Positions 1-64,000 of a stretch of DNA of 64,000 nucleotides are shown here, piece after piece; the stretch's first letter is position 1; every line of letters begins with the position of its first letter. Source of the stretch: Rhodococcus sp. W8901 (GTDB lineage Bacteria; Actinomycetota; Actinomycetes; Mycobacteriales; Mycobacteriaceae); contig NZ_CP054690.1 in NCBI RefSeq assembly GCF_013348805.1, forward strand, positions 4,526,001 to 4,590,000. The letters are read 5' to 3'. The notes below the pieces were generated by a model. The model ran no database searches and had not been told where the DNA came from. It saw only the letters and a program-made list of their open reading frames with translations. The position numbers and the translations under genes were made by a program.

Positions 1-707
1 GCCTGGTTCACCGCCTCGCCGACGCCCTTGGGGCCGCCCTTCGGCGTCAGTCCCTTGTAGGCGGCGATCACGCCGGCGATGACGCCGAAGATGGCCGCCT
101 TGACCTCCGCGATATAGAGGTCGGGAAGCTGGGCCAGCGCCGAGAACGACGCCAGGTACGCGCCCGGAGTGCCACCTTGGAGGATGACGTTGAAGAAGTA
201 GCCGCCGGCGATACCGACGACGGACACGAGCCCGTTGAGGAGCACCGCGACCAGGACCATCGCGAGAACGCGCGGCACGACGAGTCGCTGGACGGGATTG
301 ATGCCGAGCACTTCCATCGCGTCGATCTCCTCACGGATGGTCCGTGAACCGAGATCGGCGGTGACGGCGGAACCGGCGGCACCCGCGATCAGCAGTGCGG
401 TCACGATCGGACTGCCCTGCTGGATGACCGCGAGCACGCTGGCGGCACCCGTGAACGCTTCGGCTCCGAGCTGTTTGATGAGCGAGCCCGTCTGGAGAGA
501 CACGACGGCACCGAACGGGATGGCGACCAACGCGGTCGGCAGGATCGTCACACTGGCGATGAACCAGGCCTGTTCGATGAATTCCTTGAACTGGAACGGC
601 CGCTTGAACGTGTTGCGAACCACGTCGACGAACAGCTGGACGATGTTGCCGGCCTGCGTCAGTGCCCCGGTGACCGGCTTCATCATCGAAGTTCGGGTGC
701 CCCCCAT
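1..707 (-). CDS. YrbE/MlaE-family ABC transporter permease (Mce-associated), 3' truncated by window edge
   Basis: Reading from an ATG at 707 gives 235 codons that stay open to the window edge, so the C-terminus is missing. The product looks like a YrbE (MlaE) permease: a cytoplasmic N-terminal stretch, then hydrophobic segments around residues 47-70, 90-115 and 150-175, and the conserved inner helix with EEIDAMEVLGINPV and LVVPRVLA that marks this family. Such permeases work with an Mkl/MlaF ATPase and Mce substrate-binding proteins to import lipids or sterols across the mycolate envelope. It starts 11 nt after the stop of the ATPase gene, behind a GGGGAG ribosome-binding site, so the two form one transcription unit. 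A second yrbE and mce genes are expected outside the window, but this cannot be seen. Confidence 0.9.
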   Translation of the reverse strand, partial: MGGTRTSMMKPVTGALTQAGNIVQLFVDVVRNTFKRPFQFKEFIEQAWFIASVTILPTALVAIPFGAVVSLQTGSLIKQLGAEAFTGAASVLAVIQQGSPIVTALLIAGAAGSAVTADLGSRTIREEIDAMEVLGINPVQRLVVPRVLAMVLVAVLLNGLVSVVGIAGGYFFNVILQGGTPGAYLASFSALAQLPDLYIAEVKAAIFGVIAGVIAAYKGLTPKGGPKGVGEAVNQ

Positions 708-718
708 CCGCCGCTCCC

Positions 719-1768
719 CTATCCGCGCTCGTACGTGGTCTGTCCCAGACCTCCGTCGTCGTACGCGGGAATCACCTGGGTAGCGGCGTCATCTTCCATG
801 CTGGCAATGATGCTCTGCTGCGCCTCGACCGGCAGGGTATGGAGGATCTCGCGGACGCGGGCCTGACGGCGTGCAACGGCCTGGCGGAAGGGCAGACCCG
901 GCGTGGCCTGCATCTGCGGCACGACACCGTAGACGTCGTCGGTGCCGCCGTGGTGGTGGCCGGCGTCGACGAGCGCCTGCTCGTGCGCCATCTGCGCGTC
1001 GTCCTTCTCCTCCGACATGCCGATCGGACCGATCTTGCTGCCGTTGAGGAACTGGTGGACCACGGGCTCGTCACTGGTGAGCAGCACCTCGCGGGGACCG
1101 AACATCACGAGCTGCTTGCGGAAGAGCATGCCCAGGTTGTCCGGGACCGTGCGGGCCAGGTTGATGTTGTGCGTCACGATCAGAATCGTGGCGTCGATCT
1201 GTGCGTTGATGTCGATCAGCAGCTGGCTGAGGTAGGTGGTGCGGACGGGGTCCAGGCCCGAGTCCGGCTCGTCGACGAGGATGATCTGCGGATCGAGCAC
1301 GAGCGCGCGGGCGAGGCCGGCACGCTTGCGCATACCGCCGGAGATCTCGCCCGGCAGCTTTCCCTCGGCACCGACGAGTCCGTTGAGCTCGAGCTTCTCC
1401 ATGACGATCTTGCGGATCTCGGACTCGGACTTCTTGGTGTGCTCGCGCAGCGGGAACGCGACGTTGTCGTACAGGTTCATCGACCCGAACAGCGCGCCGT
1501 CCTGGAAGAGGACACCGAACAGCTTGCGGATCTCGTAGAGCTCACGCGACGAGCACTGGAGGATGTCGGTCCCGTCGATGACGATCGAGCCCTCTTCGGG
1601 CCGCAGCAGACCGATCAGCGACTTCAGGAACACGGACTTACCGGTGCCGGAAGGCCCGAGCAGTGCGCTCACCTCTCCGGCCGGCAGCGTGAGACTCACG
1701 TCCTGCCAAATCTTCTGTGAGCCGAACGACTTCGTGAGTCCCTCGACCGCTACCTCGACTCCCACCAT
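719..1768 (-). CDS. mkl: Mce-transport ATPase, Mkl/MlaF family
   Basis: ABC ATPase of about 349 residues. Walker A GPSGTGKS is near residues 38-45, the signature SGGMRKRAG near 143, and Walker B with the catalytic Glu in ILVDEPDSGLDP near 163. The roughly 80-residue C-terminal extension (residues about 270-349) is typical of actinobacterial Mkl. It would energise the YrbE permease encoded just downstream. The open frame reaches a TTG at 1783, but AGGAGG lies directly before ATG 1768, so I start there; GTG 1765 is an alternative. It lies downstream of rplL, as mkl does in mycobacteria, and is separated from rplL by a strong terminator, so it probably has its own promoter in 1780-1920. Confidence 0.93.
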   Translation of the reverse strand: MVGVEVAVEGLTKSFGSQKIWQDVSLTLPAGEVSALLGPSGTGKSVFLKSLIGLLRPEEGSIVIDGTDILQCSSRELYEIRKLFGVLFQDGALFGSMNLYDNVAFPLREHTKKSESEIRKIVMEKLELNGLVGAEGKLPGEISGGMRKRAGLARALVLDPQIILVDEPDSGLDPVRTTYLSQLLIDINAQIDATILIVTHNINLARTVPDNLGMLFRKQLVMFGPREVLLTSDEPVVHQFLNGSKIGPIGMSEEKDDAQMAHEQALVDAGHHHGGTDDVYGVVPQMQATPGLPFRQAVARRQARVREILHTLPVEAQQSIIASMEDDAATQVIPAYDDGGLGQTTYERG

Positions 1769-1926
1769 TACCTCCTGCGTCAAGCATGTCCCCCCACCGT
1801 GGGCCCACTGTGGGTTGCGTCACTCTATCGCATCGAAGTGTTATACGTTACGGCGAATCCTACTAACGAGTAAGTAAGGTCCACAACCCGGCGATTGCGA
1901 ATTCTCCGGCATCGGGCGAAGCAACG

Positions 1927-1962
1927 AAAGAGGGCCGCCCCGAAACGGGGCGACCCTCTTTC
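1927..1962 (-). terminator. Rho-independent terminator of rplJ-rplL
   Basis: Near-perfect inverted repeat (AAAGAGGG.CGCCCCG / CGGGGCG.CCCTCTTT) with a 3-nt loop, 37 nt beyond the rplL stop on the minus strand. It separates the ribosomal operon from mkl. Confidence 0.85.
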
Positions 1963-1998
1963 TGGATGCTTCGTCAGGAAGCAGCGCTGACAGCCGTC

Positions 1999-2385
1999 TT
2001 ACTTGACGGTGATCTTCGCGCCGGCAGCCTCGAGCTTCTCCTTGGCGGCGTCGGCCGCGTCCTTGGCAACCTTCTCCAGGATCGCCTTCGGAGCGCCCTC
2101 GACGAGGTCCTTGGCTTCCTTCAGGCCCAGGCCGGAGACGACCTCACGGACGACCTTGATGACCTGGATCTTCTTGTCGCCAGCCGACTCGAGGATGACG
2201 TCGAACTCGTCCTGCTCCTCGGCAGCCTCAGCGGCAGCAGCCGGAGCGCCGGCAGCGGCAACGGCGACCGGAGCAGCAGCGGTGACCTCGAAGGTCTCCT
2301 CGAACGCCTTCACGAACTCCGAGAGCTCGAGCAGGGTGAGCTCCTTGAACTGGTCCAGCAACTCTTCGGTGGTGAGCTTCGCCAT
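1999..2385 (-). CDS. rplL: 50S ribosomal protein L7/L12
   Basis: 128 residues with the standard L7/L12 plan: an N-terminal dimerisation helix ([20 protein letters not shown]), a hinge rich in Ala/Pro/Val at about residues 36-55, and the C-terminal domain with [24 protein letters not shown] that contacts elongation factors. It forms the L10(L12)n stalk with RplJ, encoded 85 nt upstream in the same operon. The start at ATG 2385 is supported by AAGGA 9 nt upstream. The strong terminator at 1927-1962 follows. Length and sequence are ordinary for Corynebacteriales. Confidence 0.98.
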
Positions 2386-2470
2386 GGTGGCGGTCCTTCC
2401 TCTTAAGTCCTGTGTCGCCGATCCGCGACCGGACAGGTGGTGATGGTTGTGATGCGCAGGTGCGGATCAG

Positions 2471-3028
2471 CTATTCGGCAGCGGCGTCGGCGGGAGCCTC
2501 GGCGGCCCCACCTTCCGCAGCCTTCTTCTCCTGCAGCGCGGCGGCCAGACGGGCCACCTGCGAAGCGGGAGCGTTGAACAGGCCAGCGGCCTTTGCCAAG
2601 TTGCCCTTCATCGCGCCGGCGAGCTTGGCCAACAGGATCTCGCGGGACTCGAGGTCCGCGATCTGGTTGACCTGATCCACGGACAGCGCAGCGCCGTCCA
2701 TGTACCCGCCCTTGATGACGAGTGCCTTGTTGTCCTTCGCGAAAGCCTTCAGGGCCTTCGCAGCGTCGACCGGCTCGCCCTTGATGAATGCAATGGCGGT
2801 CGGTCCGACGAACAGGTCGTCAAGGCCCTCGACGCCCGCCTCAGCGGCGGCACGCTTGACCAGGGTGTTCTTGGCGACGGAGTAGGTGGCACCCTCTCCG
2901 AGAGCGCGTCGCAGCTGCGTCAGACTCGTAACCGACAGACCACGGTATTCCGTGATCACGGCGGCGGACGAGTCCTTGAACTGCTCGGTGATCTCCGCAA
3001 CTGCGGAAACCTTCTCAGGCTTTGCCAT
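2471..3028 (-). CDS. rplJ: 50S ribosomal protein L10
   Basis: 185 residues beginning [17 protein letters not shown], with the rRNA-binding N-terminal domain ([21 protein letters not shown] and NTLVKRAA) and a C-terminal helix rich in Ala/Glu that holds L12 dimers. The open frame extends 45 codons upstream, but ATG 3028 has AGGAGG 6 nt before it and matches the family start. It is the first gene of the rplJ-rplL unit. Actinobacterial rplJ is usually controlled by L10 binding to its own leader, and a structured leader lies just upstream. Confidence 0.98.
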
Positions 3029-3032
3029 ACTT

Positions 3033-3122
3033 CGCCTCCTCTCGTGACAGTCGTTGTTCCACTTCGGGCCGTGACATGCAAAACGCCCCGGTGCAGGGCA
3101 CACGGGGCGTACACGAGGAGAT
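3033..3122 (-). promoter_or_regulatory. Probable L10-type autoregulatory leader of rplJ
   Basis: Upstream of rplJ the minus strand holds a hairpin, ACGCCCC / GGGGCGT (plus positions 3081-3110), with a 14-nt loop. Just 5' of it, CTCCTC (complement of about 3115-3120) could pair with the rplJ Shine-Dalgarno GAGGAGG (3033-3043). That would allow translational control by the L10(L12) complex, which is the known mode for this operon. The pairing is my inference; I could not match the full L10-leader consensus by eye. Confidence 0.45.
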
Positions 3123-3441
3123 CCATCCACCCGGCCAGGCCGAGCGCAACAATCATCCCCCACCTCGTCCTCCTGCGTGGGCCGCCGGGCTATCCCGGAC
3201 CTTCAACCGATTCCATTGCTGAACTCGGTGACCAACGGTCTTTGGTAGAACATGTTTCGGGGCGGAATTCGCATCGAGCACCGAACTCCAAAGAGCAGCC
3301 TAACGGAGTCGCGACTCCGACACAAAACGCGGACACCCGGCAGGGTGCATTCTGTGCGCTACTTCACATTCGGTGCCGAACATGCCGGAGCGCTCACAAT
3401 TGACCGTTACCGACAGTTGCATGTAATGAGCCGCGTCGCAG
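3123..3441. other. Intergenic spacer upstream of rplJ and of the MFS remnant
   Basis: No gene seen. On the plus strand TTGACC (3400-3405) and TAATGA (3424-3429), 18 nt apart, resemble a promoter that could once have served the MFS remnant. The rplJL promoter should also lie here on the minus strand, but I could not assign it. Confidence 0.4.
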
Positions 3442-3843
3442 GTGATGTCGGTCGCCGGAGCATGTGCCGGTTCCCTCGAACAGGTGATCGCGGCACGCGC
3501 GGCGATGGGGGTGTTCGCCGCCGCCGTGTTCCCGGCGACGCTCGCACTGATCATCAACATCTTCACCGACGTCCGAGAGAAAGCGCTCGCAATCGCGGCG
3601 TGGACGGCAATGGCCGGATTCGCCATCGCCATCGGTCCCATCTCGGGCGGATGGCTCCTCGAGCACTTCTCGTGGCACGTGGTGCTCTGGATCAACGTCC
3701 CGGTGGCGTTGGTCGCGCTCGTGGCGACCGCCTCCGTCGTGCTGTGTGCGGTCGTCGTCGCGATCTTCCTGCCGTGGGCACCGGCCTGTGGCCGCTCGAC
3801 CATGCTGGCCTGGCGCCTAGACCAGGAGCGAGTCGACCACTGA
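3442..3843 (+). pseudogene. Remnant of an MFS drug transporter (DHA2-like)
   Basis: A 133-codon frame whose first 90 residues match the middle of a 14-TM MFS exporter. The stretch runs from ARAAMGVFAAAVFPATLALI through FTDVREKALAIAAWTA to GPISGGWLLEHFSWHVVLWINVP, the conserved motif-C-like region. It then passes directly into a short hydrophobic piece (ASVVLCAVVVAIFLPW) resembling the extreme C-terminal helix. Full-length proteins have roughly 450-530 residues, so the N-terminal third and a large internal block are gone and no functional transporter is possible. It sits between rplJ and rplA on the opposite strand to the ribosomal genes, where other Corynebacteriales also carry inserted genes. 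A recently translated peptide cannot be excluded. Confidence 0.75.
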
Positions 3844-3845
3844 AA

Positions 3846-3889
3846 CGCCGAAGGCCGGCACAGAGAATTCTCTGTGCCGGCCTTCGGTG
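3846..3889 (-). terminator. Terminator of rplK-rplA
   Basis: About 22-bp arms with a single G-T mismatch and essentially no loop, centred on GAATTC at 3867; it begins 27 nt after the rplA stop. Being symmetrical, it could also stop transcription from the MFS remnant on the other strand. Confidence 0.85.
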
Positions 3890-3915
3890 TCGATCAGATC
3901 GCGGAAAGTCGCGAC

Positions 3916-4629
3916 TTACTCGCCATCCTCGAGGAGGTTGCGGGTACGGTTCGGATCCACCGGGATGCCCGGTCCGGTGGTGGTCGAAACCGTGACCTTC
4001 TTGACGTAGCGGCCCTTCGCCGACGACGGCTTCGCACGCAGGATCTCGTCCAGCGCCGCACCGTAGTTCTCGACCAGCTTGGTGTCGTCGAACGACGCCT
4101 TGCCGATCACGAAGTGCAGGTTGGCCTGCTTGTCGACGCGGAAGTTGATCTTGCCGCCCTTGATGTCCGCGACAGCCTTCGCGACATCGGGGGTGACCGT
4201 GCCGGTCTTCGGGTTCGGCATCAGGCCACGCGGTCCGAGGACACGAGCGATGCGGCCGACCTTGGCCATCTGGTCAGGGGTGGCGATCGCGGCGTCGAAG
4301 TCGGTCCAACCGCCCTGGATACGCTCGATCAGGTCCTCGGAGCCCACTGCGTCCGCACCAGCGGCCTCGGCCTCGGCGGCCTTCTCGCCAACGGCGAACA
4401 CGACGACGCGGGCGGTCTTACCGGTGCCGTGCGGCAGGTTGACCGTGCCACGAACCATCTGGTCCGCCTTGCGGGGGTCGACGCCCAGACGGACGGCAAC
4501 CTCGACGGTCGCGTCCATCTTGCTCGACGAGGTCTCCTTGGCCAGCTTCGCAGCCTGCAGGGGGCTGTAGAGCGTGTCCGCGTCGATCTTCTCAGCGGCG
4601 GCGAGGTACGCCTTGCTGCGCTTTGCCAT
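3916..4629 (-). CDS. rplA: 50S ribosomal protein L1
   Basis: 237 residues, the usual length for actinobacterial L1. Hallmarks are the start [16 protein letters not shown], the RNA-binding segments around [25 protein letters not shown] and [10 protein letters not shown], and the C-terminal [16 protein letters not shown]1 binds 23S rRNA at the E site and can repress its own operon by binding mRNA. It is the second gene of rplK-rplA, with a 129-nt intergenic region that contains a small hairpin, and is followed by a strong terminator. The ATG at 4629 is preceded by TAAGGAC. Confidence 0.98.
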
Positions 4630-4727
4630 TTCTTCTGTCCTTACTTCTCACCCTGGGCTCTCGACCCGGGTGAATGGTTCAGTTGTGGTTGCGGGCCTGG
4701 CCGGCCCTCCCACAGTGGAGGATCAAC

Positions 4728-4747
4728 CCTGCAGTGTCAGTGCAGGG
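4728..4747 (-). promoter_or_regulatory. Hairpin in the rplK-rplA intergenic region
   Basis: CCCTGCA / TGCAGGG with a 6-nt loop, without a U-tract on the minus strand. It could tune rplA expression or stabilise the transcript. Its function is unknown. Confidence 0.4.
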
Positions 4748-4758
4748 CATCGCTGTGC

Positions 4759-5193
4759 TCAGCCCTCGACGGTGATACCCATCGAACGCGCGGTGCCGGC
4801 GATGATCTTCGCGGCTGCGTCGATGTCGTTCGCGTTGAGGTCTTCCTGCTTGGTCTTCGCGATCTCGCGCACCTGATCCATGGTCACGGTGGCAACCTTG
4901 GTCTTGTGCGGCTCGCCGGAGCCCTTCTGGACACCAGCAGCCTTGAGCAGCAGCTTGGCGGCCGGCGGGGTCTTCAGCTTGAAGTCGAAGGTCCGGTCTT
5001 CGTAGACGGAGATCTCGACAGGGATCACGTTGCCGCGCTGGGACTCAGTCGCCGCGTTGTAAGCCTTGCAGAACTCCATGATGTTCACGCCGTGCTGACC
5101 GAGCGCAGGACCCACGGGCGGTGCAGGGTTAGCCTGACCAGCCTGGATCTGAAGCTTGATGAGCCCGGCGAGCTTCTTCTTCTTGGGGGGCAT
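4759..5193 (-). CDS. rplK: 50S ribosomal protein L11
   Basis: 144 residues: N-terminal domain with [34 protein letters not shown] (the Pro-rich thiostrepton/GTPase-centre region) and a C-terminal rRNA-binding domain with [18 protein letters not shown] and the terminal [12 protein letters not shown]. It is the first gene of the rplK-rplA pair, downstream of nusG with 98 nt between them. The start [13 protein letters not shown] is as in relatives, with GGAAC upstream. Confidence 0.98.
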
Positions 5194-5257
5194 CTTCGTT
5201 CCTTGTTTCCTACTGGGTGTGTTTCTTGCGTACTGCGTGCAAGTGTGTGGGTCCTAC

Positions 5258-5281
5258 AGTGCCAGGCGCGAGCCTGGCACT
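5258..5281 (-). terminator. Hairpin between nusG and rplK (partial terminator or attenuator)
   Basis: Perfect 10-bp arms (AGTGCCAGGC / GCCTGGCACT) closed by a 4-nt loop, 11 nt after the nusG stop. There is no clear U-tract, so it is more likely an attenuator or 3'-end stabiliser separating secE-nusG from rplK-rplA. Confidence 0.5.
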
Positions 5282-5291
5282 CGGGACCGAG

Positions 5292-6119
<828 letters not shown>

Positions 6120-6154
6120 TCACATCGTTCGGAAACGCCGACGGGCGTTCCCGG

Positions 6155-6676
6155 CTAGCCGAACAACCAGGTAATACCCTTGGCGAAACCAAGGTCGAGG
6201 ACGAAGATGAACGCCACCATGAAGGCGACGAACACAAGCACCACACTGGTGTAGGTGATCATCTGCTTGCGATTGGGCCAGATGACCTTACGGAGCTCGG
6301 CAATCACTTCGCGCAGGAAGCGTCGAATCCGCTTGAAGATGTTCTCCGTCTGCGGCTTGTCGGCCTTGCGGGACTTCGCTTCCGGAGACTTCACGGAAGT
6401 AGCAGACGACACAGCCTTGGCTGTCTTGGCCATCTGGACCGTCTTGGCCGGCTCGGTCGATTCCGAGGTTCCCGCACGGCGCGCGGAACGCTTACCGGTG
6501 GGCTTTCCTGCTGGGGCCGCACTCGTGGGGCTCTCATCAGCAGAGACCTCGCCCTCACGGGCGTGATCGGAAGGGGCCTCAGCGCGAGAGCTCGCGTCGG
6601 CTGCAGAATCGTCGACATGGCCGGAGTCCGTAGACCCGGTAGTGCCGTCGTCGCGCTTATCGCGCTCGTCGCTCAC
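6155..6676 (-). CDS. secE: Protein translocase subunit SecE
   Basis: 173 residues. About 110 residues of low-complexity Ser/Thr/Ala/Lys sequence, an extension typical of actinobacterial SecE, precede the conserved SecE core: an amphipathic helix with RIRRFLREVIAELRKVIWPNRKQM and one transmembrane helix (VVLVFVAFMVAFIFVLDLGF). It is the essential stabiliser of SecY in the translocon. The frame opens upstream through the tRNA gene, but GTG 6676 follows GAGAGGAAC at good spacing and gives the expected start VSDERDK. Only 34 nt separate it from tRNA-Trp and 59 nt from nusG (GTG 6095). Confidence 0.95.
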   Translation of the reverse strand: MSDERDKRDDGTTGSTDSGHVDDSAADASSRAEAPSDHAREGEVSADESPTSAAPAGKPTGKRSARRAGTSESTEPAKTVQMAKTAKAVSSATSVKSPEAKSRKADKPQTENIFKRIRRFLREVIAELRKVIWPNRKQMITYTSVVLVFVAFMVAFIFVLDLGFAKGITWLFG

Positions 6677-6710
6677 CGTCGTTCCTCTCAGTCGCTGGCC
6701 AGTCCGGGTG

Positions 6711-6783
<73 letters not shown>

Positions 6784-6969
6784 TTGGTCGACCGATCGAA
6801 CTGATCGACCTATCTGGATTCACATGACATGCGCGCCACCCCATGCGGACTAGTTACAGCCTGTAGCAACAGCCTGTAACTTCCCCGTAGGGCAGCGCGC
6901 AGCGCCTGAGTAACCCCAGAAACTCTAGTGTACTTCAATGCACCGGAACAAACCCAATCCGCCCGGCAC

Positions 6970-7395
6970 TCAGGCCAAACGGACCGTTGCGGTGGCCCGA
7001 CCGAAGATCTTACGACCCTCCGAGCGAGCCACGATCGCGACTACTGCGGTCTTGCTTTCGGCGTCCACCGACTTGATCTTGCCGGTGAACTCCACTTCGG
7101 CAGCCTTGTCGGCTGCCACATACACCGGACTCGTGAACCGAACGTTGTATTCGGTCACGGCACCAGGGTCGCCGAGCCATGACGAGACGAACCCGCCGCC
7201 CAGACCCATCGTGAGCATGCCGTGCGCCACGACGTCCGGCAAGCCGGCCAGTCGGGCCACATGGTCACTCCAGTGGATCGGGTTGGGATCGCCCGACACG
7301 CCGGCGTAGTTGACGAGATTGCCACGGGTCAACGTGACGACGCGCTCGGGCAGTTCGTCACCGACAGTGACGTCCTCGAACCTACGGAGCGACAT
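6970..7395 (-). CDS. hadB: (3R)-hydroxyacyl-ACP dehydratase subunit HadB
   Basis: 141 residues, MaoC-like single hot-dog fold. The catalytic motif is visible as NYAGVSGDPNPIHWSD (Asp and His of hydratase motif 2) followed by LPDVVAHGMLTMGLGGGFVSSW. In mycobacteria HadB is the catalytic partner of HadA or HadC in the FAS-II dehydration step that elongates mycolate precursors. It overlaps hadA by 14 nt, so the two are translationally coupled. No hadC follows; next downstream is the tRNA-Trp gene after 186 nt. That leaves HadAB as the only FAS-II dehydratase encoded here. Confidence 0.92.
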   Translation of the reverse strand: MSLRRFEDVTVGDELPERVVTLTRGNLVNYAGVSGDPNPIHWSDHVARLAGLPDVVAHGMLTMGLGGGFVSSWLGDPGAVTEYNVRFTSPVYVAADKAAEVEFTGKIKSVDAESKTAVVAIVARSEGRKIFGRATATVRLA

Positions 7396-7930
7396 GCATC
7401 ATCACATCCTTGACCGCGTGCGCGATATTCTCGTCGACCTCACCACCGGACCGAGCGACGAGCGTGGTCCAGGTGGTCTGGACCAGTTCACCGTTCACGT
7501 CCGAGATGATGTTCTTGGTGACGATGATGTCACTGCCCGCAGCCTGGCGGAACGATTCCAGGTAGACGTCGCAGATCAATCGGTCGCCGGCCTCGAGCGG
7601 CCTGTGGAACACGAGCCGCTGGTCGGTCTGCATGATCTGGCTGAGGTCGTAACCGGTCACGACCTCGTCGAACAGCTTGCGCTGCGCGATCATGCCCACG
7701 ATCGACACGAACGTGAGGGGAGCAAGAAGGCCGTCGTATCCGAGGCCCCGTGCCGCATCCTCATCGTGATGGGCGGGGTGGTCGTCGAGCACCGCACGTG
7801 CGTACTCGCGAACCTTTTCCCGGCCGATCTCGTAGAAGTCGCTCACGCGGTAGTGATGTCCGACCATCGCTGCCGCATGCGCGGCGGGGTCGAAGGTCAC
7901 TTCGGCCTCTCTCACGACTGTCTCTGTCAC
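7382..7930 (-). CDS. hadA: (3R)-hydroxyacyl-ACP dehydratase subunit HadA
   Basis: 182 residues, MaoC N-terminal-domain family: MVGHHYRVSDFYEIGREKVREYARAV, then a substrate-binding hot-dog with GYDGLLAPLTFVSIVGMIAQ and LVFHRPLEAGDRLICDVYLES. It lacks the catalytic Asp/His pair, as expected for the acyl-chain-binding subunit that pairs with HadB. The GTG start at 7930 has no strong ribosome-binding site. Upstream is rpmG (91 nt), the mycobacterial arrangement. The intergenic region holds a 7-bp inverted repeat (7965-7971 / 7988-7994, CGTTAGG / CCTAACG) of unknown role. Confidence 0.92.
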   Translation of the reverse strand: MTETVVREAEVTFDPAAHAAAMVGHHYRVSDFYEIGREKVREYARAVLDDHPAHHDEDAARGLGYDGLLAPLTFVSIVGMIAQRKLFDEVVTGYDLSQIMQTDQRLVFHRPLEAGDRLICDVYLESFRQAAGSDIIVTKNIISDVNGELVQTTWTTLVARSGGEVDENIAHAVKDVMMHVAP

Positions 7931-8020
7931 AGCGAATCACCCATCTGCCCTGTGGACGCAATATCGTTAGGGCAGTCTGACAGTGAACCTAACGCGCGAG
8001 CGTCGACTCCGAGAAGAAAC

Positions 8021-8188
8021 TTACTTGGACTCGCGATGCGCCTGGTGAGTTCCGCAGTTCGGGCAGAACTTCTTCAGCTCGAGGCGATCAGGATCGTTGC
8101 GGCGATTCTTCTTGGTGATGTAGTTACGGTGCTTGCACACCTCACAGGCCAAGGTGATCTTGGGCCGAACGTCAGTCGAGGAGGCCAC
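8021..8188 (-). CDS. rpmG: 50S ribosomal protein L33
   Basis: 55 residues: [19 protein letters not shown], then [26 protein letters not shown] and [10 protein letters not shown]. The two CxxC pairs (CEVC, CPNC) show the zinc-binding (C+) form. GTG 8188 is preceded by GAAGG. It is too short for a length-filtered gene list but is an unmistakable L33. It lies between hadA and the tRNA-Met gene. Confidence 0.97.
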
Positions 8189-8251
8189 GGGGATGCCTTC
8201 TTTCGCGTGAATCTGATCATAGATAGATCAGGGTGGATCATTCGTCTTGTG

Positions 8252-8324
8252 TAGCGATGGCCGGACTTGAACCGGCGACACAACGATTATGAGTCGTTTG
8301 CTCTACCAACTGAGCTACACCGCC
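8252..8324 (-). tRNA. tRNA-Met (anticodon CAT, elongator type)
   Basis: Cloverleaf on the minus strand: acceptor GGCGGTG pairing with CATCGCT (two G-U pairs), D-arm GCTCAGTTGGTAGAGC, anticodon loop CTCATAA, T-arm GCCGGTTCAAGTCCGGC. A fully paired first acceptor position and the absence of the three GC pairs typical of the initiator argue for elongator tRNA-Met. Confidence 0.95.
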
Positions 8325-8369
8325 TCGGTGTCGAGTGTCGCGCGAAGCCGGCGACACCACAATCCAGCG

Positions 8370-8442
8370 AGCCCCCTGACGGAATCGAACCGTCGACCTT
8401 TTCCTTACCATGGAAACGCTCTGCCGACTGAGCTAAGGGGGC
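8370..8442 (-). tRNA. tRNA-Thr (anticodon GGT)
   Basis: 73-nt cloverleaf: acceptor GCCCCCT/AGGGGGC, D-arm GCTCAGTCGGCAGAGC, anticodon stem-loop TTTCCATGGTAAGGAAA with GGT, T-arm GACGGTTCGATTCCGTC. It lies 45 nt upstream of tRNA-Met, probably in one transcript with it and rpmG. Confidence 0.96.
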
Positions 8443-8576
8443 GTGGCTGTCCTGCGCATCTCTGCGCGCTGAAGCCTCCAGAAGATTACACAGACCTTCG
8501 CGCCAGTGCCAAATTTGCAGGTCAGAGCGGGTAAATCGGGGGCAAGGCGCGGCATTCACGCGCTCCGGACACGAAC

Positions 8577-8605
8577 GGACTCCCCCGCGCCGCACGAGGG
8601 AGTCC
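8577..8605 (-). terminator. Terminator of the aldehyde dehydrogenase gene
   Basis: GGACTCCC / GGGAGTCC arms around a GC-rich loop, about 78 nt beyond the stop of the dehydrogenase gene on the minus strand. Confidence 0.6.
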
Positions 8606-8682
8606 GGGACGAGCCGTTCGGCGTGGTCGACGACCTCGTCAAACAGGTCCGCGAACCTGCACCCGAGGGTAGTCGGCCCTGC

Positions 8683-10188
8683 TCACCGCCTGTCGGCCAC
8701 GCTCGCGGGCAGCGCGTCGAGCAGGACGGTCTTGGCCTCCAAGTACGGCTGCAGGCCGTCGAGCCCGCCCTCACGGCCGATGCCGGACTGCTTGAACCCG
8801 CCGAACGCGATCCCGAAGTCGGTCTTGAAGCCGTTGTGCCCGACGGTGCCGGATCGCAGCTGCCGGGACACCGCCCACGCCCGTTGGACGTCGTCGGTGA
8901 ACACCGACGCGTTCAGGCCGTAGATGGTGTCGTTCGCGATCTCGACCGCGTGGTTCTCGTCATCGGCGGCGATGACGCTCACCACCGGGCCGAAGATCTC
9001 CTCCCGGGCGATGGTCGAGGCGTTGTCGACGTTGCCGAACACCGTCGGTTCGATGAAGAAGCCGCGGTCGAGGTGGCCGGGACGACCACCGCCGGTGACC
9101 AGGCGGGCACCCTCCTCACAGCCCTTCGCGATCAGACCCTCCACCTTGTCGCGCTGACGCGACATCGCGAGTGGCCCCATCTCGGTCGCGGGATCGAACG
9201 GGTCACCGACGCGGATCGCCGACATCGCGATACCCAGGGCCTCGGCGAACTCGTCGTGCCGGTGCCGGCTGACGACGATGCGGGTCAGCGACGCGCACAC
9301 CTGGCCGGTCATGAGGCGTGCGGACTGTGCGATGGACGCCGCCGCGGTCGCGAGGTCGTAGTCGTCGAGGATCACACCGGCGGACTTGCCGCCGAGCTCG
9401 AGCGTGCAGCGGGCGATCCGCTCCCCGCACAGCGACGCGATGCGCCGTCCGGCCGCGGTGGAGCCGGTGAAGGTGACCTTGTCGATGCCGGGGTTGCGCA
9501 CCAGCAGCTCCGACACCTCCCGTTCGGCGGTGACGACGTTGACGACACCGGCCGGAAGTCCGGCCGCCTCCACGATCTCCGCGAACAGGTACGCCGCACC
9601 CGGCGCCTCCGGCGAGGCCTTGACGACGACGGTGCAGCCCGCGATGAGCGCCGGTGCGACCTTGTTGGCGATCAGGCCGAGGGGGCTGTTCCACGGGATG
9701 ATCGCGGCGACGACGCCGACGGGTTCGCGGACCAGCAGGCCCACGCCGACCCCCGAGCCGGGCTGGTGCTGCTCGACGAACTCGTAGCTGTCGGCGAGGC
9801 TCGCGTAGTAGTCGAAGACGTCACCGGACTGCGCCGACGCATAGCTCGACACCGCGGCGAGGATGCCCATCTCGCTGGTCCAGATCCGCCCGAGTTCGCC
9901 GCTGCGCTCGCGGATGCCGGCACCGATCGCTTGGAGGTAGGGCGCGCGCTCGGCGTGGGTCATACGCGACCACGGTCCGCGGTCGAATGCCTCCCGGGCG
10001 GCATCGACGGCTCGCGCCATGTCCTGCGCGTCGGCCTCGGCGACGGTGAGGAACACGTCCTCGGTGGCCGGGTTGACGACGTCGAACCGTGCGCCCGTCG
10101 ACGGCTCGACCCAGTTGCCACCGATGAACAGCTTCCCGGGGTGCTGCACTGCCACGGACGTCTCGTTCGCGTTGATCAGACCTGTCAT
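8683..10188 (-). CDS. NAD(P)-dependent aldehyde dehydrogenase
   Basis: 501 residues of the classical aldehyde dehydrogenase superfamily. Visible catalytic residues are Asn in IIPWNSP (about 167), Glu in LELGGKSAG (about 264) and Cys in MTGQVCASLTR (about 298); TFTGSTAAGRRI is the cofactor-binding turn and EEIFGPVVSVI the family C-terminal motif. It oxidises an aldehyde to the acid; the substrate cannot be read from sequence. The frame extends 18 codons further, but ATG 10188 follows GAAGGAG. It is monocistronic between the tRNA genes and tRNA-Tyr, with its own terminator. Confidence 0.93.
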   Translation of the reverse strand: MTGLINANETSVAVQHPGKLFIGGNWVEPSTGARFDVVNPATEDVFLTVAEADAQDMARAVDAAREAFDRGPWSRMTHAERAPYLQAIGAGIRERSGELGRIWTSEMGILAAVSSYASAQSGDVFDYYASLADSYEFVEQHQPGSGVGVGLLVREPVGVVAAIIPWNSPLGLIANKVAPALIAGCTVVVKASPEAPGAAYLFAEIVEAAGLPAGVVNVVTAEREVSELLVRNPGIDKVTFTGSTAAGRRIASLCGERIARCTLELGGKSAGVILDDYDLATAAASIAQSARLMTGQVCASLTRIVVSRHRHDEFAEALGIAMSAIRVGDPFDPATEMGPLAMSRQRDKVEGLIAKGCEEGARLVTGGGRPGHLDRGFFIEPTVFGNVDNASTIAREEIFGPVVSVIAADDENHAVEIANDTIYGLNASVFTDDVQRAWAVSRQLRSGTVGHNGFKTDFGIAFGGFKQSGIGREGGLDGLQPYLEAKTVLLDALPASVADRR

Positions 10189-10365
10189 CGAGGATCGGGC
10201 TCCTTCGCGCATCTCGGGCACCCGCCCTGTGACGAGCGCCACTCTCGCTCCCGGACGCTAGAGCGCGCCCGATGCGATGAGACCGCGCGGTCCCGTTGAG
10301 TGGGATGGATCACAGGCATACGCCCCGGGCGCCGGGCCGGACGGCACGAGAGGACCCCGAAAGCA

Positions 10366-10400
10366 GTTCAGCCCCGACCCTTTTCGGGTCGGGGCTGAAC
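10366..10400 (-). terminator. Terminator after tRNA-Tyr
   Basis: Perfect 15-bp arms (GTTCAGCCCCGACCC / GGGTCGGGGCTGAAC) with a 5-nt T-rich loop, 6 nt from the 3' end of tRNA-Tyr on the minus strand. Confidence 0.9.
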
Positions 10401-10405
10401 TTGTG

Positions 10406-10488
10406 TGGCAGGTGTAGGATTCGAACCTACGTAGGCATAAGCCGACGGATTTACAGTCCGCTCCCATTGGCCGCTCGGGCAACCTGCC
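10406..10488 (-). tRNA. tRNA-Tyr (anticodon GTA)
   Basis: 83-nt class II tRNA with a long variable arm: acceptor GGCAGGT/ACCTGCC with discriminator A, anticodon loop CTGTAAA with GTA, variable arm CGTCGGCTTATGCCTACG, T-arm GTAGGTTCGAATCCTAC. It is followed at once by a strong terminator. Confidence 0.96.
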
Positions 10489-10655
10489 TGGTTTCGCGAC
10501 CGGAGTGCACAGGCTCCCTGGCGCGTATCGAAGAATACAACGAAGCCCCCCCATATATGCAAACCGGGTGGATAGGGGTGGTCTCGACCCGATAGCGTCA
10601 GGGCAACCCCCCACTGTCCGGGTGGGGTCGACCGCTATGGATTTGGGAGTGTGCA

Positions 10656-11147
10656 GTGGCTGATTCGTCCTTCGATGTGGTGAGCAAGGTTGATCGTCAA
10701 GAGGTGGACAACGCTCTGCATCAGGCTGCGAAGGAGCTGGGCACCCGGTTCGATTTCCGCAACACCGGGGCGAGCATCGAGTGGTCCGGCGAGGAGACCA
10801 TCACGCTGACGGCCGAGACGGAGGAGCGCCTCAATGCGGCGCTCGACGTCTTCAAGGAGAAGCTGATCCGCCGTGACATCTCACTCAAGGCGTTCGACGC
10901 CGGTGAGCCCGCGCAGTCCGGCAAGATCTACAAGCTCAGCGGATCCCTGGTGCAGGGCATCAGCAGCGAGAACGCCAAGAAGATCTCGAAGAAGATCCGC
11001 GACGAGGGCCCCAAGGGCGTCAAGGCGCAGATCCAGGGCGAAGAACTCCGGGTGAGCAGCAAGAAGCGTGACGACCTGCAGGCCGTCATCTCGCTGCTCA
11101 AGGGTGAGGACTTCGGAATCGCCCTGCAGTTCGTGAACTACCGCTGA
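10656..11147 (+). CDS. YajQ family nucleotide-binding protein
   Basis: 163 residues. The family start [27 protein letters not shown] and the two ferredoxin-like halves are clear ([68 protein letters not shown]). YajQ proteins bind nucleotides and RNA; some bind cyclic di-GMP. The role in actinobacteria is not established. GTG 10656 has only a weak GGGAG upstream. It is convergent with htpX, with a shared terminator between. Confidence 0.95.
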
Positions 11148-11181
11148 CGCCGCCCGGCCCCGCGCCGGTACCGGACCGTCG

Positions 11182-11227
11182 AACGGGCCGCACACCTTCC
11201 GCACACGCGGAGGCGTGCGGCCCGTTT
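11182..11227. terminator. Bidirectional terminator between yajQ-family gene and htpX
   Basis: AACGGGCCGCAC / GTGCGGCCCGTT outer arms plus an inner CCGC/GCGG stem, ending in GTTTC on the plus strand and GTTCG on the minus strand. It serves two converging genes. Confidence 0.8.
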
Positions 11228-11278
11228 CCGTCGGATCCGAGCCGTCCCCCCCGCCTGCACGGCGGACCGGCCGAGGAC

Positions 11279-12184
11279 TCAGTACTCGCGATGGGTGGGG
11301 GGCAGCCCGCCGTCGGGCGAGCCGCCACCGGCCATCTTCTCCAGACGGGCGATCCGGTCGGCCATGGGCGGGTGCGTGGAGAACATCTTGCTGACCCGGT
11401 CGCCGGCGCGGAACGGGTTGGCGATCATCATGTGCGACTGCGCGGCGATCTTCGGCTCCGGCGGCAGCGGCGCGGCCTGCGTGCCGCGCTCGAGCTTCCG
11501 CAGCGCCGACGCCAGCGCCAGCGGATCGCCGGTCAGTTCGGCACCGGACTGGTCGGCCTGGTACTCCCGCGACCGCGACACGGCCAGCTTGACGACGGTG
11601 GCCGCGATCGGCCCCAGCAGCGAGACCAGCAGCAGCGCAATCGGATTGGCCCCCTGCCCGTTGCCGCGGCCCCCGAACATGTTCGCGAAGATCGCCATGT
11701 TCGCCAGACCCGAGATGACCGCGGCCATCGCGCCGGCGACCGACGAGATCAGGATGTCGCGGTTGTAGACGTGCGACAGTTCGTGCCCGAGCACCGCGCG
11801 CAGTTCGCGCTCGTCGAGGATGTCGAGGATCCCGCTGGTGCAGCACACCGCCGCGTGGCGCGGGTTGCGTCCCGTCGCGAACGCGTTGGGCGCCGCGGTG
11901 GGGCTGATGTAGAGCCGCGGCATCGGCTGGTGCGCGGCCGTCGCCAGCTCACGGACGATCTTGTAGATGACCGGGGCCTGGACCTCGGTGATGGGTTGGG
12001 CGTGCATCGCCCGCAGCGCCAGCTTGTCGCTGTTGAAGTAGGCCCACGCGTTGGTCGCGACGGCCAGGAAGATCGAGAAGATCAGGATGTTCCGGTTGCC
12101 GAACAACGAGCCGATGAAGATGATCAGTGCCGACATTCCGACCAGCAGGCCGAACGTCTTGGCACCGTTTGCATAACCGTGCAC
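11279..12184 (-). CDS. htpX: Membrane zinc metalloprotease HtpX
   Basis: 301 residues. Two N-terminal transmembrane helices (about 10-28 and 32-50), the zinc motif HELSH at about 134-138 in [17 protein letters not shown], two more hydrophobic segments (about 145-195), and the third ligand Glu in [15 protein letters not shown]. HtpX degrades damaged inner-membrane proteins. The C-terminal [19 protein letters not shown] is characteristic. It is co-directional with and downstream of the prenyl synthase gene but separated from it by a terminator. Confidence 0.96.
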
Positions 12185-12246
12185 GACTCGCCTCTTCCCT
12201 GTTCCACCGCCGCGACGTCCGCGTGGCTTCCTGACCTGAACAACGA

Positions 12247-12277
12247 ACCAGCCCGGGGAGACGGTTCCCGGGCTGGT
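12247..12277 (-). terminator. Terminator after the polyprenyl diphosphate synthase gene
   Basis: 11-bp arms ACCAGCCCGGG / CCCGGGCTGGT with a 9-nt loop, 22 nt past the stop on the minus strand and upstream of htpX. Confidence 0.8.
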
Positions 12278-12299
12278 CGAAGACTACGTCAGCGAAGCG

Positions 12300-13346
12300 T
12301 CATCCGACGCGTTCGATGGTGTACTCGACGAGTCGCAGAAGGGCTTCGTTCGCCGGTCCCTGCGGCAGCTGAGCCAACTCGGCGCGGGCCCGGTCGGCGT
12401 ACTCGCCGAGCTTGGCCTTGGCCGCGGCCATGCCCGGGGAACGCTCGAGCAGCGCGAGCGACTCCGCGATCTCGGCGTCGTCGGTGACGGGTCCGTCGAG
12501 CAACTCGCGCAGCCGGTCTGCGTCGGCGCCCTCCTCACGCAATGCATACAGCACGGGCAGCGTGTGGACGCCCTCGCGGAGATCGGTACCCGGCGTCTTG
12601 CCGGACTGGTCCGACACCGAGGAGATGTCGATGATGTCGTCGGAGATCTGGAACGCGATCCCGACGGCGTCGCCGAGGCGCTCGAGCCGCTCGATCTGGT
12701 CGGCGTCGGCGCCCGAGAACGTGCCGCCGAAACGTCCGCTCGCGGCGATCAGCGAGCCGGTCTTCTCCCACACGACCTTGAGGTAGTGGTCGACCGGGTC
12801 CTGCTGTTCCTTGACGCCGATGGTCTCGCGCATCTGGCCGGTGACGAGCTCGGCAAACGTCTCGGCGATGATCCGCACGGCATCCGGGCCGAGCGTGGAC
12901 ACCAGGCGCGACGCGTGCGCGAAGAGGTAGTCGCCGGCGAGGATCGCGATGCTGTTGCCCCAGCGGGCGTTGGCACTGGGCGCTCCGCGGCGCATGGTCG
13001 CCTCGTCCATGACGTCGTCGTGATACAGCGTCGCGAGGTGGACGAGCTCGACGACGGTGGCCGCCGTGACCACGGCAGGATCGGACGCCTTGGGTCCGAG
13101 CTGCGCGGTCAGCACGGTGAACAGCGGACGGAACCGCTTGCCGCCGGCCTTCGCGAGGTGCAGCGCCGCCTCGGTGAGGAAGTCCTCGCCGTCGGACAGT
13201 TCGCTGACCAGGAGCTCTTCGACACGGTGGAGACCGTCGCGCACCACGTCGGCCAGCTGCTGGTCGCCGAGGTCAACCCCGGCCACGACGGTGCCCGAAC
13301 CTGCCGCCCGCTCCGACCCCTCAGTGCTCACGATGTCAGTACTCAT
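12300..13346 (-). CDS. Long-chain polyprenyl diphosphate synthase (GrcC-type, menaquinone side chain)
   Basis: About 348 residues of the trans-isoprenyl diphosphate synthase family. The first Asp-rich motif DDVMD (about 110-114) and second DDIID (about 236-240) bind Mg-diphosphate; GGKRFRP near 68-74 binds IPP; ALREEG and FGGTFSGAD fit the family. Placement beside menJ and the other men genes points to synthesis of the octa/nonaprenyl tail of menaquinone. The start is ambiguous: ATG 13346 has a poorly spaced AGGA, GTG 13331 is in frame, and the frame is open to 13424. It is divergent from menJ, and the 113-nt intergenic region should hold both promoters. Confidence 0.9.
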   Translation of the reverse strand: MSTDIVSTEGSERAAGSGTVVAGVDLGDQQLADVVRDGLHRVEELLVSELSDGEDFLTEAALHLAKAGGKRFRPLFTVLTAQLGPKASDPAVVTAATVVELVHLATLYHDDVMDEATMRRGAPSANARWGNSIAILAGDYLFAHASRLVSTLGPDAVRIIAETFAELVTGQMRETIGVKEQQDPVDHYLKVVWEKTGSLIAASGRFGGTFSGADADQIERLERLGDAVGIAFQISDDIIDISSVSDQSGKTPGTDLREGVHTLPVLYALREEGADADRLRELLDGPVTDDAEIAESLALLERSPGMAAAKAKLGEYADRARAELAQLPQGPANEALLRLVEYTIERVG

Positions 13347-13459
13347 TCCTGTAGTCGGTGACGCCTCGGTAACCACGGTAGTGAACCTAGCGGTATCACC
13401 GGCTGTCACCACACCTGCCCTCACCGCGTTGCGCTACCTCGGCCTGAGAAGATACTGGG

Positions 13460-14758
13460 GTGGTGGCCGAACATTTCCCGACCGCTGGGTCCAGCGATGC
13501 CCCGAACCTGCCCGAGCACTCCTCACGGCATCTCCCCTCGAGCACCGAAGTCCTGGTCGTCGGCGCCGGTCCGGCGGGCTCGGCGGCGGCCACGTGGGCC
13601 GCGCGCGACGGGCGCGACGTGCTTCTCGTCGATGCGGCGACCTTCCCCCGCGACAAGACCTGCGGTGACGGACTGACCCCGCGCGCGGTCGCCGAACTCG
13701 ATCACCTGGGTCTGGGCGACTGGGTCCGCGGGCACACCACCAATCGGGGCCTGCGCCTGACGGGGTGGGGCCGCGAACTGCAGCTGCCGTGGCCCGGCGG
13801 CACCCTGCCCGCGGTCGGCAGCGCGGTACGGCGCACCGAGCTCGACGACCGGCTGCGACTCACGGCCGTCGAGGCAGGCGCTCGAATGGTCCAGGGCGCC
13901 AAGGCGGTCGGGGTCGAGCGCCGCGGCGACCGGGTGAGCGCGGTGACGGTGAAGACAGCGGACGGCACACACACCGTCACGTGCGAGAAGCTGATCGTCG
14001 CCGACGGTGTCCGGTCGACGCTGGGCAAACAGCTGGGCCGGCAGTGGCACCGCGACACCGCGTACGGGGTGGCGGCACGCGCGTACGTGACGTCCTCGCG
14101 CAGCGACGACCGGTGGATCACGTCACATCTCGAACTGCGCGACGACACCGGCACGCTGCAGCCCGGCTACGGCTGGGTGTTCCCGCTCGGGACCGGCGAG
14201 GTCAACATCGGTGTCGGCACCCTCGCGACGGCCAAGCGCCCCGCTCCGGGCGCGCTGCGGCCCCTGCTCGAGCTGTACGCCGGCCAGCGCCGCGCCGAGT
14301 GGCAACTCGACGGCCAGGTGCGTTCCGTCGCGTCGGCGCTGCTGCCGATGGGTGGCGCGGTGTCCGGGGTGGCCGGGCGCAACTGGGCGCTGATCGGCGA
14401 CGCCGCGGCGTGCGTGAACCCGCTCAACGGCGAGGGCATCGACTACGGGCTCGAGGGCGGGCGCCTGGTGGCGCAGGTGCTCGACCACGACGACCTGACC
14501 GACGCGTGGCCGACGATCCTGCGGGACCGGTACGGCCGCGCGTTCTCGATCGCGCGGCGGCTCGCCGGACTGCTGACGCAGGCCCGCTTTCTGCCGGCGT
14601 CGGGCCCGGTCGCGATGCGCTCGCGCGCGATGATGACCGTCGCGGTGCGGGTGATGGGCAACCTCGTCACCGACGAGGACGCCGATTTCACGGCCCGTGC
14701 GTGGCGGACGTCGGGTGCCGCGTCGCTGCGGCTGGACCCGCGCCCGCCGTTCAGCTGA
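13460..14758 (+). CDS. menJ: Menaquinone reductase MenJ (geranylgeranyl-reductase family flavoprotein)
   Basis: 432 residues. N-terminal FAD-binding Rossmann motif VLVVGAGPAGSAAATWAAR (about 31-50), PRDKTCGDGLTPRAV (family signature), and the second FAD motif ALIGDAAACVNPLNGEGIDYGLEGG near 309. MenJ saturates one isoprene unit of the menaquinone side chain in mycobacteria. Its position next to the prenyl synthase and menG supports this over a generic geranylgeranyl reductase. The GTG start gives a roughly 28-residue extension before the Rossmann fold; later starts are possible. It is convergent with menG. Confidence 0.88.
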   Translation: MVAEHFPTAGSSDAPNLPEHSSRHLPSSTEVLVVGAGPAGSAAATWAARDGRDVLLVDAATFPRDKTCGDGLTPRAVAELDHLGLGDWVRGHTTNRGLRLTGWGRELQLPWPGGTLPAVGSAVRRTELDDRLRLTAVEAGARMVQGAKAVGVERRGDRVSAVTVKTADGTHTVTCEKLIVADGVRSTLGKQLGRQWHRDTAYGVAARAYVTSSRSDDRWITSHLELRDDTGTLQPGYGWVFPLGTGEVNIGVGTLATAKRPAPGALRPLLELYAGQRRAEWQLDGQVRSVASALLPMGGAVSGVAGRNWALIGDAAACVNPLNGEGIDYGLEGGRLVAQVLDHDDLTDAWPTILRDRYGRAFSIARRLAGLLTQARFLPASGPVAMRSRAMMTVAVRVMGNLVTDEDADFTARAWRTSGAASLRLDPRPPFS

Positions 14759-14772
14759 GCTGTACCAGCGGG

Positions 14773-14828
14773 TGGCGCGTGAGCGGGCTCACCGAATGGC
14801 GCGTGCGCGGGCTCACCGAATGGCGCGG
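14773..14828. repeat. 24-bp tandem repeat, 2.3 copies, at the menJ/menG junction
   Basis: Units 14773-14796 and 14797-14820 differ at one base (GTGAGCGG versus GTGCGCGG) and are followed by eight bases of a third copy. The array covers the 3' end and stop of menG, whose last codons derive from it. Confidence 0.85.
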
Positions 14829-15538
14829 TGCAGCGCCACGACGCCACCGGTGAGGTTGCGCCACTGCACGTTCCGCCAGCCGGCGTCCTCGATGCGCTTC
14901 GCGAGCTGTTCCTGGGTCGGCCACGCCCGGATCGACTCGGCGAGGTAGACGTAGGCGTCGGGGTTGCTGCTGACGGCGCGGGCGACCTGCGGCAGCGCCT
15001 TCATCAGGTATTCCATGTAGACGGTGCGGAACGGCCCGAACACCGGTGTCGAGAACTCGCTGACGACGAGGCGTCCGCCGGGCTTGGTGACGCGGGCGAT
15101 CTCGCGCAGGCCGGCGTCGAAGTCGGACACGTTGCGCAGCCCGAACGAGATGGTGGCGGCGTCGAACACCGCGTCGGCGTACGGCAGGTGCATCGCGTCG
15201 CCCGCGACCATCGGGACCCGGCGCCCGCGTCCGGCGTGCAGCATGCCCTTCGAGAAGTCGGTGGCCACCACCCACGCGCCGGAGCGCCCGAGTTCGACGG
15301 TCGAGACTCCGGTGCCGGCGGCGAGGTCGAGGACCCGCTCCCCCGGCTTCAGGTCGAGCGCCGCGCGCGTCGCCTTCCGCCAGCTGCGGTCCTGCCCGAA
15401 CGACAGGATCGTGTTCGTCAGGTCGTAGCGCTTCGCGACACCGTCGAACATGGATGCGACCTCGTGCGGATCCTTCTCGAGCGAGGCCCGCGATCCGTGT
15501 GTTTCTGCCACGACGGAAGACGCTACCAACCCGCTCAT
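14813..15538 (-). CDS. menG: Demethylmenaquinone methyltransferase
   Basis: 241 residues, UbiE/MenG family SAM methyltransferase: [27 protein letters not shown]-binding [55 protein letters not shown], and LVVSEFS. It C-methylates demethylmenaquinone in the last quinone step. ATG 15538 overlaps the upstream PAP2 stop as ATGA, so translation is coupled. About 20 N-terminal residues precede the family core; an internal GTG is possible. The 3' end lies inside a 24-bp tandem repeat. Confidence 0.93.
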
Positions 15539-16230
15539 GCCCCGATGTCCGCCGCCGGGCTCTCCCCCGTCGGGCTCTCCTGCGCTTGGTCCTCCGCAGC
15601 GGGTACCCGTCGAGTGAGCATGCGCGCCTTGTTCCGCGCCCACGGCACCAGCATCACGACGACCGCGATGGTGACGGAGGAACCGACGATCGCGCCGGCG
15701 AGGACGTCGTGCGGGTAGTGCACGCCCTGCAGGACGCGGGCCAGGCCGATGAGGGCAGCCAGGGCGATCACGAGACCCCGCTGCAGCGACGACAACGCGC
15801 GCTCGGAGGCGAGGACGATCGCCGTCGCGAGGCCGACCGCGATGACGGTGTGGTTGCTCGGGAAGGACCAGTCGCCGGCGGCCGGGCAGTCGGTCAGCGC
15901 GAGTTCGACCCGGCAGGGACGTTCCTCGCTGACGAACACCTTGATCACTTCGCTGAGTGCGTAGGCGACCACGACGCCGAAGCCGCCCATCAGCAGGTCC
16001 CCGAGGTACACGGACCGGGTGCGCCACATCTGCACCGCGAGGACCGCGAACAGCGCGACGAGCGCGAGCAGCCCGACGTCGGCGATCAGCCCGACGCCCG
16101 GTATCTCGGACGTGTGCGGGACGATCGCACGGTAGATCGCCGCACTGACGTCGCGCAGTAGGTAGAGCGCCACCACCAGCACCGCGGCGGCGATCAGCAT
16201 CATCCCGGCCCGTTCCGAACTTCTCCGCAT
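15535..16230 (-). CDS. PAP2-family membrane phosphatase
   Basis: 231 residues with about six hydrophobic helices and all three PAP2 motifs: KVFVSEERP (K-x6-RP), WSFPSNH (PSGH-type with Asn) and [16 protein letters not shown] (R-x5-H-x3-D). It is likely to dephosphorylate a lipid or prenyl phosphate at the outer face of the membrane. The location between menD and menG, overlapping menG by 4 nt, suggests a link to prenyl-lipid metabolism, but the substrate is not known. The Pro/Ala/Glu-rich tail after residue 205 is variable. Confidence 0.9.
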
Positions 16231-16265
16231 CGGTCGAGCTTAGAAACCCTTCCTGAGTGAACTTC

Positions 16266-16688
16266 TCAGGAACCCTCGGTGTCGACCTTCCGGCGCACCA
16301 CGAGCAGGACGGGAAGCGCCACGATCCAGGTCACGACGATCACCGAACCGGCGGGCACGATCGCGACGCTGGCGTCGCGACCTGCGACCCGCACCAGGTC
16401 GGGATCGCTGCGCGCGTATTCGACGTCGATGCGCTGTCCCGCGGTGAGCTTGGTCGGGTAGAGCACGCCCAGCTTGGGGTTGTGGGTGACGCCGTCGGGG
16501 GTGACGAAGCTGACCGCGGAGCGCAGCGATCCGGCCGACAGCACCTCGGCTGTGGCGGTGCCCATGTCGGACTCGATGGTCCGGTCGTTGCGCCACGCCG
16601 CGAGCACGAGCAGGACCGCGAGCACCGAGATCCCGGCGGCCACGGCGACGATGCCGACCTGCACGCGGTGTGCGATGCGGGGACTCAC
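16266..16688 (-). CDS. DUF3592-type membrane protein
   Basis: 140 residues: one transmembrane helix at about 10-31, an extracytoplasmic beta-rich domain (about 40-108, with [35 protein letters not shown]), and a second helix at about 108-130. This is the DUF3592 layout. It sits 7 nt after menD in the same direction and occurs there in mycobacteria too, but no function is known. GTG start at 16688. Confidence 0.8.
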
Positions 16689-16695
16689 GCCCGCC

Positions 16696-18312
16696 TCACA
16701 GTTGTGCCCGGACGGCGGCGTGCAGCTCGCGGAGACCGGATCGTTCGGTGGTCACCTCGAGCACCCGGACGCCCTCCCCCGGGGTCGTCAGCGTGGCCGT
16801 CAGGTCCGGCAGTTCCACCCGGCGGTGCGGGACGCGGTAGGCGGCGCACAGCGCGGCCAGGTCCATGCCGTGCGGGGTGCCGAAGACCCGCTCGAACACG
16901 CCCGCGTACTGCGGGTCGCCCTGCTCGAGCAGCTCGAAGATGCCGCCGCCGTCGTCGTTGGCGACCACGATGGTCAGGTCGGCGGGCCGCGGCTCGCCGG
17001 TGCCGATCAGCAGGCCCGACGCGTCGTGCAGGAACGTCAGGTCGCCGAGCAGCGCGACCGTCCGGCCCTCGCTCTCGTACGCGAGTGCCGCGCCGACGGC
17101 CGTCGAGACGGTGCCGTCGATGCCGGCGACACCGCGGTTGGACAGCACCTTCACGCCCGGTCGCGGGTAGCTGACGAGCGCGGCGTCGCGCACGGGGTTC
17201 GACGCCCCGAGCAGCAACTGGTCGCCGTCGGACAGCGCATCCATCACCGCGGCCGCGACGTGCAGGCCGGTGGCCTTCGGGTGCGCCGCAAGCTGCGAGC
17301 GCACCGCCTTGTCGGCGTGCTCCGACAGCGTCCGGCAACGCGCGATCCACGCCGGGTCGGGCTCACCGGACACGACGGCCCGGGTGCCGGTGGCAAGGAC
17401 GTTGCCGGAGACGTCGGGCCAGCGCGGGCCGGTCGTGAGTGCGTACACCGCGACGGACGGGTCGGCGAGCAGCTTCGACACCGGACGGTGCAGCGTGGGC
17501 CGGCCCGTGATGATCGCCTGGCGCGGCTTGAGCTGCGGCAGCGCGAGCGGGTGCAGCGGGATGCCGTGCAGCGGCGCGGTGGGCTCGGCAACGGTCGGCA
17601 GGTGCGCGAGTTCGGGCCGATACGCGGAGCCGTGCCCGGAGATCACGACCGTGTCCGGGGTGATGTCGAGGTCCATCGGGACGTCGAGAGTGGCGTGCAT
17701 CGTGGTGGTCCACGCGGCGCCGTCCGGGCGTCCCTCGGGGACCGGGCCCTGCGTGTGGACGTCGGGTACGAGGGGCTCGCGCAGCGGGATGTCGAAGTGC
17801 ACGGGGCCGGCGTTGCCGGAGCGGGTGCCGCGGGCGGCGGCGAGGACGCGGCAGACCGCGCTGCGCCACTGGCTGTTCTGGTCCTCACCCTCCTCGGCGA
17901 GGCCGAGGCTGATGGTCGCGCGGACCTGGCTGCCGAACAACCCCAACTGCTCGACGGTCTGGTTGGCGCCGGTGCCGAGCATCTCGTAGGGCCTGTTGGC
18001 GCTGAGCACGACCAACGGGACACGCGCGTAGTTGGCCTCGAGCACGGCGGGCGCGAGGTTCGCGACCGCGGTGCCGGACGTCATGACGATCGGCACGGGC
18101 CGCCCGCCCGCGACCGCGAGACCCACCGCGAGGAACCCGGCGGTGCGCTCGTCGATCCGCATGTGCAGCCGGAGTCGCCCGGCGGCGTCGGCGGCCTGCA
18201 GTGCGAAGGCGAGCGGGGCGTTACGCGAACCCGGGCAGAGCACGACCTCACGTACCCCGCCGCGAACCAGTTCGTCGACGACGGCGGTGGCTTGTGCAGT
18301 GGACGGATTCAC
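16696..18312 (-). CDS. menD: SEPHCHC synthase MenD
   Basis: 538 residues, thiamine-diphosphate enzyme that joins isochorismate and 2-oxoglutarate, the first committed step to menaquinone. Visible are [16 protein letters not shown] (with the activating Glu in [15 protein letters not shown]), [22 protein letters not shown] sequence, [17 protein letters not shown], and the C-terminal ThDP/Mg motif [15 protein letters not shown]...[10 protein letters not shown]. The frame is open to 18357, but GTG 18312 gives the family start [13 protein letters not shown] lies very close to it. It heads the menD-DUF3592-PAP2-menG unit. Confidence 0.95.
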
Positions 18313-18386
18313 GCCTTCAAGATTGGCAGATGCGACGGCCGTCGTCCCGCGCGGCACCCCGACGCTCGTCCTGCCAGGATGGATTG

Positions 18387-18968
18387 ATGGTGCGTACAGT
18401 CTTCGATCCCGCTCGAGTCGATCCGGGCCGCTTCTACAGCGTCCTCACCGCGTCGGTGGTCCCTCGACCCATCGCCTGGGTCTCGACGTTGTCGGCCGAC
18501 GGGGTTCCGAATCTGGCGCCGTACAGCTTCTTCACGGTGTCGAGTTCGAATCCGCCGGTTGTCCAGTTCACGTCGGTCACCCGCAAGGACAGCCTCCGCA
18601 ACGTCGAGGAGACCGGCGAGTTCGTGATCAATCTGGCCACGGAGTCGCTCGTCGACGAGGTGAACGCCAGCTCGGCGCCCTACCGGCCGGGCACCGACGA
18701 GTTCGCGACCCTCGGCATCGCGAGCGAGCCGAGCGAGCGGGTGCGCCCGCGCCGTGTGGCCGCCGCGCCCGTCGCGATCGAGTGCACGCTGCGCCGGGTG
18801 ATCGAGGTGGGCAACTCGTTCGTCGTGATGGGCGACGTCCTCGCGGTCGCGGTGCGCCCGGAGATGCTGGCCGACGACGGCCTGCCGGAGTTGAGCCGGC
18901 TCGGCCGCGACGAGTGGGGCATGACGCCGCCGGTGCGGCGGATCGAGCGGCCCGGTCGGCCTGACTGA
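18387..18968 (+). CDS. Flavin reductase-like (split-barrel FMN-binding) protein
   Basis: 193 residues of the DIM6/NTAB flavin reductase family: [42 protein letters not shown], the FMN-binding hallmark, then [19 protein letters not shown] and a C-terminal dimerisation strand region. Such proteins reduce or bind FMN, sometimes serving a monooxygenase or acting as an independent reductase. ATG 18387 follows AGGATGG; the longer open frame overlaps divergent menD and is unlikely. No partner oxygenase is adjacent, so its role is open. Confidence 0.88.
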
Positions 18969-19009
18969 CACAAGAACGGGGCGATCTTCGCGAAAGGACG
19001 AGTCTCACA

Positions 19010-19028
19010 TTAGGGTTGGCTAAACTAT
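19010..19028 (+). promoter_or_regulatory. IdeR/DmdR-type iron box upstream of siderophore-interacting protein
   Basis: TTAGGGTTGGCTAAACTAT matches the actinobacterial iron-repressor consensus TTAGGTTAGGCTAACCTAA at 15 of 19 positions by my alignment. It lies 24 nt before the ATG at 19053, so iron-loaded IdeR would block transcription. Confidence 0.8.
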
Positions 19029-19052
19029 TGTCGATCCGCGGGACAGGATGTC

Positions 19053-19895
19053 ATGGCCACACGCTCCAAGTACGTCAAACCCGAACAGCGCGCCGTCATC
19101 TCGGCGCACGTGCTGGGCACGAAGCAGATCAGCCCGTCGTTCGTCCGCGTGACGATCGGCGGCGACGACCTCCGCGGCTTCGTCCCGATGGGCTTCGACC
19201 AGTGGTTCCGCATGTTCATCCCGGAAGCCGGGCAGACGAGCATCCGGCTGCCGGGTTCCAGTGGCAGCCTGTGGTTCGCGCAGTTCAAGCTGATCCCCAA
19301 GGACGTACGTCCGGTGCTGCGCAATTACACGGTCCGCGAGTTCCGTGCCACCGGCGGGGTTTTCGGGGGCGGCCCCGAACTCGACATCGACTTCGCCTCG
19401 CACGGCGACCTCGGTCCCGCGTCGGCCTGGGCCAACTCGTGCGCGCCCGGCGATCGGATCGGCCTGCTCGACGAGGGCCTGATCTACAACCCCACTCCGG
19501 ATGCCCGCTGGCAGCTGCTGGTGGGCGACGAGTCCGCGCTGCCGGCGATCGTCGGGATCCTGCGTTCGGTGGACCCGGGCGTGCGGGTTCGCGCGTACGT
19601 CGAGATCCCGCACGCCGGTGACATTCCGGACAAGCAGGACGTTCCCGTGCGCGACGGCCTGGACGTGCACTGGCTGGTGCGCGAGGACGCCTCGGCGCGG
19701 CCGGGTGAGCTGGCGCTCGCGACACTGCGCTCGGCCGACCTGTCGGACCTGCCCGAGGGGCCGTTCTACGCGTTCGTCGCCGGCGAGAGCGAACTCGCGA
19801 CCGGCGTGCGCCGACACCTCGTCAACGACCGGCACGTGCCCAAGAGCGACATCGCCTTCACCGGGTACTGGCGCCACGGCCACGCCGCGTACTGA
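19053..19895 (+). CDS. Siderophore-interacting FAD protein (ViuB-like ferric reductase)
   Basis: 280 residues of the siderophore-interacting protein family: an N-terminal FAD-binding barrel with RNYTVREFRATGG (RxYTxR flavin motif), DLGPASAWANSCAPGDRI (phosphate-binding turn), and a C-terminal NAD(P)-like domain ending in FVAGESELATGVRRHLVND and FTGYWRHG. It reduces ferric siderophores in the cytoplasm to free iron. The iron box just upstream supports iron-repressed expression. No siderophore synthesis or uptake genes are near. Confidence 0.92.
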   Translation: MATRSKYVKPEQRAVISAHVLGTKQISPSFVRVTIGGDDLRGFVPMGFDQWFRMFIPEAGQTSIRLPGSSGSLWFAQFKLIPKDVRPVLRNYTVREFRATGGVFGGGPELDIDFASHGDLGPASAWANSCAPGDRIGLLDEGLIYNPTPDARWQLLVGDESALPAIVGILRSVDPGVRVRAYVEIPHAGDIPDKQDVPVRDGLDVHWLVREDASARPGELALATLRSADLSDLPEGPFYAFVAGESELATGVRRHLVNDRHVPKSDIAFTGYWRHGHAAY

Positions 19896-19907
19896 CACCG
19901 CCGAAGC

Positions 19908-19947
19908 GACAGTGGGCCCGCCCGGTATGCCGGACGGGCCCACTGTC
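19908..19947. terminator. Bidirectional terminator between two converging genes
   Basis: GACAGTGGGCCCG / CGGGCCCACTGTC arms (13 bp) with an inner CCG/CGG, ending in GTCTC. It serves the siderophore-interacting protein gene and the DUF6918-like gene. Confidence 0.85.
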
Positions 19948-19955
19948 TCGGCCGA

Positions 19956-20402
19956 CTAGGCCGCGTGCTTCTGCACCAGATCACCCAGGCGCGGCAGCGC
20001 CTCGATCACGTGCTTCTTCGCCGACGGACGCAGGGTCGAGTAGACCTTCTTGATCGCGCCCTTGTCGGTGCCTTCGATGCGCTCGTCGGTGACGCCCAGC
20101 AGGGCGTCGGCGGCGGCATCGCTGCGCGCGGTCAGGAACGCCGAGAAGCTGCCCTCACCACTCGCGACGAACTCCTGCCAGAACGGCTCGAGCCGCGCGA
20201 CGAACGCCGGGAGCAAACCCTCGATGGCGTCGGGCACGATCGACGGACCGACCTTCTTGACCGCCGAGTATCCGCCCTTGAGCGCCAGGCCGGACGCACC
20301 CTTCTTGTCCGAAACCTCTGCGTCGACGAGCGCCTGGACGTCCGCGAGTACCGCGGGCAACCGGGCATCGTCCAGCAGGGTTTCGTTCAGAGCTGCAACC
20401 AC
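19956..20402 (-). CDS. DUF6918-like protein of unknown function
   Basis: 148 residues, soluble and helical, with conserved-looking KGGYSAVKKVGPSIVPDAIEGLLPAFVARLEPFWQEF and PSAKKHVIEALPRLGDLVQKHA. It resembles a small actinobacterial family (DUF6918). The start at GTG 20402 is set by GGAGG 8 nt upstream; the open frame before it overlaps menC. It has no signal peptide or membrane segment and follows menC in the same direction after 46 nt. Confidence 0.8.
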   Translation of the reverse strand: MVAALNETLLDDARLPAVLADVQALVDAEVSDKKGASGLALKGGYSAVKKVGPSIVPDAIEGLLPAFVARLEPFWQEFVASGEGSFSAFLTARSDAAADALLGVTDERIEGTDKGAIKKVYSTLRPSAKKHVIEALPRLGDLVQKHAA

Positions 20403-20448
20403 TTTCAAAGCCTCCGTATCGACTGGTCCATTTCTGGCGGGCACGACA

Positions 20449-21450
20449 CTATACGAGGCGGGTATCTGCACCGGTGAGGAGCAGTTCGTGGCACCGCCGC
20501 AGCCGGTCGCGCCACCAGTCGGCGCGCGGGTCCGGCGCGGCCAATTCGGCGAGCCGGTCGGGGTCCGGGAACACCGGGCTCGCGTCGAGTGTGCCGTCCG
20601 ACATCTCGCGCGGTTCGGCCGTGACGTCGGCGTCGAACAGTCCCCCGGTCCCGAGGCCGCACGCGTGCGCCAGCCCGGGCAGCGCGGCCGCCGCGGCCAG
20701 GCCGGCGTTCATTCCGACGGCGGTGTCCAGCGCACTCGAGACCACCACCGGCACACCGTGACCTGCGAGTTCGTCGGCCAGTGCGAGCAGTCGCCGCATG
20801 CCGCCGAGCGGCGGCACCTTGACCACCGCGACGTCGGCGCCGCCGGCCCGCACCACCTTGAGCGGGTCCTCGGCGCGGCGGATGCTCTCGTCGGCGGCGA
20901 TCGGGACACCCGGCAGGCGACGGCGCACCTCCACCAGTTCCGGCACGGTGGCGCACGGCTGTTCGGCGTACTCGAGGGGGCCGTCGGCGGTCAGCGCGGT
21001 CAGCGCGGCGACGGCGTCGTCGACGTTCCAGCCGCCGTTTGCGTCGACGCGCACATTCGGGATCAGCTCGCGCACCGCGTCGACCCGCGCGACGTCCTGC
21101 GCGAGGGTCTGCCCCTTCTCCGCGACCTTGACCTTCGCGGTCCGCGCGCCGGGGAAGCGGGCGAGGATCTCGGGGACCCGCGCCGGATCGATCGCCGGGA
21201 CGGTCGCGTTGATCGGTACCCGCCGGCGCACCGGCGTCGGCGGCCCCGCCCACGCGGCCTCGATACCGGCGCGCAGCCAGTGCGCTGCCTCCGCGTCGTC
21301 GTACTCGGGGAACGGCGCGAACTCGCCCCACCCGGCGGGCCCCTCGAGCAGCAGCGCCTCACGAGTGGTGATGCCGCGGAAGCGAACCCGCATCGGCAGG
21401 CTCACCACGCGGGCCCCGGCCAGGACGTCGTCGAGGGACGGGAAGGTCAC
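20449..21450 (-). CDS. menC: o-Succinylbenzoate synthase
   Basis: 333 residues, enolase superfamily. Catalytic features are the Lys of AKVKVAEKGQ, the metal ligands Asp in VRVDANGGW, Glu in EYAEQPC and Asp in IAADESIRR, and the second Lys in VAVVKVPPLGG. It dehydrates SHCHC to o-succinylbenzoate in menaquinone synthesis. The GTG start at 21450 overlaps the stop of the upstream hotdog thioesterase by 4 nt (GTGA), so the pair is coupled. Confidence 0.94.
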   Translation of the reverse strand: MTFPSLDDVLAGARVVSLPMRVRFRGITTREALLLEGPAGWGEFAPFPEYDDAEAAHWLRAGIEAAWAGPPTPVRRRVPINATVPAIDPARVPEILARFPGARTAKVKVAEKGQTLAQDVARVDAVRELIPNVRVDANGGWNVDDAVAALTALTADGPLEYAEQPCATVPELVEVRRRLPGVPIAADESIRRAEDPLKVVRAGGADVAVVKVPPLGGMRRLLALADELAGHGVPVVVSSALDTAVGMNAGLAAAAALPGLAHACGLGTGGLFDADVTAEPREMSDGTLDASPVFPDPDRLAELAAPDPRADWWRDRLRRCHELLLTGADTRLV

Positions 21451-22094
21451 GGCTGGCCCGGCAGCAGCTGAATCATCAGGGCCTCGCAGTCGGCCAGGAC
21501 ATTGCCGTCCAGGTCGCGCAGATCGACGGTGCAGAACAGCTTGCGGCCCTCGACCCGGTCGACGCGGCCCTCGACCACCAGCTCGGTCTCGATGGGGGTG
21601 ACCTTGCGGTAGTTGACGTGCAGATAGCCGGTGCGCGCGATCGGGTGTCCGGACGCGTGCACGATCATGCCGAGCATGTCGTCGAACAGCAGCGCGATCG
21701 TGCCGCCGTGCGCGGCGTTGTTGCCGCCACGGTGGTACATCCGGAAGACGCCGCGGGCGCGGACCCCGTCGGTGTCGACCTTGTCGAACAGCCACGGCAG
21801 GAGCAGCAGGCTGCCACGGCCGGGCAGCTGCGAGTTGAAGCCCGCCGGCGACTTGCCCTCGGGAACCCGGTACTGCTCGAGCATGTCGCTCAGGGCGTCG
21901 GCGTGGGCGATGGCCTCCTCGACCACGTCGTCGGGGATGTGTGTCGACACCGCGAGGTCCTGCAGCCGCCGCAGCGATTCGACGAACCTCCCGAAGTTCG
22001 GCCCCGCCGGGACGGGCGTGAACACCGGGAACCCGCCGTGGTGCTCGTGGACGTCGGCGTCGGGCCGGTCGTCGGACCGCAGTTGCTCGCTCAT
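21447..22094 (-). CDS. PaaI-type hotdog thioesterase coupled to menC (candidate DHNA-CoA thioesterase)
   Basis: 215 residues. The C-terminal 120 residues form a PaaI-type hotdog fold with the catalytic neighbourhood GGNNAAHGGTIALLFDDMLG (HGG loop, Asp/Asp on the following helix), YLHVNYRKVTPIETEL and CEALMIQLL. An N-terminal roughly 75-residue helical region (RFVESLRRLQDLAVSTHIPDDVVEEAIAHADALSDML) precedes it. It overlaps menC by 4 nt and is divergent from menB. In mycobacteria an alpha/beta hydrolase sits near menC instead. Hotdog enzymes hydrolyse DHNA-CoA in other bacteria (MenI), so that role is my inference here. A generic acyl-CoA thioesterase is the alternative. Confidence 0.82.
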   Translation of the reverse strand: MSEQLRSDDRPDADVHEHHGGFPVFTPVPAGPNFGRFVESLRRLQDLAVSTHIPDDVVEEAIAHADALSDMLEQYRVPEGKSPAGFNSQLPGRGSLLLLPWLFDKVDTDGVRARGVFRMYHRGGNNAAHGGTIALLFDDMLGMIVHASGHPIARTGYLHVNYRKVTPIETELVVEGRVDRVEGRKLFCTVDLRDLDGNVLADCEALMIQLLPGQP

Positions 22095-22178
22095 CCCTGC
22101 ACGGTATCGCCGGGGTGGAGTCGTTCCGGTGCGAGGTGTGCCCCGACACACCGGAGCCCGGGGCCTATCCTCGCTTCC

Positions 22179-23072
<894 letters not shown>

Positions 23073-23104
23073 GCCCCAGCGCGCGCTGCCGCTCTGGTTT
23101 TCGT

Positions 23105-23136
23105 CGTGCCGCGTCCCCGATCGGGGGCGCGGCACG
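23105..23136 (+). terminator. Terminator of menB
   Basis: CGTGCCGCG.CCCC / GGGG.CGCGGCACG palindrome starting 33 nt after the menB stop, followed by CCCGTTTCC. Confidence 0.75.
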
Positions 23137-23195
23137 CCCGTTTCCGGAGCGGCGCGGGGGTTGGGCCGGGCCGTGATCGGGTGTGCAATGGACAG

Positions 23196-23819
23196 GTGAG
23201 CACCGAGGTCTCGTTCACGGTTGACGGTGTGCGCCTGTCGGGTGCGCTGACCGATCCTGCCGGCGACCTGCCGGTGGTCGTGTTCGCGCACGGCAGCGGC
23301 AGCGGACGGTTCAGCCCACGCAATCGGTTCGTCGCCGAGCTGCTGCAGGACGTGGGCCTGGGCACGCTGCTGTTCGACCTGCTCGCCCCGCACGAGGAGG
23401 GCGACCGTCGGCTCGTGTTCGACATCCCCCTGCTGTCGTGCCGGCTCATCGAGGTGACCGCGCGGGTGCAGGAGCGGGCGGCGGCGGTCGCGTACTTCGG
23501 CGCGAGCACCGGCGCCGCCGCGGCCCTGCACGCCGCCGCCGAACCACACGCCGACATCTCCGCGATCGTCTCTCGCGGCGGCCGCCCCGACCTGGCCGGA
23601 TCACGCCTGTCGATGGTCCGGGCGCCGACATTGCTGCTCGTCGGCTCGCTCGACACCGCGGTGATCGAGCTGAACCGGAAGGCCGCCGCCCTGCTCGAGT
23701 GCGAACACGAGCTGGAGATCGTGCCCGGCGCGACGCACCTGTTCGAGGAGCCCGGCACGCTGGACGTGGTCGCCGAGCGGGCCCGCGAGTGGTTCGTCGC
23801 GCACGGGCCCCGATCGTGA
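23196..23819 (+). CDS. Dienelactone-hydrolase-like alpha/beta hydrolase
   Basis: 207 residues, alpha/beta hydrolase fold: PVVVFAHGSGSGRFSPRN (oxyanion strand), nucleophile elbow YFGASTGAAAAL with Ser, DTAV acidic turn (GSLDTAVIE), and GATHLFEEPGTLD with the catalytic His. This compact form resembles dienelactone hydrolase/phosphoribosyltransferase-associated hydrolases. The substrate is unknown. The GTG start at 23196 gives VSTEVSFTVDGV; the frame is open further upstream through the menB terminator and is unlikely to be used. Confidence 0.85.
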   Translation: MSTEVSFTVDGVRLSGALTDPAGDLPVVVFAHGSGSGRFSPRNRFVAELLQDVGLGTLLFDLLAPHEEGDRRLVFDIPLLSCRLIEVTARVQERAAAVAYFGASTGAAAALHAAAEPHADISAIVSRGGRPDLAGSRLSMVRAPTLLLVGSLDTAVIELNRKAAALLECEHELEIVPGATHLFEEPGTLDVVAERAREWFVAHGPRS

Positions 23820-23860
23820 AGGATCACGGGAAGTGGCGTGGCAGCAGGCAGACTGGACCC

Positions 23861-24310
23861 ATGGCCGTCGACCGCGAGCAACCCGCGCCTGAACATCGCC
23901 GCCCGGACGGCGTCACGGACGCCACCGTCGAGGCGGTCGGCAAGCTGTCCGAGGCGCTCGAGACCGTCGAGCAGGCCCGCGGCCACCTGTATGCGTTCCA
24001 CCAGTTGCTGGGCCGGGCGGATCGGCAGCTCGGGGACGCGGTGGAGCAGCTGATCACGTCGGGCCACCCCGCGTGCGCCGAACGCCTGCAGACGTCGATG
24101 CTGGGACGCAACGTCCTCGAGGGGCGGTGGACGTTCCAGATCGTCGAGGAGTTCGACGACGGCTACTGGTCCGAGTTCCGCGATCACGAGAAGGCGGTGC
24201 GCGACGTGCTGCTCGGTGGTCGCCGGCACCTGTACGAGGCCGAGATGAAGGAAGCGCGGCGTACGCACGGCCGCCCGGGGCACGAGGCCCGTCCGGCGCC
24301 GGACGAGTGA
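23861..24310 (+). CDS. Conserved hypothetical actinobacterial protein
   Basis: 149 residues, hydrophilic and helical, no signal peptide or membrane span: a helix with EAVGKLSEALETVEQARGHLYAFHQLLGRADRQL, then TSMLGRNVLEGRWTFQIVEEFDDGYWSEFRDHEKAVRD and a charged tail. Alternating Trp/Tyr/Phe in the middle suggests a conserved surface. I do not recognise a named domain. ATG 23861 begins 41 nt after the hydrolase gene, with a weak GGA upstream, so the two may be cotranscribed. It precedes the VOC-family gene by 37 nt. Confidence 0.75.
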   Translation: MAVDREQPAPEHRRPDGVTDATVEAVGKLSEALETVEQARGHLYAFHQLLGRADRQLGDAVEQLITSGHPACAERLQTSMLGRNVLEGRWTFQIVEEFDDGYWSEFRDHEKAVRDVLLGGRRHLYEAEMKEARRTHGRPGHEARPAPDE

Positions 24311-24347
24311 CTCGGGAAGAATTGCCCGGCAACAGCATCAGGAGGAC

Positions 24348-24734
24348 ATGAGCGTGGAAATTCTCAGCAGCCGGATCATTCTGCGACCCCACGACTACGA
24401 GGTGACGCTGGCGTTCTACCGCGACACGCTGGGCCTGGCGATCGCGCGCGAATACCCCGGCGGCACAGTGTTCTTCGTCGGACAGGGGCTGGTCGAGGTG
24501 ACCTCGCACGGCGGCACCGAGCTGGACACGCGGTTCTCGGGCGCGCTGTGGATGCAGGTGCGCGACCTGGCCGTCGCCCAGGACGACCTGGTCCGGGCGG
24601 AGGTGCCGATCGTGCGGGAGGCCCGACAGGAGCCGTGGGGCCTGCACGAGATGTGGATCGCCGACCCCGACGGTGTGCCCATCGTGCTGGTGCAGATCCC
24701 TGCAGACCATCCGATCCGCCGCGACCTACGCTGA
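24348..24734 (+). CDS. VOC-family (glyoxalase/bleomycin resistance fold) protein
   Basis: 128 residues with two beta-alpha-beta-beta-beta modules: SRIILRPHDYEVTLAFYRDTLGLAIAREYPGG and GALWMQVRDLAVAQDDLVRAEVP...EPWGLHEMWIADPDGVPIVLVQIP. The ending Asp-Pro-Asp-Gly turn is characteristic of the superfamily. Enzymatic activity cannot be told. ATG 24348 has AGGAGG 6 nt upstream. Last of a likely three-gene transcript that ends at the 24739-24771 hairpin. A glyoxalase gene occupies the same place between menB and pitA in mycobacteria. Confidence 0.9.
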   Translation: MSVEILSSRIILRPHDYEVTLAFYRDTLGLAIAREYPGGTVFFVGQGLVEVTSHGGTELDTRFSGALWMQVRDLAVAQDDLVRAEVPIVREARQEPWGLHEMWIADPDGVPIVLVQIPADHPIRRDLR

Positions 24735-24738
24735 ACAC

Positions 24739-24771
24739 GCCCGTGCGCCTACTTCGGAACGGCGCACGGGC
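24739..24771. terminator. Bidirectional terminator
   Basis: GCCCGTGCGC / GCGCACGGGC perfect 10-bp arms with a 13-nt loop, between the converging VOC gene and the ABC-transport operon. Confidence 0.75.
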
Positions 24772-24780
24772 GCGGAGCGC

Positions 24781-25134
24781 CTACTTCGACAGTGCAGCGG
24801 CGATCTGGTCGGCCTGAGCCTGACCCTCGTGCAGCTGACGCAGCAGCCACAGGCGCAGCACCTTGGCGATCGCACCGGCCAGGTACAGGGCGGCACCGAT
24901 CACCGTCACCGCAAGGAACGCGGTCGCGAGGATCTGGTACGACGCGATGTCGCGCAGGTCGTTCTGGGTCAGCGACGAGACGTACACGACGAAGGCCGCC
25001 ACGGCACCGACGACCATGAGCACCAGACCGGACACGCGCGCCACGCTGTCGCCGCGCGACTGGCCGGTCTTGAGCTCGAGGTCGGCGACGTCGGTCTTGA
25101 ACTGGGCACGACGCTCATCTGCGAGAGTGGTCAT
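24781..25134 (-). CDS. Small membrane protein at the end of the ABC-importer operon
   Basis: About 117 residues: hydrophilic N-terminus (TTLADERRAQFKTDVADLELKTGQSRGDSVARV), two transmembrane helices (about 34-54 and 68-93), and a helical C-terminus (LRLWLLRQLHEGQAQADQIAAALSK). The AGGAGG that overlaps the livF stop is best spaced for ATG 25134; ATG 25140 is in frame but only touches it. The tight link to the liv-type genes suggests an accessory role in the importer, which is only inferred. No family recognised. Confidence 0.78.
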   Translation of the reverse strand: MTTLADERRAQFKTDVADLELKTGQSRGDSVARVSGLVLMVVGAVAAFVVYVSSLTQNDLRDIASYQILATAFLAVTVIGAALYLAGAIAKVLRLWLLRQLHEGQAQADQIAAALSK

Positions 25135-25136
25135 CG

Positions 25137-25898
25137 TCATCCTCCTAGGTAACTGTTGGAAAGGTCGTTCTCGATTTCGTCGGGCGCCCCGACTCGGACC
25201 ACTCGTCCGTGGAGCATGAGCGCCGCGCGATCGGCGATCGGCAGCACGGCGCGGGCGAACTGTTCGGCAACCAGGATCGTCAGACCCTCCTCGACCAACT
25301 GGCCGACGATGTCGTACATCTGCGAGACGATCCGCGGCGCCAGACCCATCGACAGCTCGTCGAGCAGCAGCAGGGTCGGGTCGGTACCCAGGGCCCGGGA
25401 CAGCGCCAGCATCTGCTGTTCACCGCCGGACATGGAGCCGGCCAACTGGTTCTTGCGTTTCCCGAGGATCGGGAACCGGGTGTAGGCGATCTCCTCGAGC
25501 TTGGCGAGGTCGGTGCCCGTGCCGGTCGCGATCCACAGGTTTTCGCGGACGGTGAGGTTGGCGAAGATGCCGCGCCCCTCGGGGATCGAGCAGACACCGA
25601 GCTTCGCCAGGTCCGACGCCTCGGCGCCGTTGACGACCCGGCCCGCCATCCGCAGCTCGCCGTGCGTGATCGGCAGGATGCCCGAGCAGATCTTCAGGGT
25701 GCTGGTCTTGCCGCCGCCGTTCGGCCCGAGGAGGGCCATGACGGTGCCCGGCGCGAGCGTCAGGTCCACCCCGTGCAGCACCTCGATGGGGCCGTAACTC
25801 GCACGGACACCGGCCAATTCGAGCAGCGGGGTGGGTCCGTCCTGCGGCCCGTCCAGCGTCTCCGTCACGTTCGTGGCCCCAGTCGACATCACAGCCAT
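25137..25898 (-). CDS. livF: Branched-chain amino-acid-type ABC transporter ATPase, LivF
   Basis: 253 residues. Walker A LLGPNGGGKTSTLK, Q-loop region CSIPEGRGIFANLTVRENL (typical LivF), signature MSGGEQQMLALSRAL, Walker B LLLLDELSMGLAP, and H-loop replaced by LVAEQFARAVL as is usual in LivF. The TGATG junction places its ATG (25898) on the livG stop. With LivG it drives the fused permease. The substrate may be a branched-chain amino acid, an amide, urea or another small compound; the sequence alone does not say. Confidence 0.9.
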   Translation of the reverse strand: MAVMSTGATNVTETLDGPQDGPTPLLELAGVRASYGPIEVLHGVDLTLAPGTVMALLGPNGGGKTSTLKICSGILPITHGELRMAGRVVNGAEASDLAKLGVCSIPEGRGIFANLTVRENLWIATGTGTDLAKLEEIAYTRFPILGKRKNQLAGSMSGGEQQMLALSRALGTDPTLLLLDELSMGLAPRIVSQMYDIVGQLVEEGLTILVAEQFARAVLPIADRAALMLHGRVVRVGAPDEIENDLSNSYLGG

Positions 25899-26641
25899 CA
25901 CACTGCCTCCTCTGCCGTGCCGATGTAGGCGGCGATCACCGCCGGGTCGTCGCGCACCTGCGCCGCGCTGCCCGACGCCAGGACGGCGCCGTAGTCGAGC
26001 ACGTGAATCTGCTTGCACAGCTTCATCACCAGTGGGATGTCGTGCTCGACGAGGCAGATCGCCAGACCGTCCGCCGCCAGGGACCGCAGCAGGTCCGCGA
26101 AGTCCTCGGTCTCCTGCTCGGTCTGGCCCGACGCGGGCTCGTCGAGCAGCAGCAGCCGCGGCGATGTCATCAGTGCCCGGGCGGCCTCGACGACGCGAGC
26201 CCGTCCGGTCGGGATGTCCGAGACGTCCTTGTCGGCGACATCGGTGAGCTTGGTCAGCTCGAGGATCCGGTCCGTCTCGGCGTCCACGTCGATCTTGCTG
26301 CGCGTGTTGGCCCTGTGGATGTCGCCGGCGACCCGGATGTTGTCCCGCACCGACAGCGACAGGAACAGCTCCAGCCGCTGGAAGGTGCGGGCCAGGCCCT
26401 TGTTCGCCCGCTTGGCGGGCGAGAGCCGGGTGACGTCCTGGCCGTCGAGCAGGATCTTGCCCGATGCCGGCTTCTGCAGGCCGGTGATCGTGTTGAACAG
26501 CGTCGTCTTACCGGCGCCGTTCGGTCCGATCAGTCCGGTGATGGATCCGCGTTCGACCGTGATGCTGACGTCGTTGACCGCGACGTGGCCACCGAATCGG
26601 ACAGTGATGCCCCGGGTTTCGAGGATCGGGGTGTCAGGCAT
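25898..26641 (-). CDS. livG: Branched-chain amino-acid-type ABC transporter ATPase, LivG
   Basis: 247 residues. Walker A IGPNGAGKTTLFNTITGL, LARTFQRLELFLSLSVRDNI (LivG Q-loop region), Walker B LLLLDEPASG, H-loop LVEHDIPLVMKLC. The ABC signature is unusual: IPTGRARVVEAARAL in place of the LSYGQQRRLEIARAL seen in classical LivG. Such PTG-type variants exist among actinobacterial members, so the protein is probably active. It overlaps the permease gene by 8 nt and livF by 1 nt. Confidence 0.9.
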   Translation of the reverse strand: MPDTPILETRGITVRFGGHVAVNDVSITVERGSITGLIGPNGAGKTTLFNTITGLQKPASGKILLDGQDVTRLSPAKRANKGLARTFQRLELFLSLSVRDNIRVAGDIHRANTRSKIDVDAETDRILELTKLTDVADKDVSDIPTGRARVVEAARALMTSPRLLLLDEPASGQTEQETEDFADLLRSLAADGLAICLVEHDIPLVMKLCKQIHVLDYGAVLASGSAAQVRDDPAVIAAYIGTAEEAV

Positions 26642-28925
26642 GGACGCTCAACTCCTTCGGCTTCGAGGCGAAGTGCTCCGTGGCCGCAGCGGTGTGGGCC
26701 GTGACCGTGGCGGGCAGTCCGAGCTCGCGGTCGAGCTGCGTCAGGCCCTCTTCCGTGTAGGGCGCGTCGATGCCGATCTCCTCGGGCGCGATGCCCTTGG
26801 CGGCGTCGGCGGCCTCCTTGCCGAGGACCGCTTCCGGCATGACCATCTTTCCGATGACCGGGAGCATGAACACCGTGACGATCGTGATCGTCGCGAACCA
26901 CCAGTTGCCCAGCACGCCGGTGAGCGCGAGGACGTACGACAGTGCGACGACGGCCGCGCCGCCGATCAGCACCGGCTTGGCGTTGCGCAGGTGGCGGTAG
27001 CCCTCGATCACGTCGTGCACCGTGCCCGACGGGTTCTTGCCGACGCCCATACCGATCAGCGCGGGGCTGACGGCCGCGAGGTGACCCAGGAAGGTCCACA
27101 GTCCCTCGATCTCGGGCTGGCTGGAGGCCAGGTTGCCGAACGAGACCATGATGACCGCGAATCCGATGCCGGCCATGATGCCGCCGAAGAACGCGCCGGT
27201 GACGTAGCCGATGCCGGCGACGACCGTGAGCATCAGGATCGTGAGGCTGATCATGATCGAGAAGTTCTCGTTCGAGACCGCACCGATCGCAGTCGACATC
27301 AGGATGCCGCCGAGTCCGGCGATGCCGGCAGAGAGCATGAACACGCTGAGCTTGAGCTTGACGAGGTTCTGTCCGAGCATCGCCGAGGCGGCCGGGCTGT
27401 CCTTCATCGCGGCGAGCCGGCGGCCGTAGCCGCTGTTGCGCAGTGCGATGACGCCGACAGCGAGGATCACGAACAGGGCGGTGGCGGTCATGAGGAACGC
27501 CGTCTGGTTGCTCAGGTCCAGCGGGCCGATCTTGATCGGAGGCATCACGAGGGAGCCGCCGGGGAAGATCGAGAACTTGACGCCTAACAGTTCGTGCTCG
27601 GTGGTGTCGCGCAGCACCATGTTGCTGAGGAACACGCCGAATGCCATCGTCGCCAGCGCCAGGTACAGGCCGCGCAGGCGCAGCGCCGGCAGTGCGACGA
27701 GGCCGCCGATGACCGCGGCCGCGAGGGTCCCGAAGATCAGCCCCCAGATGGTCATGCGGGCCGCGAGGCCGGTTCCGGAGACACCGAAGTGGAACGCGAC
27801 GATGGTCGCGATCGCACCGAAGGACACCGACGCCAGGTTCATCTCGCCGGCGTATCCGGTGAGCAGGGTCAACGAGAGCGCGATGATCGCGAACGAGACA
27901 CCCAGGGTCAGGGTGGTGATCGCGGACTCGACCATGAGCAGACGGATCAGGTAGATGATCACGATCAGGGCGACGCCCCACGCGACGGCCTTGCGCACGC
28001 TCGGGACCGAGTACCGCTCACGGGTACGGACCGCGGTGCCGCGCAGCCGATCCTGCGGCAGCACGATCAGGACGACGAACAGCGCGATCATCGGCAGCGA
28101 CACGCGCAGGTTCGAGGTCCACGTCCACTCGGACGGGAAGTAGCCGAGCACGTAGGTGCCGGCCAGACCCAGCACGATGGCGCCGACGAACGTGCGCGGG
28201 ATGCTGCGCAGGCGGCCGAACATCGCGGCGGCGAACGCGTCGATCACGAGCAGCGTCAACAGGTTGGCCTCGAGCGTGCCACCACTGATCGGGGTGACCA
28301 GGATGCCGGCGAGGACGGCCAGCGTGGAACCGAGTGCCCACGAGAACGCGGCGATGCGCTCGGGGTTGTGCCCGTTGAGGCGGAGCAGATCAGGGTCGTC
28401 CACGACGCCGCGCATCGAGACGCCGATGCGGGTGCGGGTGAACAGGAAGCGCAGGCCGACGGCGATGAGGACCGCGGCGACCAGGCAGATGATCTCGTGG
28501 GTGTGGATCGTCGCGCCGAAGAACGAGAACCGGCTGTCGTCACCGAAGAACATCTTCATGGTGCGGGCTTCTTCGGGGTGCCAGAACCAGGTCGACAGCG
28601 ACAGCATGCCGAGCATGATCGACACCGTGACGACGATCTTGGTGACCTCGGAGGTGTCCCGTAGGCCGCGCATGATCAGCGCGTACAGCAGCAGCCCCAT
28701 GAGCGGTCCGGCGATGCCGAGCGTGATGATCAACGCCACGGGTGTCGGCAGACCCCAACCGTAGCGGAGCTGCCAGTAGAGAAAGGCGCCGAGCATCGCC
28801 TGCGCGCCGTGCGCGAAGTTGAAGATGCCGGACGAGTTGTAGGTGAGCACCAGCCCTGAGGCTGCGATTGCGTACACCGAGCCCAGGACGAGACCCAGGA
28901 TCGTGAATGTCACGAATGTGTCCAT
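26634..28925 (-). CDS. Fused LivH-LivM ABC transporter permease
   Basis: 763 residues containing two complete BPD_transp_2 permeases in one chain. The LivH-like half (about 1-290) has NFAHGAQAMLGAF and RTRIGVSMRGVVDDPDLLRLNGHNPERI; the LivM-like half (about 325-620) has LTLLTGYAGEMNLASVSFGAIA and LRNSGYGRRLAAMKDSPAASAMLGQN. A further membrane segment pair (about 665-710) and a hydrophilic tail (about 715-763) follow. Normally LivH and LivM are separate genes. It lies downstream of the binding-protein gene, behind a strong hairpin. Confidence 0.93.
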   Translation of the reverse strand: MDTFVTFTILGLVLGSVYAIAASGLVLTYNSSGIFNFAHGAQAMLGAFLYWQLRYGWGLPTPVALIITLGIAGPLMGLLLYALIMRGLRDTSEVTKIVVTVSIMLGMLSLSTWFWHPEEARTMKMFFGDDSRFSFFGATIHTHEIICLVAAVLIAVGLRFLFTRTRIGVSMRGVVDDPDLLRLNGHNPERIAAFSWALGSTLAVLAGILVTPISGGTLEANLLTLLVIDAFAAAMFGRLRSIPRTFVGAIVLGLAGTYVLGYFPSEWTWTSNLRVSLPMIALFVVLIVLPQDRLRGTAVRTRERYSVPSVRKAVAWGVALIVIIYLIRLLMVESAITTLTLGVSFAIIALSLTLLTGYAGEMNLASVSFGAIATIVAFHFGVSGTGLAARMTIWGLIFGTLAAAVIGGLVALPALRLRGLYLALATMAFGVFLSNMVLRDTTEHELLGVKFSIFPGGSLVMPPIKIGPLDLSNQTAFLMTATALFVILAVGVIALRNSGYGRRLAAMKDSPAASAMLGQNLVKLKLSVFMLSAGIAGLGGILMSTAIGAVSNENFSIMISLTILMLTVVAGIGYVTGAFFGGIMAGIGFAVIMVSFGNLASSQPEIEGLWTFLGHLAAVSPALIGMGVGKNPSGTVHDVIEGYRHLRNAKPVLIGGAAVVALSYVLALTGVLGNWWFATITIVTVFMLPVIGKMVMPEAVLGKEAADAAKGIAPEEIGIDAPYTEEGLTQLDRELGLPATVTAHTAAATEHFASKPKELSVHA

Positions 28926-28960
28926 CTGGAAACCCTCTGAGTTCTCCAGTCAGGATGGAG

Positions 28961-28993
28961 GCGGCGCCCCGGGGCGGTGGCCCGGGGCGCCGC
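28961..28993 (-). promoter_or_regulatory. Strong intercistronic hairpin between binding protein and permease
   Basis: GCGGCGCCCCGGG / CCCGGGGCGCCGC, 13-bp perfect arms, 7-nt loop, no U-tract. In ABC importer operons such hairpins protect or partially terminate the mRNA so that binding protein is made in excess over permease. Confidence 0.65.
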
Positions 28994-29070
28994 ATTCATC
29001 GGTGGATCGTTGGGTGGATCGAGGGAGCCGGACGGCGGGACCTGTGGGTCCTACGCCGCGCGGCGGGCGA

Positions 29071-30483
29071 TCATGCCTTGGGCGTGATCACGTTCGGGTT
29101 CAGGTACTTGGTCGAGATGCGATCGGCACCCAGCTCGGTGCCCCACGTCGACTTGTCGGTCTTGACAAGGTAGTTCGGGTCGCACTTGAACTCGCCGGCA
29201 TCGGCGGGGAACGCCTGCGAGTAGTCCGCGCCCTTCAGCGAGACCATCAGGCCGCACTGCGCCGGGATGTTCGCACCCGGGTCGCTGACGGCGTGCAGTC
29301 CGCCACCGTCCCACTCGTGGATCTGCGAGAGCTCGTCGATCATGCACTGTCGCGTCAGGTCCGAACCGCATTCGTCGGCGGCGGTGGCCCACAGCAGGAA
29401 CGAGGACGTGGCCTGCATGCCCAGGAGCGCGGTCTTGCCACCCTTGGCCGTGACGAGGTCCTTGTACTGCTTGACGGCGGCGTTGTCGTCGTTCTCCAGC
29501 ATCTGGAAGGTCATGCCGGCATTGAGGTTGTCGAGCAGACCGCTGTCCTTGTTGAAGCCCTGGACGGCGTTGGCGTACCACGTGGCCTCACCGAGCAGGA
29601 TCGGGTCGAGGCCGACCTGATCGATCGCCTTGATGAGGTTGAACTCGGCCGGAACCGGCGAACGCGAGGTCCACAGGCCCTTGGCACCGCACTGCTTGAA
29701 CTTCTCGGCGAACGGCACGTAGCTGGCTTCACCGTCGTAGTTGATGGTGACGCCACAGTCCTTGAGCTTGAAGCCGGCGGCCTCGGCCATGGACTTGGTC
29801 TTGGTGAGCGACGTGATGATGGTCGGCATCGTGGAGCCGATCAGCGCGAAGTCGTTCTTGAGGTCGGGGTGCATCTCCCCCATCTGGAACCACGCCGACG
29901 CGTTCGCGATGTCGACGGGGAACGGCACGCCCTGGTAGGTCATGGGGCCGTTGGCCGCGTCCGGGGAGACCGTGAAGCCGGGGACAGCCGCCAGATTGCA
30001 GGCCACGCGGGTCTGCTCGGAGGTCTGGTCCATCGCGAAGCCGTGACCGACCATCATGAACTCGGAGCGGCACGCGTCCTGCATGACGGCGTTGGCCTGC
30101 GTCATCGCGGCGTCGTAGTCGGTGCCGACGATCTTGCGGCCGTTGATGCCGCCCTGATCGTTGCACCACTCGATCATCGCGGAGACGGCGTCGGACATCT
30201 CCTTGTTGAGGCCCGGGGCCTTGGCGTAGCCGCGGTCGTCACCGAAGCCGATCTTGATCTCGGTGTCGCTGACGCCCTGATCGGTAGCGCCCTTGGCGTC
30301 GCCCTCACCGCACGGGGAGGCGAGCGTGCCGAACTTGTCGACCGACGCGGATGCCGACTTGGTGTCGCCCGAGCCGCTGCTCGGGACGCCCGAGTCGCCG
30401 GAGCGCTCGCCGGCACAGGCCGAGACCAGTGCCGCGGTTGCGGCGAGTGCCACAACCAGCTTGGCTGTCTTGTTTCGCTTCAC
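29071..30483 (-). CDS. ABC transporter substrate-binding lipoprotein (Leu/Ile/Val-binding family)
   Basis: 470 residues. Signal peptide MKRNKTAKLVVALAATAAL with lipobox VSAC, lipidated Cys at about 23, then a Ser/Gly-rich tether and a type I periplasmic-binding fold: TEIKIGFGDDRGYAKAPGLN, MIEWCNDQGGINGRKIVGTDYDAAM, FMMVGHGFAMDQTS. It is the first gene of the importer operon and faces the outside of the cytoplasmic membrane. ATG 30483 has GAAGGAGA upstream. Several extra Cys residues in the mature part could form disulfides. Confidence 0.92.
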   Translation of the reverse strand: MKRNKTAKLVVALAATAALVSACAGERSGDSGVPSSGSGDTKSASASVDKFGTLASPCGEGDAKGATDQGVSDTEIKIGFGDDRGYAKAPGLNKEMSDAVSAMIEWCNDQGGINGRKIVGTDYDAAMTQANAVMQDACRSEFMMVGHGFAMDQTSEQTRVACNLAAVPGFTVSPDAANGPMTYQGVPFPVDIANASAWFQMGEMHPDLKNDFALIGSTMPTIITSLTKTKSMAEAAGFKLKDCGVTINYDGEASYVPFAEKFKQCGAKGLWTSRSPVPAEFNLIKAIDQVGLDPILLGEATWYANAVQGFNKDSGLLDNLNAGMTFQMLENDDNAAVKQYKDLVTAKGGKTALLGMQATSSFLLWATAADECGSDLTRQCMIDELSQIHEWDGGGLHAVSDPGANIPAQCGLMVSLKGADYSQAFPADAGEFKCDPNYLVKTDKSTWGTELGADRISTKYLNPNVITPKA

Positions 30484-30935
30484 GATCTGTGAATCTCCTT
30501 CTCGAGTGCCCGGAACCGGGCCGGGGACGAACGGGCGTGCTCGGTGGTGCGGTCACGCCCTACAGGGCTGCCGCTCCGAGCACGTGGATCGACAAGTAAA
30601 GGTCAAGTAATCGATTTCGTTTCTTTAGGTAAAGACACGAGGTCGAGTGATGTCCCAGACCGCTTTTCTCATCGCGCCACCCACTCCTTCGCCCCGCTAC
30701 CCGAGGCTTCATGAGCCCCGATGCGGAGGACCGTAATGAGGATCACACCCACGCCGAGGGCCCATCCCGGTGAGTGAGACTTCGTAGTGAGGCGGGCCAC
30801 AGGCAGCCGAAAAACGTGAGTGTCCACACACCACCGGAACCGTCGTGCGAGGTGATGGGACGATGCAACCGGGATCACGGCTTGTTCACCGGATGCTCGC
30901 TGTACTTTTACGCTTTCGATACGCACAATTCGCTT
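30484..30935. promoter_or_regulatory. Divergent intergenic region with binding-protein leader hairpin
   Basis: No gene seen over 452 bases. On the minus strand, CGTGCTCGG (30536-30544) and CCGAGCACG (30576-30584) form a perfect 9-bp stem enclosing a GC-rich loop, 53-101 nt before the binding-protein start. An AT-richer stretch at 30596-30640 is the likely promoter area for that operon. The pitA promoter must lie near 30890-30930; no ribosome-binding site precedes pitA. Confidence 0.5.
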
Positions 30936-32171
30936 GTGACCGCAGAGCTCGTCGTTCTCTTGGTAGTGGTCGTCACTGCCCTCGCATTCGATTTCACGAA
31001 CGGCTTCCACGACACCGGGAACGCGATGGCCACCTCCATCGCCACCGGCGCACTCCGACCGAAGGTCGCAGTGGCACTCTCTGCAACCCTCAATCTGGTA
31101 GGCGCCTTCCTGTCCGTGGAGGTCGCCGCGACCGTCGCCAAGGGCGTGGTCAATCTCGGGACCGTCAGCGGTGAGGACCTGCTGCTGATCGTGTTCGCCG
31201 GCCTCGTGGGCGGCATCCTCTGGAATCTCGCGACCTGGCTGTTCGGCATGCCGTCCAGCTCGTCGCACGCCCTGTTCGGCGGCCTCATCGGCGCGGCCAT
31301 CGCCTCGATCGGCATGAGCGGCGTCGAGTGGGGCGGTGTGCTCGGCAAGGTCATCATCCCCGCCCTGCTGGCTCCCGTGGTCGCCGCGCTGGTCGCCGCG
31401 GTCGGCACCAAGCTGATCTACCGCATCACCCGGGACGTCCCGGACGACAACAAGAGCAAGGGCTTCCGCATCGGCCAGGTCGGCACGGCATCCCTCGTCT
31501 CACTCGCGCACGGCACGAACGACGCCCAGAAGACGATGGGCGTCATCTTCCTGGCCCTGGTCGCCCACGGCTCCATCACTGCAGACAGCGAGATGCCCTT
31601 CTGGGTCAAGCTCAGCTGCGCGGTGGCGATCGCCCTCGGCACCTACCTCGGCGGCTGGCGCATCATCCGAACCCTCGGCAAGGGCCTCGTCGAGATCGCT
31701 GCCCCGCAGGGCATGGCGGCAGAGTCGTCGTCTGCCGCGATCATCCTGACCTCGAGCCACCTCGGTCTGCCGCTGTCGACCACCCACGTCGCGACCGGCT
31801 CGATCCTCGGTACGGGACTCGGCCGCAAGGGTGCCGAGGTGCGGTGGGGCGTCGCCGGCCGCATGGCGGTCGCCTGGCTGATCACGCTGCCGTCCGCCGG
31901 TATCGCCGGCGCGATCTGCTGGGCCCTCGCACACGTGATCGGCGGCCTGCCGGGCGTCATCGTCGTGTTCGCCCTGCTGGTCGCACTGTCGGCGTTCATG
32001 TACATCCGGTCGCGCCGCGAACCGATCGACCCCAGCAACGTCAACGCCGAGTGGGAGGGCGGCCTGGCCCCCACGAACGACGCGGACGCTGCTTCGGCCA
32101 CGACCACAGCCACGGCCGCTGCCGTGACCGACCAGACCTCCGAGGTCGAGCCCACCACCCGCAAGATCTGA
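30936..32171 (+). CDS. pitA: PiT-family inorganic phosphate transporter
   Basis: 411 residues, about ten transmembrane helices. Both PiT signature repeats are visible: DFTNGFHDTGNAMATSIATGAL near residue 21 and SLAHGTNDAQKTMGVIFLAL near 190. GMPSSSSHALFGGLIGA and LPLSTTHVATGSILG are the paired P-motifs. It carries out metal-phosphate/H+ symport. The frame opens 54 codons upstream, but GTG 30936 starts the hydrophobic core correctly. There is no Shine-Dalgarno before it, so a leaderless transcript is possible. It heads the pitA-small protein-DUF3349 unit. Confidence 0.95.
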   Translation: MTAELVVLLVVVVTALAFDFTNGFHDTGNAMATSIATGALRPKVAVALSATLNLVGAFLSVEVAATVAKGVVNLGTVSGEDLLLIVFAGLVGGILWNLATWLFGMPSSSSHALFGGLIGAAIASIGMSGVEWGGVLGKVIIPALLAPVVAALVAAVGTKLIYRITRDVPDDNKSKGFRIGQVGTASLVSLAHGTNDAQKTMGVIFLALVAHGSITADSEMPFWVKLSCAVAIALGTYLGGWRIIRTLGKGLVEIAAPQGMAAESSSAAIILTSSHLGLPLSTTHVATGSILGTGLGRKGAEVRWGVAGRMAVAWLITLPSAGIAGAICWALAHVIGGLPGVIVVFALLVALSAFMYIRSRREPIDPSNVNAEWEGGLAPTNDADAASATTTATAAAVTDQTSEVEPTTRKI

Positions 32172-32184
32172 AAGGAGACGACCG

Positions 32185-32451
32185 ATGGATCTACTCGCAC
32201 AGACCGCCAACTCGCTGTGGCAGGTCGTCCTCGTCGGACTACTGCTCGGGGCAGGACTGCCCGCCATCTTCGCGCTGGGCCTCAAGTCACTGTCCATGGG
32301 CGCACAGCCGGGTCCCGACGGACAGGCGTCGACGCTCGGCAAGCTCGGAGCCGCCCTCTGCTTCGCCGTCGTGCTGATCGCGATCATTGCTGGGATACTG
32401 ATGTTGATGCAGAACTTCCTGGCCAGCAGTTTCGGCATCCACGTCTTCTGA
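32185..32451 (+). CDS. Small membrane protein downstream of pitA
   Basis: 88 residues with two transmembrane helices (about 12-34 and 56-77) joined by a polar loop (KSLSMGAQPGPDGQASTLGK). AAAGGAGAC lies 6 nt before ATG 32185 and only 13 nt separate it from pitA, so it is cotranscribed. A similar small membrane gene follows pitA in mycobacteria. Function unknown; an accessory of phosphate uptake is a guess from position. Confidence 0.85.
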   Translation: MDLLAQTANSLWQVVLVGLLLGAGLPAIFALGLKSLSMGAQPGPDGQASTLGKLGAALCFAVVLIAIIAGILMLMQNFLASSFGIHVF

Positions 32452-32487
32452 GTGAGGTAACGCACCGACCCGCGTCCCCACTCCTTC

Positions 32488-32940
32488 GTGAAAGTGATCG
32501 CATCCGTGACTGATGACTCGCACCGCTCGGCGACTGATGACTCGCACCGCTCGGCGACTGATGACTCGCACCGCTCGGCGACTGATGGCTCGCCCCGCTC
32601 GGCGGAACACAAGAGCGCGCTTCGCTCGGTACTCGACTGGCTCCGCGCCGGCTATCCGGAGGGGATTCCCGCCAAGGACCATTTCGCGCTGCTCGCCGTC
32701 CTGGGACGCCGACTGACCGACGAGGAGATCGGGCAGATCGTCGAACTGTCGATCGAAACCGCCCACGAGCATCCCGACCGGCACGTCGACTACGACGCGC
32801 TGAAGAGCATCATCGCCGGCGTCATCCGCGAGCAGCCGACCGAAGAGGACATCGCCCGCGTCACCGAGCGCCTCGCCGCGGGTGGTTGGCCCGTCGTCTC
32901 CGACGAGCAGGAAGCGTCGAGAGAACACCAATACCGCTGA
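32488..32940 (+). CDS. DUF3349 protein with repeat-encoded N-terminal extension
   Basis: 150 residues if read from GTG 32488. Residues about 42-140 form a DUF3349 domain (LRSVLDWLRAGYPEGIPAKDHFALLAVLGRRLTDEEI...TERLAAGGWPV). Before it come four 8-residue repeats, TDDSHRSA three times and TDGSPRSA once, encoded by a 24-bp tandem repeat. Start is uncertain: GTG 32506 lies directly at the first repeat, neither GTG has a clear ribosome-binding site, and homologues start near the domain. DUF3349 proteins are small, Corynebacteriales-specific and of unknown function. A second DUF3349 gene follows after 22 nt. Confidence 0.8.
   Translation: MKVIASVTDDSHRSATDDSHRSATDDSHRSATDGSPRSAEHKSALRSVLDWLRAGYPEGIPAKDHFALLAVLGRRLTDEEIGQIVELSIETAHEHPDRHVDYDALKSIIAGVIREQPTEEDIARVTERLAAGGWPVVSDEQEASREHQYR
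32509..32604 (+). repeat. 24-bp tandem repeat, four copies, in the 5' end of a DUF3349 gene
   Basis: Three identical units ACTGATGACTCGCACCGCTC+GGCG at 32509-32532, 32533-32556 and 32557-32580, and a fourth (32581-32604) with two substitutions. The period is a multiple of three, so copy-number change would keep the frame and lengthen or shorten the protein by 8 residues. Confidence 0.95.
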
Positions 32941-32962
32941 CGGACCAAGTTCAGGAGCACCA

Positions 32963-33265
32963 TTGAGCCTGCCTCCGTTCCTCTCCTCGATCATCGACTG
33001 GCTGCGCGCCGGCTACCCCAACGGCGTTCCCGAGCAGGACTATGTCCCGCTGTTCGCTCTCCTCACCCGCCGACTGTCGGAGGACGAGGTCGACATCGTG
33101 ACCGCAGCCCTGGTCGACGACGGCGACCTGCCGATCTCCAAGACCGACATCCAGGTGCTCATCACCAAGATCACCAACGAGATGCCGCTCGAATCCGACG
33201 TGGACCGCGTGCGGTCGCACCTGTCGTCCGGGGGATGGCCGCTCGCCGGTCCACCGGCGACCTGA
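32963..33265 (+). CDS. DUF3349 protein
   Basis: 100 residues, essentially only the DUF3349 domain: LSLPPFLSSIIDWLRAGYPNGVPEQDYVPLFALLTRRLSEDEVDIVTAAL...VDRVRSHLSSGGWPLAG. The start is a rare TTG at 32963, chosen because AGGAG lies 6 nt upstream and the protein then begins at the domain. It is a tandem paralogue of the preceding gene, sharing WLRAGYP and SGGWP. It is followed by menE after 41 nt, the same neighbourhood as in mycobacteria. Confidence 0.88.
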   Translation: MSLPPFLSSIIDWLRAGYPNGVPEQDYVPLFALLTRRLSEDEVDIVTAALVDDGDLPISKTDIQVLITKITNEMPLESDVDRVRSHLSSGGWPLAGPPAT

Positions 33266-33306
33266 CCCGTGTCCGACCGGGACGCTCCCCGTGAAACCAT
33301 CGAGGA

Positions 33307-34482
33307 GTGAGCCCGGTCCTGCACACCCTTCCGATTCCCGCCGGTAGCGCGGCGACGGCCCTCCTGCCCCGGCTCGAACGACTCCTCGACCGCGACGGCC
33401 CACCCCTCCTACCGGTACCGGAGCAGGACCAGCAGGAGACGAGACGCCTGTGCGACGCCCTGCGTCCGGGTGAGGCGATCGACGATGTGCCCGGCGCCGA
33501 CGACATCGCGCTCGTGATGGCGACCTCGGGCACCACCGGGGTCCCCAAGGGCGCCATGCTGACCTCGCGCGCGCTGCGGGCCAGCGGCGACGCGACACAC
33601 CGCAGGCTCGGCGGGCCCGGGTCGTGGTTGCTGGCACTGCCGGCACACCACATCGCGGGCATGCAGGTGCTGCTGCGGAGCGTGCTGGCCGGCGCCGCGC
33701 CCGTCGTCGTCGACGTCACACGCGGATTCGATCCGGCGACCCTGCCGGCAGCCGTCGACGCGATGGCGGGGCCACGTCGCTACACCTCGCTGGTGCCCAC
33801 CCAACTGGTCAAGGCCCTCGACGACGCCGCGGCGGCCGCCGCACTCGCCGAACTGGACGCCGTCCTCCTCGGTGGCGCCGCGACACCTCCGCCGCTCCTG
33901 CGCCGGGCCGTCGACGCCGGACTGACGATCGTGCGCACCTACGGGATGAGCGAGACGTGCGGCGGGTGCGTCTACGACGGCACACCCCTCGACGGTGTGC
34001 GGGTCCGCATCGCGGACGACTCCCGCGTCCTGCTCGGTGGAGACACGCTCGCATCGGGGTACCGCGGGATTCCCGATCACCCGGCCTTCAGCGAGCCCGG
34101 ATGGTTCCGCACCGACGATGCCGGAACCGTCACCGACGGCGTCCTGACGATCCGCGGGCGGTTGGACGAGGCGATCTCCACCGGCGGTCTGACGGTGGTG
34201 CCGCAGGTGGTCGAAGCCGTCCTGATGGAGCACCCGGACGTTCGCGAATGCGCGGTGCTCGGTGTCCCCGACGAACGACTCGGCCAGCGGGTGGTGGCGG
34301 CGATCGTGCCGGAGGACGGGACCGCCCCCACCGTCGACGACCTGCGGGCCCATGTCGGCGCCTCGCTCGACGCGACCGCGGCACCGCGGGAGGTGAAATT
34401 CGTCCGCTCACTCCCGCTGCGGGGGCCGGGCAAGGTGGACCGCAAGGCCCTGCAGACAGCCTGGATTCGAACGAATAATTGA
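33307..34482 (+). CDS. menE: o-Succinylbenzoate-CoA ligase
   Basis: 391 residues, a short acyl-adenylate enzyme: ATP-binding VMATSGTTGVPKGAMLTS, IVRTYGMSETCGGCVYDG (A5), WFRTDDAG, hinge and C-domain GRLDEAISTGGLTVVPQVVEAVL, and the C-terminal catalytic Lys in RGPGKVDRKAL. It makes OSB-CoA for MenB. It is shorter than typical MenE from Firmicutes but normal for Corynebacteriales, which lack part of the N-terminal domain. GTG start with GAGGA very close to it. Last gene of the pitA-menE run. Confidence 0.93.
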   Translation: MSPVLHTLPIPAGSAATALLPRLERLLDRDGPPLLPVPEQDQQETRRLCDALRPGEAIDDVPGADDIALVMATSGTTGVPKGAMLTSRALRASGDATHRRLGGPGSWLLALPAHHIAGMQVLLRSVLAGAAPVVVDVTRGFDPATLPAAVDAMAGPRRYTSLVPTQLVKALDDAAAAAALAELDAVLLGGAATPPPLLRRAVDAGLTIVRTYGMSETCGGCVYDGTPLDGVRVRIADDSRVLLGGDTLASGYRGIPDHPAFSEPGWFRTDDAGTVTDGVLTIRGRLDEAISTGGLTVVPQVVEAVLMEHPDVRECAVLGVPDERLGQRVVAAIVPEDGTAPTVDDLRAHVGASLDATAAPREVKFVRSLPLRGPGKVDRKALQTAWIRTNN

Positions 34483-34514
34483 TCCAGTTGATCAGTATCT
34501 GCCGGCCGAGACAC

Positions 34515-34739
34515 GATTGTTACTCTTCGGCGCGGCGGGTTCGGCGCGACGGTTCTCCCTGATCAAAGGGAGTGCAGCGGGGAGGTAAACGATTCGGCGC
34601 CACCCGCGGGCGCGGCCGATTCCGCCGAAAACCCTTGCCCGAAAACGTAAACGGGCCATGCTTCGCCTGTGATCTTGGTTTCGGGGAACCGAGCACCGCG
34701 ATCGCCTGTCCACCGACACTCCATCGACAGGGGTTGATC
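34515..34739 (+). promoter_or_regulatory. Long leader A, upstream of secreted paralogue 1
   Basis: This stretch shares several blocks with leader B (35389-35642): GATTGTTAC, CTGATCAAA 44 nt later, ATGCTTC, and TGATCTTGGTTTCGGGGAACCG..C.CCGCGATC close to the gene. CTTGGTT / AACCGAG forms a 7-bp stem with a 6-nt loop at 34673-34692. No open frame with coding character is present. I read it as promoter plus structured 5' UTR; its identity is unknown. Confidence 0.6.
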
Positions 34740-35273
34740 ATGCAAACACGTCCGTCTACATCTCAGCTGTTACGCCGCACGACCGTCGGGGCCGTCCTCG
34801 TCGGCGTGTCGGCACTCACCGCACCCGCAGTTGCGGGCGCGGAAACCGTGGAGCTCACCCGCCCCACAGTGACGTTCACCGTCACCGACAGCACTTTCGA
34901 CCTGACGCTCGAGAATCCCAACAGCGATCCGACCAGCAGTTGCGGGGCGTTCGTGGTCCAGGCCTCGAAGCTCTCCGCACTCGAGGAGGATCCGTCGAGG
35001 ATCAACGAACCCGGCTTCCTGACATGGCGGACCGCACGCAGCGAGCGCGTCGCGGCCGACTCGTCCCGGACCTACACCTTCGACGTCCCGCGCGGATTCT
35101 ATGCCGTTGTGGGCGAATGTGTTTCGCCCACACAACCGAAGCCGTCCGCGAGCGATCCGCAGGTGGTGTCGGTTCCGCGCAGCCAGTACACAGGCAGTTC
35201 GAGCGCAGCCCCCGCAAACATCGCGGGCATCGCCCGCGGCCTCTTCTCCGGCGGCTCGCTCGCCGCAGGGTAG
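34740..35273 (+). CDS. Secreted paralogue 1 (unknown family, two-Cys beta-type domain)
   Basis: 177 residues. Sec signal peptide (RRTTVGAVLVGVSALTAPAVAGA, cleavage near residue 34), then a single domain of about 130 residues: RPTVTFTVTDSTFDLTLENPN, Cys68 in SSCGAF, LEEDPSRINEPGFLTW, YAVVGEC with Cys127, and QVVSVP. The two Cys probably form a disulfide. It is clearly paralogous to the next two genes. No membrane anchor, lipobox or sortase signal. ATG 34740 follows AGGGGTTG. I do not recognise the family; an Ig-like or beta-sandwich envelope protein is a guess from composition. Confidence 0.88.
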   Translation: MQTRPSTSQLLRRTTVGAVLVGVSALTAPAVAGAETVELTRPTVTFTVTDSTFDLTLENPNSDPTSSCGAFVVQASKLSALEEDPSRINEPGFLTWRTARSERVAADSSRTYTFDVPRGFYAVVGECVSPTQPKPSASDPQVVSVPRSQYTGSSSAAPANIAGIARGLFSGGSLAAG

Positions 35274-35284
35274 CCCGAGTCGGA

Positions 35285-35322
35285 GCATCGGCCGGGCAGG
35301 AAACCCCCTGCCCGGCCGATGC
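35285..35322 (+). terminator. Terminator after secreted paralogue 1
   Basis: GCATCGGCCGGGCAGG / CCTGCCCGGCCGATGC, 16-bp perfect arms, 6-nt loop, 12 nt after the stop. It makes the gene monocistronic. Confidence 0.85.
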
Positions 35323-35388
35323 GAACCGACCGCCCCGAAATTCGGGTAGTTGAACAAGCAATTGAATACCTAACGACCACTGAAACAA

Positions 35389-35642
35389 GATTGTTACATA
35401 GGTCCCAAACCGGCTCGTACGGTGGGGATTTCCGCTGATCAAACATCGTTACCGGGCGGTAGGAACGGAACATTCCTCGCACCGAGGACCGCATTTCGTT
35501 ACGGCCCCGAGAGGTTCACCTTGCGGGAACTTGACCCAACCCCGATGCTTCTCCCCAGTGATCTTGGTTTCGGGTCTTGGTTTCGGGGAGCCGGGCGCCG
35601 CGATCACGTGTTTCGAACACTCGTACTCAACAGGAGTTGTCC
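35389..35642 (+). promoter_or_regulatory. Long leader B, upstream of secreted paralogue 2
   Basis: Homologous to leader A in block order and spacing (GATTGTTAC to CTGATCAAA is 46 nt here, 44 there). The hairpin block carries an internal 13-bp duplication (CTTGGTTTCGGGT, CTTGGTTTCGGGG). The stem is kept by G-U replacement (CTTGGTT / AGCCGGG), which suggests an RNA structure under selection. GTTAC occurs three times (35393, 35449, 35498). No gene is seen in the 369-base gap. Confidence 0.6.
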
Positions 35643-36197
35643 ATGCACGTGCGTACTCGAAATCTGTTCACCCGCAGTGTGGCCGGTGTCGCGATTGCCG
35701 GCGCAGCCGCTCTCGCCGCCCCTGCCCTCGCGTCGGCCGCACCCGCGGTCAAGGCGCCGACGGTCACCGCGGCCGCCGCGAGCAGCACCATCACGGTGAC
35801 GGTGGCGAACCCCAATACCGATCCTTCCGTCACGTGTGGCGCCCACGCCTTCGCCGCGTCGCGCGCGAGTGAACTGGAGAAGGATCCCTCCAAGCTCTTC
35901 GAGCCCGGATTCACGTTCTGGAAGGTCTCCGACAAGGCCCGCGTCGGCGCGTCCGACACCAAGTCCTTCACCACGCCGGAGTTCAACGACGGCGTGTTTG
36001 CCGTTGTCGGCGAATGCACTTCGGCCAACGGCGGCACGCCGGTGCTGGGCAAGCCCCAGGTCGTCAGCCTGCCCGAGGACGCGATCTTCGGCAGCCTGCG
36101 CAACGGCGCACTCGAGAACGTCCTCGACTTCGTCCTGGAGGGCAACATCGACGGACTGATCAAGGCCATCTCGGCCGGATCGACTCAGCCCGCCTGA
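35643..36197 (+). CDS. Secreted paralogue 2 (unknown family)
   Basis: 184 residues: signal peptide MHVRTRNLFTRSVAGVAIAG...ALASAAPA (cleavage near 32-34), then APTVTAAAASSTITVTVANPN, Cys65 in TCGAHAF, LEKDPSKLFEPGFTFWK, VFAVVGEC with Cys125, PQVVSLP. It has an extra helical tail (FGSLRNGALENVLDFVLEGNIDGLIKAISAG) absent from paralogue 1 and similar in place to the tail of paralogue 3. Cys spacing (60) matches its neighbours. CAGGAGTT precedes ATG 35643. Function unknown; extracellular or wall-associated. Confidence 0.88.
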   Translation: MHVRTRNLFTRSVAGVAIAGAAALAAPALASAAPAVKAPTVTAAAASSTITVTVANPNTDPSVTCGAHAFAASRASELEKDPSKLFEPGFTFWKVSDKARVGASDTKSFTTPEFNDGVFAVVGECTSANGGTPVLGKPQVVSLPEDAIFGSLRNGALENVLDFVLEGNIDGLIKAISAGSTQPA

Positions 36198-36220
36198 CAG
36201 ACCACCCGCACCACAGAACG

Positions 36221-36267
36221 TGCGCGGCGGTCCGGACACCAGTCGGGGATGCCCGGGCCGCCGCGCA
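36221..36267 (+). terminator. Terminator after secreted paralogue 2
   Basis: TGCGCGGCGGTCCGG / CCGGGCCGCCGCGCA, 15-bp arms with one G-T pair and a 17-nt loop, followed by TCCTTTCC. Confidence 0.7.
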
Positions 36268-36343
36268 TCCTTTCCTGATCCGCTCGCCGTGTCCGCCTCG
36301 CGGTTCCTCGCGCCGAGCCGGCCACTGTCGAAAGGTCCACACC

Positions 36344-36868
36344 ATGCGCTTACGTTCCACCTCACTCGTCACCCGTCTGGCGGCAGGGAGTGCCGTCGCC
36401 GCCGCGGCCCTGATCGCTGCTCCCGCGCTCGCGTCCGCCGCGCCCGCCACCTTCACTGGACCCACCGTGACGGCGGAGGCCGCCGGAGATGCGATCGCCG
36501 TCTCCATCACCAACCCCAACGTCGACTTCCCGACGAGCACGTGCGGTGCCGTCGCGATCGACTCCGTCAAGGTGCCCGAGGCGGTCGACGACCCGCTCAA
36601 GCTGCTCGAGCCCGGATTCGTTGCTTGGACCAGTGGTCTCGACAGCGTCGGCGCGGGTGTCACCAAGGCGTACACGACACCGGCCCTCACCGGTGGCATG
36701 TACGCCGTCGTGGGCGCGTGTGTGTCGCTGGCCAATCCCGTTCCCGAGCTGGGCGATCCGGTCCTCGTCGGTGTCGGTGACACCTTCGGCAGCCTCGGGA
36801 CGATCACCGGCAGCCTCGGTGACTTCATCCCGAACATCGGCGACCTGATCGGTGGCCTACTGAAGTAG
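36344..36868 (+). CDS. Secreted paralogue 3 (unknown family)
   Basis: 174 residues: signal peptide MRLRSTSLVTRLAAGSAVAAAALIAAPALASAAPA, then GPTVTAEAAGDAIAVSITNPN, Cys67 in TCGAVAI, VDDPLKLLEPGFVAW, TTPALTGGMYAVVGACVS with Cys126, and a Gly/Ile/Leu-rich tail (GSLGTITGSLGDFIPNIGDLIGGLLK) that may associate with lipid. GAAAGG precedes ATG 36344. The upstream sequence is not related to leaders A and B and is short (146 nt), so it may also be expressed by readthrough from paralogue 2. Confidence 0.87.
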   Translation: MRLRSTSLVTRLAAGSAVAAAALIAAPALASAAPATFTGPTVTAEAAGDAIAVSITNPNVDFPTSTCGAVAIDSVKVPEAVDDPLKLLEPGFVAWTSGLDSVGAGVTKAYTTPALTGGMYAVVGACVSLANPVPELGDPVLVGVGDTFGSLGTITGSLGDFIPNIGDLIGGLLK

Positions 36869-36886
36869 CTCGACCCGCACGAAGAC

Positions 36887-36919
36887 CCGGGCCCGCGGTG
36901 CATTGCACCGCGAGCCCGG
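36887..36919 (+). terminator. Terminator after secreted paralogue 3
   Basis: CCGGGCCCGCGGTGCA / TGCACCGCGAGCCCGG, 16-bp arms with one mismatch and a 1-nt gap, 18 nt after the stop. Confidence 0.75.
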
Positions 36920-36981
36920 CGCGTGTCCGGACGCAAGCGCGGTGCAAGGGCGGTGCAAGAGGGCACCGTCATGGTTGTGCC

Positions 36982-37956
36982 ATGAACCTCGATACCTCAC
37001 CCCCGGCCATCGAGGCCGTCGGGCTCGTCAAGACCTTCGGGCAGCAGCGGGCCGTGGACGGCGTCAGCCTCACCGTCCCGACCGGTTCGGTGTACGGCGT
37101 GCTCGGCCCCAACGGCGCCGGCAAGACGACGACAGTCCGGATGCTCGCGACCCTGCTGCGGCCCGACGGCGGCGAGGCCCGCATCTTCGGCCGTGACGTC
37201 GTCCGCGAATCGACGGCCGTCCGTTCCCTCGTCGGCGTCACCGGCCAGTACGCGTCGGTGGACGAAGACCTCACCGCCACCGAGAACCTCGTGATCTTCT
37301 CGCGGCTGCTCGGCCTCGGCCGCGCCGACGCCAAGCGCAAGGCCGTCGAACTCCTCGAAGAGTTCGGACTCACCGAGGCGGCGTCGAAGCCGCTGAAGAA
37401 CTTCTCCGGCGGCATGCGCCGGAGACTCGACCTCGCGGCCAGCCTCATCGCCCGTCCCCCGCTGCTGTTCCTCGACGAGCCCACCACGGGCCTCGACCCG
37501 CGCACCCGCGCGCAGATGTGGGACACCATCCGCAGGCTCGTCGCCGAGGGCTCGACGGTACTGCTCACCACGCAGTACCTCGACGAGGCCGACCAACTGG
37601 CGGACCGGATCGCGGTGATCGACCACGGTCGTGTGATCGCCGACGGCACCGCCGACGAACTGAAGGCGTCGGTCGGAGTGTCGGCACTGCAGTTGACCCT
37701 CGCCGATCGCACGCAGACCGAGGAAGCCCGGTCCGTGATCTCCGCGATGCTCGGCATCGAGGCAGCGGTCACGCCGGAGTCCGGACGTATCACCGCGCCG
37801 CTGACCGATCCGTCGATCACCGCGGATCTTCTCGTGCACCTGCGCGACCGGTCCATCGCGGTGGACGAGATCACCGTGTCGAAGCCGAGCCTTGACGAGG
37901 TCTTCCTCACCATCACCGGGCACGACACTGCCGAGTCCGAAGGAGACGCCGCATGA
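36982..37956 (+). CDS. DrrA-like ABC exporter ATPase
   Basis: 324 residues of the daunorubicin-resistance DrrA type: Walker A GPNGAGKTTTVRMLATLLRPDGG, VGVTGQYASVDEDLTATENL (family Q-loop), signature FSGGMRRRLDLAASL, Walker B LLFLDEPTTGLDPRTR, LTTQYLDEADQLADRI, and the DrrA C-terminal domain ending KPSLDEVFLTITGH. It powers the ABC-2 permease encoded by the overlapping next gene (ATGA). The exported compound, a lipid or hydrophobic drug, is unknown. ATG 36982 has no clear ribosome-binding site. Confidence 0.92.
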   Translation: MNLDTSPPAIEAVGLVKTFGQQRAVDGVSLTVPTGSVYGVLGPNGAGKTTTVRMLATLLRPDGGEARIFGRDVVRESTAVRSLVGVTGQYASVDEDLTATENLVIFSRLLGLGRADAKRKAVELLEEFGLTEAASKPLKNFSGGMRRRLDLAASLIARPPLLFLDEPTTGLDPRTRAQMWDTIRRLVAEGSTVLLTTQYLDEADQLADRIAVIDHGRVIADGTADELKASVGVSALQLTLADRTQTEEARSVISAMLGIEAAVTPESGRITAPLTDPSITADLLVHLRDRSIAVDEITVSKPSLDEVFLTITGHDTAESEGDAA

Positions 37957-38783
37957 CCACCACACTCACCTCGCCTGCGCGACAGGGAGACACGCGGACG
38001 ATCGAAGCCGCCGACCGCATCGACCTCCGGGACGCGATCGCCCACACCTTCACGATGGCGTACCGCGGCATCCTGAAGATCAAGCACAACCCCGAGCAAC
38101 TGTTCGACGTCGTGATCCAGCCGGTGATCTTCACGTTCATGTTCACGTACATCTTCGGCGGCGCGATCTCCGGCGACGTGAAGTCGTACCTGCCCATCAT
38201 CATCCCCGGCATCCTCGTCCAGACGGTGATCACGGCATCGATCGTCACCGGCACCCAGTTGCGCGAGGACATGGACAAGGGGGTGTTCGACCGGTTCAAA
38301 TCGCTGCCGATAGCCCGGATCGCCCCGCTGTCCGGGGCCCTGCTCGCCGACGTCGTGCGGTACGCGATCGCGACCACCATCACGATCGTCGTCGGCATCG
38401 CCATGGGTTACCGCCCGGGTGGCGGATTCGTCGGCGTGGTGTGCGCGGCGCTGCTGATCATGGTGTGCGCGTTCGCGATCAGCTGGATCTTCGCACTCAT
38501 GGGCGTGCTGATGAGCAAGGCCTCCGCCGTGCAGGGCGTCTCGATGATGATCCTGTTCCCGCTCACGTTCATGTCGAACGCGTTCGTACCGTCCGACACG
38601 ATGCCGGGCTGGATGCAGGCGTTCGTGAACGTCAACCCCGTCTCGCACCTGGTGACCGCGGTCCGCGAACTCGCCAACGACGGCCACTTCGGTATCCACG
38701 CGGTGTATGCACTGGTTGGTGCCGCCGTCATCGTCGCGATCATGGCCCCGCTCACGGTGCGGACCTACATGCGCAGGACCTGA
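37953..38783 (+). CDS. DrrB-like ABC-2 permease
   Basis: 276 residues: cytoplasmic N-terminus, then six hydrophobic segments with ABC-2 motifs NPEQLFDVVIQPVIFTFMFTYIFGG, REDMDKGVFDRFKSLPIAR and MSNAFVPSDTMPGWMQAFVNVNPVSHLVTAVREL, which are characteristic of DrrB. It starts inside the stop codon of the ATPase gene (37953-37956). It ends 4 nt before the end of the converging SARP-type regulator gene, with no visible terminator between them. Confidence 0.92.
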   Translation: MTTTLTSPARQGDTRTIEAADRIDLRDAIAHTFTMAYRGILKIKHNPEQLFDVVIQPVIFTFMFTYIFGGAISGDVKSYLPIIIPGILVQTVITASIVTGTQLREDMDKGVFDRFKSLPIARIAPLSGALLADVVRYAIATTITIVVGIAMGYRPGGGFVGVVCAALLIMVCAFAISWIFALMGVLMSKASAVQGVSMMILFPLTFMSNAFVPSDTMPGWMQAFVNVNPVSHLVTAVRELANDGHFGIHAVYALVGAAVIVAIMAPLTVRTYMRRT

Positions 38784-38787
38784 GGCC

Positions 38788-41700
38788 TCACGCCTCCGTC
38801 TCGGAGAGAAGGCCGAGTATCTCGCGACGCGCGGCGGCGCGCGGCGTCCCCTCCACGGACGCCAGCGCCGCCGCAACGGCATCGTGACCGAGCAGATCCT
38901 TCGCCAGCTCCAGATGTCTTTCCAGTCTCATCGACGGATAGTCCTGGCGTGCTTTGACTTTCGCTGCGAGCGCAAGCAACCGCACCCCACGTTCGACGGC
39001 GCGGCCGGTGGCGACGGCGAAGCTACCGACAGCGCACGCGACCGCCCCGGTCTGCGGTAGATCCGGGTATCCGCGGGAACCGAGGCGCTGCATCGCAACG
39101 GCTTCGAGGCGAAGTGCCAGATCTGCGACAAGTTCCGAGCGTCCGGCGAGTACGTGCGCGTCCACGACAGCGGACACGACCATGATCTCGAACGGATCGG
39201 CCGGAAGCTCGCCCGCGAGGTCGCCGGCCTGTTCGGCCGCCCGGCGGTATTCGGCCAGTCCCCGATCGACGACACCGGTGGCCAGATCGGCCTCCGCGGT
39301 ACTCGCCGACAACGCTGCCTGGTTGTTCGTGTCGTGATCGCTGTTCGCGCCGCTGCCCTGCGCGCTCGCGTGCAGCGGGACGAGCGCCGCGAGTTCGGTG
39401 CGCGCGTCGGCGATCCGGTCGGCACCGACGAGAGCAGCCACCATGAAACCGCGCACCTGCAGGCTCTCGTCGTACAGGTGCATCGTCCACAGGACTTCGG
39501 CGGACCGCCGGTAGAACTCGACCGCTTCGCCGTAGCGCGCGGACTGGGAGTACAGGCCGCCGAGGTGCTGACACACCATCGCCAGGCCCCAGCTGTCGTT
39601 CAGTTCCTCCGCCAGGGCGAGCGCCTGCCGTGCGTCGGACTCCGAACCGAACAGGTCCCCGATGTTCTCCCGGAGGTTGGCGCGCGCGATCAACGCGGAG
39701 CTGCGCGCCCCCGGGTCGGTCGACCGCACCGCCGTCGCGAGCGTCCGCGCCAGGCCGCGCCCCGATCCGGGCACCAACATCAGTGTGGCGTTCACCCGCG
39801 ACGACCCGCTGATGTCCGTGCGGGCGGCGAGCAGTCGTCGCAGACGAGTGCGGGCAATCGCGACCACGCGCAGATTGCCTCCCATCGCCATGTGGGCGGC
39901 GGCCAGCACGTACGCCGCCGCGAGGTGATCCGCGGGTACGTCCTCGGCGGGGAGGCCGGAATCGTCGAGTTCGAGCACTCGCGGTGCCCACGCGAAGACC
40001 TCGGAGTGCGCGCCGCGAAAGGCCCACATGCCGCCGAGCACGGGGAAGATCGTGAAGACGGCGCGAACGAGCTTCTCCGACAGCGCATATCGCAGCACCG
40101 CGAGCAGGTTGTCGTGCTCGGCCTCGACACGGTGCGCCGCCGCGATCTGACGGCCGGACATGAAGTCGTGGAACACCTCCCGCGAGAAGCACTCCGCCCA
40201 CTCGACCGTCCGACGACGCACCTCGGCGTCCTCGTCACCGTCCGACTGCTCCTCGCCGAACTCCCGCACGGTCTCGAGCATGTGGTACCGAAGCCCCACG
40301 GCATCGGCGCCGTCGGGCGGTTCGACCACCGACAGCATCGACTGGTTCACCAGGCCCTCGAGTGCATCGGCGACGTCGACGACCTCGCCCCACTGCGCCA
40401 CGGCGACCGCGGCGTCGGCCGTGAATCCTGCCGGGAATCGGCATATTCGACGCAACGCCGCCTGCTCCGGCTCCTCGAGCAGGTTCCAACTCCAGTCGAT
40501 CACGGCACGGAGCGTGCGGTGCCGTTCCGGCGACGTCCGGTCCCCCGAACGCAGCAGCGCGAACCGGTCCACCAGTCGGGCGTTGATCTCCTCGACGCTG
40601 AGTGTGCGGACCCGTGCCGCGGCGAGCTCGATCGCGAGCGGCAGCCCGTCCAGCGTCCGGCACAGGCGCTCGACCTCACCGTCGTCCAGACGCACCGAGG
40701 GGCGCACCGCGAGCGCCCGTGCCCGGAACAGTTCGGTGGCGGGCGATCCGTCGTCGTCGATCGCCAACGGTGCCAGCGGATACACCGCCTCCGCGGTGAT
40801 CGACATCGGCGACCGGCTGGTCGCGAGGACCGTCAGGTGCGGGCTCGCGGCGATCAGGTCGGACACCGCGTCGGCGGCGTCGTCGATCAGGTGCTCGCAG
40901 TTGTCGAGAATCAGCAGCGACGGTCGGGCCGACAGCGCGTCGCGCAACCGCTGGCGCGCGTCGTGGATCCGGGTGCGGGTGAGCGCGCCCGGCGTGAGGT
41001 CGGCCTCGCTCAGACCGAGGGTGCCGCTGATCGCGGCGATCAGGTCCTCGCCGCTGCGCAGCGGCGCGAGTTCGACGAGCGCAACCGGCATCCGGCCCGA
41101 GACCTCGGCCCCCACCGCGTGCGCGACCCGCGTCTTGCCGGTGCCACCGGGCCCCAGGACGGTCACCACCCGCGACGACGCCAGCAGCAGTTCGAGCGCC
41201 GCCAGATCGGTCTTCCGTCCGAGCAGCGGGTTGGGCGCGGCGCGGAGCCCGATCACGTTGGGCAGCATCCGGGTTGCCGCCTCCGAAAACCCCGCTGCCT
41301 CCGCTGCCTCCGCTGTCTCCACCGCACCGCCCGACTCCTTCCGCGCCGCGCGATCGGTCCGATCGCCGCGCAGGATGGCGGCATTGAGGTCGACGAGCCG
41401 GGCGGACGGGTCCACGCCCAGGCGATCGGCCAACCGGCCGCGCAACCCTGCGAACACCTCGAGCGCCTCGTTGGATCGACCCGAGCCGTGCAGGCACTCC
41501 ATGAGCAGCGCGTGCGCGCCCTCGTCGAGCGGCGACGCACCCGCCGCGGCACGCGCGATCGGCAGCGCGACGGCGAACTCGCCGGACGCCAGCAGCGCAG
41601 CGAGTTCCACCGCGTCGAGCGCGCCGCGATGCGACGCGGCCTCGGTCGCCAGGTCGTCGGCGAGGTCGCCGCCGGGCAGGTCCGCCCCCGGCTCGCCGCG

Positions 41701-42138
41701 CCACAGCGCCCGGGCCCGGCGCACCGCGTCCAGCGCGCCCCGCTGGTCCCCGTCGGCGTGACGCTGTCCCGCTTCCCGCGCGAGCAGACGCGCGCGCGTC
41801 AGATCGACCTGTTCCGGTGCAAGGGCAAGCCGGTAGCCGGCCGGACCGGCCTCGATCGCCCCGTCCGGCAGCGCCGAGCGCAGCCGGGAGATCTGTGTGT
41901 GCAGGGCGTTGGCCGGGGACTTCGGCGGGGCGTCACCCCAGACGTCCTCGACCAGCGCCGCGGCGCTGCGGCTGTGTCCGGGCCGCCGCGCGAGCGCCAC
42001 CAACAGAGCGCGGGCGCGCGGCCCGGGCAACGGAATCAGGACACCGTCTCGGCGTGTGGCAACGCCACCCAACAGCGCCACCTCGACCGGCGGCTCCGTG
42101 GGTGCCGGGGACTGGGGATCGCTCGTCACGGTTTGCAC
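38788..42138 (-). CDS. Large SARP-family regulator: BTAD, NTPase and TPR domains
   Basis: About 1116 residues. Order: OmpR-like winged helix (about 18-105, with RARALLVALARRPGHSRSAAALVEDVWGD and LHTQISRLRSAL), bacterial transcriptional activation domain (about 110-255), an STAND/AAA NTPase with Walker A LGPGGTGKTR near 329 and Walker B LLILDNCEHL, a winged-helix region (RTLRAVIDWSWNLLEEPEQAALRRI), and about 500 residues of helical TPR-like repeats. This is the AfsR/Rv0386-like layout of signal-gated activators. The GTG start is uncertain (42138 or 42129). It faces the DrrAB genes tail to tail and is divergent from menA (69 nt). The target is unknown. Confidence 0.88.
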   Translation of the reverse strand: MQTVTSDPQSPAPTEPPVEVALLGGVATRRDGVLIPLPGPRARALLVALARRPGHSRSAAALVEDVWGDAPPKSPANALHTQISRLRSALPDGAIEAGPAGYRLALAPEQVDLTRARLLAREAGQRHADGDQRGALDAVRRARALWRGEPGADLPGGDLADDLATEAASHRGALDAVELAALLASGEFAVALPIARAAAGASPLDEGAHALLMECLHGSGRSNEALEVFAGLRGRLADRLGVDPSARLVDLNAAILRGDRTDRAARKESGGAVETAEAAEAAGFSEAATRMLPNVIGLRAAPNPLLGRKTDLAALELLLASSRVVTVLGPGGTGKTRVAHAVGAEVSGRMPVALVELAPLRSGEDLIAAISGTLGLSEADLTPGALTRTRIHDARQRLRDALSARPSLLILDNCEHLIDDAADAVSDLIAASPHLTVLATSRSPMSITAEAVYPLAPLAIDDDGSPATELFRARALAVRPSVRLDDGEVERLCRTLDGLPLAIELAAARVRTLSVEEINARLVDRFALLRSGDRTSPERHRTLRAVIDWSWNLLEEPEQAALRRICRFPAGFTADAAVAVAQWGEVVDVADALEGLVNQSMLSVVEPPDGADAVGLRYHMLETVREFGEEQSDGDEDAEVRRRTVEWAECFSREVFHDFMSGRQIAAAHRVEAEHDNLLAVLRYALSEKLVRAVFTIFPVLGGMWAFRGAHSEVFAWAPRVLELDDSGLPAEDVPADHLAAAYVLAAAHMAMGGNLRVVAIARTRLRRLLAARTDISGSSRVNATLMLVPGSGRGLARTLATAVRSTDPGARSSALIARANLRENIGDLFGSESDARQALALAEELNDSWGLAMVCQHLGGLYSQSARYGEAVEFYRRSAEVLWTMHLYDESLQVRGFMVAALVGADRIADARTELAALVPLHASAQGSGANSDHDTNNQAALSASTAEADLATGVVDRGLAEYRRAAEQAGDLAGELPADPFEIMVVSAVVDAHVLAGRSELVADLALRLEAVAMQRLGSRGYPDLPQTGAVACAVGSFAVATGRAVERGVRLLALAAKVKARQDYPSMRLERHLELAKDLLGHDAVAAALASVEGTPRAAARREILGLLSETEA

Positions 42139-42207
42139 CGGCGACAAGCCTATGGGAGTACCCGACCGTGCGGCCACCCGATTCGACGAGGGTGAAAGGA
42201 TCGGCGC

Positions 42208-43077
42208 ATGGCTTCTGTGTCCCAGTGGATCGAGGGCGCCCGACCGCGCACCCTGCCCAATGCGATCGCTCCGGTGTTCGCCGGTACCGGCGCGGCGGCG
42301 TCCCTCGACGGCGCGGTGTGGTGGAAGGCGCTGCTGGCGCTGGTGGTCTCGCTGGCGTTGATCGTCGGCGTCAACTTCGCGAACGACTACTCGGACGGCA
42401 TCCGCGGCACCGACGACGAGCGGGTGGGCCCGCTGCGCCTCGTCGGGTCCGGGCTGGCCTCGCCCGGTGCGGTCAAGGGCGCCGCGATGGGCTGTTTCGC
42501 GGTGGCCGCGGTCGCGGGCATCGCCCTCGCCCTGGTCTCGGCGTGGTGGCTGATCCTGATCGGCGCAGTCTGCATCCTGGGCGCCTGGTTCTACACGGGC
42601 GGCAAGAAGCCCTACGGCTACAGCGGTTTCGGCGAGATCGCGGTGTTCGTGTTCTTCGGTCTGGTCGCGGTGCTCGGCACCGAGTTCGTACAGGCCGAGC
42701 GTGTCGACTGGGCGGGTCTGCTGGCCGCGATCGCGGTCGGCTCGTACTCGAGCGCGGTGTTGGTGGCGAACAACCTGCGCGACATCCCGACCGACACCGA
42801 ATCCGGGAAGATCACCCTCGCAGTGAAATTGGGGGACGCCCGCACCCGCACCCTGCACCTGGCGCTGCTGGTGGCGCCGTTCGTGGTGACCCTCGCGCTC
42901 GTCGCGCGCACGCCGTGGGCGCTCGTCGGTCTGATCGCGCTTCCGCTCGCGATCAAGGCCAACGCGCCCGTGCGGACCGGTGGCCGGGGACCCGCACTGA
43001 TCCCGGCCCTCGCGGTCACCGGCATGTCGATGCTGGTGTGGGCCACGGCCACCGGACTCGCACTCGGTCTCGGCTGA
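42208..43077 (+). CDS. menA: 1,4-Dihydroxy-2-naphthoate polyprenyltransferase
   Basis: 289 residues, UbiA-family integral membrane prenyltransferase with about eight helices. The first Asp motif [24 protein letters not shown] and the second [23 protein letters not shown] bind Mg-prenyl diphosphate. The start [22 protein letters not shown] is as in other actinobacterial MenA. It attaches the side chain made by the GrcC-type synthase. GAAAGGATCGGCGC lies upstream of ATG 42208. It is monocistronic, with the SARP gene divergent. Confidence 0.96.
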
Positions 43078-43088
43078 GCCGTACGCAG

Positions 43089-43448
43089 CTAGTCGGTCGC
43101 GGTACGGTGCCCGAGAACGTTGACGACCTTCCCGTCCGGATCACGGACGAAGAACCGTCGGACACCCCACTCCTCGTCCTGCAGCGGATGGACGATGGTC
43201 GCGCCGCGCGCGACCATCGCCTCGTACACCGCGTCCACATCGTCCACCTCGACGCTCATGTCGGGGTGGACCGGCGCCGTCGCGTCGTCGCCCATCAGCG
43301 TCACCTGGGCGGTGGGATTCGACGGTGACGCCATCGTCATCACCCACCCTTGATTCATCACCTCGGCGAAGCCCAGCGCGGCATAGAAGTCGCGGCTGTC
43401 GTCGAGCGATTTCGCGTGGATGTCGGGAACGACCCGGCGGATCGTCAT
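43089..43448 (-). CDS. VOC-family protein
   Basis: 119 residues: DIHAKSLDDSRDFYAALGFAEVMNQGWVMTMAS, TAQVTLMGDDA, MSVEVDDVDAVYEAMVARGATIVHPLQDEEWGVRRFFVRDPDGKVVNVLGH. This is a glyoxalase/bleomycin-resistance superfamily fold of unknown activity. It starts 1 nt after the holin-like gene stop, so the two are cotranscribed. It ends 11 nt past the converging menA stop. Confidence 0.9.
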   Translation of the reverse strand: MTIRRVVPDIHAKSLDDSRDFYAALGFAEVMNQGWVMTMASPSNPTAQVTLMGDDATAPVHPDMSVEVDDVDAVYEAMVARGATIVHPLQDEEWGVRRFFVRDPDGKVVNVLGHRTATD

Positions 43449-43449
43449 G

Positions 43450-43830
43450 TCACTTCTTGTCCGGAACCAGTGCGCTGAGCAAGAAGTTCACGAGCGAGAT
43501 GATCAGCGCACCCCACACCGCCGTCCAGAAGCCGTCGACGCTCAGGCCCCACTCGGTCTGCGAACTGATCCACGACGTGAGCATCAGCATCAGCGCGTTG
43601 ATCACGAGAGTGAACAGGCCGAGGGTGAGGATCAGCAGCGGCAGCGACAGCAACTGCACGATCGGCTTGACGAACGCGTTCACGACCGTGAACAGCAGCG
43701 CGATCCCGAGGATGATCAGCACGTCGTTTCCGGTGCCCTCGCCCGAGTCGGCGATCGTGATGCCGTCGACCCATTGCGAGGCCAGCCAGATGGCGACCGC
43801 GTTGATCACCAGGCGTATCAGAAATGTCAT
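43450..43830 (-). CDS. Phage-holin-IV/YvlD-type four-helix membrane protein
   Basis: About 126 residues with four hydrophobic helices and the family motifs FLIRLVINAVAIWLASQWVDGI, LLFTVVNAFVKPIVQLLSLPLLILTLGLFTLVINALMLML and WGALIISLVNFLLS. This is the DUF360/phage-holin-family group of bacterial membrane proteins, which despite the name is usually chromosomal. Role unknown. ATG 43830 is chosen; GTG 43836 is in frame. Confidence 0.88.
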   Translation of the reverse strand: MTFLIRLVINAVAIWLASQWVDGITIADSGEGTGNDVLIILGIALLFTVVNAFVKPIVQLLSLPLLILTLGLFTLVINALMLMLTSWISSQTEWGLSVDGFWTAVWGALIISLVNFLLSALVPDKK

Positions 43831-43882
43831 GTCCACATGCTGGCACGAACCGGACCGCCGGACGTAACGGGCGAATGCGCGC

Positions 43883-44236
43883 TCATGCGCGACGGATGAC
43901 GGCGGCGTTGAGGCGCAGACGCTCTTGCAGGAAGTGCTCGACGAGTTCGATCTCGTCGTCCGAACAGTCCAACAGCAGTTTCACCTCGACGTCCCGCTTC
44001 GTCAGATCCGCGGTGAGAGCGACACCCACCAGTCCGGCGCCGGCGGCCGAGCCGCGAAACACGTCGACGCCCTCGGCGTCACCACCGCCGGTGTCCTCGA
44101 GGAACCCGTAGTCGACGGGATAGACCACCTCGGGGAACCGCGGGTGCGCACTGCCTCGGGGACGGTCGATCCGCAGCGTGGCCCGGCGGATCAGCTCGTC
44201 GAGGGCCGCGAGGAACGAGGCCATGTTCGTGTCCAT
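43883..44236 (-). CDS. Inorganic-pyrophosphatase-like protein
   Basis: 117 residues resembling one half of a family I pyrophosphatase: DRPRGSAHPRFPEVVYPVDYGFLEDT, then GGDAEGVDVFRGS where a true enzyme has the metal motif DGDPLD. Bona fide enzymes have about 165-175 residues and more acidic ligands, so catalysis is doubtful here. Such short PPase-like proteins are annotated in many actinobacteria. ATG 44236; ATG 44224 is also possible. It is alone between the holin-like gene and a divergent small gene. Confidence 0.72.
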   Translation of the reverse strand: MDTNMASFLAALDELIRRATLRIDRPRGSAHPRFPEVVYPVDYGFLEDTGGGDAEGVDVFRGSAAGAGLVGVALTADLTKRDVEVKLLLDCSDDEIELVEHFLQERLRLNAAVIRRA

Positions 44237-44306
44237 GACGCCAGCCTGCCACGCAAAAACCCGGAGAACGACGGCATTCCGCGCATTGCCGCACTAGCAT
44301 CTGCGC

Positions 44307-44636
44307 ATGCCCGTGTGCCGAGTCAATTGGTGGACGGCCCTCGGCGCGGGGATCTTGCTCGCCGTGGTCGGCATCGCCGCCGGCCGGTTCCCGCTCGGTG
44401 TCGACGCCTCCGTGGCGGCCGGTCGTCAATACGGCGCCAACCAGGCCGTGATGTACATGCAGTTCAATCCGGTCGACCCGACGGACGAGCAGTTGCACCA
44501 GTGGTGCAGGCAGGGCGCGGAACTGTCCGCGGGCATGCAGGTCTGGTACGACGGCGGCGTCATCCAGGTCGGCGAACTCGACCGGACGCGTTTCGCGGAA
44601 GGCTGTTTCGAGAGCTACCGCGACGGAGTCCGCTGA
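44307..44636 (+). CDS. Small secreted or membrane-anchored hypothetical protein
   Basis: 109 residues: one N-terminal hydrophobic helix (about 9-26, WTALGAGILLAVVGIAAG) that may be an uncleaved anchor or signal, then a short soluble domain with two Cys (QWCRQGAEL and EGCFESYRDGVR) that could pair. I recognise no family. Its 3' end overlaps the end of the converging acyltransferase gene by 22 nt. The start ATG 44307 has no strong ribosome-binding site. Confidence 0.7.
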   Translation: MPVCRVNWWTALGAGILLAVVGIAAGRFPLGVDASVAAGRQYGANQAVMYMQFNPVDPTDEQLHQWCRQGAELSAGMQVWYDGGVIQVGELDRTRFAEGCFESYRDGVR

Positions 44637-45364
44637 CCGTCGACGGTGTCGAACGCCCCGTCCACCGCGGCCTGCATGTCGGCGGCCACCACCCGGGTGA
44701 TGTCCATGGGTGTCGTCGGGAGGTCGAGAACCGGGGACGAGATGTAGACATCGGCCACGCCGCCGGGACGGTAGCGGATGCCGAGGCTCAGCAGCGCCGG
44801 AGCGGAGCCGAGCTTGCGCGCCTTCACCGCGATGTGCCCGATGCCGCTGTTGATCTTCTGGACGCGGCTGGGGTCGACGTCGTTGCAGGTCCCCTCGGGG
44901 AAGATCGCGAGCACGTCGCCGCGGTGCAGTCGCTGTGCCGAGATCTCCATCATCCGGCGGCCCGCATCCGCGACCGCCCGCATCCCGTGGTCCTTGCCAC
45001 GGAACACCGGAATCGACCCCATCATGTCGATCTTCCGGCGCAGCTTCGGATCCACGAACAGTTCGTCCTTCGCGAGCACGCGGGTCCGCCCGATCGCGCG
45101 GCGCAGCGGCGACTGCCACGCGGTCGCGGCGAGCGTGTACTGGTCCCGGTCCGTCACGTGATTGGCTGCGACGATCAGTCGCGTGCCGCTGCCGAGCAAC
45201 TCCTGCAACTGCCGACGGGCACCGTCCGCGTAGCGGGTCCGCGGCCGGAAGCGTGCGCTGAGCGCAGCGTAGGCGGCATTCGCGACGAGCCGATTCTGCT
45301 GATGATCCAGATAGAAGCGGTAGACGTCCTCGTAGTTCTCGAGCGTCACGTCGGGCCGGGTCAT
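44615..45364 (-). CDS. PlsC-like acyltransferase
   Basis: 249 residues, glycerophosphate/1-acylglycerophosphate acyltransferase fold. Motif I is LIVAANHVTDRDQY (H-x4-D), motif II region KDELFVDPKLRRKIDMMGSIPVFRGKD, motif III LAIFPEGTCNDVDPSR (FPEGT) and motif IV near LLSLGIRYRPG. It transfers an acyl chain in membrane lipid assembly; the acceptor is unknown. ATG 45364 follows GAGAGG at 8 nt. A 20-bp palindrome lies 47 nt upstream and probably controls it. Confidence 0.9.
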   Translation of the reverse strand: MTRPDVTLENYEDVYRFYLDHQQNRLVANAAYAALSARFRPRTRYADGARRQLQELLGSGTRLIVAANHVTDRDQYTLAATAWQSPLRRAIGRTRVLAKDELFVDPKLRRKIDMMGSIPVFRGKDHGMRAVADAGRRMMEISAQRLHRGDVLAIFPEGTCNDVDPSRVQKINSGIGHIAVKARKLGSAPALLSLGIRYRPGGVADVYISSPVLDLPTTPMDITRVVAADMQAAVDGAFDTVDGQRTPSR

Positions 45365-45410
45365 GTGCGAGCCTCTCGATCGGATGCCCCCACCCGATCC
45401 CACGGTACAC

Positions 45411-45430
45411 AACCTACGGGACCGTAGGTT
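45411..45430. promoter_or_regulatory. Palindromic operator-like site upstream of the acyltransferase gene
   Basis: AACCTACGG.GA.CCGTAGGTT, perfect 9-bp half sites with a 2-bp spacer, as TetR-family dimers recognise. It sits between 47 and 66 nt from the acyltransferase start, a position expected for promoter control. No TetR gene lies next to it. Confidence 0.65.
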
Positions 45431-45478
45431 TGCGCCCATGATCGGGATGCTGAGCCCCGGCGCCGGAGGCGGCGAGCA

Positions 45479-45811
45479 TTAGGCGTCGTCGAACGACAGG
45501 CTCGGCGTGGACACCGACGCCGGGCCGCCCGCCCACAACGTGCGGCACGCGGCGAGCGTGTCGTCGAGCAACGGTCCCCGGTCGGCGAAGTCCAGTCCGG
45601 CCGCCTCGTACTCCCTTTCCTGCCAACCGGTCCCGACCCCGAGATCGAGACGCCCACCCGAGATCAGGTCGAGCGTCGCGGCGGTCCTCGCCAGGACCGC
45701 GTCGCCGCGCAGGGCCGCGCAGGGCCGCGATCACGATCCCGGTGCCCAGACGCACCCGCTCGGTCTTGCGTTGGGGACGTCGAGACCGAGGGTGGGCTTG
45801 TCGACAGACAC
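45479..45811 (-). pseudogene. Decayed LLM-class (F420-type) flavin oxidoreductase
   Basis: Joining frames recovers a luciferase-like monooxygenase sequence: VSVDKPTLGLDVPNA, then ERVRLGTGIVIAALRG, DAVLARTAATLDLISGGR, LDLGVGTGWQEREYEAAGLDFADRG, and LLDDTLAACRTLWAGGP to the stop at 45479. At least two lesions are present. A 10-bp tandem duplication at 45707-45726 shifts the frame inside IAALRGDAV, and a frame change plus loss of the expected 40 or so residues lies between VPNA and ERVRL. GTG 45811 with GGAAGG is a good start. It followed the SDR gene in an operon (29-nt gap). Intact relatives have about 280-300 residues. Confidence 0.82.
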
Positions 45812-45840
45812 GATGAACCTTCCGGAGAATGAAAGGCAGG

Positions 45841-46680
45841 TCACGGGTTGCGCGGACGGTTGGTCCAGCCGCCCTCGGGCTTCGGGAACCAGCCGCCGGC
45901 CGCGAACGTGCCGCCGTCGACGTGCACGGTGGTGCCCGTCGTGTAGCGGCCCAGATCGGACGCCAGGAACAACGCGGCGCCGGCGACGTCGTCCGGCTGA
46001 CCGGGGCCGCCCAGCGGCGCCCATGTCGGCCACTTCGCCCACTCCTCCTCCGACAGCCACTCGGTGTACGGGACCTGCACGGACTCGATCAGGTCGGGTG
46101 CGATCACGTTGACCCGGACACCGGACCGTCCGACCTCGACGGCCAGGCTGCGGCTGAACTGCGTGACGGCTGCCTTGTACGCCGCGTACACGGAATGCCC
46201 GGGGATGGCCCGATGCGCCTCGACGGTCGTGAGGCTGATGATCGAGCCGCCCCGGCCGCGCTCGGCCATGCCCGGCAGCACCGCATGGGTGAGCCGCAGG
46301 ACGTGGTCGAGGTTGATCCCGCCGATCTCCGACCAGAACGCCGGCTCGGTCTCCGCGAAGGGACGCGGCGGACGCAGGAAGTGGCCGGCATTGTTCACCA
46401 GGACGTCGGGCGCGAACTCGACGATCTCGCCGGGGACCGTGGCGTCCAGGACGTCGTACTCGAGGACGTCGATCGCACCGCCCGCCGCGGTGTCGAACTC
46501 CAGCGCGCGAGCGGCATCGGCGTCGATGTCGACCACCAGGACGTGCGCGCCGTGGGCCGCGAAGGACCGCGCGATCGCGCCGCCGATCCCGTGGGAGCCG
46601 CCCGTGACGATCGCGCGCTTACCCGGGAGCAGTGCTCCGGGGCTGAACGCCGGGCGGGTGGGTGCAGGCTGTGACGACAC
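45841..46680 (-). CDS. Short-chain dehydrogenase/reductase
   Basis: 279 residues, classical SDR: cofactor motif AIVTGGSHGIGGAIARSF, Asp in LVVDIDADAA (NAD preference), VLVNNAGHFLRPP, catalytic Ser in ISLTTVEAHRAI region and YxxxK in VYAAYKAAVTQF, C-terminal HVDGGTFAAGGWF. The substrate is unknown. GTG 46680 has AGGAGG 4 nt upstream; the open frame beyond it runs through the operator. The downstream partner is the decayed flavin oxidoreductase. A strong palindrome lies 38 nt upstream. Confidence 0.92.
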   Translation of the reverse strand: MSSQPAPTRPAFSPGALLPGKRAIVTGGSHGIGGAIARSFAAHGAHVLVVDIDADAARALEFDTAAGGAIDVLEYDVLDATVPGEIVEFAPDVLVNNAGHFLRPPRPFAETEPAFWSEIGGINLDHVLRLTHAVLPGMAERGRGGSIISLTTVEAHRAIPGHSVYAAYKAAVTQFSRSLAVEVGRSGVRVNVIAPDLIESVQVPYTEWLSEEEWAKWPTWAPLGGPGQPDDVAGAALFLASDLGRYTTGTTVHVDGGTFAAGGWFPKPEGGWTNRPRNP

Positions 46681-46717
46681 GGTTCCTCCTAGGTCTGCGG
46701 ATCGGACCCCTGGCCCG

Positions 46718-46756
46718 ATGTCACATGCGTTCGGTCGGACTGAACGCATGTGACAT
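46718..46756. promoter_or_regulatory. 15-bp perfect inverted repeat upstream of the SDR gene
   Basis: ATGTCACATGCGTTC, 9-nt spacer, GAACGCATGTGACAT. The arms are perfect and located 38-76 nt upstream of the SDR start, in the 226-nt region shared with the divergent gene at 46907. It may be a dimeric repressor operator. An mRNA hairpin is possible, but it lacks a U-tract. Confidence 0.7.
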
Positions 46757-46906
46757 TCAGCCATGATCCGTCGCTCGTCGATGGAGGCGCAGACGTTTTC
46801 CCGGTTAACGAGAAACGGCACGCGTGAGGGTTCTCATGTCCGCACGCGCGAGCCTGTCGGTAGCCTCGAATCGACTGACACACACTCGGAACGGGAGAAC
46901 TCCACG

Positions 46907-47206
46907 ATGCTGAACAAGACCGCCACCTCCGCTCTCGCCGCAGCCGGACTGGTCGGCGGATACGCCGTCGCGCGGCAGACCGGGAACCGTCAGCTGGGCG
47001 GCGCCGTGCTGGCCGCGGTCGGTGGCGTGTGCACCTACAACTGGGCCAAGAGCTCCGGTGCGGGCCGCGCCGCGGCGCTGCTGGGCACCTACGTCGGCGC
47101 ATTCGGTGGCTCGCACCCGCTCGCCAAGAAGATCGGCGCGTGGCCGTCCGTCGGTGTCGTCGCCGCCGGCACCGCGATCGCGTCGCAGGTCGTCTCCAAG
47201 GGCTGA
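46907..47206 (+). CDS. Small membrane protein of unknown function
   Basis: 99 residues, Ala/Gly-rich, with three or four weakly hydrophobic helices (SALAAAGLVGGYAVAR, LGGAVLAAVGGVCTYNWAK, AAALLGTYVGAFGGSHPLAKKIGAWPSVGVVAAGTAIAS). The pattern fits a conserved Corynebacteriales small membrane protein; no function known. GGGAGAAC lies upstream of ATG 46907. It is followed after 3 nt by a GNAT gene, so the two form an operon. Confidence 0.82.
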   Translation: MLNKTATSALAAAGLVGGYAVARQTGNRQLGGAVLAAVGGVCTYNWAKSSGAGRAAALLGTYVGAFGGSHPLAKKIGAWPSVGVVAAGTAIASQVVSKG

Positions 47207-47209
47207 GCG

Positions 47210-47758
47210 ATGATCCGCCTCGCCGAGCCCGCCGACCTGCCGCATCTCCCGGAGATCGACGTCGCGGCGGGCTCGGCGTTCCGCGACGTGGGGATGGACG
47301 CGATCGCCGACGACGATCCGCCCCCGCTCGCACTGTTCGAGACGCACTTCGCCGAGGGCCGCCTCTGGGTGTGGGCGGAGCACGCGCAGCGGCCGGTGGC
47401 GTTCTGCCTCGTCGACGTCGTCGACGGCAACGCGCACATCGAGCAGATCTCGGTGCACCCGAGCCACGCCCGGCGCGCCATCGGCGCGGCCCTGATCGAT
47501 CACCTCGACGAGTGGGCGCGCGACCGCGGGCTTCCCGAGCTGACGCTCACCACGTTCGTCGACGTGCCGTGGAACGGCCCGTACTACCGGCGCCTCGGAT
47601 TCACGGCGATCGCGGACGACGACCTGGGACCGGGCCTGCGTGCCGTCCTCGACGCGGAGTCCGAACGCGGCCTGGACCGTTGGCCCCGGATCGCCATGAC
47701 CCGGCACGTGCCGATCGACCCGGGACCTACGACGCCGTCCAGCGCCCGGTCTTCGTGA
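47210..47758 (+). CDS. GNAT-family N-acetyltransferase
   Basis: 182 residues, GNAT fold: [73 protein letters not shown] (acetyl-CoA motif R-x-x-x-G-A), [22 protein letters not shown]. It acetylates an unknown amine. It follows the small membrane gene by 3 nt. Its 3' end overlaps the converging cysteine-synthase-like gene by 32 nt, so the last ten residues are of doubtful function. Confidence 0.9.
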
Positions 47759-48818
47759 ACTCGTCGAGCACCGCCGCGGGACCGGTGAGGTCGATCCCCT
47801 CGGATGCGACCCAGGCGTCGTCGAAGTACGTGCCGGAGTAGCGTTCGCCGCCGTCGCACAGCAGCGTCACGACGCTGCCGCTGCGGCCGGCCGCGAGCAT
47901 CTCGCCCACGAGGCCGAACGCACCACACAGGTTGGTTCCGGTGGAACCGCCCACCTTGCGGCCCAGCGTGTCGCTCGCGTGCCGCATCGCCGCGATGGAG
48001 CCGGCGTCGGGCACCTTGACCATGCGGTCGACGACCTGACCGATGAACGACGGTTCCACCCGCGGCCGCCCGATGCCCTCGATCCGGGAGCCCCGCTCCC
48101 CCGTGACAGTCGGATCGCCCGCCCGCCACGCGTCGAAGAACACCGAGTGTTCCGGGTCGACGACACACAGGCCGGTGTCGAGCTTGCGGTACCGCAGGAA
48201 CCGGCCGATGGTCGCGCCCGTGCCGCCGGTGCCGGCGCCCACCACGATCCACTCGGGGATCGGATGATCCTCCTGCTGCAGCTGCGTGAAGATCGACTCG
48301 GCGATGTTGTTGTTGCCCCGCCAGTCGGTCGCACGCTCGGCGTGCGTGAACTGGTCCATGTAGTGCCCGCCGGTCTCGGCGGCCAGACGGTGCGACTCGT
48401 CGTAGATGCGCGACGGATCGGTGACGAAATGGCAGCGGCCGCCCTGCGCCTCGATCAGTGCGATCTTGGCGGGGCTGGTGCTCGCGGGCATCACGGCGAC
48501 GAAGTCGAGGCCCAGCAGGTTCGCGAAGTACGCCTCGCTGACGGCCGTCGAGCCGGACGACGCCTCGATCACCGTGGTGTTCTCGGTGACCCAGCCGTTG
48601 CAGATCGAGTACAGGAACAGTGAGCGCGCCAGCCGATGCTTGAGGCTGCCGGTGATGTGCGTGGACTCGTCCTTGAGATACAGCTGCACGTTCCACGACG
48701 GCGGCAGCGGATAACGCAGCAGGTGGGTGTCGGCACTGCGCTGGGCGTCGGCCTCGATGAGGCGGACCGCATTGTCGACCCAGGCGCGGGAACCGCGACG
48801 GTCGAGGACGGTCGTCAC
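47727..48818 (-). CDS. PLP-dependent cysteine synthase family protein (CysK2-like)
   Basis: 363 residues of the fold-type II PLP family. The Schiff-base Lys is in [36 protein letters not shown] is the substrate loop, [19 protein letters not shown] binds the PLP phosphate, and [17 protein letters not shown] and [18 protein letters not shown] lie at the C-terminus. The sequence resembles mycobacterial CysK2, which makes S-sulfocysteine, more than classical CysK; this assignment is from memory of the family. GTG 48818 overlaps the DUF4229 stop (GTGA). Confidence 0.88.
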
Positions 48819-49171
48819 TGCTTGCGGTCCTCGCCCCGCAGCTTCGCATGCAGGTCGGCCTTGTCGGCCCGGCGGCGCGCGTCGACCGAGGCGATGTCCT
48901 CGTTGACCCGCTTGCGCAGCTTCGAGAACAACACCAGCGACAACGGCAGCGCGATCAGGACGGCGAACAGCGCGGCCACGATCCACGGAACCTCGACGCC
49001 GATCAGCTTCCCGCCGAGGAGGATGACCGCCAGGAGGATCACGACCAGGCCGAGCCGGGCCACCGAGTAGAGGACGACGTCGCGGACAAGGTGACCCGTC
49101 GTCACGGTGGGGGCGGCGTCGGCGCCCTGTTCACTGGCCTTCTCGGGACGATTCTGCGCTGCATCACTCAC
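48815..49171 (-). CDS. DUF4229 membrane protein
   Basis: 118 residues: hydrophilic N-terminus, two adjacent transmembrane helices (about 33-54 and 62-83), then a charged helix ([35 protein letters not shown]). This is the DUF4229 layout, common in actinobacteria near menaquinone and cytochrome genes. It overlaps the CysK2-like gene by 4 nt. Function unknown. Confidence 0.85.
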
Positions 49172-49229
49172 GGTGCCAGCCTACCTATCGCCTGGTGGCG
49201 CGATTCCCCGGGAACGCCCTCGGAACCTG

Positions 49230-49349
49230 TCAGAACACCAGCGGGACGACACCGGGACCGAGGTTGTCGGTGGCACACTACTGGAACGCCCAGTAGACGC
49301 CGTCGAAGATGTTCGTTCCGACGTTGGGGCCGATGGCGTCGGCGAGCAT
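49230..49349 (-). pseudogene. Small coding-like frame interrupted by an amber codon
   Basis: From ATG 49349, with AGGAGG about 7 nt upstream, 23 codons encode MLADAIGPNVGTNIFDGVYW then AFQ. A TAG (49280-49278) follows, and the same frame continues 15 codons, CATDNLGPGVVPLVF, to TGA at 49230. Third positions are nearly all G or C on both sides of the TAG, as in real genes here. I read it as a small protein gene of about 39 codons broken by a Gln-or-other to stop change. A genuine 23-residue peptide is the alternative. No homologue is known to me. Confidence 0.5.
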
Positions 49350-49445
49350 GCATGCCCCCTCCTGACCCGGACCAGGCCACGGCCGACGGGGGTGTGGGAC
49401 TGATTGGCGGTCAACCACCCGGGCACCTCGGCGTTCCGCCCCCGT

Positions 49446-49532
49446 AATCGGCTTCTGTCGGCCTCGGTGCGTCTGAGCAGACAGGCCCCACCCTAGGGGC
49501 CGTCCGCCCCCTTCGTACCGGGATTGCCGATT
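49446..49532 (-). other. Candidate structured RNA in the bldC upstream region
   Basis: The minus strand of the 548-base gap 49172-49719 holds a possible multi-branched fold. AATCGGC / GCCGATT (49526-49532 with 49446-49452) closes an 87-nt element that contains two perfect hairpins, GGCCCC / GGGGCC (49484-49501) and GTCTG / CAGAC (49471-49482). Upstream on the same strand are TAAAGT and GGGGAGGTAATGG (start at 49581, a 56-codon frame of low coding character). It is not a tRNA: there is no T-loop. I could not match it to a known riboswitch. No other gene is seen in this gap. Confidence 0.35.
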
Positions 49533-49719
49533 CCTGTGCACACCCCACAACACCCCAGCCCGAGTAGTCCGATTTGTCCATTACCTCCCCTTTACCAACT
49601 TTAGATCGTTCGAGTACCTGGGGGGTGTGGTGCCACGATGTCGGAGCCGGTAGACAAACGAACCGGTCCCGAATCCCCCGGCCGACCCCGACGGGTAGGC
49701 CCCGACAGTTGGAGGATCG

Positions 49720-49932
49720 ATGAGCGCACCCACCTACAACGGCGCCAAGGAAGCCCTGCTGACCCCGGGCCAGGTCGCCGCACTGTTCCACGTCGACCCC
49801 AAGACCGTCACGCGTTGGGCGCACGCCGGCCGGCTCGGATCTCTGCGCACCCCCGGCGGACACCGGAGGTTCCGAGAGGCCGAGGTGCTGGCGCTCCTGA
49901 CGTCGCTGACGACCGAGGCCCATCACTCGTAG
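49720..49932 (+). CDS. bldC: BldC-family MerR-like transcriptional regulator
   Basis: 70 residues, only a winged-helix MerR-like DNA-binding domain: LLTPGQVAALFHVDPKTVTRWAHAGRLGSLRTPGGHRRFREAEVLALL. This is near-identical in plan to Streptomyces BldC, which binds direct repeats cooperatively and controls the timing of development. Its role in a non-sporulating actinomycete is not clear from sequence. ATG 49720 has GGAGG 4 nt upstream. Confidence 0.94.
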   Translation: MSAPTYNGAKEALLTPGQVAALFHVDPKTVTRWAHAGRLGSLRTPGGHRRFREAEVLALLTSLTTEAHHS

Positions 49933-50001
49933 AACGCACCGTCCGGCAGGTAGATACCCGGACGACCCGGACGCGGCTACCCTCGTAGCAGGAGGTGCAC
50001 C

Positions 50002-50238
50002 GTGATCTACCTATTGGCGTTCATCGGCCTGATAACGCTCGCAGTCCTGTTCTGGAAGGCGTTCGGTCCGACCGCCACCACCGCCGCTCGAGATGGCGGC
50101 AGACCGGTTGGCAGGTCGGGCAGAGCAGTGGGACCTGACGACGACCCCGAGTTCCTGTGGCGGGTGGAGCGTGAGAACCACCGCCGACAGTCGGACCACC
50201 GTCCGGGCACAGACTCGCCCACCGACCCGGACAACTGA
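50002..50238 (+). CDS. Small single-pass membrane protein
   Basis: 78 residues: one N-terminal transmembrane helix (MIYLLAFIGLITLAVLFWKAF) and a polar cytoplasmic tail rich in Arg/Asp/Pro (DDDPEFLWRVERENHRRQ). AGGAGGTG precedes GTG 50002. A similar small protein near bldC and the cytochrome c genes is found in other Corynebacteriales. No function known. Confidence 0.85.
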   Translation: MIYLLAFIGLITLAVLFWKAFGPTATTAARDGGRPVGRSGRAVGPDDDPEFLWRVERENHRRQSDHRPGTDSPTDPDN

Positions 50239-50273
50239 CCGGGCCGGGCCCCGGCTGAAACCTGCTCGAGTCG

Positions 50274-50328
50274 CTCCGGAGCCCCGCCAAGGCCCCTCCG
50301 GAGCCCCGCCAAGGCCCCTCCGGAGCCC
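50274..50328. repeat. 22-bp tandem repeat, 2.5 copies
   Basis: Units 50274-50295 and 50296-50317 (CTCCGGAGCCCCGCCAAGGC+CC) are identical and followed by 11 bases of a third, in the non-coding space between two converging genes. Each unit contains the palindrome CTCCGGAG. Confidence 0.9.
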
Positions 50329-50408
50329 TCAGAGTCAGCGACCCGGTCCCCGGGAACCTGGGTTCCCCGGGAACGCAGAACGTCCGTCCCAGTGGGACGC
50401 AGAACCGA

Positions 50409-50441
50409 AAACGGTCGCCGTGCAGTGCACGGCGACCGTTT
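50409..50441 (-). terminator. Terminator of the cytochrome c maturation operon
   Basis: AAACGGTCGCCGTGC / GCACGGCGACCGTTT, perfect 15-bp arms with a 3-nt loop, 36 nt beyond the ccsB stop. Confidence 0.9.
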
Positions 50442-50476
50442 CGCGTTGCTGGGTCGAGCTTCCGGGTCGGGCCAGG

Positions 50477-51445
50477 TCAGGTCAGGCCGGCGTACGAGTG
50501 CAGGCCCGACACCACCATGTTGATGATGAAGAGGTTGAACAGCATCGCCACGAAACCGGCGACGTTGATCCAGGCTGCCTTGGTGTCCCGCCAGCCCGAC
50601 GTCGCACGCGCGTGCAGGTACGCCGCGTAGATGACCCAGGCGATGAACGAGACCGTCTCCTTGGGGTCCCAGCCCCAGAACCGGCCCCATGCCGCCTCGG
50701 CCCAGATCGCACCCAGAATGATGCCGGCGCCGAACAGCGGGAAGGCGACGATCGTGGTCTTGTACGCGAGACGGTCGAGGGTCTCGGCGTCGGGCAGGCG
50801 CTGCGCGATCTTGCCGAATACGCCGTTCCCTTCCTCACCGCCGGGGAACTTCATGCGGTACAGGAACAGGATGCTGGCGATGCCGGAGACCATGAAGATG
50901 CCGCTGCCGACGCTGATGATCGTCACGTGGATCGGCAGCCAGAACGAGCGCAGCGCGGGAACGACCGGGGCCGCGTCGGCGTAGAGCACGGTCGCCGCGA
51001 GGAACATCAGGATCAGCACGGGCACCAGCAGGAACACCCACAGGTCCGCGGTCTTGCGCAAAGCCACGATGCCCGCGATGACCGCGGCGGCACACGCCAT
51101 CGAGACGAATTCGTACATGTTGCCGAGCGGGAACCGCTCGGTGGCGAACCCGCGCAGCACGATCGACGCGAGGTGCAGCACGACGCCGACGACCAGCAGG
51201 GCGTAACCCATGCCCCCGAGCTTCTCCGACCAGGTCTTGCCGGACTGTTCGACGACGCGTCCGGGCACCTGCTCGCCCGCCGCGACGGTGCCGCCGCCGG
51301 CCGCCACGAGTTCGCGTTCCTGGACCACGCGGGCCCGCATCGAGGCGTAGCGCGCGATCAGCAGCACCGTCGCCAGGACGTAGATCGCAAACGCCGACTC
51401 GAACGACCAGTCGCTGTAGCGAGCGAGTGTCTCGTTGATCGTCAT
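50477..51445 (-). CDS. ccsB: Cytochrome c maturation protein CcsB (haem handling)
   Basis: 322 residues with about eight membrane helices. The tryptophan-rich WWD motif is clear (WAEAAWGRFWGWDPKETVSFIAWVIYAAYLH), flanked by conserved His in FWLPIHVTIISVG and NMVVSGLHSYAG. It is the ResC-type half of the system II synthase that delivers and ligates haem to apocytochrome c outside the membrane. It overlaps resB by 4 nt (ATGA). The central polar loop (about 45-70) is variable. Confidence 0.95.
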   Translation of the reverse strand: MTINETLARYSDWSFESAFAIYVLATVLLIARYASMRARVVQERELVAAGGGTVAAGEQVPGRVVEQSGKTWSEKLGGMGYALLVVGVVLHLASIVLRGFATERFPLGNMYEFVSMACAAAVIAGIVALRKTADLWVFLLVPVLILMFLAATVLYADAAPVVPALRSFWLPIHVTIISVGSGIFMVSGIASILFLYRMKFPGGEEGNGVFGKIAQRLPDAETLDRLAYKTTIVAFPLFGAGIILGAIWAEAAWGRFWGWDPKETVSFIAWVIYAAYLHARATSGWRDTKAAWINVAGFVAMLFNLFIINMVVSGLHSYAGLT

Positions 51446-53187
51446 GAATTCATCTCCTGCGCGTCGCGCGCTCGTGTTGTCCGCGATGACGTGGCGTCAC
51501 CCAGCAGTCGGGTGGTGAGCCGATCGAACTCGTCGCCCCATCCGGCCTGATCGGTCCGGGCAAGTCCGCCGAGCTCTACTACGGTACGTCGTTCACCCTC
51601 GCTCAATGTAGCCGACACGATGTCGGCATCCTTGGCGGGGACCGCTCCCGGGCCGGTCGCCGGGTAGATCCGGACCCAGATACGGCGCCGCCTGATCACC
51701 AGCGAGGTCAGCAGGCCGCCCATCATGACCAGCGCCGACACCAGCACCCACTGCTGCGCCGGGTCGTGCGAGACCTGCAGGTTCACGAAGTCGACCGCGC
51801 CGTCGAAGCGCACCTGCGTCCCGTCGGCGAGGGTCTTGCTCTCGCCGGGGAACAGGTTGACCCGTTCCTGCTTGACGAGCCGGCCCTGGTTGATCAACTC
51901 CTTGTTGAGCGAGAACAGGCTCTGCGGGAGGCCGGTGTCGAGGCCCGTGTCGCCCTTGTAGATGTCGATCGCGACGGCCGGGTCGTTCATCGCCGGGTAA
52001 CTCGACGACAGCAGGTTGCCGTGGAACAGTGCGGTCGGCGCGAACAGGCCCTCGATCGCGATCTGGTTCTTCCGCCGATCGTCCTCGTTCGGGTACATGC
52101 CGCCGGGCGGGTCGAAGCGCATCGCACCACTCGACAGGAACGTCGTCGCGTCGTCCGGGCGCCACTGCAGCGTCTCGGTGCGGGTCTCCCCGTTGGGGAA
52201 CGTCACGGTGAACGTGGGCGCGTAGCCGTGGCCCTGCAGGTACACACGGTCGCCGGCGATACGCAGCGGGTGGTTGACCTTGAGCTGACCGTCCTGCCAC
52301 GTGTTCGACGTCAGATCGTCGCCCGCCTGGTACGAGATGTTCGACGTGAACATCTCGGCCTGACCGTTCTCGAGATAGTCGGCGGTGAAGTCCTTGACCT
52401 TGAGACACAGGGGCGTCAATCCCGTGCCGTCGACCTGTGCTCCTACCCGGAACGAGTCGAAGGCCGCGGGCGAGATCGTGCAGAAACTCTCGTCCCCTGT
52501 CGCCACCAGGATCCGATTTCCCTCGTAGTAGTACAGCTTGCCGACGGCGATCGAGATCAGCAGCGCGACGAGCGACAGGTGGAAGACGAGGTTGCCGGCC
52601 TCTCGGAGGAAGCCCTTCTCCGCGGACAACGTGATCTCGTCGGGGTGGTTGGCACGCGGACCCCCGACCCGTTGGATGACACGCCAGCCACGCAGCTGCT
52701 TGCGGACCCGCTCGGCGACGGCCTCGGGATCCTCGTCGACCGCCTCGATGTGGTGGTGCGGCAGCCGCGCGAGGTTGCGCGGCGCCGCGACGGGCTGCGC
52801 ACGCAGCGCCTTCGCGTACTCGACACAACGCGGCACGATGCAGCCGACCAGCGAGATGAACAGCAACGCGTAGATCGCGGTGAACCAGAAACTGCCGAAC
52901 ACGTCGAACAGTTCGAGCTTGTCCATGATGGGCCCGAGCGTGGGCCGGGACGCGATGTACTCGTCGACCTTGCCCTCGTTGAGGCTGCGCTGCGGCAGCA
53001 AGGCTCCCGGGATCGCGGCGAGCGCGAGCAGGAACAACAGGACCAGCGCGGTCCGCATCGACGTCAGGCCGCGCCACGTGTTGCGGCCCAGCGCGACGAT
53101 GCGGCCGGGCACGGACTGCCGGGGCGGGCGGGGTGTAGGAGCGTCGGCGGGCGTACCGCCGGCGTTCACTGTGTCTCGAACCGTCAT
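51442..53187 (-). CDS. resB: Cytochrome c biogenesis protein ResB
   Basis: 581 residues: N-terminal cytoplasmic segment, membrane helices at about 40-60, 95-115 and 185-205, a large extracytoplasmic domain, and a last helix near 490 ([19 protein letters not shown]). Family signatures include [25 protein letters not shown] and [13 protein letters not shown]. It is the partner of CcsB in haem ligation to apocytochrome c. Both ends overlap neighbours by 4 nt (ccdA stop/resB start and resB stop/ccsB start), so the operon is tightly coupled. Confidence 0.95.
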
Positions 53188-54011
53188 ATCGGCAGGGTCA
53201 CCTCCGAGATAAATGCGTCACGGACCCAGCCGACGAACTGGTCCCACGCGCCGGTGACCAGTGCGAGGCCGACAGCCACCAACATGATTCCACCGATGAT
53301 CTGAATAGTCCGGGTGTGCTCGCGCAGCCAGCCGACGCCGCGCAGTGCGCGGGCCGAGCCGAGCGCGACGATCACGAACGGTAGTCCGAGCCCCAGGCAG
53401 TACGCGACGATCAGCGCCACACCACGGACCGCGGTCGCCCCCTCGGTGCCGGAGGCGACCGAGATGACCCCGGCCAGCGTCGGGCCGAGGCAGGGCGTCC
53501 AGCCGAGCGCGAAGACCGCACCGAGCAGCGGAGCCCCCGCGAGGCTCGAGATGCGACGCGGGGCCATCCGAGTGTCCCGCTGCAGCGCCGGGACCAGGCC
53601 GATGAACACCAGGCCCATCGCGATGGTCACGACGCCGCCGACGCGCTGGAGCACCTGGCGGTTGAGTGCGAGCGCCTCGATCGCGCCGAACACCGACACC
53701 GTGGCCAGCACGAACACGACCGTGAATCCGGCGACGAACAGCCCGGCAGCGCCCGCGACCCGCAGACGCCCGTCCCGCAGCGTCTTCGTGCGGGTGCTCG
53801 CCTCGGAGGCCGAGACGGCGGGCGCGTCGGCCCCGACCACACCGGCCAGGTACGACAGGTAGCCGGGGACGAGCGGGACCACACACGGCGACGCGAACGA
53901 CACCAGACCCGCGAGCAGGCACGCGCCGAGCGCGAGCAGCAGGGGGCCGGTCGCAGCCGCCGATTGGAAGCTCTCGCCGACGCTCGCGAGGACGACCGTG
54001 TCGGCCGTCAT
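53184..54011 (-). CDS. ccdA: Thiol-disulfide interchange membrane protein CcdA
   Basis: 275 residues, six-helix DsbD/CcdA family. The two redox Cys are in [19 protein letters not shown] (about 43) and [18 protein letters not shown] (about 173), each in the typical P-C-P-like helix. It moves reducing power from cytoplasmic thioredoxin to the extracytoplasmic TlpA-like protein encoded just upstream. Overlaps are 4 nt on both sides. The N-terminal extension of about 20 residues before the first helix is normal. Confidence 0.95.
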
Positions 54012-54622
54012 CCCTGGTCCTGCGGTTCCTGGGCGACCCGTTCGACCACCGGCTGCAGGTCCTCGACCAGCAGTTCCTTGAGGAAGACGGCGGCGACCCG
54101 GTGCTGACGGTCCAGCACGATGGTCGTCGGGACGACGCTGGTCGGGTAGTTCTTGCCGAGGGTGAACAGCGTGCGCATCTCGGGGTCGTAGATGGACGGG
54201 TAGCCCACGTTGTTGTTGACCACGAAGTCCTGCGCCTTGTCCTTGGTGTAGTCGCGCACGTTGATGCCGAGGAACTGGACGCCCTGGTCCTTGGTGTTCT
54301 CGTAGACCTTCTCGAGGTCGTCGGCCTCACCGCGGCACGGACCGCACCACTGGCCCCACACGTTGAGCACCACGACCTGCCCCTCGTAGTCGGACAACGA
54401 GGTGGTCTTGCCGTCGACCATCAGGTCCGGACCCGAGACGTTGCCGGCCTTGCCGCGTTCGGACGGGGTGTCGTAGAACAGCTCGGTCTGGCCGCCCGGC
54501 GAGACGAACACGAACGTGCCGCCCTGCGCGACGGCGTCGTCACCGGTGGCGCAGCCGGACAGTGCGGCGACGACGACCAGCGAACATGCCGCGGCCGCCA
54601 ACCGCAGGGACGGAAACCTCAT
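54008..54622 (-). CDS. TlpA/ResA-like thioredoxin lipoprotein
   Basis: 204 residues. Signal peptide with lipobox LSGC (Cys24), then a thioredoxin-fold domain with [25 protein letters not shown] (redox WCGPC at about 92-96) and the cis-Pro loop [14 protein letters not shown]. It reduces apocytochrome c haem-binding Cys outside the cell membrane, fed by CcdA. ATG 54622 overlaps the stop of the phosphatase gene (ATGA). The longer open frame upstream is out of register with the family. Confidence 0.93.
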
Positions 54623-55299
54623 GCGCCTGTCACCCTCGGATCCGACGCGCCGGCCGGCTCGGAGTAGACGATGTCGACGAGGGTGTCGCCCTCGTAGACC
54701 AGCGACGTCAACGACGCCAGACCGCACTGACGGTGCCGGGGGTCGTGCCACAGCCGCTCGCCCTGCAGGAAGCGGCGCAGCGTCCACACCGGCAACTGGT
54801 GGCTGACGCACACGGCCTCGTGACCGACCGCGGCGACGCGGGCGGTGTTGACGGCCGCGAGCATGCGGTGCGCGATCTGCAGGTACGGCTCGCCCCACGA
54901 CGGTGTGAACGGGTCGCGCAGCTTCCACCAGTGCCGGGGGCGGCGCAGCGCGCCGTCACCGACGGCCACCTTGAGGCCCTCGAAGTCGTTGGCCGCCTCG
55001 ATGAGATTGGCATCGGTCGCGATCTGCAGGCCGTGCTTCTCCGCGATCGGACCGGCCGTCTCCTGCGCGCGCTGCAGCGGCGACGCGACGACGTGCGTGA
55101 TGTCGTGGTCGGCGAGCGCCGACGCGACGGCGCGGGCCTGCGACTCACCGTTCTCCGACAGCCGGAAGTTCGGCAGGCGCCCGTAGAGGATGCCGCTGGG
55201 GTTGTGCACCTCACCGTGTCGCAGCACGTGGACGATGGTCCGGGTGTCGGAGTGGTCGGCGGCGATGGAGTTGTCAGCGCCGGTCGGGGCGTCGGTCAC
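54619..55299 (-). CDS. Histidine phosphatase (phosphoglycerate-mutase-like)
   Basis: 226 residues: catalytic RHGE in VHVLRHGEVHNPSGILYGRLPNFRLSENG, VASPLQRAQETAGPIA, and VGHEAVCVSHQLPVWTLRRF with the second His region. These are the branch 1 histidine phosphatase hallmarks. The substrate is not known; in mycobacteria the gene has the same position between hemL and the ResA-like gene. GTG start at 55299, 56 nt after hemL. Confidence 0.9.
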   Translation of the reverse strand: MTDAPTGADNSIAADHSDTRTIVHVLRHGEVHNPSGILYGRLPNFRLSENGESQARAVASALADHDITHVVASPLQRAQETAGPIAEKHGLQIATDANLIEAANDFEGLKVAVGDGALRRPRHWWKLRDPFTPSWGEPYLQIAHRMLAAVNTARVAAVGHEAVCVSHQLPVWTLRRFLQGERLWHDPRHRQCGLASLTSLVYEGDTLVDIVYSEPAGASDPRVTGA

Positions 55300-55355
55300 G
55301 GTGGTGGTCCCTGCGTTCGGTGGTCAGGCGGTGCTTCTGCGGTTCTGTTCTGCGG

Positions 55356-56678
55356 TCAGTGTCGGGCTGCGGCGGCGGCCCTGGCCGCGTGCGGTGCGGC
55401 GTCGGCGATCTTCGAGAAGGCGTCGTCGTCGAGCGCAGACGACACGAACCACGCCTCGAACGCGCTCGGCGGCGCGTAGATGCCGCGCGAGAGCAGGGCG
55501 TGGAAGAAGTCGGGGAACCGCCACGTGGCGCTGGCCTTGGCCTCGGCGTAGTTGGTGACGGGGTTCTCGCTGAAGAAGACGCTCACGAGCGTGCCCGCGT
55601 ACTGGACGCGGTGCGCGACACCCTCCGCGGTGAGCGCGTCGCCCAGCAGCGTGCCCAGCGTCTGCGCGTTGCGCTCGAGCGCGGCGTACACGGCGTCGTC
55701 GGCGGCCTGCAGGTTCGCCAGGCCCGCCGCGACGGCAACGGGGTTACCGGAGAGCGTGCCGGCCTGGTAGACGGGGCCGGTCGGCGCGAGCTTGCTCATG
55801 ACGTCGGCGCGGCCGCCGAACGCGGCGGCGGGCAGGCCACCGCTCATGACCTTGCCGAACGTGTAGAGGTCGCCGGCGACCCCCTCGAGGCCGAACCAAC
55901 CGGAGCGGCTGACGCGAAAGCCCGTCATGACCTCGTCCATGATCAGCAGCGCGCCGTGCTCGGTGGTGAGCGCGCGCAGGCCCTCGTTGAAGCCGGGCAG
56001 CGGCGCGACGGCGCCCATGTTGCCGGCGGCGGCCTCGGTGATGACGCACGCGATCTCTCCGGGGTTCGCGGCGAACGCGGACCGGACGGCCTCGAGGTCG
56101 TTGTACGGCACCACGATGGTGTCCTCGGCCTGCGCGCCGGTGACACCGGGCGAGGTGGGCAGGCCGAACGTGGCCAGACCCGAGCCGGCGTCGGCGAGCA
56201 GCGCGTCGACGTGACCGTGGTAGCAGCCGGAGAACTTGATGATCTTGGAACGGCCGGTGAAGCCGCGGGCCAGACGCACCGCGCTCATCGTGGCCTCGGT
56301 GCCGGAGTTGACCAGGCGCACCCGCTCGACGGGCGCGACGCGGGAGACGATCTCCTCCGCGAGGGCGATCTCGCCCTCGGTGGGCGCACCGAACGACAGC
56401 CCGGTGGTGGCGGCCTTCCGCACGGCCTCGACGACGGCGGGGTGCGCGTGGCCGAGGATCATCGGGCCCCACGAACACACCAGGTCGACGTAGTTGTTGC
56501 CGTCCACGTCGGTGAGCGTGCAACCCTTCGCCTCGGCGATGAAGCGGGGGGCGCCGCCGACGGAGCCGAACGCGCGGACCGGGGAGTTGACCCCGCCGGG
56601 GATGACCAGGCTCGCCCGCTCGAAGAGCTGAGCGGAACGGGTATCGCGAAGGTCGGGTCCTGTGGAGGCAGCAGTCAC
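55356..56678 (-). CDS. hemL: Glutamate-1-semialdehyde 2,1-aminomutase
   Basis: 440 residues, PLP class III aminotransferase fold. HemL features are [68 protein letters not shown] and the PLP Lys in [20 protein letters not shown]. It makes 5-aminolevulinate in C5-pathway tetrapyrrole synthesis, which fits its operon with cytochrome c assembly genes. ATG start at 56678 is usual ([23 protein letters not shown]). Divergent from the acyl-CoA oxidase gene. Confidence 0.97.
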
Positions 56679-56837
56679 GGATTCCAGTGTCCCAGTTCTG
56701 TCGAATTTGCCAACGACAGGGTGTAGGAGGTGGCCGGAATCACATCACCTCGGCGTGTCCATCCTTGCAGGTCCGGAGCAGGTCCGGCACACCGGAGTTC
56801 CCCGGCAGGACTCCGCGCACCGCATTACCGTCGGATC

Positions 56838-58766
56838 ATGGCGACCACGGCGGAGTTTCTACGGGCAACCCTCGACGGACGGTGGGCGGAGGTGCGCGAG
56901 AAGGCCCGCGTCGACCTCTCCTCCGACGAGTTCCGGCCGCACTACACCCCCGACCTGGACCTGGCCCGCGCGAAGACGCTCGAGCAGTTGCGGGTGCTGG
57001 CGTCGGGCGGCTTCGTCGATCGCGGGTTCGGCGTCGAGGTCGGTGCCGGCTCCGATCCCGGCGCGGCGGTGACCGCGATCGAGATGCTCGCGATGTCGGA
57101 CCTGTCGCTGATGGTGAAGGCGGGCGTGCAGTGGGGCCTGTTCGGCGGTGCGATCGAGAACCTCGGCACCGACCGCCACCACGCCGAATACCTGCGGCCG
57201 ATGATCGACCTCGAACTCCTCGGCTGCTTCGCGATGACGGAGACCGGCCACGGCAGCGACGTGCAGGAACTCGAGACCACCGCGACATACGACCCGGCGT
57301 CCGACGAGTTCGTCGTCCACTCCCCCACCCCGTCGGCGCGCAAGGACTACATCGGCGGCGCCGCACAGCACGCCCGGATGGCCGCGGTGTTCGCGCAGTT
57401 GGTGGTCGGCGACCGGTCGCACGGCGTGCACTGCCTGCTGGTGCCGATCCGCGACGCCGACGGCAACGATCTGCCCGGCGTCACGACGTCAGACTGCGGT
57501 TACAAGGGTGGACTGCCCGGAGTCGACAACGGCCGCATCGTGTTCGACCACGTGCGTGTGCCGCGGACGAACCTGTTGAACCGGTACGGCTCGGTGGACG
57601 CCGACGGCGTGTACTCGTCGCCGATCGAGAACAAGAACCGCCGCTTCTTCACCATGCTCGGAACGCTGGTGCGCGGACGCGTCACCGTCGGCGGGTCCGC
57701 GGCCGCCGCCGCCCGCGTCGCGCTGACGATCGCCACCCGATACGCGCTGCAGCGCAGACAGTTCAGCGCGCCCAGCGGGGACGAGGGCACCCCGGATCCC
57801 GAGGTGCTGATCATGGACTACCTGGTCCACCAGCAGCGCCTGCTGCCCCACATCGCCCGCGCGTACGCGCTGGGCTTCGCGCAGAACGAACTCGTCACCA
57901 CGATGCACGACATCCAGACCTCCGACGAGATCGATCCCAGCGGACAACGCGAACTCGAGTCCCGCGCCGCCGGACTCAAGGCCGCCAACACGTGGCACGC
58001 GACGCGCGCGATCCAGGAGTGCCGTGAGGCGTGCGGCGGCGCCGGCTATCTCGCCGAGAACCGGCTCACGGCGCTCAAGGCCGACACCGACGTGTTCACC
58101 ACGTTCGAGGGCGACAACACCGTGCTGACTCAGTTGGTCGCGAAGGAGCTGCTCACCAAGTACGCCGACGAGGTCCGCGGCATGAGTCCTGTCGAGTGGA
58201 TGGCGTTCGCCGCCAACGCCTTCGGTGACGCGGTCCGCACCCGCACCGCGGCGCAGCAGATCATCCAGACCATCCTCGACACCCGGCAGGACAACGAGGA
58301 GGACGGCAGCCTGTTCAACCGCGGCACCCAGCTGACGATGTTCGAGGACCGCGAGGAGTACCTTCTCTCCACCGCCGCCCGCCGCCTGCAGGGAGCACGC
58401 AAGCGCGAGGACGATCCGTTCGACGCCTTCAATTTCGTGCAGGACCACGTCCTGCACGCCGCCCGCGCGCACATCGACCGGGTGGTACTCGAGGCGTTCA
58501 TCGCGGGCATCGACGCGTGCGAGGACGAGACGGCCCGGGACCTGCTCAGCGACCTCTGCGACCTGTACGCGCTCACCGTGATCGATGAGGACAAGGCGTG
58601 GTTCATGGAACACCGCCACCTGTCCGTCGAGCGCGCCAAGGCCGTGCGGCGCGGCATCAACGAGCGCTGCCGCACGCTGCGCCCCCACGCCGCGACCCTC
58701 GTCGAGGGTCTCGGTGTGCCGGACGCGCTCGCGGGTGCTGCGATGCTGGACGGCGGACGTCAGTAA
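56838..58766 (+). CDS. Acyl-CoA oxidase/dehydrogenase family protein
   Basis: 642 residues: N-terminal helical domain, FAMTETGHGSDVQELETTATYDPASDEFVVHSP (flavin-binding middle domain), the C-terminal helical domain with RRQFSAP and IQECREACGGAGYLAENRL, then a second roughly 180-residue helical domain. The extra C-terminal half and the length point to acyl-CoA oxidase rather than dehydrogenase; in FFTMLGTLVRGRVTVGGS and TTFEGDNTVLTQLVAKELL the match is good. It starts fatty-acid beta-oxidation with O2 as acceptor. ATG 56838 lacks a strong ribosome-binding site. Its 3' end overlaps the next converging gene by 7 nt. Confidence 0.9.
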   Translation: MATTAEFLRATLDGRWAEVREKARVDLSSDEFRPHYTPDLDLARAKTLEQLRVLASGGFVDRGFGVEVGAGSDPGAAVTAIEMLAMSDLSLMVKAGVQWGLFGGAIENLGTDRHHAEYLRPMIDLELLGCFAMTETGHGSDVQELETTATYDPASDEFVVHSPTPSARKDYIGGAAQHARMAAVFAQLVVGDRSHGVHCLLVPIRDADGNDLPGVTTSDCGYKGGLPGVDNGRIVFDHVRVPRTNLLNRYGSVDADGVYSSPIENKNRRFFTMLGTLVRGRVTVGGSAAAAARVALTIATRYALQRRQFSAPSGDEGTPDPEVLIMDYLVHQQRLLPHIARAYALGFAQNELVTTMHDIQTSDEIDPSGQRELESRAAGLKAANTWHATRAIQECREACGGAGYLAENRLTALKADTDVFTTFEGDNTVLTQLVAKELLTKYADEVRGMSPVEWMAFAANAFGDAVRTRTAAQQIIQTILDTRQDNEEDGSLFNRGTQLTMFEDREEYLLSTAARRLQGARKREDDPFDAFNFVQDHVLHAARAHIDRVVLEAFIAGIDACEDETARDLLSDLCDLYALTVIDEDKAWFMEHRHLSVERAKAVRRGINERCRTLRPHAATLVEGLGVPDALAGAAMLDGGRQ

Positions 58767-59566
58767 GTCCCCGGCCACGCGCCCACCACCGCGGTGGCGT
58801 CGAGTTCGTCGGAGTGGACGATCCGCGCGAGTAGTCCTGCGCGCGTGAAGATGTCGACCGTCGTGGGCGCCTGGCGGACACTGGTCTCGACCAGCAGACG
58901 ACTGCCGGGGCGCAGCCATCGCGGCGCCTCGGCGGCCACCGCCCGCTGGAAGTCGAGGCCGTCGGGGCCGCCGTCGAGGGCCGCGCGCGGTTCGTGGTCG
59001 CGGGCCTCGGGCGGCATCAGCGCGATGGCTCCGCTCGGCACGTACGGGACGTTCGCGACCACGACGTCGACGAGTCCGAGCAGGGTGTCGGGCAGGGCGT
59101 CGAACAGGTCGCCCTCATACACGTGCCCGCCGATCGGTTCGACGTTGCGCCGCGCGCACCGGACCGCGGCAGGGTCGACGTCGGCGGCATGCAGTTCGAT
59201 GCCCGGGGCTTCACCGGCGAGGGCGACACCCAACGCACCGGACCCGCAGCACAGATCGACCACGACATCGTCCGGCCGCAGGAGGGTGGCGGCCTGCCGG
59301 ACGAGCAGCTCGCTGCGCCGTCGCGGCACGAACACACCGGCGCCGACTTCTATTCGCACACCGCAGAACTCGGCCCAGCCGAGGACATGTTCGAGGGGTA
59401 GCCCCGCGACCCGGCGCTCGACCATCGCCGACAGCCTGTCGGGGGTGGAGGCCGCGGCGATCAGCAGGTGCGCCTCGTCCTCCGCGAAGACGCAGCCGGC
59501 GGCGCGCAGAGTGGTGACGATCGACGGAAGTGCGAAGGGTGAGCCGGAATTCTCGGGAGATCGCAC
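58760..59566 (-). CDS. HemK/PrmC-like N5-glutamine methyltransferase
   Basis: 268 residues: a small N-terminal helical region, LEHVLGWAEFCGVRIEVGAGVFVPRRRSELLV, SAM-binding VVVDLCCGSGALGVALAG, and the motif NVPYVPSGAIALMPPEARDHEPRAALDGGPDGLDF, which is NPPY-like with Val in the second place. It probably methylates a glutamine in a protein such as a release factor. A canonical prmC usually lies beside prfA, so this is likely a paralogue. GTG start at 59566 is uncertain; no good ribosome-binding site. Confidence 0.85.
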   Translation of the reverse strand: MRSPENSGSPFALPSIVTTLRAAGCVFAEDEAHLLIAAASTPDRLSAMVERRVAGLPLEHVLGWAEFCGVRIEVGAGVFVPRRRSELLVRQAATLLRPDDVVVDLCCGSGALGVALAGEAPGIELHAADVDPAAVRCARRNVEPIGGHVYEGDLFDALPDTLLGLVDVVVANVPYVPSGAIALMPPEARDHEPRAALDGGPDGLDFQRAVAAEAPRWLRPGSRLLVETSVRQAPTTVDIFTRAGLLARIVHSDELDATAVVGAWPGTY

Positions 59567-59616
59567 GACGAGCCTTTCGGGATACCGAAGGGGCTCTCGC
59601 GGCCGGCTGGGGCGGA

Positions 59617-59691
59617 CTAGTCCGCGCGACCCCGAGGCGGGAGCACCCTGCCTGCAAGAGCGGTAATGGGTCTCACCTCCTCGGTCTGCAT
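59617..59691 (-). other. Short upstream reading frame (possible leader peptide)
   Basis: 24 codons, MQTEEVRPITALAGRVLPPR plus GRAD, ending 50 nt before the PrmC-like gene on the same strand. The codons carry typical G/C third positions, but the start has no clear ribosome-binding site. GGAGGTGAG lies inside it and might serve an internal GTG. Could be a leader peptide or chance. Confidence 0.25.
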
Positions 59692-59756
59692 TCCCAATCG
59701 ATCACGAACACCGCGACACTACCGCGGATCGGCGCGGTAGTCCCTAGGATTATCCG

Positions 59757-60269
59757 ATGCCGAAATGGTTCGAGTTGTCTGCGTGCGACGAGACCTTTCT
59801 GGAGACGGCACCGTTCGTACGGCGCTTCTCGGTCCCGCTGCCGGTCTCCGCGGAAACGGCGTGGGCCGAACTGACCCGCGACAACACCCTCTCCTGGTGC
59901 ACGTTCATCGCGGGGTCTCGCTTTCTCACCCCACGCCCTTTCGGGGCGGGTACCCGGCGCGAACTGTCGATGCGTCCGTCCGCGGTGAAGGCCACCGAGG
60001 AGTACTTCCGCTGGGAGGAAGTCCCGGGCCTCCGGTACCGGAACACCTTCTACGTCAGCGGGTTCACCGTGCCGGGCATTCGCCGTTTCGCCGAGGACAC
60101 CCTCGTCGAACCGCGCGCGTCGGGGTCGCGACTCACCTGGACGTTCGCGATCGAGCCGGGCCCCGCGCTGCGTGTGCCGCTGCGACTCGGCGCGCCGGCG
60201 GTCACCGCCGGACTGCGCCGCGTCGTGGCCGAGAGCGAGACGCATCTCGGACGTATCGCCTCCGGCTGA
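59757..60269 (+). CDS. SRPBCC-type (START-like) protein
   Basis: 170 residues with a helix-grip pattern: RRFSVPLPVSAETAWAELTRDNTLSWCTFI, STRELSM-type strands, EYFRWEEVPGLRYRNTFYVSGF, GSRLTWTFAIEPGP and a long C-terminal helix (GLRRVVAESETHLGRI). This is the polyketide-cyclase/SRPBCC ligand-binding fold. The ligand is unknown. ATG 59757 is the first in frame, with no clear ribosome-binding site. Convergent with the sugar dehydrogenase gene. Confidence 0.8.
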   Translation: MPKWFELSACDETFLETAPFVRRFSVPLPVSAETAWAELTRDNTLSWCTFIAGSRFLTPRPFGAGTRRELSMRPSAVKATEEYFRWEEVPGLRYRNTFYVSGFTVPGIRRFAEDTLVEPRASGSRLTWTFAIEPGPALRVPLRLGAPAVTAGLRRVVAESETHLGRIASG

Positions 60270-60303
60270 CCAACGAACGCCGACACGGCTCGCGCGACAG
60301 ACC

Positions 60304-61452
60304 TCATTCCACGGACGGCGTCACGCGGAGGACCGCGTCGCCGGAGCCGTTGTCGGTGGTGATCAGCAGGCTGCCGTCGGGCATCGACGTCGCCGATCGC
60401 AGCCGTCCGTACCGACCGGCCAACGCCGTCGACGTATCGATGACGCCGGTGCCGTCAGCGGACAGTTTCAGCAACACCAACTTCTCGCCTTGCTGGCTCG
60501 TGACAGCCAGCGCGCCGTCCCAGTCACCCCACCCGGCACCCGACACGAAGGTCCCTCCCGGTGTCGCGATGGTGGGGGCGCCCGAACTCCACACAGCCGC
60601 CACGGCACCCGGTACGCGGACGGGATCGGTCATCGGAACGCTCTCGTCGTAGATGTCCGATCGCCGGTCGGGGCGGTAACCGTAGTTGTTCCCGGCGGCG
60701 AGCAGGTTCACCTCGTCGTCCCGACTCGTGCCCTGCTCGATGTCGTAGATCCTGCCGCTGCCCGGCCGCAGCGCCAATCCCTGCACATTGCGGTGCCCGA
60801 GGGTGAACACCGGGCTGTTCGGATCCGGATTGCCGACGGCGGGCGAGCCGTCACGATCAACGTGCAACACTTTGCCGCCCAACGAATTCCGATCCTGCGA
60901 CACTGTCGGCCGCGCGGAGTCACCGGTCCCGATGTACAGCGTGCCGTCGGGATGCGCGAGGATGCGGCAACCACCGTGGCGTCCGTTGTCGCCCACCGGC
61001 ATCCCGGTCACGACGTCGCCGGTGCGGGTCATCATGGTCCACCCCGGATCGACCGTCCACGACACGACGCGGATGTCGTTGTTCTCGCCGCCGCGGTGTC
61101 CCTGGCACGTGTAGAGCGTGCGATTGGCCGCGAAGTCCCGGTCGAGCGCGATGCCCATCAGCCCGGTCTCGCCTCGGGCGTACAGATCGGAAAGATCCGC
61201 GGTCACCTCTCCGACGCTGTCGTCGGACCGTTTCACGACGAATCGGCCGGCGCGCTCACCGGTGAGCACCGCGCCGTCGGGCGCAACGACCACATCCCAC
61301 GGATTGGCGAGGTCCTCCATCACGGTGGTGACGGCGAGATCAGGAAACGGCGCGGCAGGTTCTTCGGGTCGCGCGCATGCCGTCGGCACGGCGCCCAGTC
61401 CGATGACCGCCGCCACCAGGACGGCTCCCGATCCCGAGAGCGGTTTACGCAC
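60304..61452 (-). CDS. PQQ-type sugar dehydrogenase lipoprotein
   Basis: 382 residues. Signal peptide with lipobox-like VPTAC (Cys26), then a six-bladed propeller of the glucose/sorbosone dehydrogenase family: LANPWDVVVAPDGAVLTGERAGR, GETGLMGIALDRDFAANRTLYTC, HGGCRILAHPDGTLYIGTGDS, LGHRNVQGLALRPGSGRIYDIEQG, DDEVNLLAAGNNYGYR. It oxidises a sugar outside the membrane if PQQ is available. No pqq synthesis genes are visible. ATG/GTG start at 61452 directly upstream of the signal. Confidence 0.9.
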   Translation of the reverse strand: MRKPLSGSGAVLVAAVIGLGAVPTACARPEEPAAPFPDLAVTTVMEDLANPWDVVVAPDGAVLTGERAGRFVVKRSDDSVGEVTADLSDLYARGETGLMGIALDRDFAANRTLYTCQGHRGGENNDIRVVSWTVDPGWTMMTRTGDVVTGMPVGDNGRHGGCRILAHPDGTLYIGTGDSARPTVSQDRNSLGGKVLHVDRDGSPAVGNPDPNSPVFTLGHRNVQGLALRPGSGRIYDIEQGTSRDDEVNLLAAGNNYGYRPDRRSDIYDESVPMTDPVRVPGAVAAVWSSGAPTIATPGGTFVSGAGWGDWDGALAVTSQQGEKLVLLKLSADGTGVIDTSTALAGRYGRLRSATSMPDGSLLITTDNGSGDAVLRVTPSVE

Positions 61453-61461
61453 GCGTGCCCG

Positions 61462-61860
61462 CTAGCCCGCGGTCGTGAGCGCGAACACCGGATGGTCGAC
61501 GGGATCGGGCAGTTTCTCCCAGCAGCCCTGCACCGTCTTGCCCGCCTTCACGCGGTAGGCCGCGATGATGGGTTCCCGGTCGCCGACGGGGACCTCGGTG
61601 GCGGTGAAGTGCGCGGTATGACCGCGTCGGCTCACGTCCACCTCCGGGGTGGCGCGGAGATTGCGCACCCACTCCGATTCGCCGCGGGTGGAGACCAGGT
61701 ACCGCACCCCGTCGACGTCGACGGGGACGACGGGAACCGAGCGGGGTTCGTGACTGCGCCGGCCGGTGACGGTGATCTTCTCGGTGCCGCTGACGCCGGT
61801 CGCGAGGGCGATACGGTTGAACACCTCGCGGACCAGCAGCGGCGGTTTCAGGTATGCCAT
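61462..61860 (-). CDS. Deazaflavin (F420)-dependent nitroreductase-family protein
   Basis: 132 residues of the Ddn-like split-barrel family: TVTGRRSHEPRSVPVVPVDVDGVRYLVSTRGESEWVRNLRATPEVDVSRRGHTAHFTATEVP. Members bind F420 and reduce quinones or xenobiotics. The frame opens 65 codons further upstream, but ATG 61860 gives the family start MAYLKPPLLVREVFNR. It lies 9 nt before the sugar dehydrogenase gene, so they are cotranscribed. Confidence 0.9.
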   Translation of the reverse strand: MAYLKPPLLVREVFNRIALATGVSGTEKITVTGRRSHEPRSVPVVPVDVDGVRYLVSTRGESEWVRNLRATPEVDVSRRGHTAHFTATEVPVGDREPIIAAYRVKAGKTVQGCWEKLPDPVDHPVFALTTAG

Positions 61861-61967
61861 AACCGAAGTATGAGCGCCCCGGGCGCTCATGTCACCGACA
61901 AAGATGCCACGGTGCGGGCCGACCTCGCGGGTAGCTTCGAACGAACGGGACATTTCGAGGGGGATCG

Positions 61968-62957
61968 ATGACGGCGTGGGTGCAGGTTCTGGTGACGATG
62001 GCCGACGGACCCAGCGCGCCGATCCGGGGCGTGATCCGGAAGATGCCCGACGCACCCGAGCGGGTCAGGATCTTCACAGCCGGCGACCGCATGCCGATGA
62101 TCGTCGGGGTCGGCGGCGGCGATGTGCGAATCTGGCGCGACCGCTCCAAGGTCCGAGTCGAGACCCTCGACGGACAGCCCCTGTTCATCACCGACGGCAC
62201 CACTGTCTGGCAGTTCGAGCAACCCGGCGAGCCGCCACTGGAGGGCAGTGCCGGACGCGTCCGCTACCTCGGCACGGGCAGCGACCTGCTGTTCAGCCGG
62301 CCTGCGCAGGATTGGGTGGGCAGCGACTACACCCGACCCGCTGGGCCCATCGGCACCACCGAGTTTCTCGGAAGACGCTGCTGGACAGTTGATCTGGCTC
62401 CGGGACGGTACAAGGAGGGGTTGCTGAGAATGGTCGTCGACGCCGAGACCGGCGCGGTGCTCGCGCAGGGCAACGACGCCGTCGGCTCGAACGTGTCGTA
62501 CGTCGAACTCTCCGTCGGCGAACCCGTCGATCCGGACCTCTTCACGTGGTCCGGCCCCGTGTGCACTTTCGAGGATCGACAGCGCGAGTACGCGGCGGAG
62601 CGCGAGGCCGAGCGTTCGAGCCGGACGGAGTGGTTCCGCAACAACGTGACCGACCGACCGTTGACCGCCCGCGTGCTCGTCGACCTGAGTGTCGTGGAGA
62701 CGCACGCAGTGGACCCGGAGACCGGGGCATTCGAGGCATCCCTCGACGGCGGGCTCGCGACCGGAATACTGGCGCGACGACCCCGTTCGGATCAGCCGTG
62801 GAACCTCCGCTGGCAGGGCACCATTCATCGCTGGTCGACCGACAAGTTCGACTGGGCCGTAGTCCTGCACCGGGCTGAACTCGACCCCGACGCCCTCACA
62901 GCGTTGCAGGCCACGCTGCATCCCGGCGAAACCGCGATCAACGACACCACCTACTGA
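61968..62957 (+). CDS. Conserved hypothetical protein, LolA/outer-lipoprotein-like fold possible
   Basis: 329 residues, soluble, no signal peptide. The first 190 residues alternate short beta strands (APIRGVIRKMPDAPERVRIFTAGDRMPMIVGVGGGDVRIWRD, DGTTVWQFEQP, FLGRRCWTVDLAPGRYKEGLLRMVVDAETGAVLAQG), a pattern reminiscent of LolA/RseB-like sheets. The C-terminal part is different (WNLRWQGTIHRWSTDKFDWAVVLHRAEL). I do not recognise a named family. GAGGGG lies before ATG 61968. Convergent with the P-type ATPase gene; divergent from the F420-type gene. Confidence 0.75.
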   Translation: MTAWVQVLVTMADGPSAPIRGVIRKMPDAPERVRIFTAGDRMPMIVGVGGGDVRIWRDRSKVRVETLDGQPLFITDGTTVWQFEQPGEPPLEGSAGRVRYLGTGSDLLFSRPAQDWVGSDYTRPAGPIGTTEFLGRRCWTVDLAPGRYKEGLLRMVVDAETGAVLAQGNDAVGSNVSYVELSVGEPVDPDLFTWSGPVCTFEDRQREYAAEREAERSSRTEWFRNNVTDRPLTARVLVDLSVVETHAVDPETGAFEASLDGGLATGILARRPRSDQPWNLRWQGTIHRWSTDKFDWAVVLHRAELDPDALTALQATLHPGETAINDTTY

Positions 62958-62979
62958 ACTACCGCGGCAACCGCAAGGA

Positions 62980-64000
62980 TCAGCGAAAGCGCCGCAGCCG
63001 CAGGCTGTTCCCCACCACGAACAGCGACGACAACGCCATGGCGGCGCCCGCGATCATCGGGTTGAGCAGTCCCGTCGCCGCCAGCGGTATGGCCGCGACG
63101 TTGTACGCGAACGCCCAGAACAGGTTTCCCTTGATGGTCGCCAGGGTGCGGCGGGACAGTCGGATCGCGTCGGGCACCGATCGCAGGTCGCCGCGGACCA
63201 GGGTCAGGTCGCTCGCCTCGATGGCGGCATCGGTGCCGGTGCCCATCGCGATGCCGACGTCGGCGGTCGCGAGCGCGGCCGCGTCGTTGACGCCGTCGCC
63301 CACCATCGCGACGGCGCCCTCCTCCCGCAGGCGCGCGATGGTGTCGGCCTTCTGGTCCGGGAGCACCTCCGCGATCACCCGGTCGATACCGACCTCGCGG
63401 GCGACGGCGGTAGCGACGGCCTGGGCGTCGCCGGTGAGCAGCACCGGGGTCATTCCGAGCGCCCGAATCTCCCCGATCGCCTCGGCGCTGGTCGACTTCA
63501 CGGCGTCCGCCACGGCCACCGCGCCGCGCACCTTGTCGTCCCACGAGACGATCACCGAGGTCCGGCCCTCCGGCAGCAGTCCCCGCAGCTGGACGGGCAT
63601 CGGCCCCTGCACCCGGCCCACGCGCACCGCGTGCCCGTCCACGACACCCTCGACGCCGATGCCCGGGCGGTTGACGAATCCGGTCACCGGTAGCGGCCGC
63701 GGTACTGCGCGCACGATCGCCCGCGCCACGGGATGTTCCGACCCGGACTCCACCGCGGCGGCCAGCGCCAGGACCCGGTCACGGTCCTCGCCGTCCACGG
63801 CGACGACGTCGTCGAGTTCCATCTGCCCGGTGGTGACGGTGCCGGTCTTGTCCAGCACGACGGTCTCGATGCGCCGGGTCTGTTCGAGCACCTCGGGGCC
63901 CTTGATGAGGATGCCCAGTTGCGCACCCCGGCCCGTCCCGACGAGCAGCGCCGTCGGTGTGGCCAGCCCGAGAGCGCACGGGCACGCGACGATCAGCACG
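62980..64000 (-). CDS. Heavy-metal-translocating P1B-type ATPase, C-terminal part (cut by window edge)
   Basis: About 340 C-terminal residues are visible. They begin at the metal motif IVACPCALGLATP (CPC), then the phosphorylation site VLDKTGTVTTG, the nucleotide-domain HP in SGSEHPVARAIV, LLTGDAQAVATAVAREVGI, MVGDGVNDAAALATADVGIAMGTG, and the last two membrane helices. The CPC plus NVAAIPLAATGLLNPMIAGAAMALSS point to a copper-exporting CopA-type pump. The frame continues beyond the window edge, so the N-terminal metal-binding domain is not seen. Confidence 0.92.
   Translation of the reverse strand, partial: VLIVACPCALGLATPTALLVGTGRGAQLGILIKGPEVLEQTRRIETVVLDKTGTVTTGQMELDDVVAVDGEDRDRVLALAAAVESGSEHPVARAIVRAVPRPLPVTGFVNRPGIGVEGVVDGHAVRVGRVQGPMPVQLRGLLPEGRTSVIVSWDDKVRGAVAVADAVKSTSAEAIGEIRALGMTPVLLTGDAQAVATAVAREVGIDRVIAEVLPDQKADTIARLREEGAVAMVGDGVNDAAALATADVGIAMGTGTDAAIEASDLTLVRGDLRSVPDAIRLSRRTLATIKGNLFWAFAYNVAAIPLAATGLLNPMIAGAAMALSSLFVVGNSLRLRRFR

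Follow-up and report, generated by a model that had tools for sequence, protein, structure and literature searches.

Three consecutive genes in the window, as we call the whole stretch of 64,000 nucleotides analysed, encode exported two-cysteine paralogues, designated P1, P2 and P3, whose family constitutes an unlisted set of putative surface proteins with members in all 14 genomes searched of a genus that includes an animal pathogen. The explanation we favour, held tentatively and with somewhat less than even confidence, is that P1-P3 are exported, envelope-retained single-domain surface modules, Ig-like and closed by a disulfide, with a hairpin leader and an MtrA-like repeat ahead of P1 and P2. 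Upon cleavage of the signal peptide, each protein would consist of one FN3/Ig-like beta-sandwich with one disulfide and a two-helix insert in which the DP..EPGF block is located. The Gly-Ser-Leu tail that comes next would hold the protein in the mycolate-containing envelope, possibly via O-acylation of its serines, and the displayed domain could act as a spacer, as a scaffold or in adhesion.

The gene trio and its protein family

The three genes and the hairpins that follow them are located as follows:

34740..35273, + strand: P1, exported two-cysteine protein, 177 aa (P0001); open reading frame, BLASTP, genome search
35285..35322, + strand: strong GC hairpin after P1, without T-run; terminator scan and folding
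35643..36197, + strand: P2, exported two-cysteine protein, 184 aa (P0002), mature part folded; open reading frame, BLASTP, AlphaFold2
36222..36267, + strand: GC hairpin after P2, without T-run; terminator scan and folding
36344..36868, + strand: P3, exported two-cysteine protein, 174 aa (P0003); open reading frame, BLASTP
36887..36919, + strand: GC hairpin after P3, without T-run; folding

A preceding sequence-only reading had described three tandem exported open reading frames, and their order, their lengths of 177, 184 and 174 aa and the extent of the trio (34740-36868, start of P1 to stop of P3) were all confirmed. The proteins are true paralogues: the three pairwise BLASTP comparisons yielded E values of 1e-29, 3e-27 and 1e-22, far beyond chance, with identities of 43% over 113 residues for P1/P2, 47% over 179 residues for P2/P3 and 36% over 138 residues for P1/P3. 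The cysteines are indeed found at positions 68/127 (P1), 65/125 (P2) and 67/126 (P3). The motifs proposed as common to all three proteins need some correction, as (D/E)DP is present in P1 and P3 and P2 reads KDPSKLFEPGF, and the closing PxVV is absent from P3, where the sequence is PVLV. The proposal that each gene has its own terminator also needs correction: the strong GC hairpins lack a T-run, and a consensus scan did not detect a T-tailed terminator behind P1, P2 or P3. Inspection by eye points to a signal peptide in each of the three proteins and revealed no other transmembrane segment, sortase motif or lipobox beyond it. Upstream of the trio, two adjoining small paralogues (32488-32940 and 32882-33265) each match orthologues of the other at 35-41% identity; the product of the former has a repeated N-terminus of the TDDSHRSA type, possibly owing to the chosen start.

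No significant match to Pfam, NCBIfam or PDB sequences was obtained, and yet all 14 genomes searched within the genus contain orthologues, which supports the earlier view of the family as unrecognised. In detail, Pfam, which contains a Vap model, returned no family for P1-P3 at E values up to 10, and for 45 relatives the best E value was 0.02, to unrelated models, with no FN3, Ig or Big family above the gathering cut-off. The best NCBIfam match of P1-P3 had an E value of 0.082, under every cut-off. In searches of PDB sequences P2 alone reached E 0.34 at best and the family profile did not match. Among the titles and abstract openings in short literature listings, in which subscription journals are thinly represented, none described the family, its leader or its tail.

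Exactly two cysteines are present in all 45 aligned mature members, spaced 59-75 residues apart and 59 or 60 in 29 of the 45, which supports the disulfide that had been predicted as conserved. The underlying alignment (A3, 45 rows) excludes the multi-domain proteins of G012 and G004, near-duplicates, the weak hits L081 and L084 and the P3 of G009, the end of which looks frame-broken; in the rows for the second L043 gene, L069 and L070 the C-terminus is truncated by coordinate choice. A search with the family alignment A1 yielded, on named contigs, nine loci of Prescottella and Rhodococcus. For mature P2, AlphaFold2 predicts an FN3/Ig-like sandwich with seven beta-strands and a helical insert of two helices that bears the DP..EPGF block; the tail has low pLDDT and is poorly defined in the model.

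With the 45-row profile (E up to 0.001) the family was detected in 14 of 14 Prescottella genomes and in at least 70 of 401 genomes drawn from the bacterial family, the matches including distant subfamilies. At least four of 298 genomes drawn from the order contain it (E up to 1e-4), three of the four within the same bacterial family, as does at least one of 296 drawn from the class, namely the window genome itself. The counts for bacterial family, order and class are lower bounds, scoring having been limited to 9-13 candidates per genome. The window genome (G000) contains one more close paralogue, the fourth, which we term C-type, at G000:C1:621550-622089.

The Gly-Ser tail and its proposed role in envelope retention

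Gly accounts for 17.8% and Ser for 10.9% of the residues in the tails of the family. Of the 44 tails measured, 36 have a GS doublet 22-25 residues past the second cysteine. Across all 44 (out of 45 tails, the first ten residues of each excluded) GS occurs 113 times as compared with 34.5 expected from composition; in the cores it occurs 8 times as compared with 20.5. The tails are related, and the GS occurrences are therefore not independent events. An exact GS terminus is found in 9 of the 45 members, none of which is P1, P2, P3 or C-type. An amphipathic tail helix was considered and discarded, the moments of the two predicted P2 helices (0.13 and 0.47) being unconvincing.

Similar ends occur in other proteins of these bacteria. 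The pattern F-G-[Ser-like]-stop gave 49 matches versus 28 for the reversed pattern; eight of the 49 lie on one strand within 20 kb, and six of these eight are ends of tandem open reading frames with signal-peptide-like starts. In the region G000:C1:253733-274540 (L236 3733-20000 and L237 1-4540) eight genes lie in tandem; their products are 436-1250 aa long, and seven of these end in FGS, one such end having escaped the pattern, probably on account of its stop codon. Three of the eight proteins were submitted to Pfam and all three were assigned to Big_3_5 (PF16640). Downstream of this array genes resembling those for galactofuranosyl and decaprenyl-phosphoribose transferases were noted by eye. 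Furthermore, the C-terminus FFGS of a GH25 lysozyme (L192-L205) is invariant in 14 of 14 orthologues, and an NHL protein present in 6 of the 14 genomes (L184-L191) ends in FGS in seven of eight hits, the preceding linker having diverged; the eighth hit departs near the end, probably through a frame break.

It is nearly an even call whether low-complexity Gly-Ser-Leu ends, together with paralogy, give rise to the GS/FGS pattern as a by-product that has no role in sorting, a view to which we assign slightly less than half of our confidence. Under a loose, home-made export rule (209 of 355 proteins in a sample of the window genome) the tails of exported-looking proteins contain 87 GS versus 66.3 expected (n=209) and those of the others 64 versus 39.9 (n=146); GS is in surplus in both groups, and an export-specific excess is therefore not apparent, just as a by-product would have it. 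The statistics obtained with a stricter, likewise home-made rule (48 of 574 proteins, 0.88 Mb of the window genome) are modest: GS ends occur in 4 of 48 exported-looking proteins versus 8 of 526 others, the p value of 0.013 being that of one of four patterns tried and one of the four exported-looking proteins resembling a membrane protein. Seven of the FGS proteins are tandem neighbours, and an FGS end is likewise present in at least four proteins that seem, on inspection by eye, to be cytosolic. On the other hand, a by-product does not readily account for the three-fold surplus of GS over the composition-matched expectation in the family tails, combined with values under expectation in the cores, nor for the retention of FGS in all 14 GH25 orthologues.

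According to a further explanation, possible but in our view doubtful, P1-P3 are freely secreted soluble proteins such as ligand binders, inhibitors or antigens resembling MPT63, the tail being a flexible, weakly constrained end. The signal peptide, the small single domain, the lack by eye of any transmembrane, sortase or lipobox feature, the ill-defined tail of the P2 model and the outcome of the loose export rule all agree with this notion. It is less easily reconciled with a GS doublet kept 22-25 residues past the second cysteine in most of the related tails, the rest of which diverge, and with GH25 and NHL proteins that retain a terminal FGS despite divergence. Retention in the envelope via the tail is the reading we prefer for P1-P3, and the likeness of their tails to those of other exported proteins may hint at a shared means of retention.

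Little is known of how proteins reach the mycolate outer membrane, and the occurrence of FGS across exported proteins is a lead, not proof. In its widest form, which we consider rather unlikely, the proposal would be that the Gly-Ser tail, most clearly as a terminal FGS, acts as a general signal, for sorting or for a lipidation such as serine O-mycoloylation, and places unrelated exported proteins (the P1-P3 family, the tandem Big_3_5 proteins, the NHL protein and the GH25 lysozyme) in the mycolate envelope, and that most messages of the P1-P3 family in Prescottella carry a dedicated, family-specific 5' hairpin. If FGS is truly common to unrelated exported proteins, their location can be tested directly by removal or grafting of three residues.

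Predicted promoter, predicted leader hairpin and MtrA-like repeat

In addition to the Gly-Ser tail, the sequence-only reading had overlooked a predicted promoter-leader, which P1 and P2 share with the C-type paralogue, and an MtrA-like repeat further upstream:

34505..34523, + strand: MtrA-like direct repeat upstream of P1, half-sites matching 3/8 and 8/8 of ATTGTTAC, 3-bp linker
34635..34662, + strand: predicted promoter of P1, TTGCCC-N16-CATGCT; putative, from pattern search
34669..34705, + strand: 5' leader hairpin of P1 (GTGATC...GATCGC), -19.6 kcal/mol, z -3.71
35379..35397, + strand: MtrA-like direct repeat upstream of P2, half-sites matching 5/8 and 8/8
35521..35549, + strand: predicted promoter of P2, TTGCGG-N17-GATGCT; putative, from pattern search
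35558..35607, + strand: 5' leader hairpin of P2 (GTGATC...GATCAC), 13-nt insertion in the arm, -24.6 kcal/mol, z -2.99

A simple pattern for the promoter, TTG...-N15/18-.AT..T, is found ahead of 16 of 21 P1, P2 and C-type genes. The sequence GTGATC...GATCAC begins 6-8 nt after the predicted promoter, and the predicted start of transcription is therefore placed at the foot of the hairpin. P1 and P2 would each be transcribed from the same promoter type, with an RNA that starts with the conserved hairpin, the probable role of which is control of stability or translation.

Model R1 was built from 19 leaders and omitted those of the window's P2, the P2 of G001, the C-type gene of G000 and the P3-type genes except that of G008. 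In the window it matched P1 at 34630-34706 (E 1.2e-14, sequence in the training set) and P2 at 35515-35608 (E 4.5e-13, sequence outside the training set); these two were the only genes that scored well, and a copy of the P1/P2-type promoter-leader was not detectable at P3. In the genome search, which scored the best 150 of the 2411-4254 first-look candidates in each genome, the leader emerged as a cis element: among the matches listed at least 23 had E < 1e-5 in the 14 genomes, and every one of them lies, by coordinates, upstream of a family gene. Four of these 23 are outside the training set. Weak matches (E 0.006-1.4) precede seven further P3-type genes (G002, G003, G006, G009, G010, G011 and G013) and lie among chance matches of similar score. 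In G007 (L056), which has P3 and lacks P2, a leader is located in front of P3 (G007:C1:3108295-3108372), as if the P2 gene had been lost and its leader kept.

Wider use of the leader was considered and set aside. Of the listed matches that do not belong to the family, the best (G011:C1:747604, E 6e-4) runs into the 3' end of a regulator-like open reading frame and was taken as chance; the second-best (G008:C1:4752233, E 0.006) lies ahead of an open reading frame, G002 and G012 hold two weaker ones that coincide with open reading frames, and many more are among the matches listed at E 0.02-10. Assignment to a known RNA leader failed as well, since Rfam 15 at the gathering score reported only four tRNAs in the window and the five sub-threshold matches in 34400-36900 (E up to 10) included none of relevance. 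In two Rhodococcus-type relatives (L042 and L067) a long, near-perfect inverted repeat that they have in common (GAATGTCACAGTGGTTCAGTTC...) is situated about 90-135 nt upstream of a family gene.

The 16 leaders that were folded have z values from -0.82 to -4.59, and for three of them 16-40 of 200 shuffles folded equally well. Pairing falls from 97% to 27-42% when the partner is slid by 1-3 columns, a comparison in which the structure is derived from the same sequences. These data have to be weighed against the possibility, unlikely in our judgement, that GTGATC...GATCAC is a DNA operator, that is an inverted repeat bound by a regulator near +1, and not an RNA hairpin. An operator would agree with the invariance of the 5' half in the 19 aligned leaders and with the lack of two-sided compensation: of the eight pairs in the fixed stem four have changes on a single side and none has them on both sides, which does not surpass shuffles. 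It agrees less well with a distance between half-sites that varies from 29 to 55 nt (29-32 nt in most, 40 for P3 of G008, 44 for P2 with its 13-nt insertion and 55 for the C-type gene of G000). Moreover, the changes in the stem are A to G opposite U, by which the RNA pair is retained, and the inner arms differ in sequence between genes but are still predicted to pair. An RNA hairpin at the start of the message is the reading we prefer.

The consensus for MtrA given in PMC3353115 is (A/G)TAACAATttn(A/G)TAACAAT, and a similar motif in mycobacteria is mentioned in PMC6265350. For 18 of the 21 genes of the P1, P2 and C types, ATTGTTAC-n3-ATTGTTAC has its best match on the same strand and 223-265 nt upstream of the ATG. 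Among family genes, judged against 60 Markov shuffles, p was <= 0.05 in 13 of 21 P1, P2 and C-type genes versus 2 of 11 P3-type genes. The position and likeness of the repeat suggest that P1 and P2 may be subject to cell-wall or osmotic control.

Gene neighbourhood and history

P2 and/or P3 follow a menE-like gene in 11 of the 14 genomes (that of the window, G001-G003, G006-G011 and G013), and ABC transporter genes come next in all of them but G008; menE, ABC and PiT are names that we assigned by eye. It is highly improbable that P1-P3 serve as extracytoplasmic partners of the ABC transporter adjoining P3, as their place between menE-like and ABC genes might imply, given that none of these neighbours was found around the C-type paralogue (L045, L047, L050, L053, L055, L058, L061 and L065) and that G008 possesses P2 and P3 without a match to the ABC pair in the 12-kb stretch (L057), where none was seen between P3 and a large regulator gene. 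The block thus placed between menE-like and ABC genes is common to 10 of the 11 genomes with P2 and/or P3.

In a tree of 39 rows the P2 and P3 clades each have a bootstrap value of 100. P1 is nested in the C-type group by forks with values of 85-92, none starred and one drawn open, and the P1 of G000 was flagged by the tree tool for letter composition. P1 occurs only in G000 and G001 and is therefore best read as a later copy of a C-type gene placed ahead of the older P2-P3 pair. Judged from sequence comparison, P2-P3 is an old syntenic pair, and P1 looks like a late, lineage-restricted copy of the distant C-type paralogue; the tandem trio is a lineage-specific arrangement of 2 of 14 genomes. 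The earlier statement that the array is not a recent duplication thus applies to P2 versus P3, whose clades each span their host genomes, and does not extend to P1, a separate, lineage-restricted arrival.

For four genome pairs dN/dS was 0.15-0.38 in the P1-P3 family versus 0.07-0.21 in four neighbours, higher overall for the family with overlapping ranges; in the G000-G001 pair the value for PiT (0.211) exceeds those for P2 (0.197) and P3 (0.182). In G012 the domain is present four times in tandem in one 542-aa protein, the start of which is signal-like (L062 5202-6836, - strand). A mobile origin was dismissed, P2 being without a match in 72,556 plasmid and 50,697 phage records.

Comparison with known systems

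The predicted fold of the P1-P3 family is a common one. Solved FN3 domains (sDscam, PTP delta, contactin, CDO) resemble the P2 model in fold at 6-18% identity. The P1-P3 family differs from FN3/Ig-like domains in lacking a credible Pfam match, in the extra two-helix DP..EPGF insert and in one invariant disulfide candidate. The tandem Big_3_5 proteins share with P1-P3 signal-peptide-like N-termini, Ig-like domains, a tandem array and a Gly-Ser-Leu tail; unlike P1-P3 they are 436-1250 aa long with many repeats, and their region is not among the matches to the P1-P3 family in the genome. MPT63 of M. tuberculosis is a small exported Ig-like protein, the family of which we take to be DUF1942; it has no sequence match to P1-P3 in Pfam (E up to 10) or in the PDB searches and is absent from the 50 structure-search entries listed for the P2 model.

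The Vap virulence proteins of Rhodococcus equi are described in PMC10903876 as small and exported, some at the cell surface and some secreted. P1-P3 likewise are small, exported and from a Prescottella; unlike Vap proteins they are encoded on the chromosome, and P2 has no match in the plasmid records. As many as 44.5% of the secreted products of R. equi are of unknown function according to its genome paper, PMC2947987.

In envelope proteins of Corynebacterium glutamicum, according to PMC11066868, O-mycoloylation affects Ser/Thr residues located in flexible stretches that are rich in Gly, Ser and Ala, and a strict consensus is not reported. Like these proteins, P1-P3 stem from a mycolate bacterium, and their tails are Gly/Ser-rich stretches, of low pLDDT and so probably flexible in P2, with serines that would be accessible; as a difference, a terminal FGS recurs among the exported proteins discussed here, and the modification of P1-P3 would be a putative one. 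By analogy, the tails of P1-P3 suit O-mycoloylation as it is described there.
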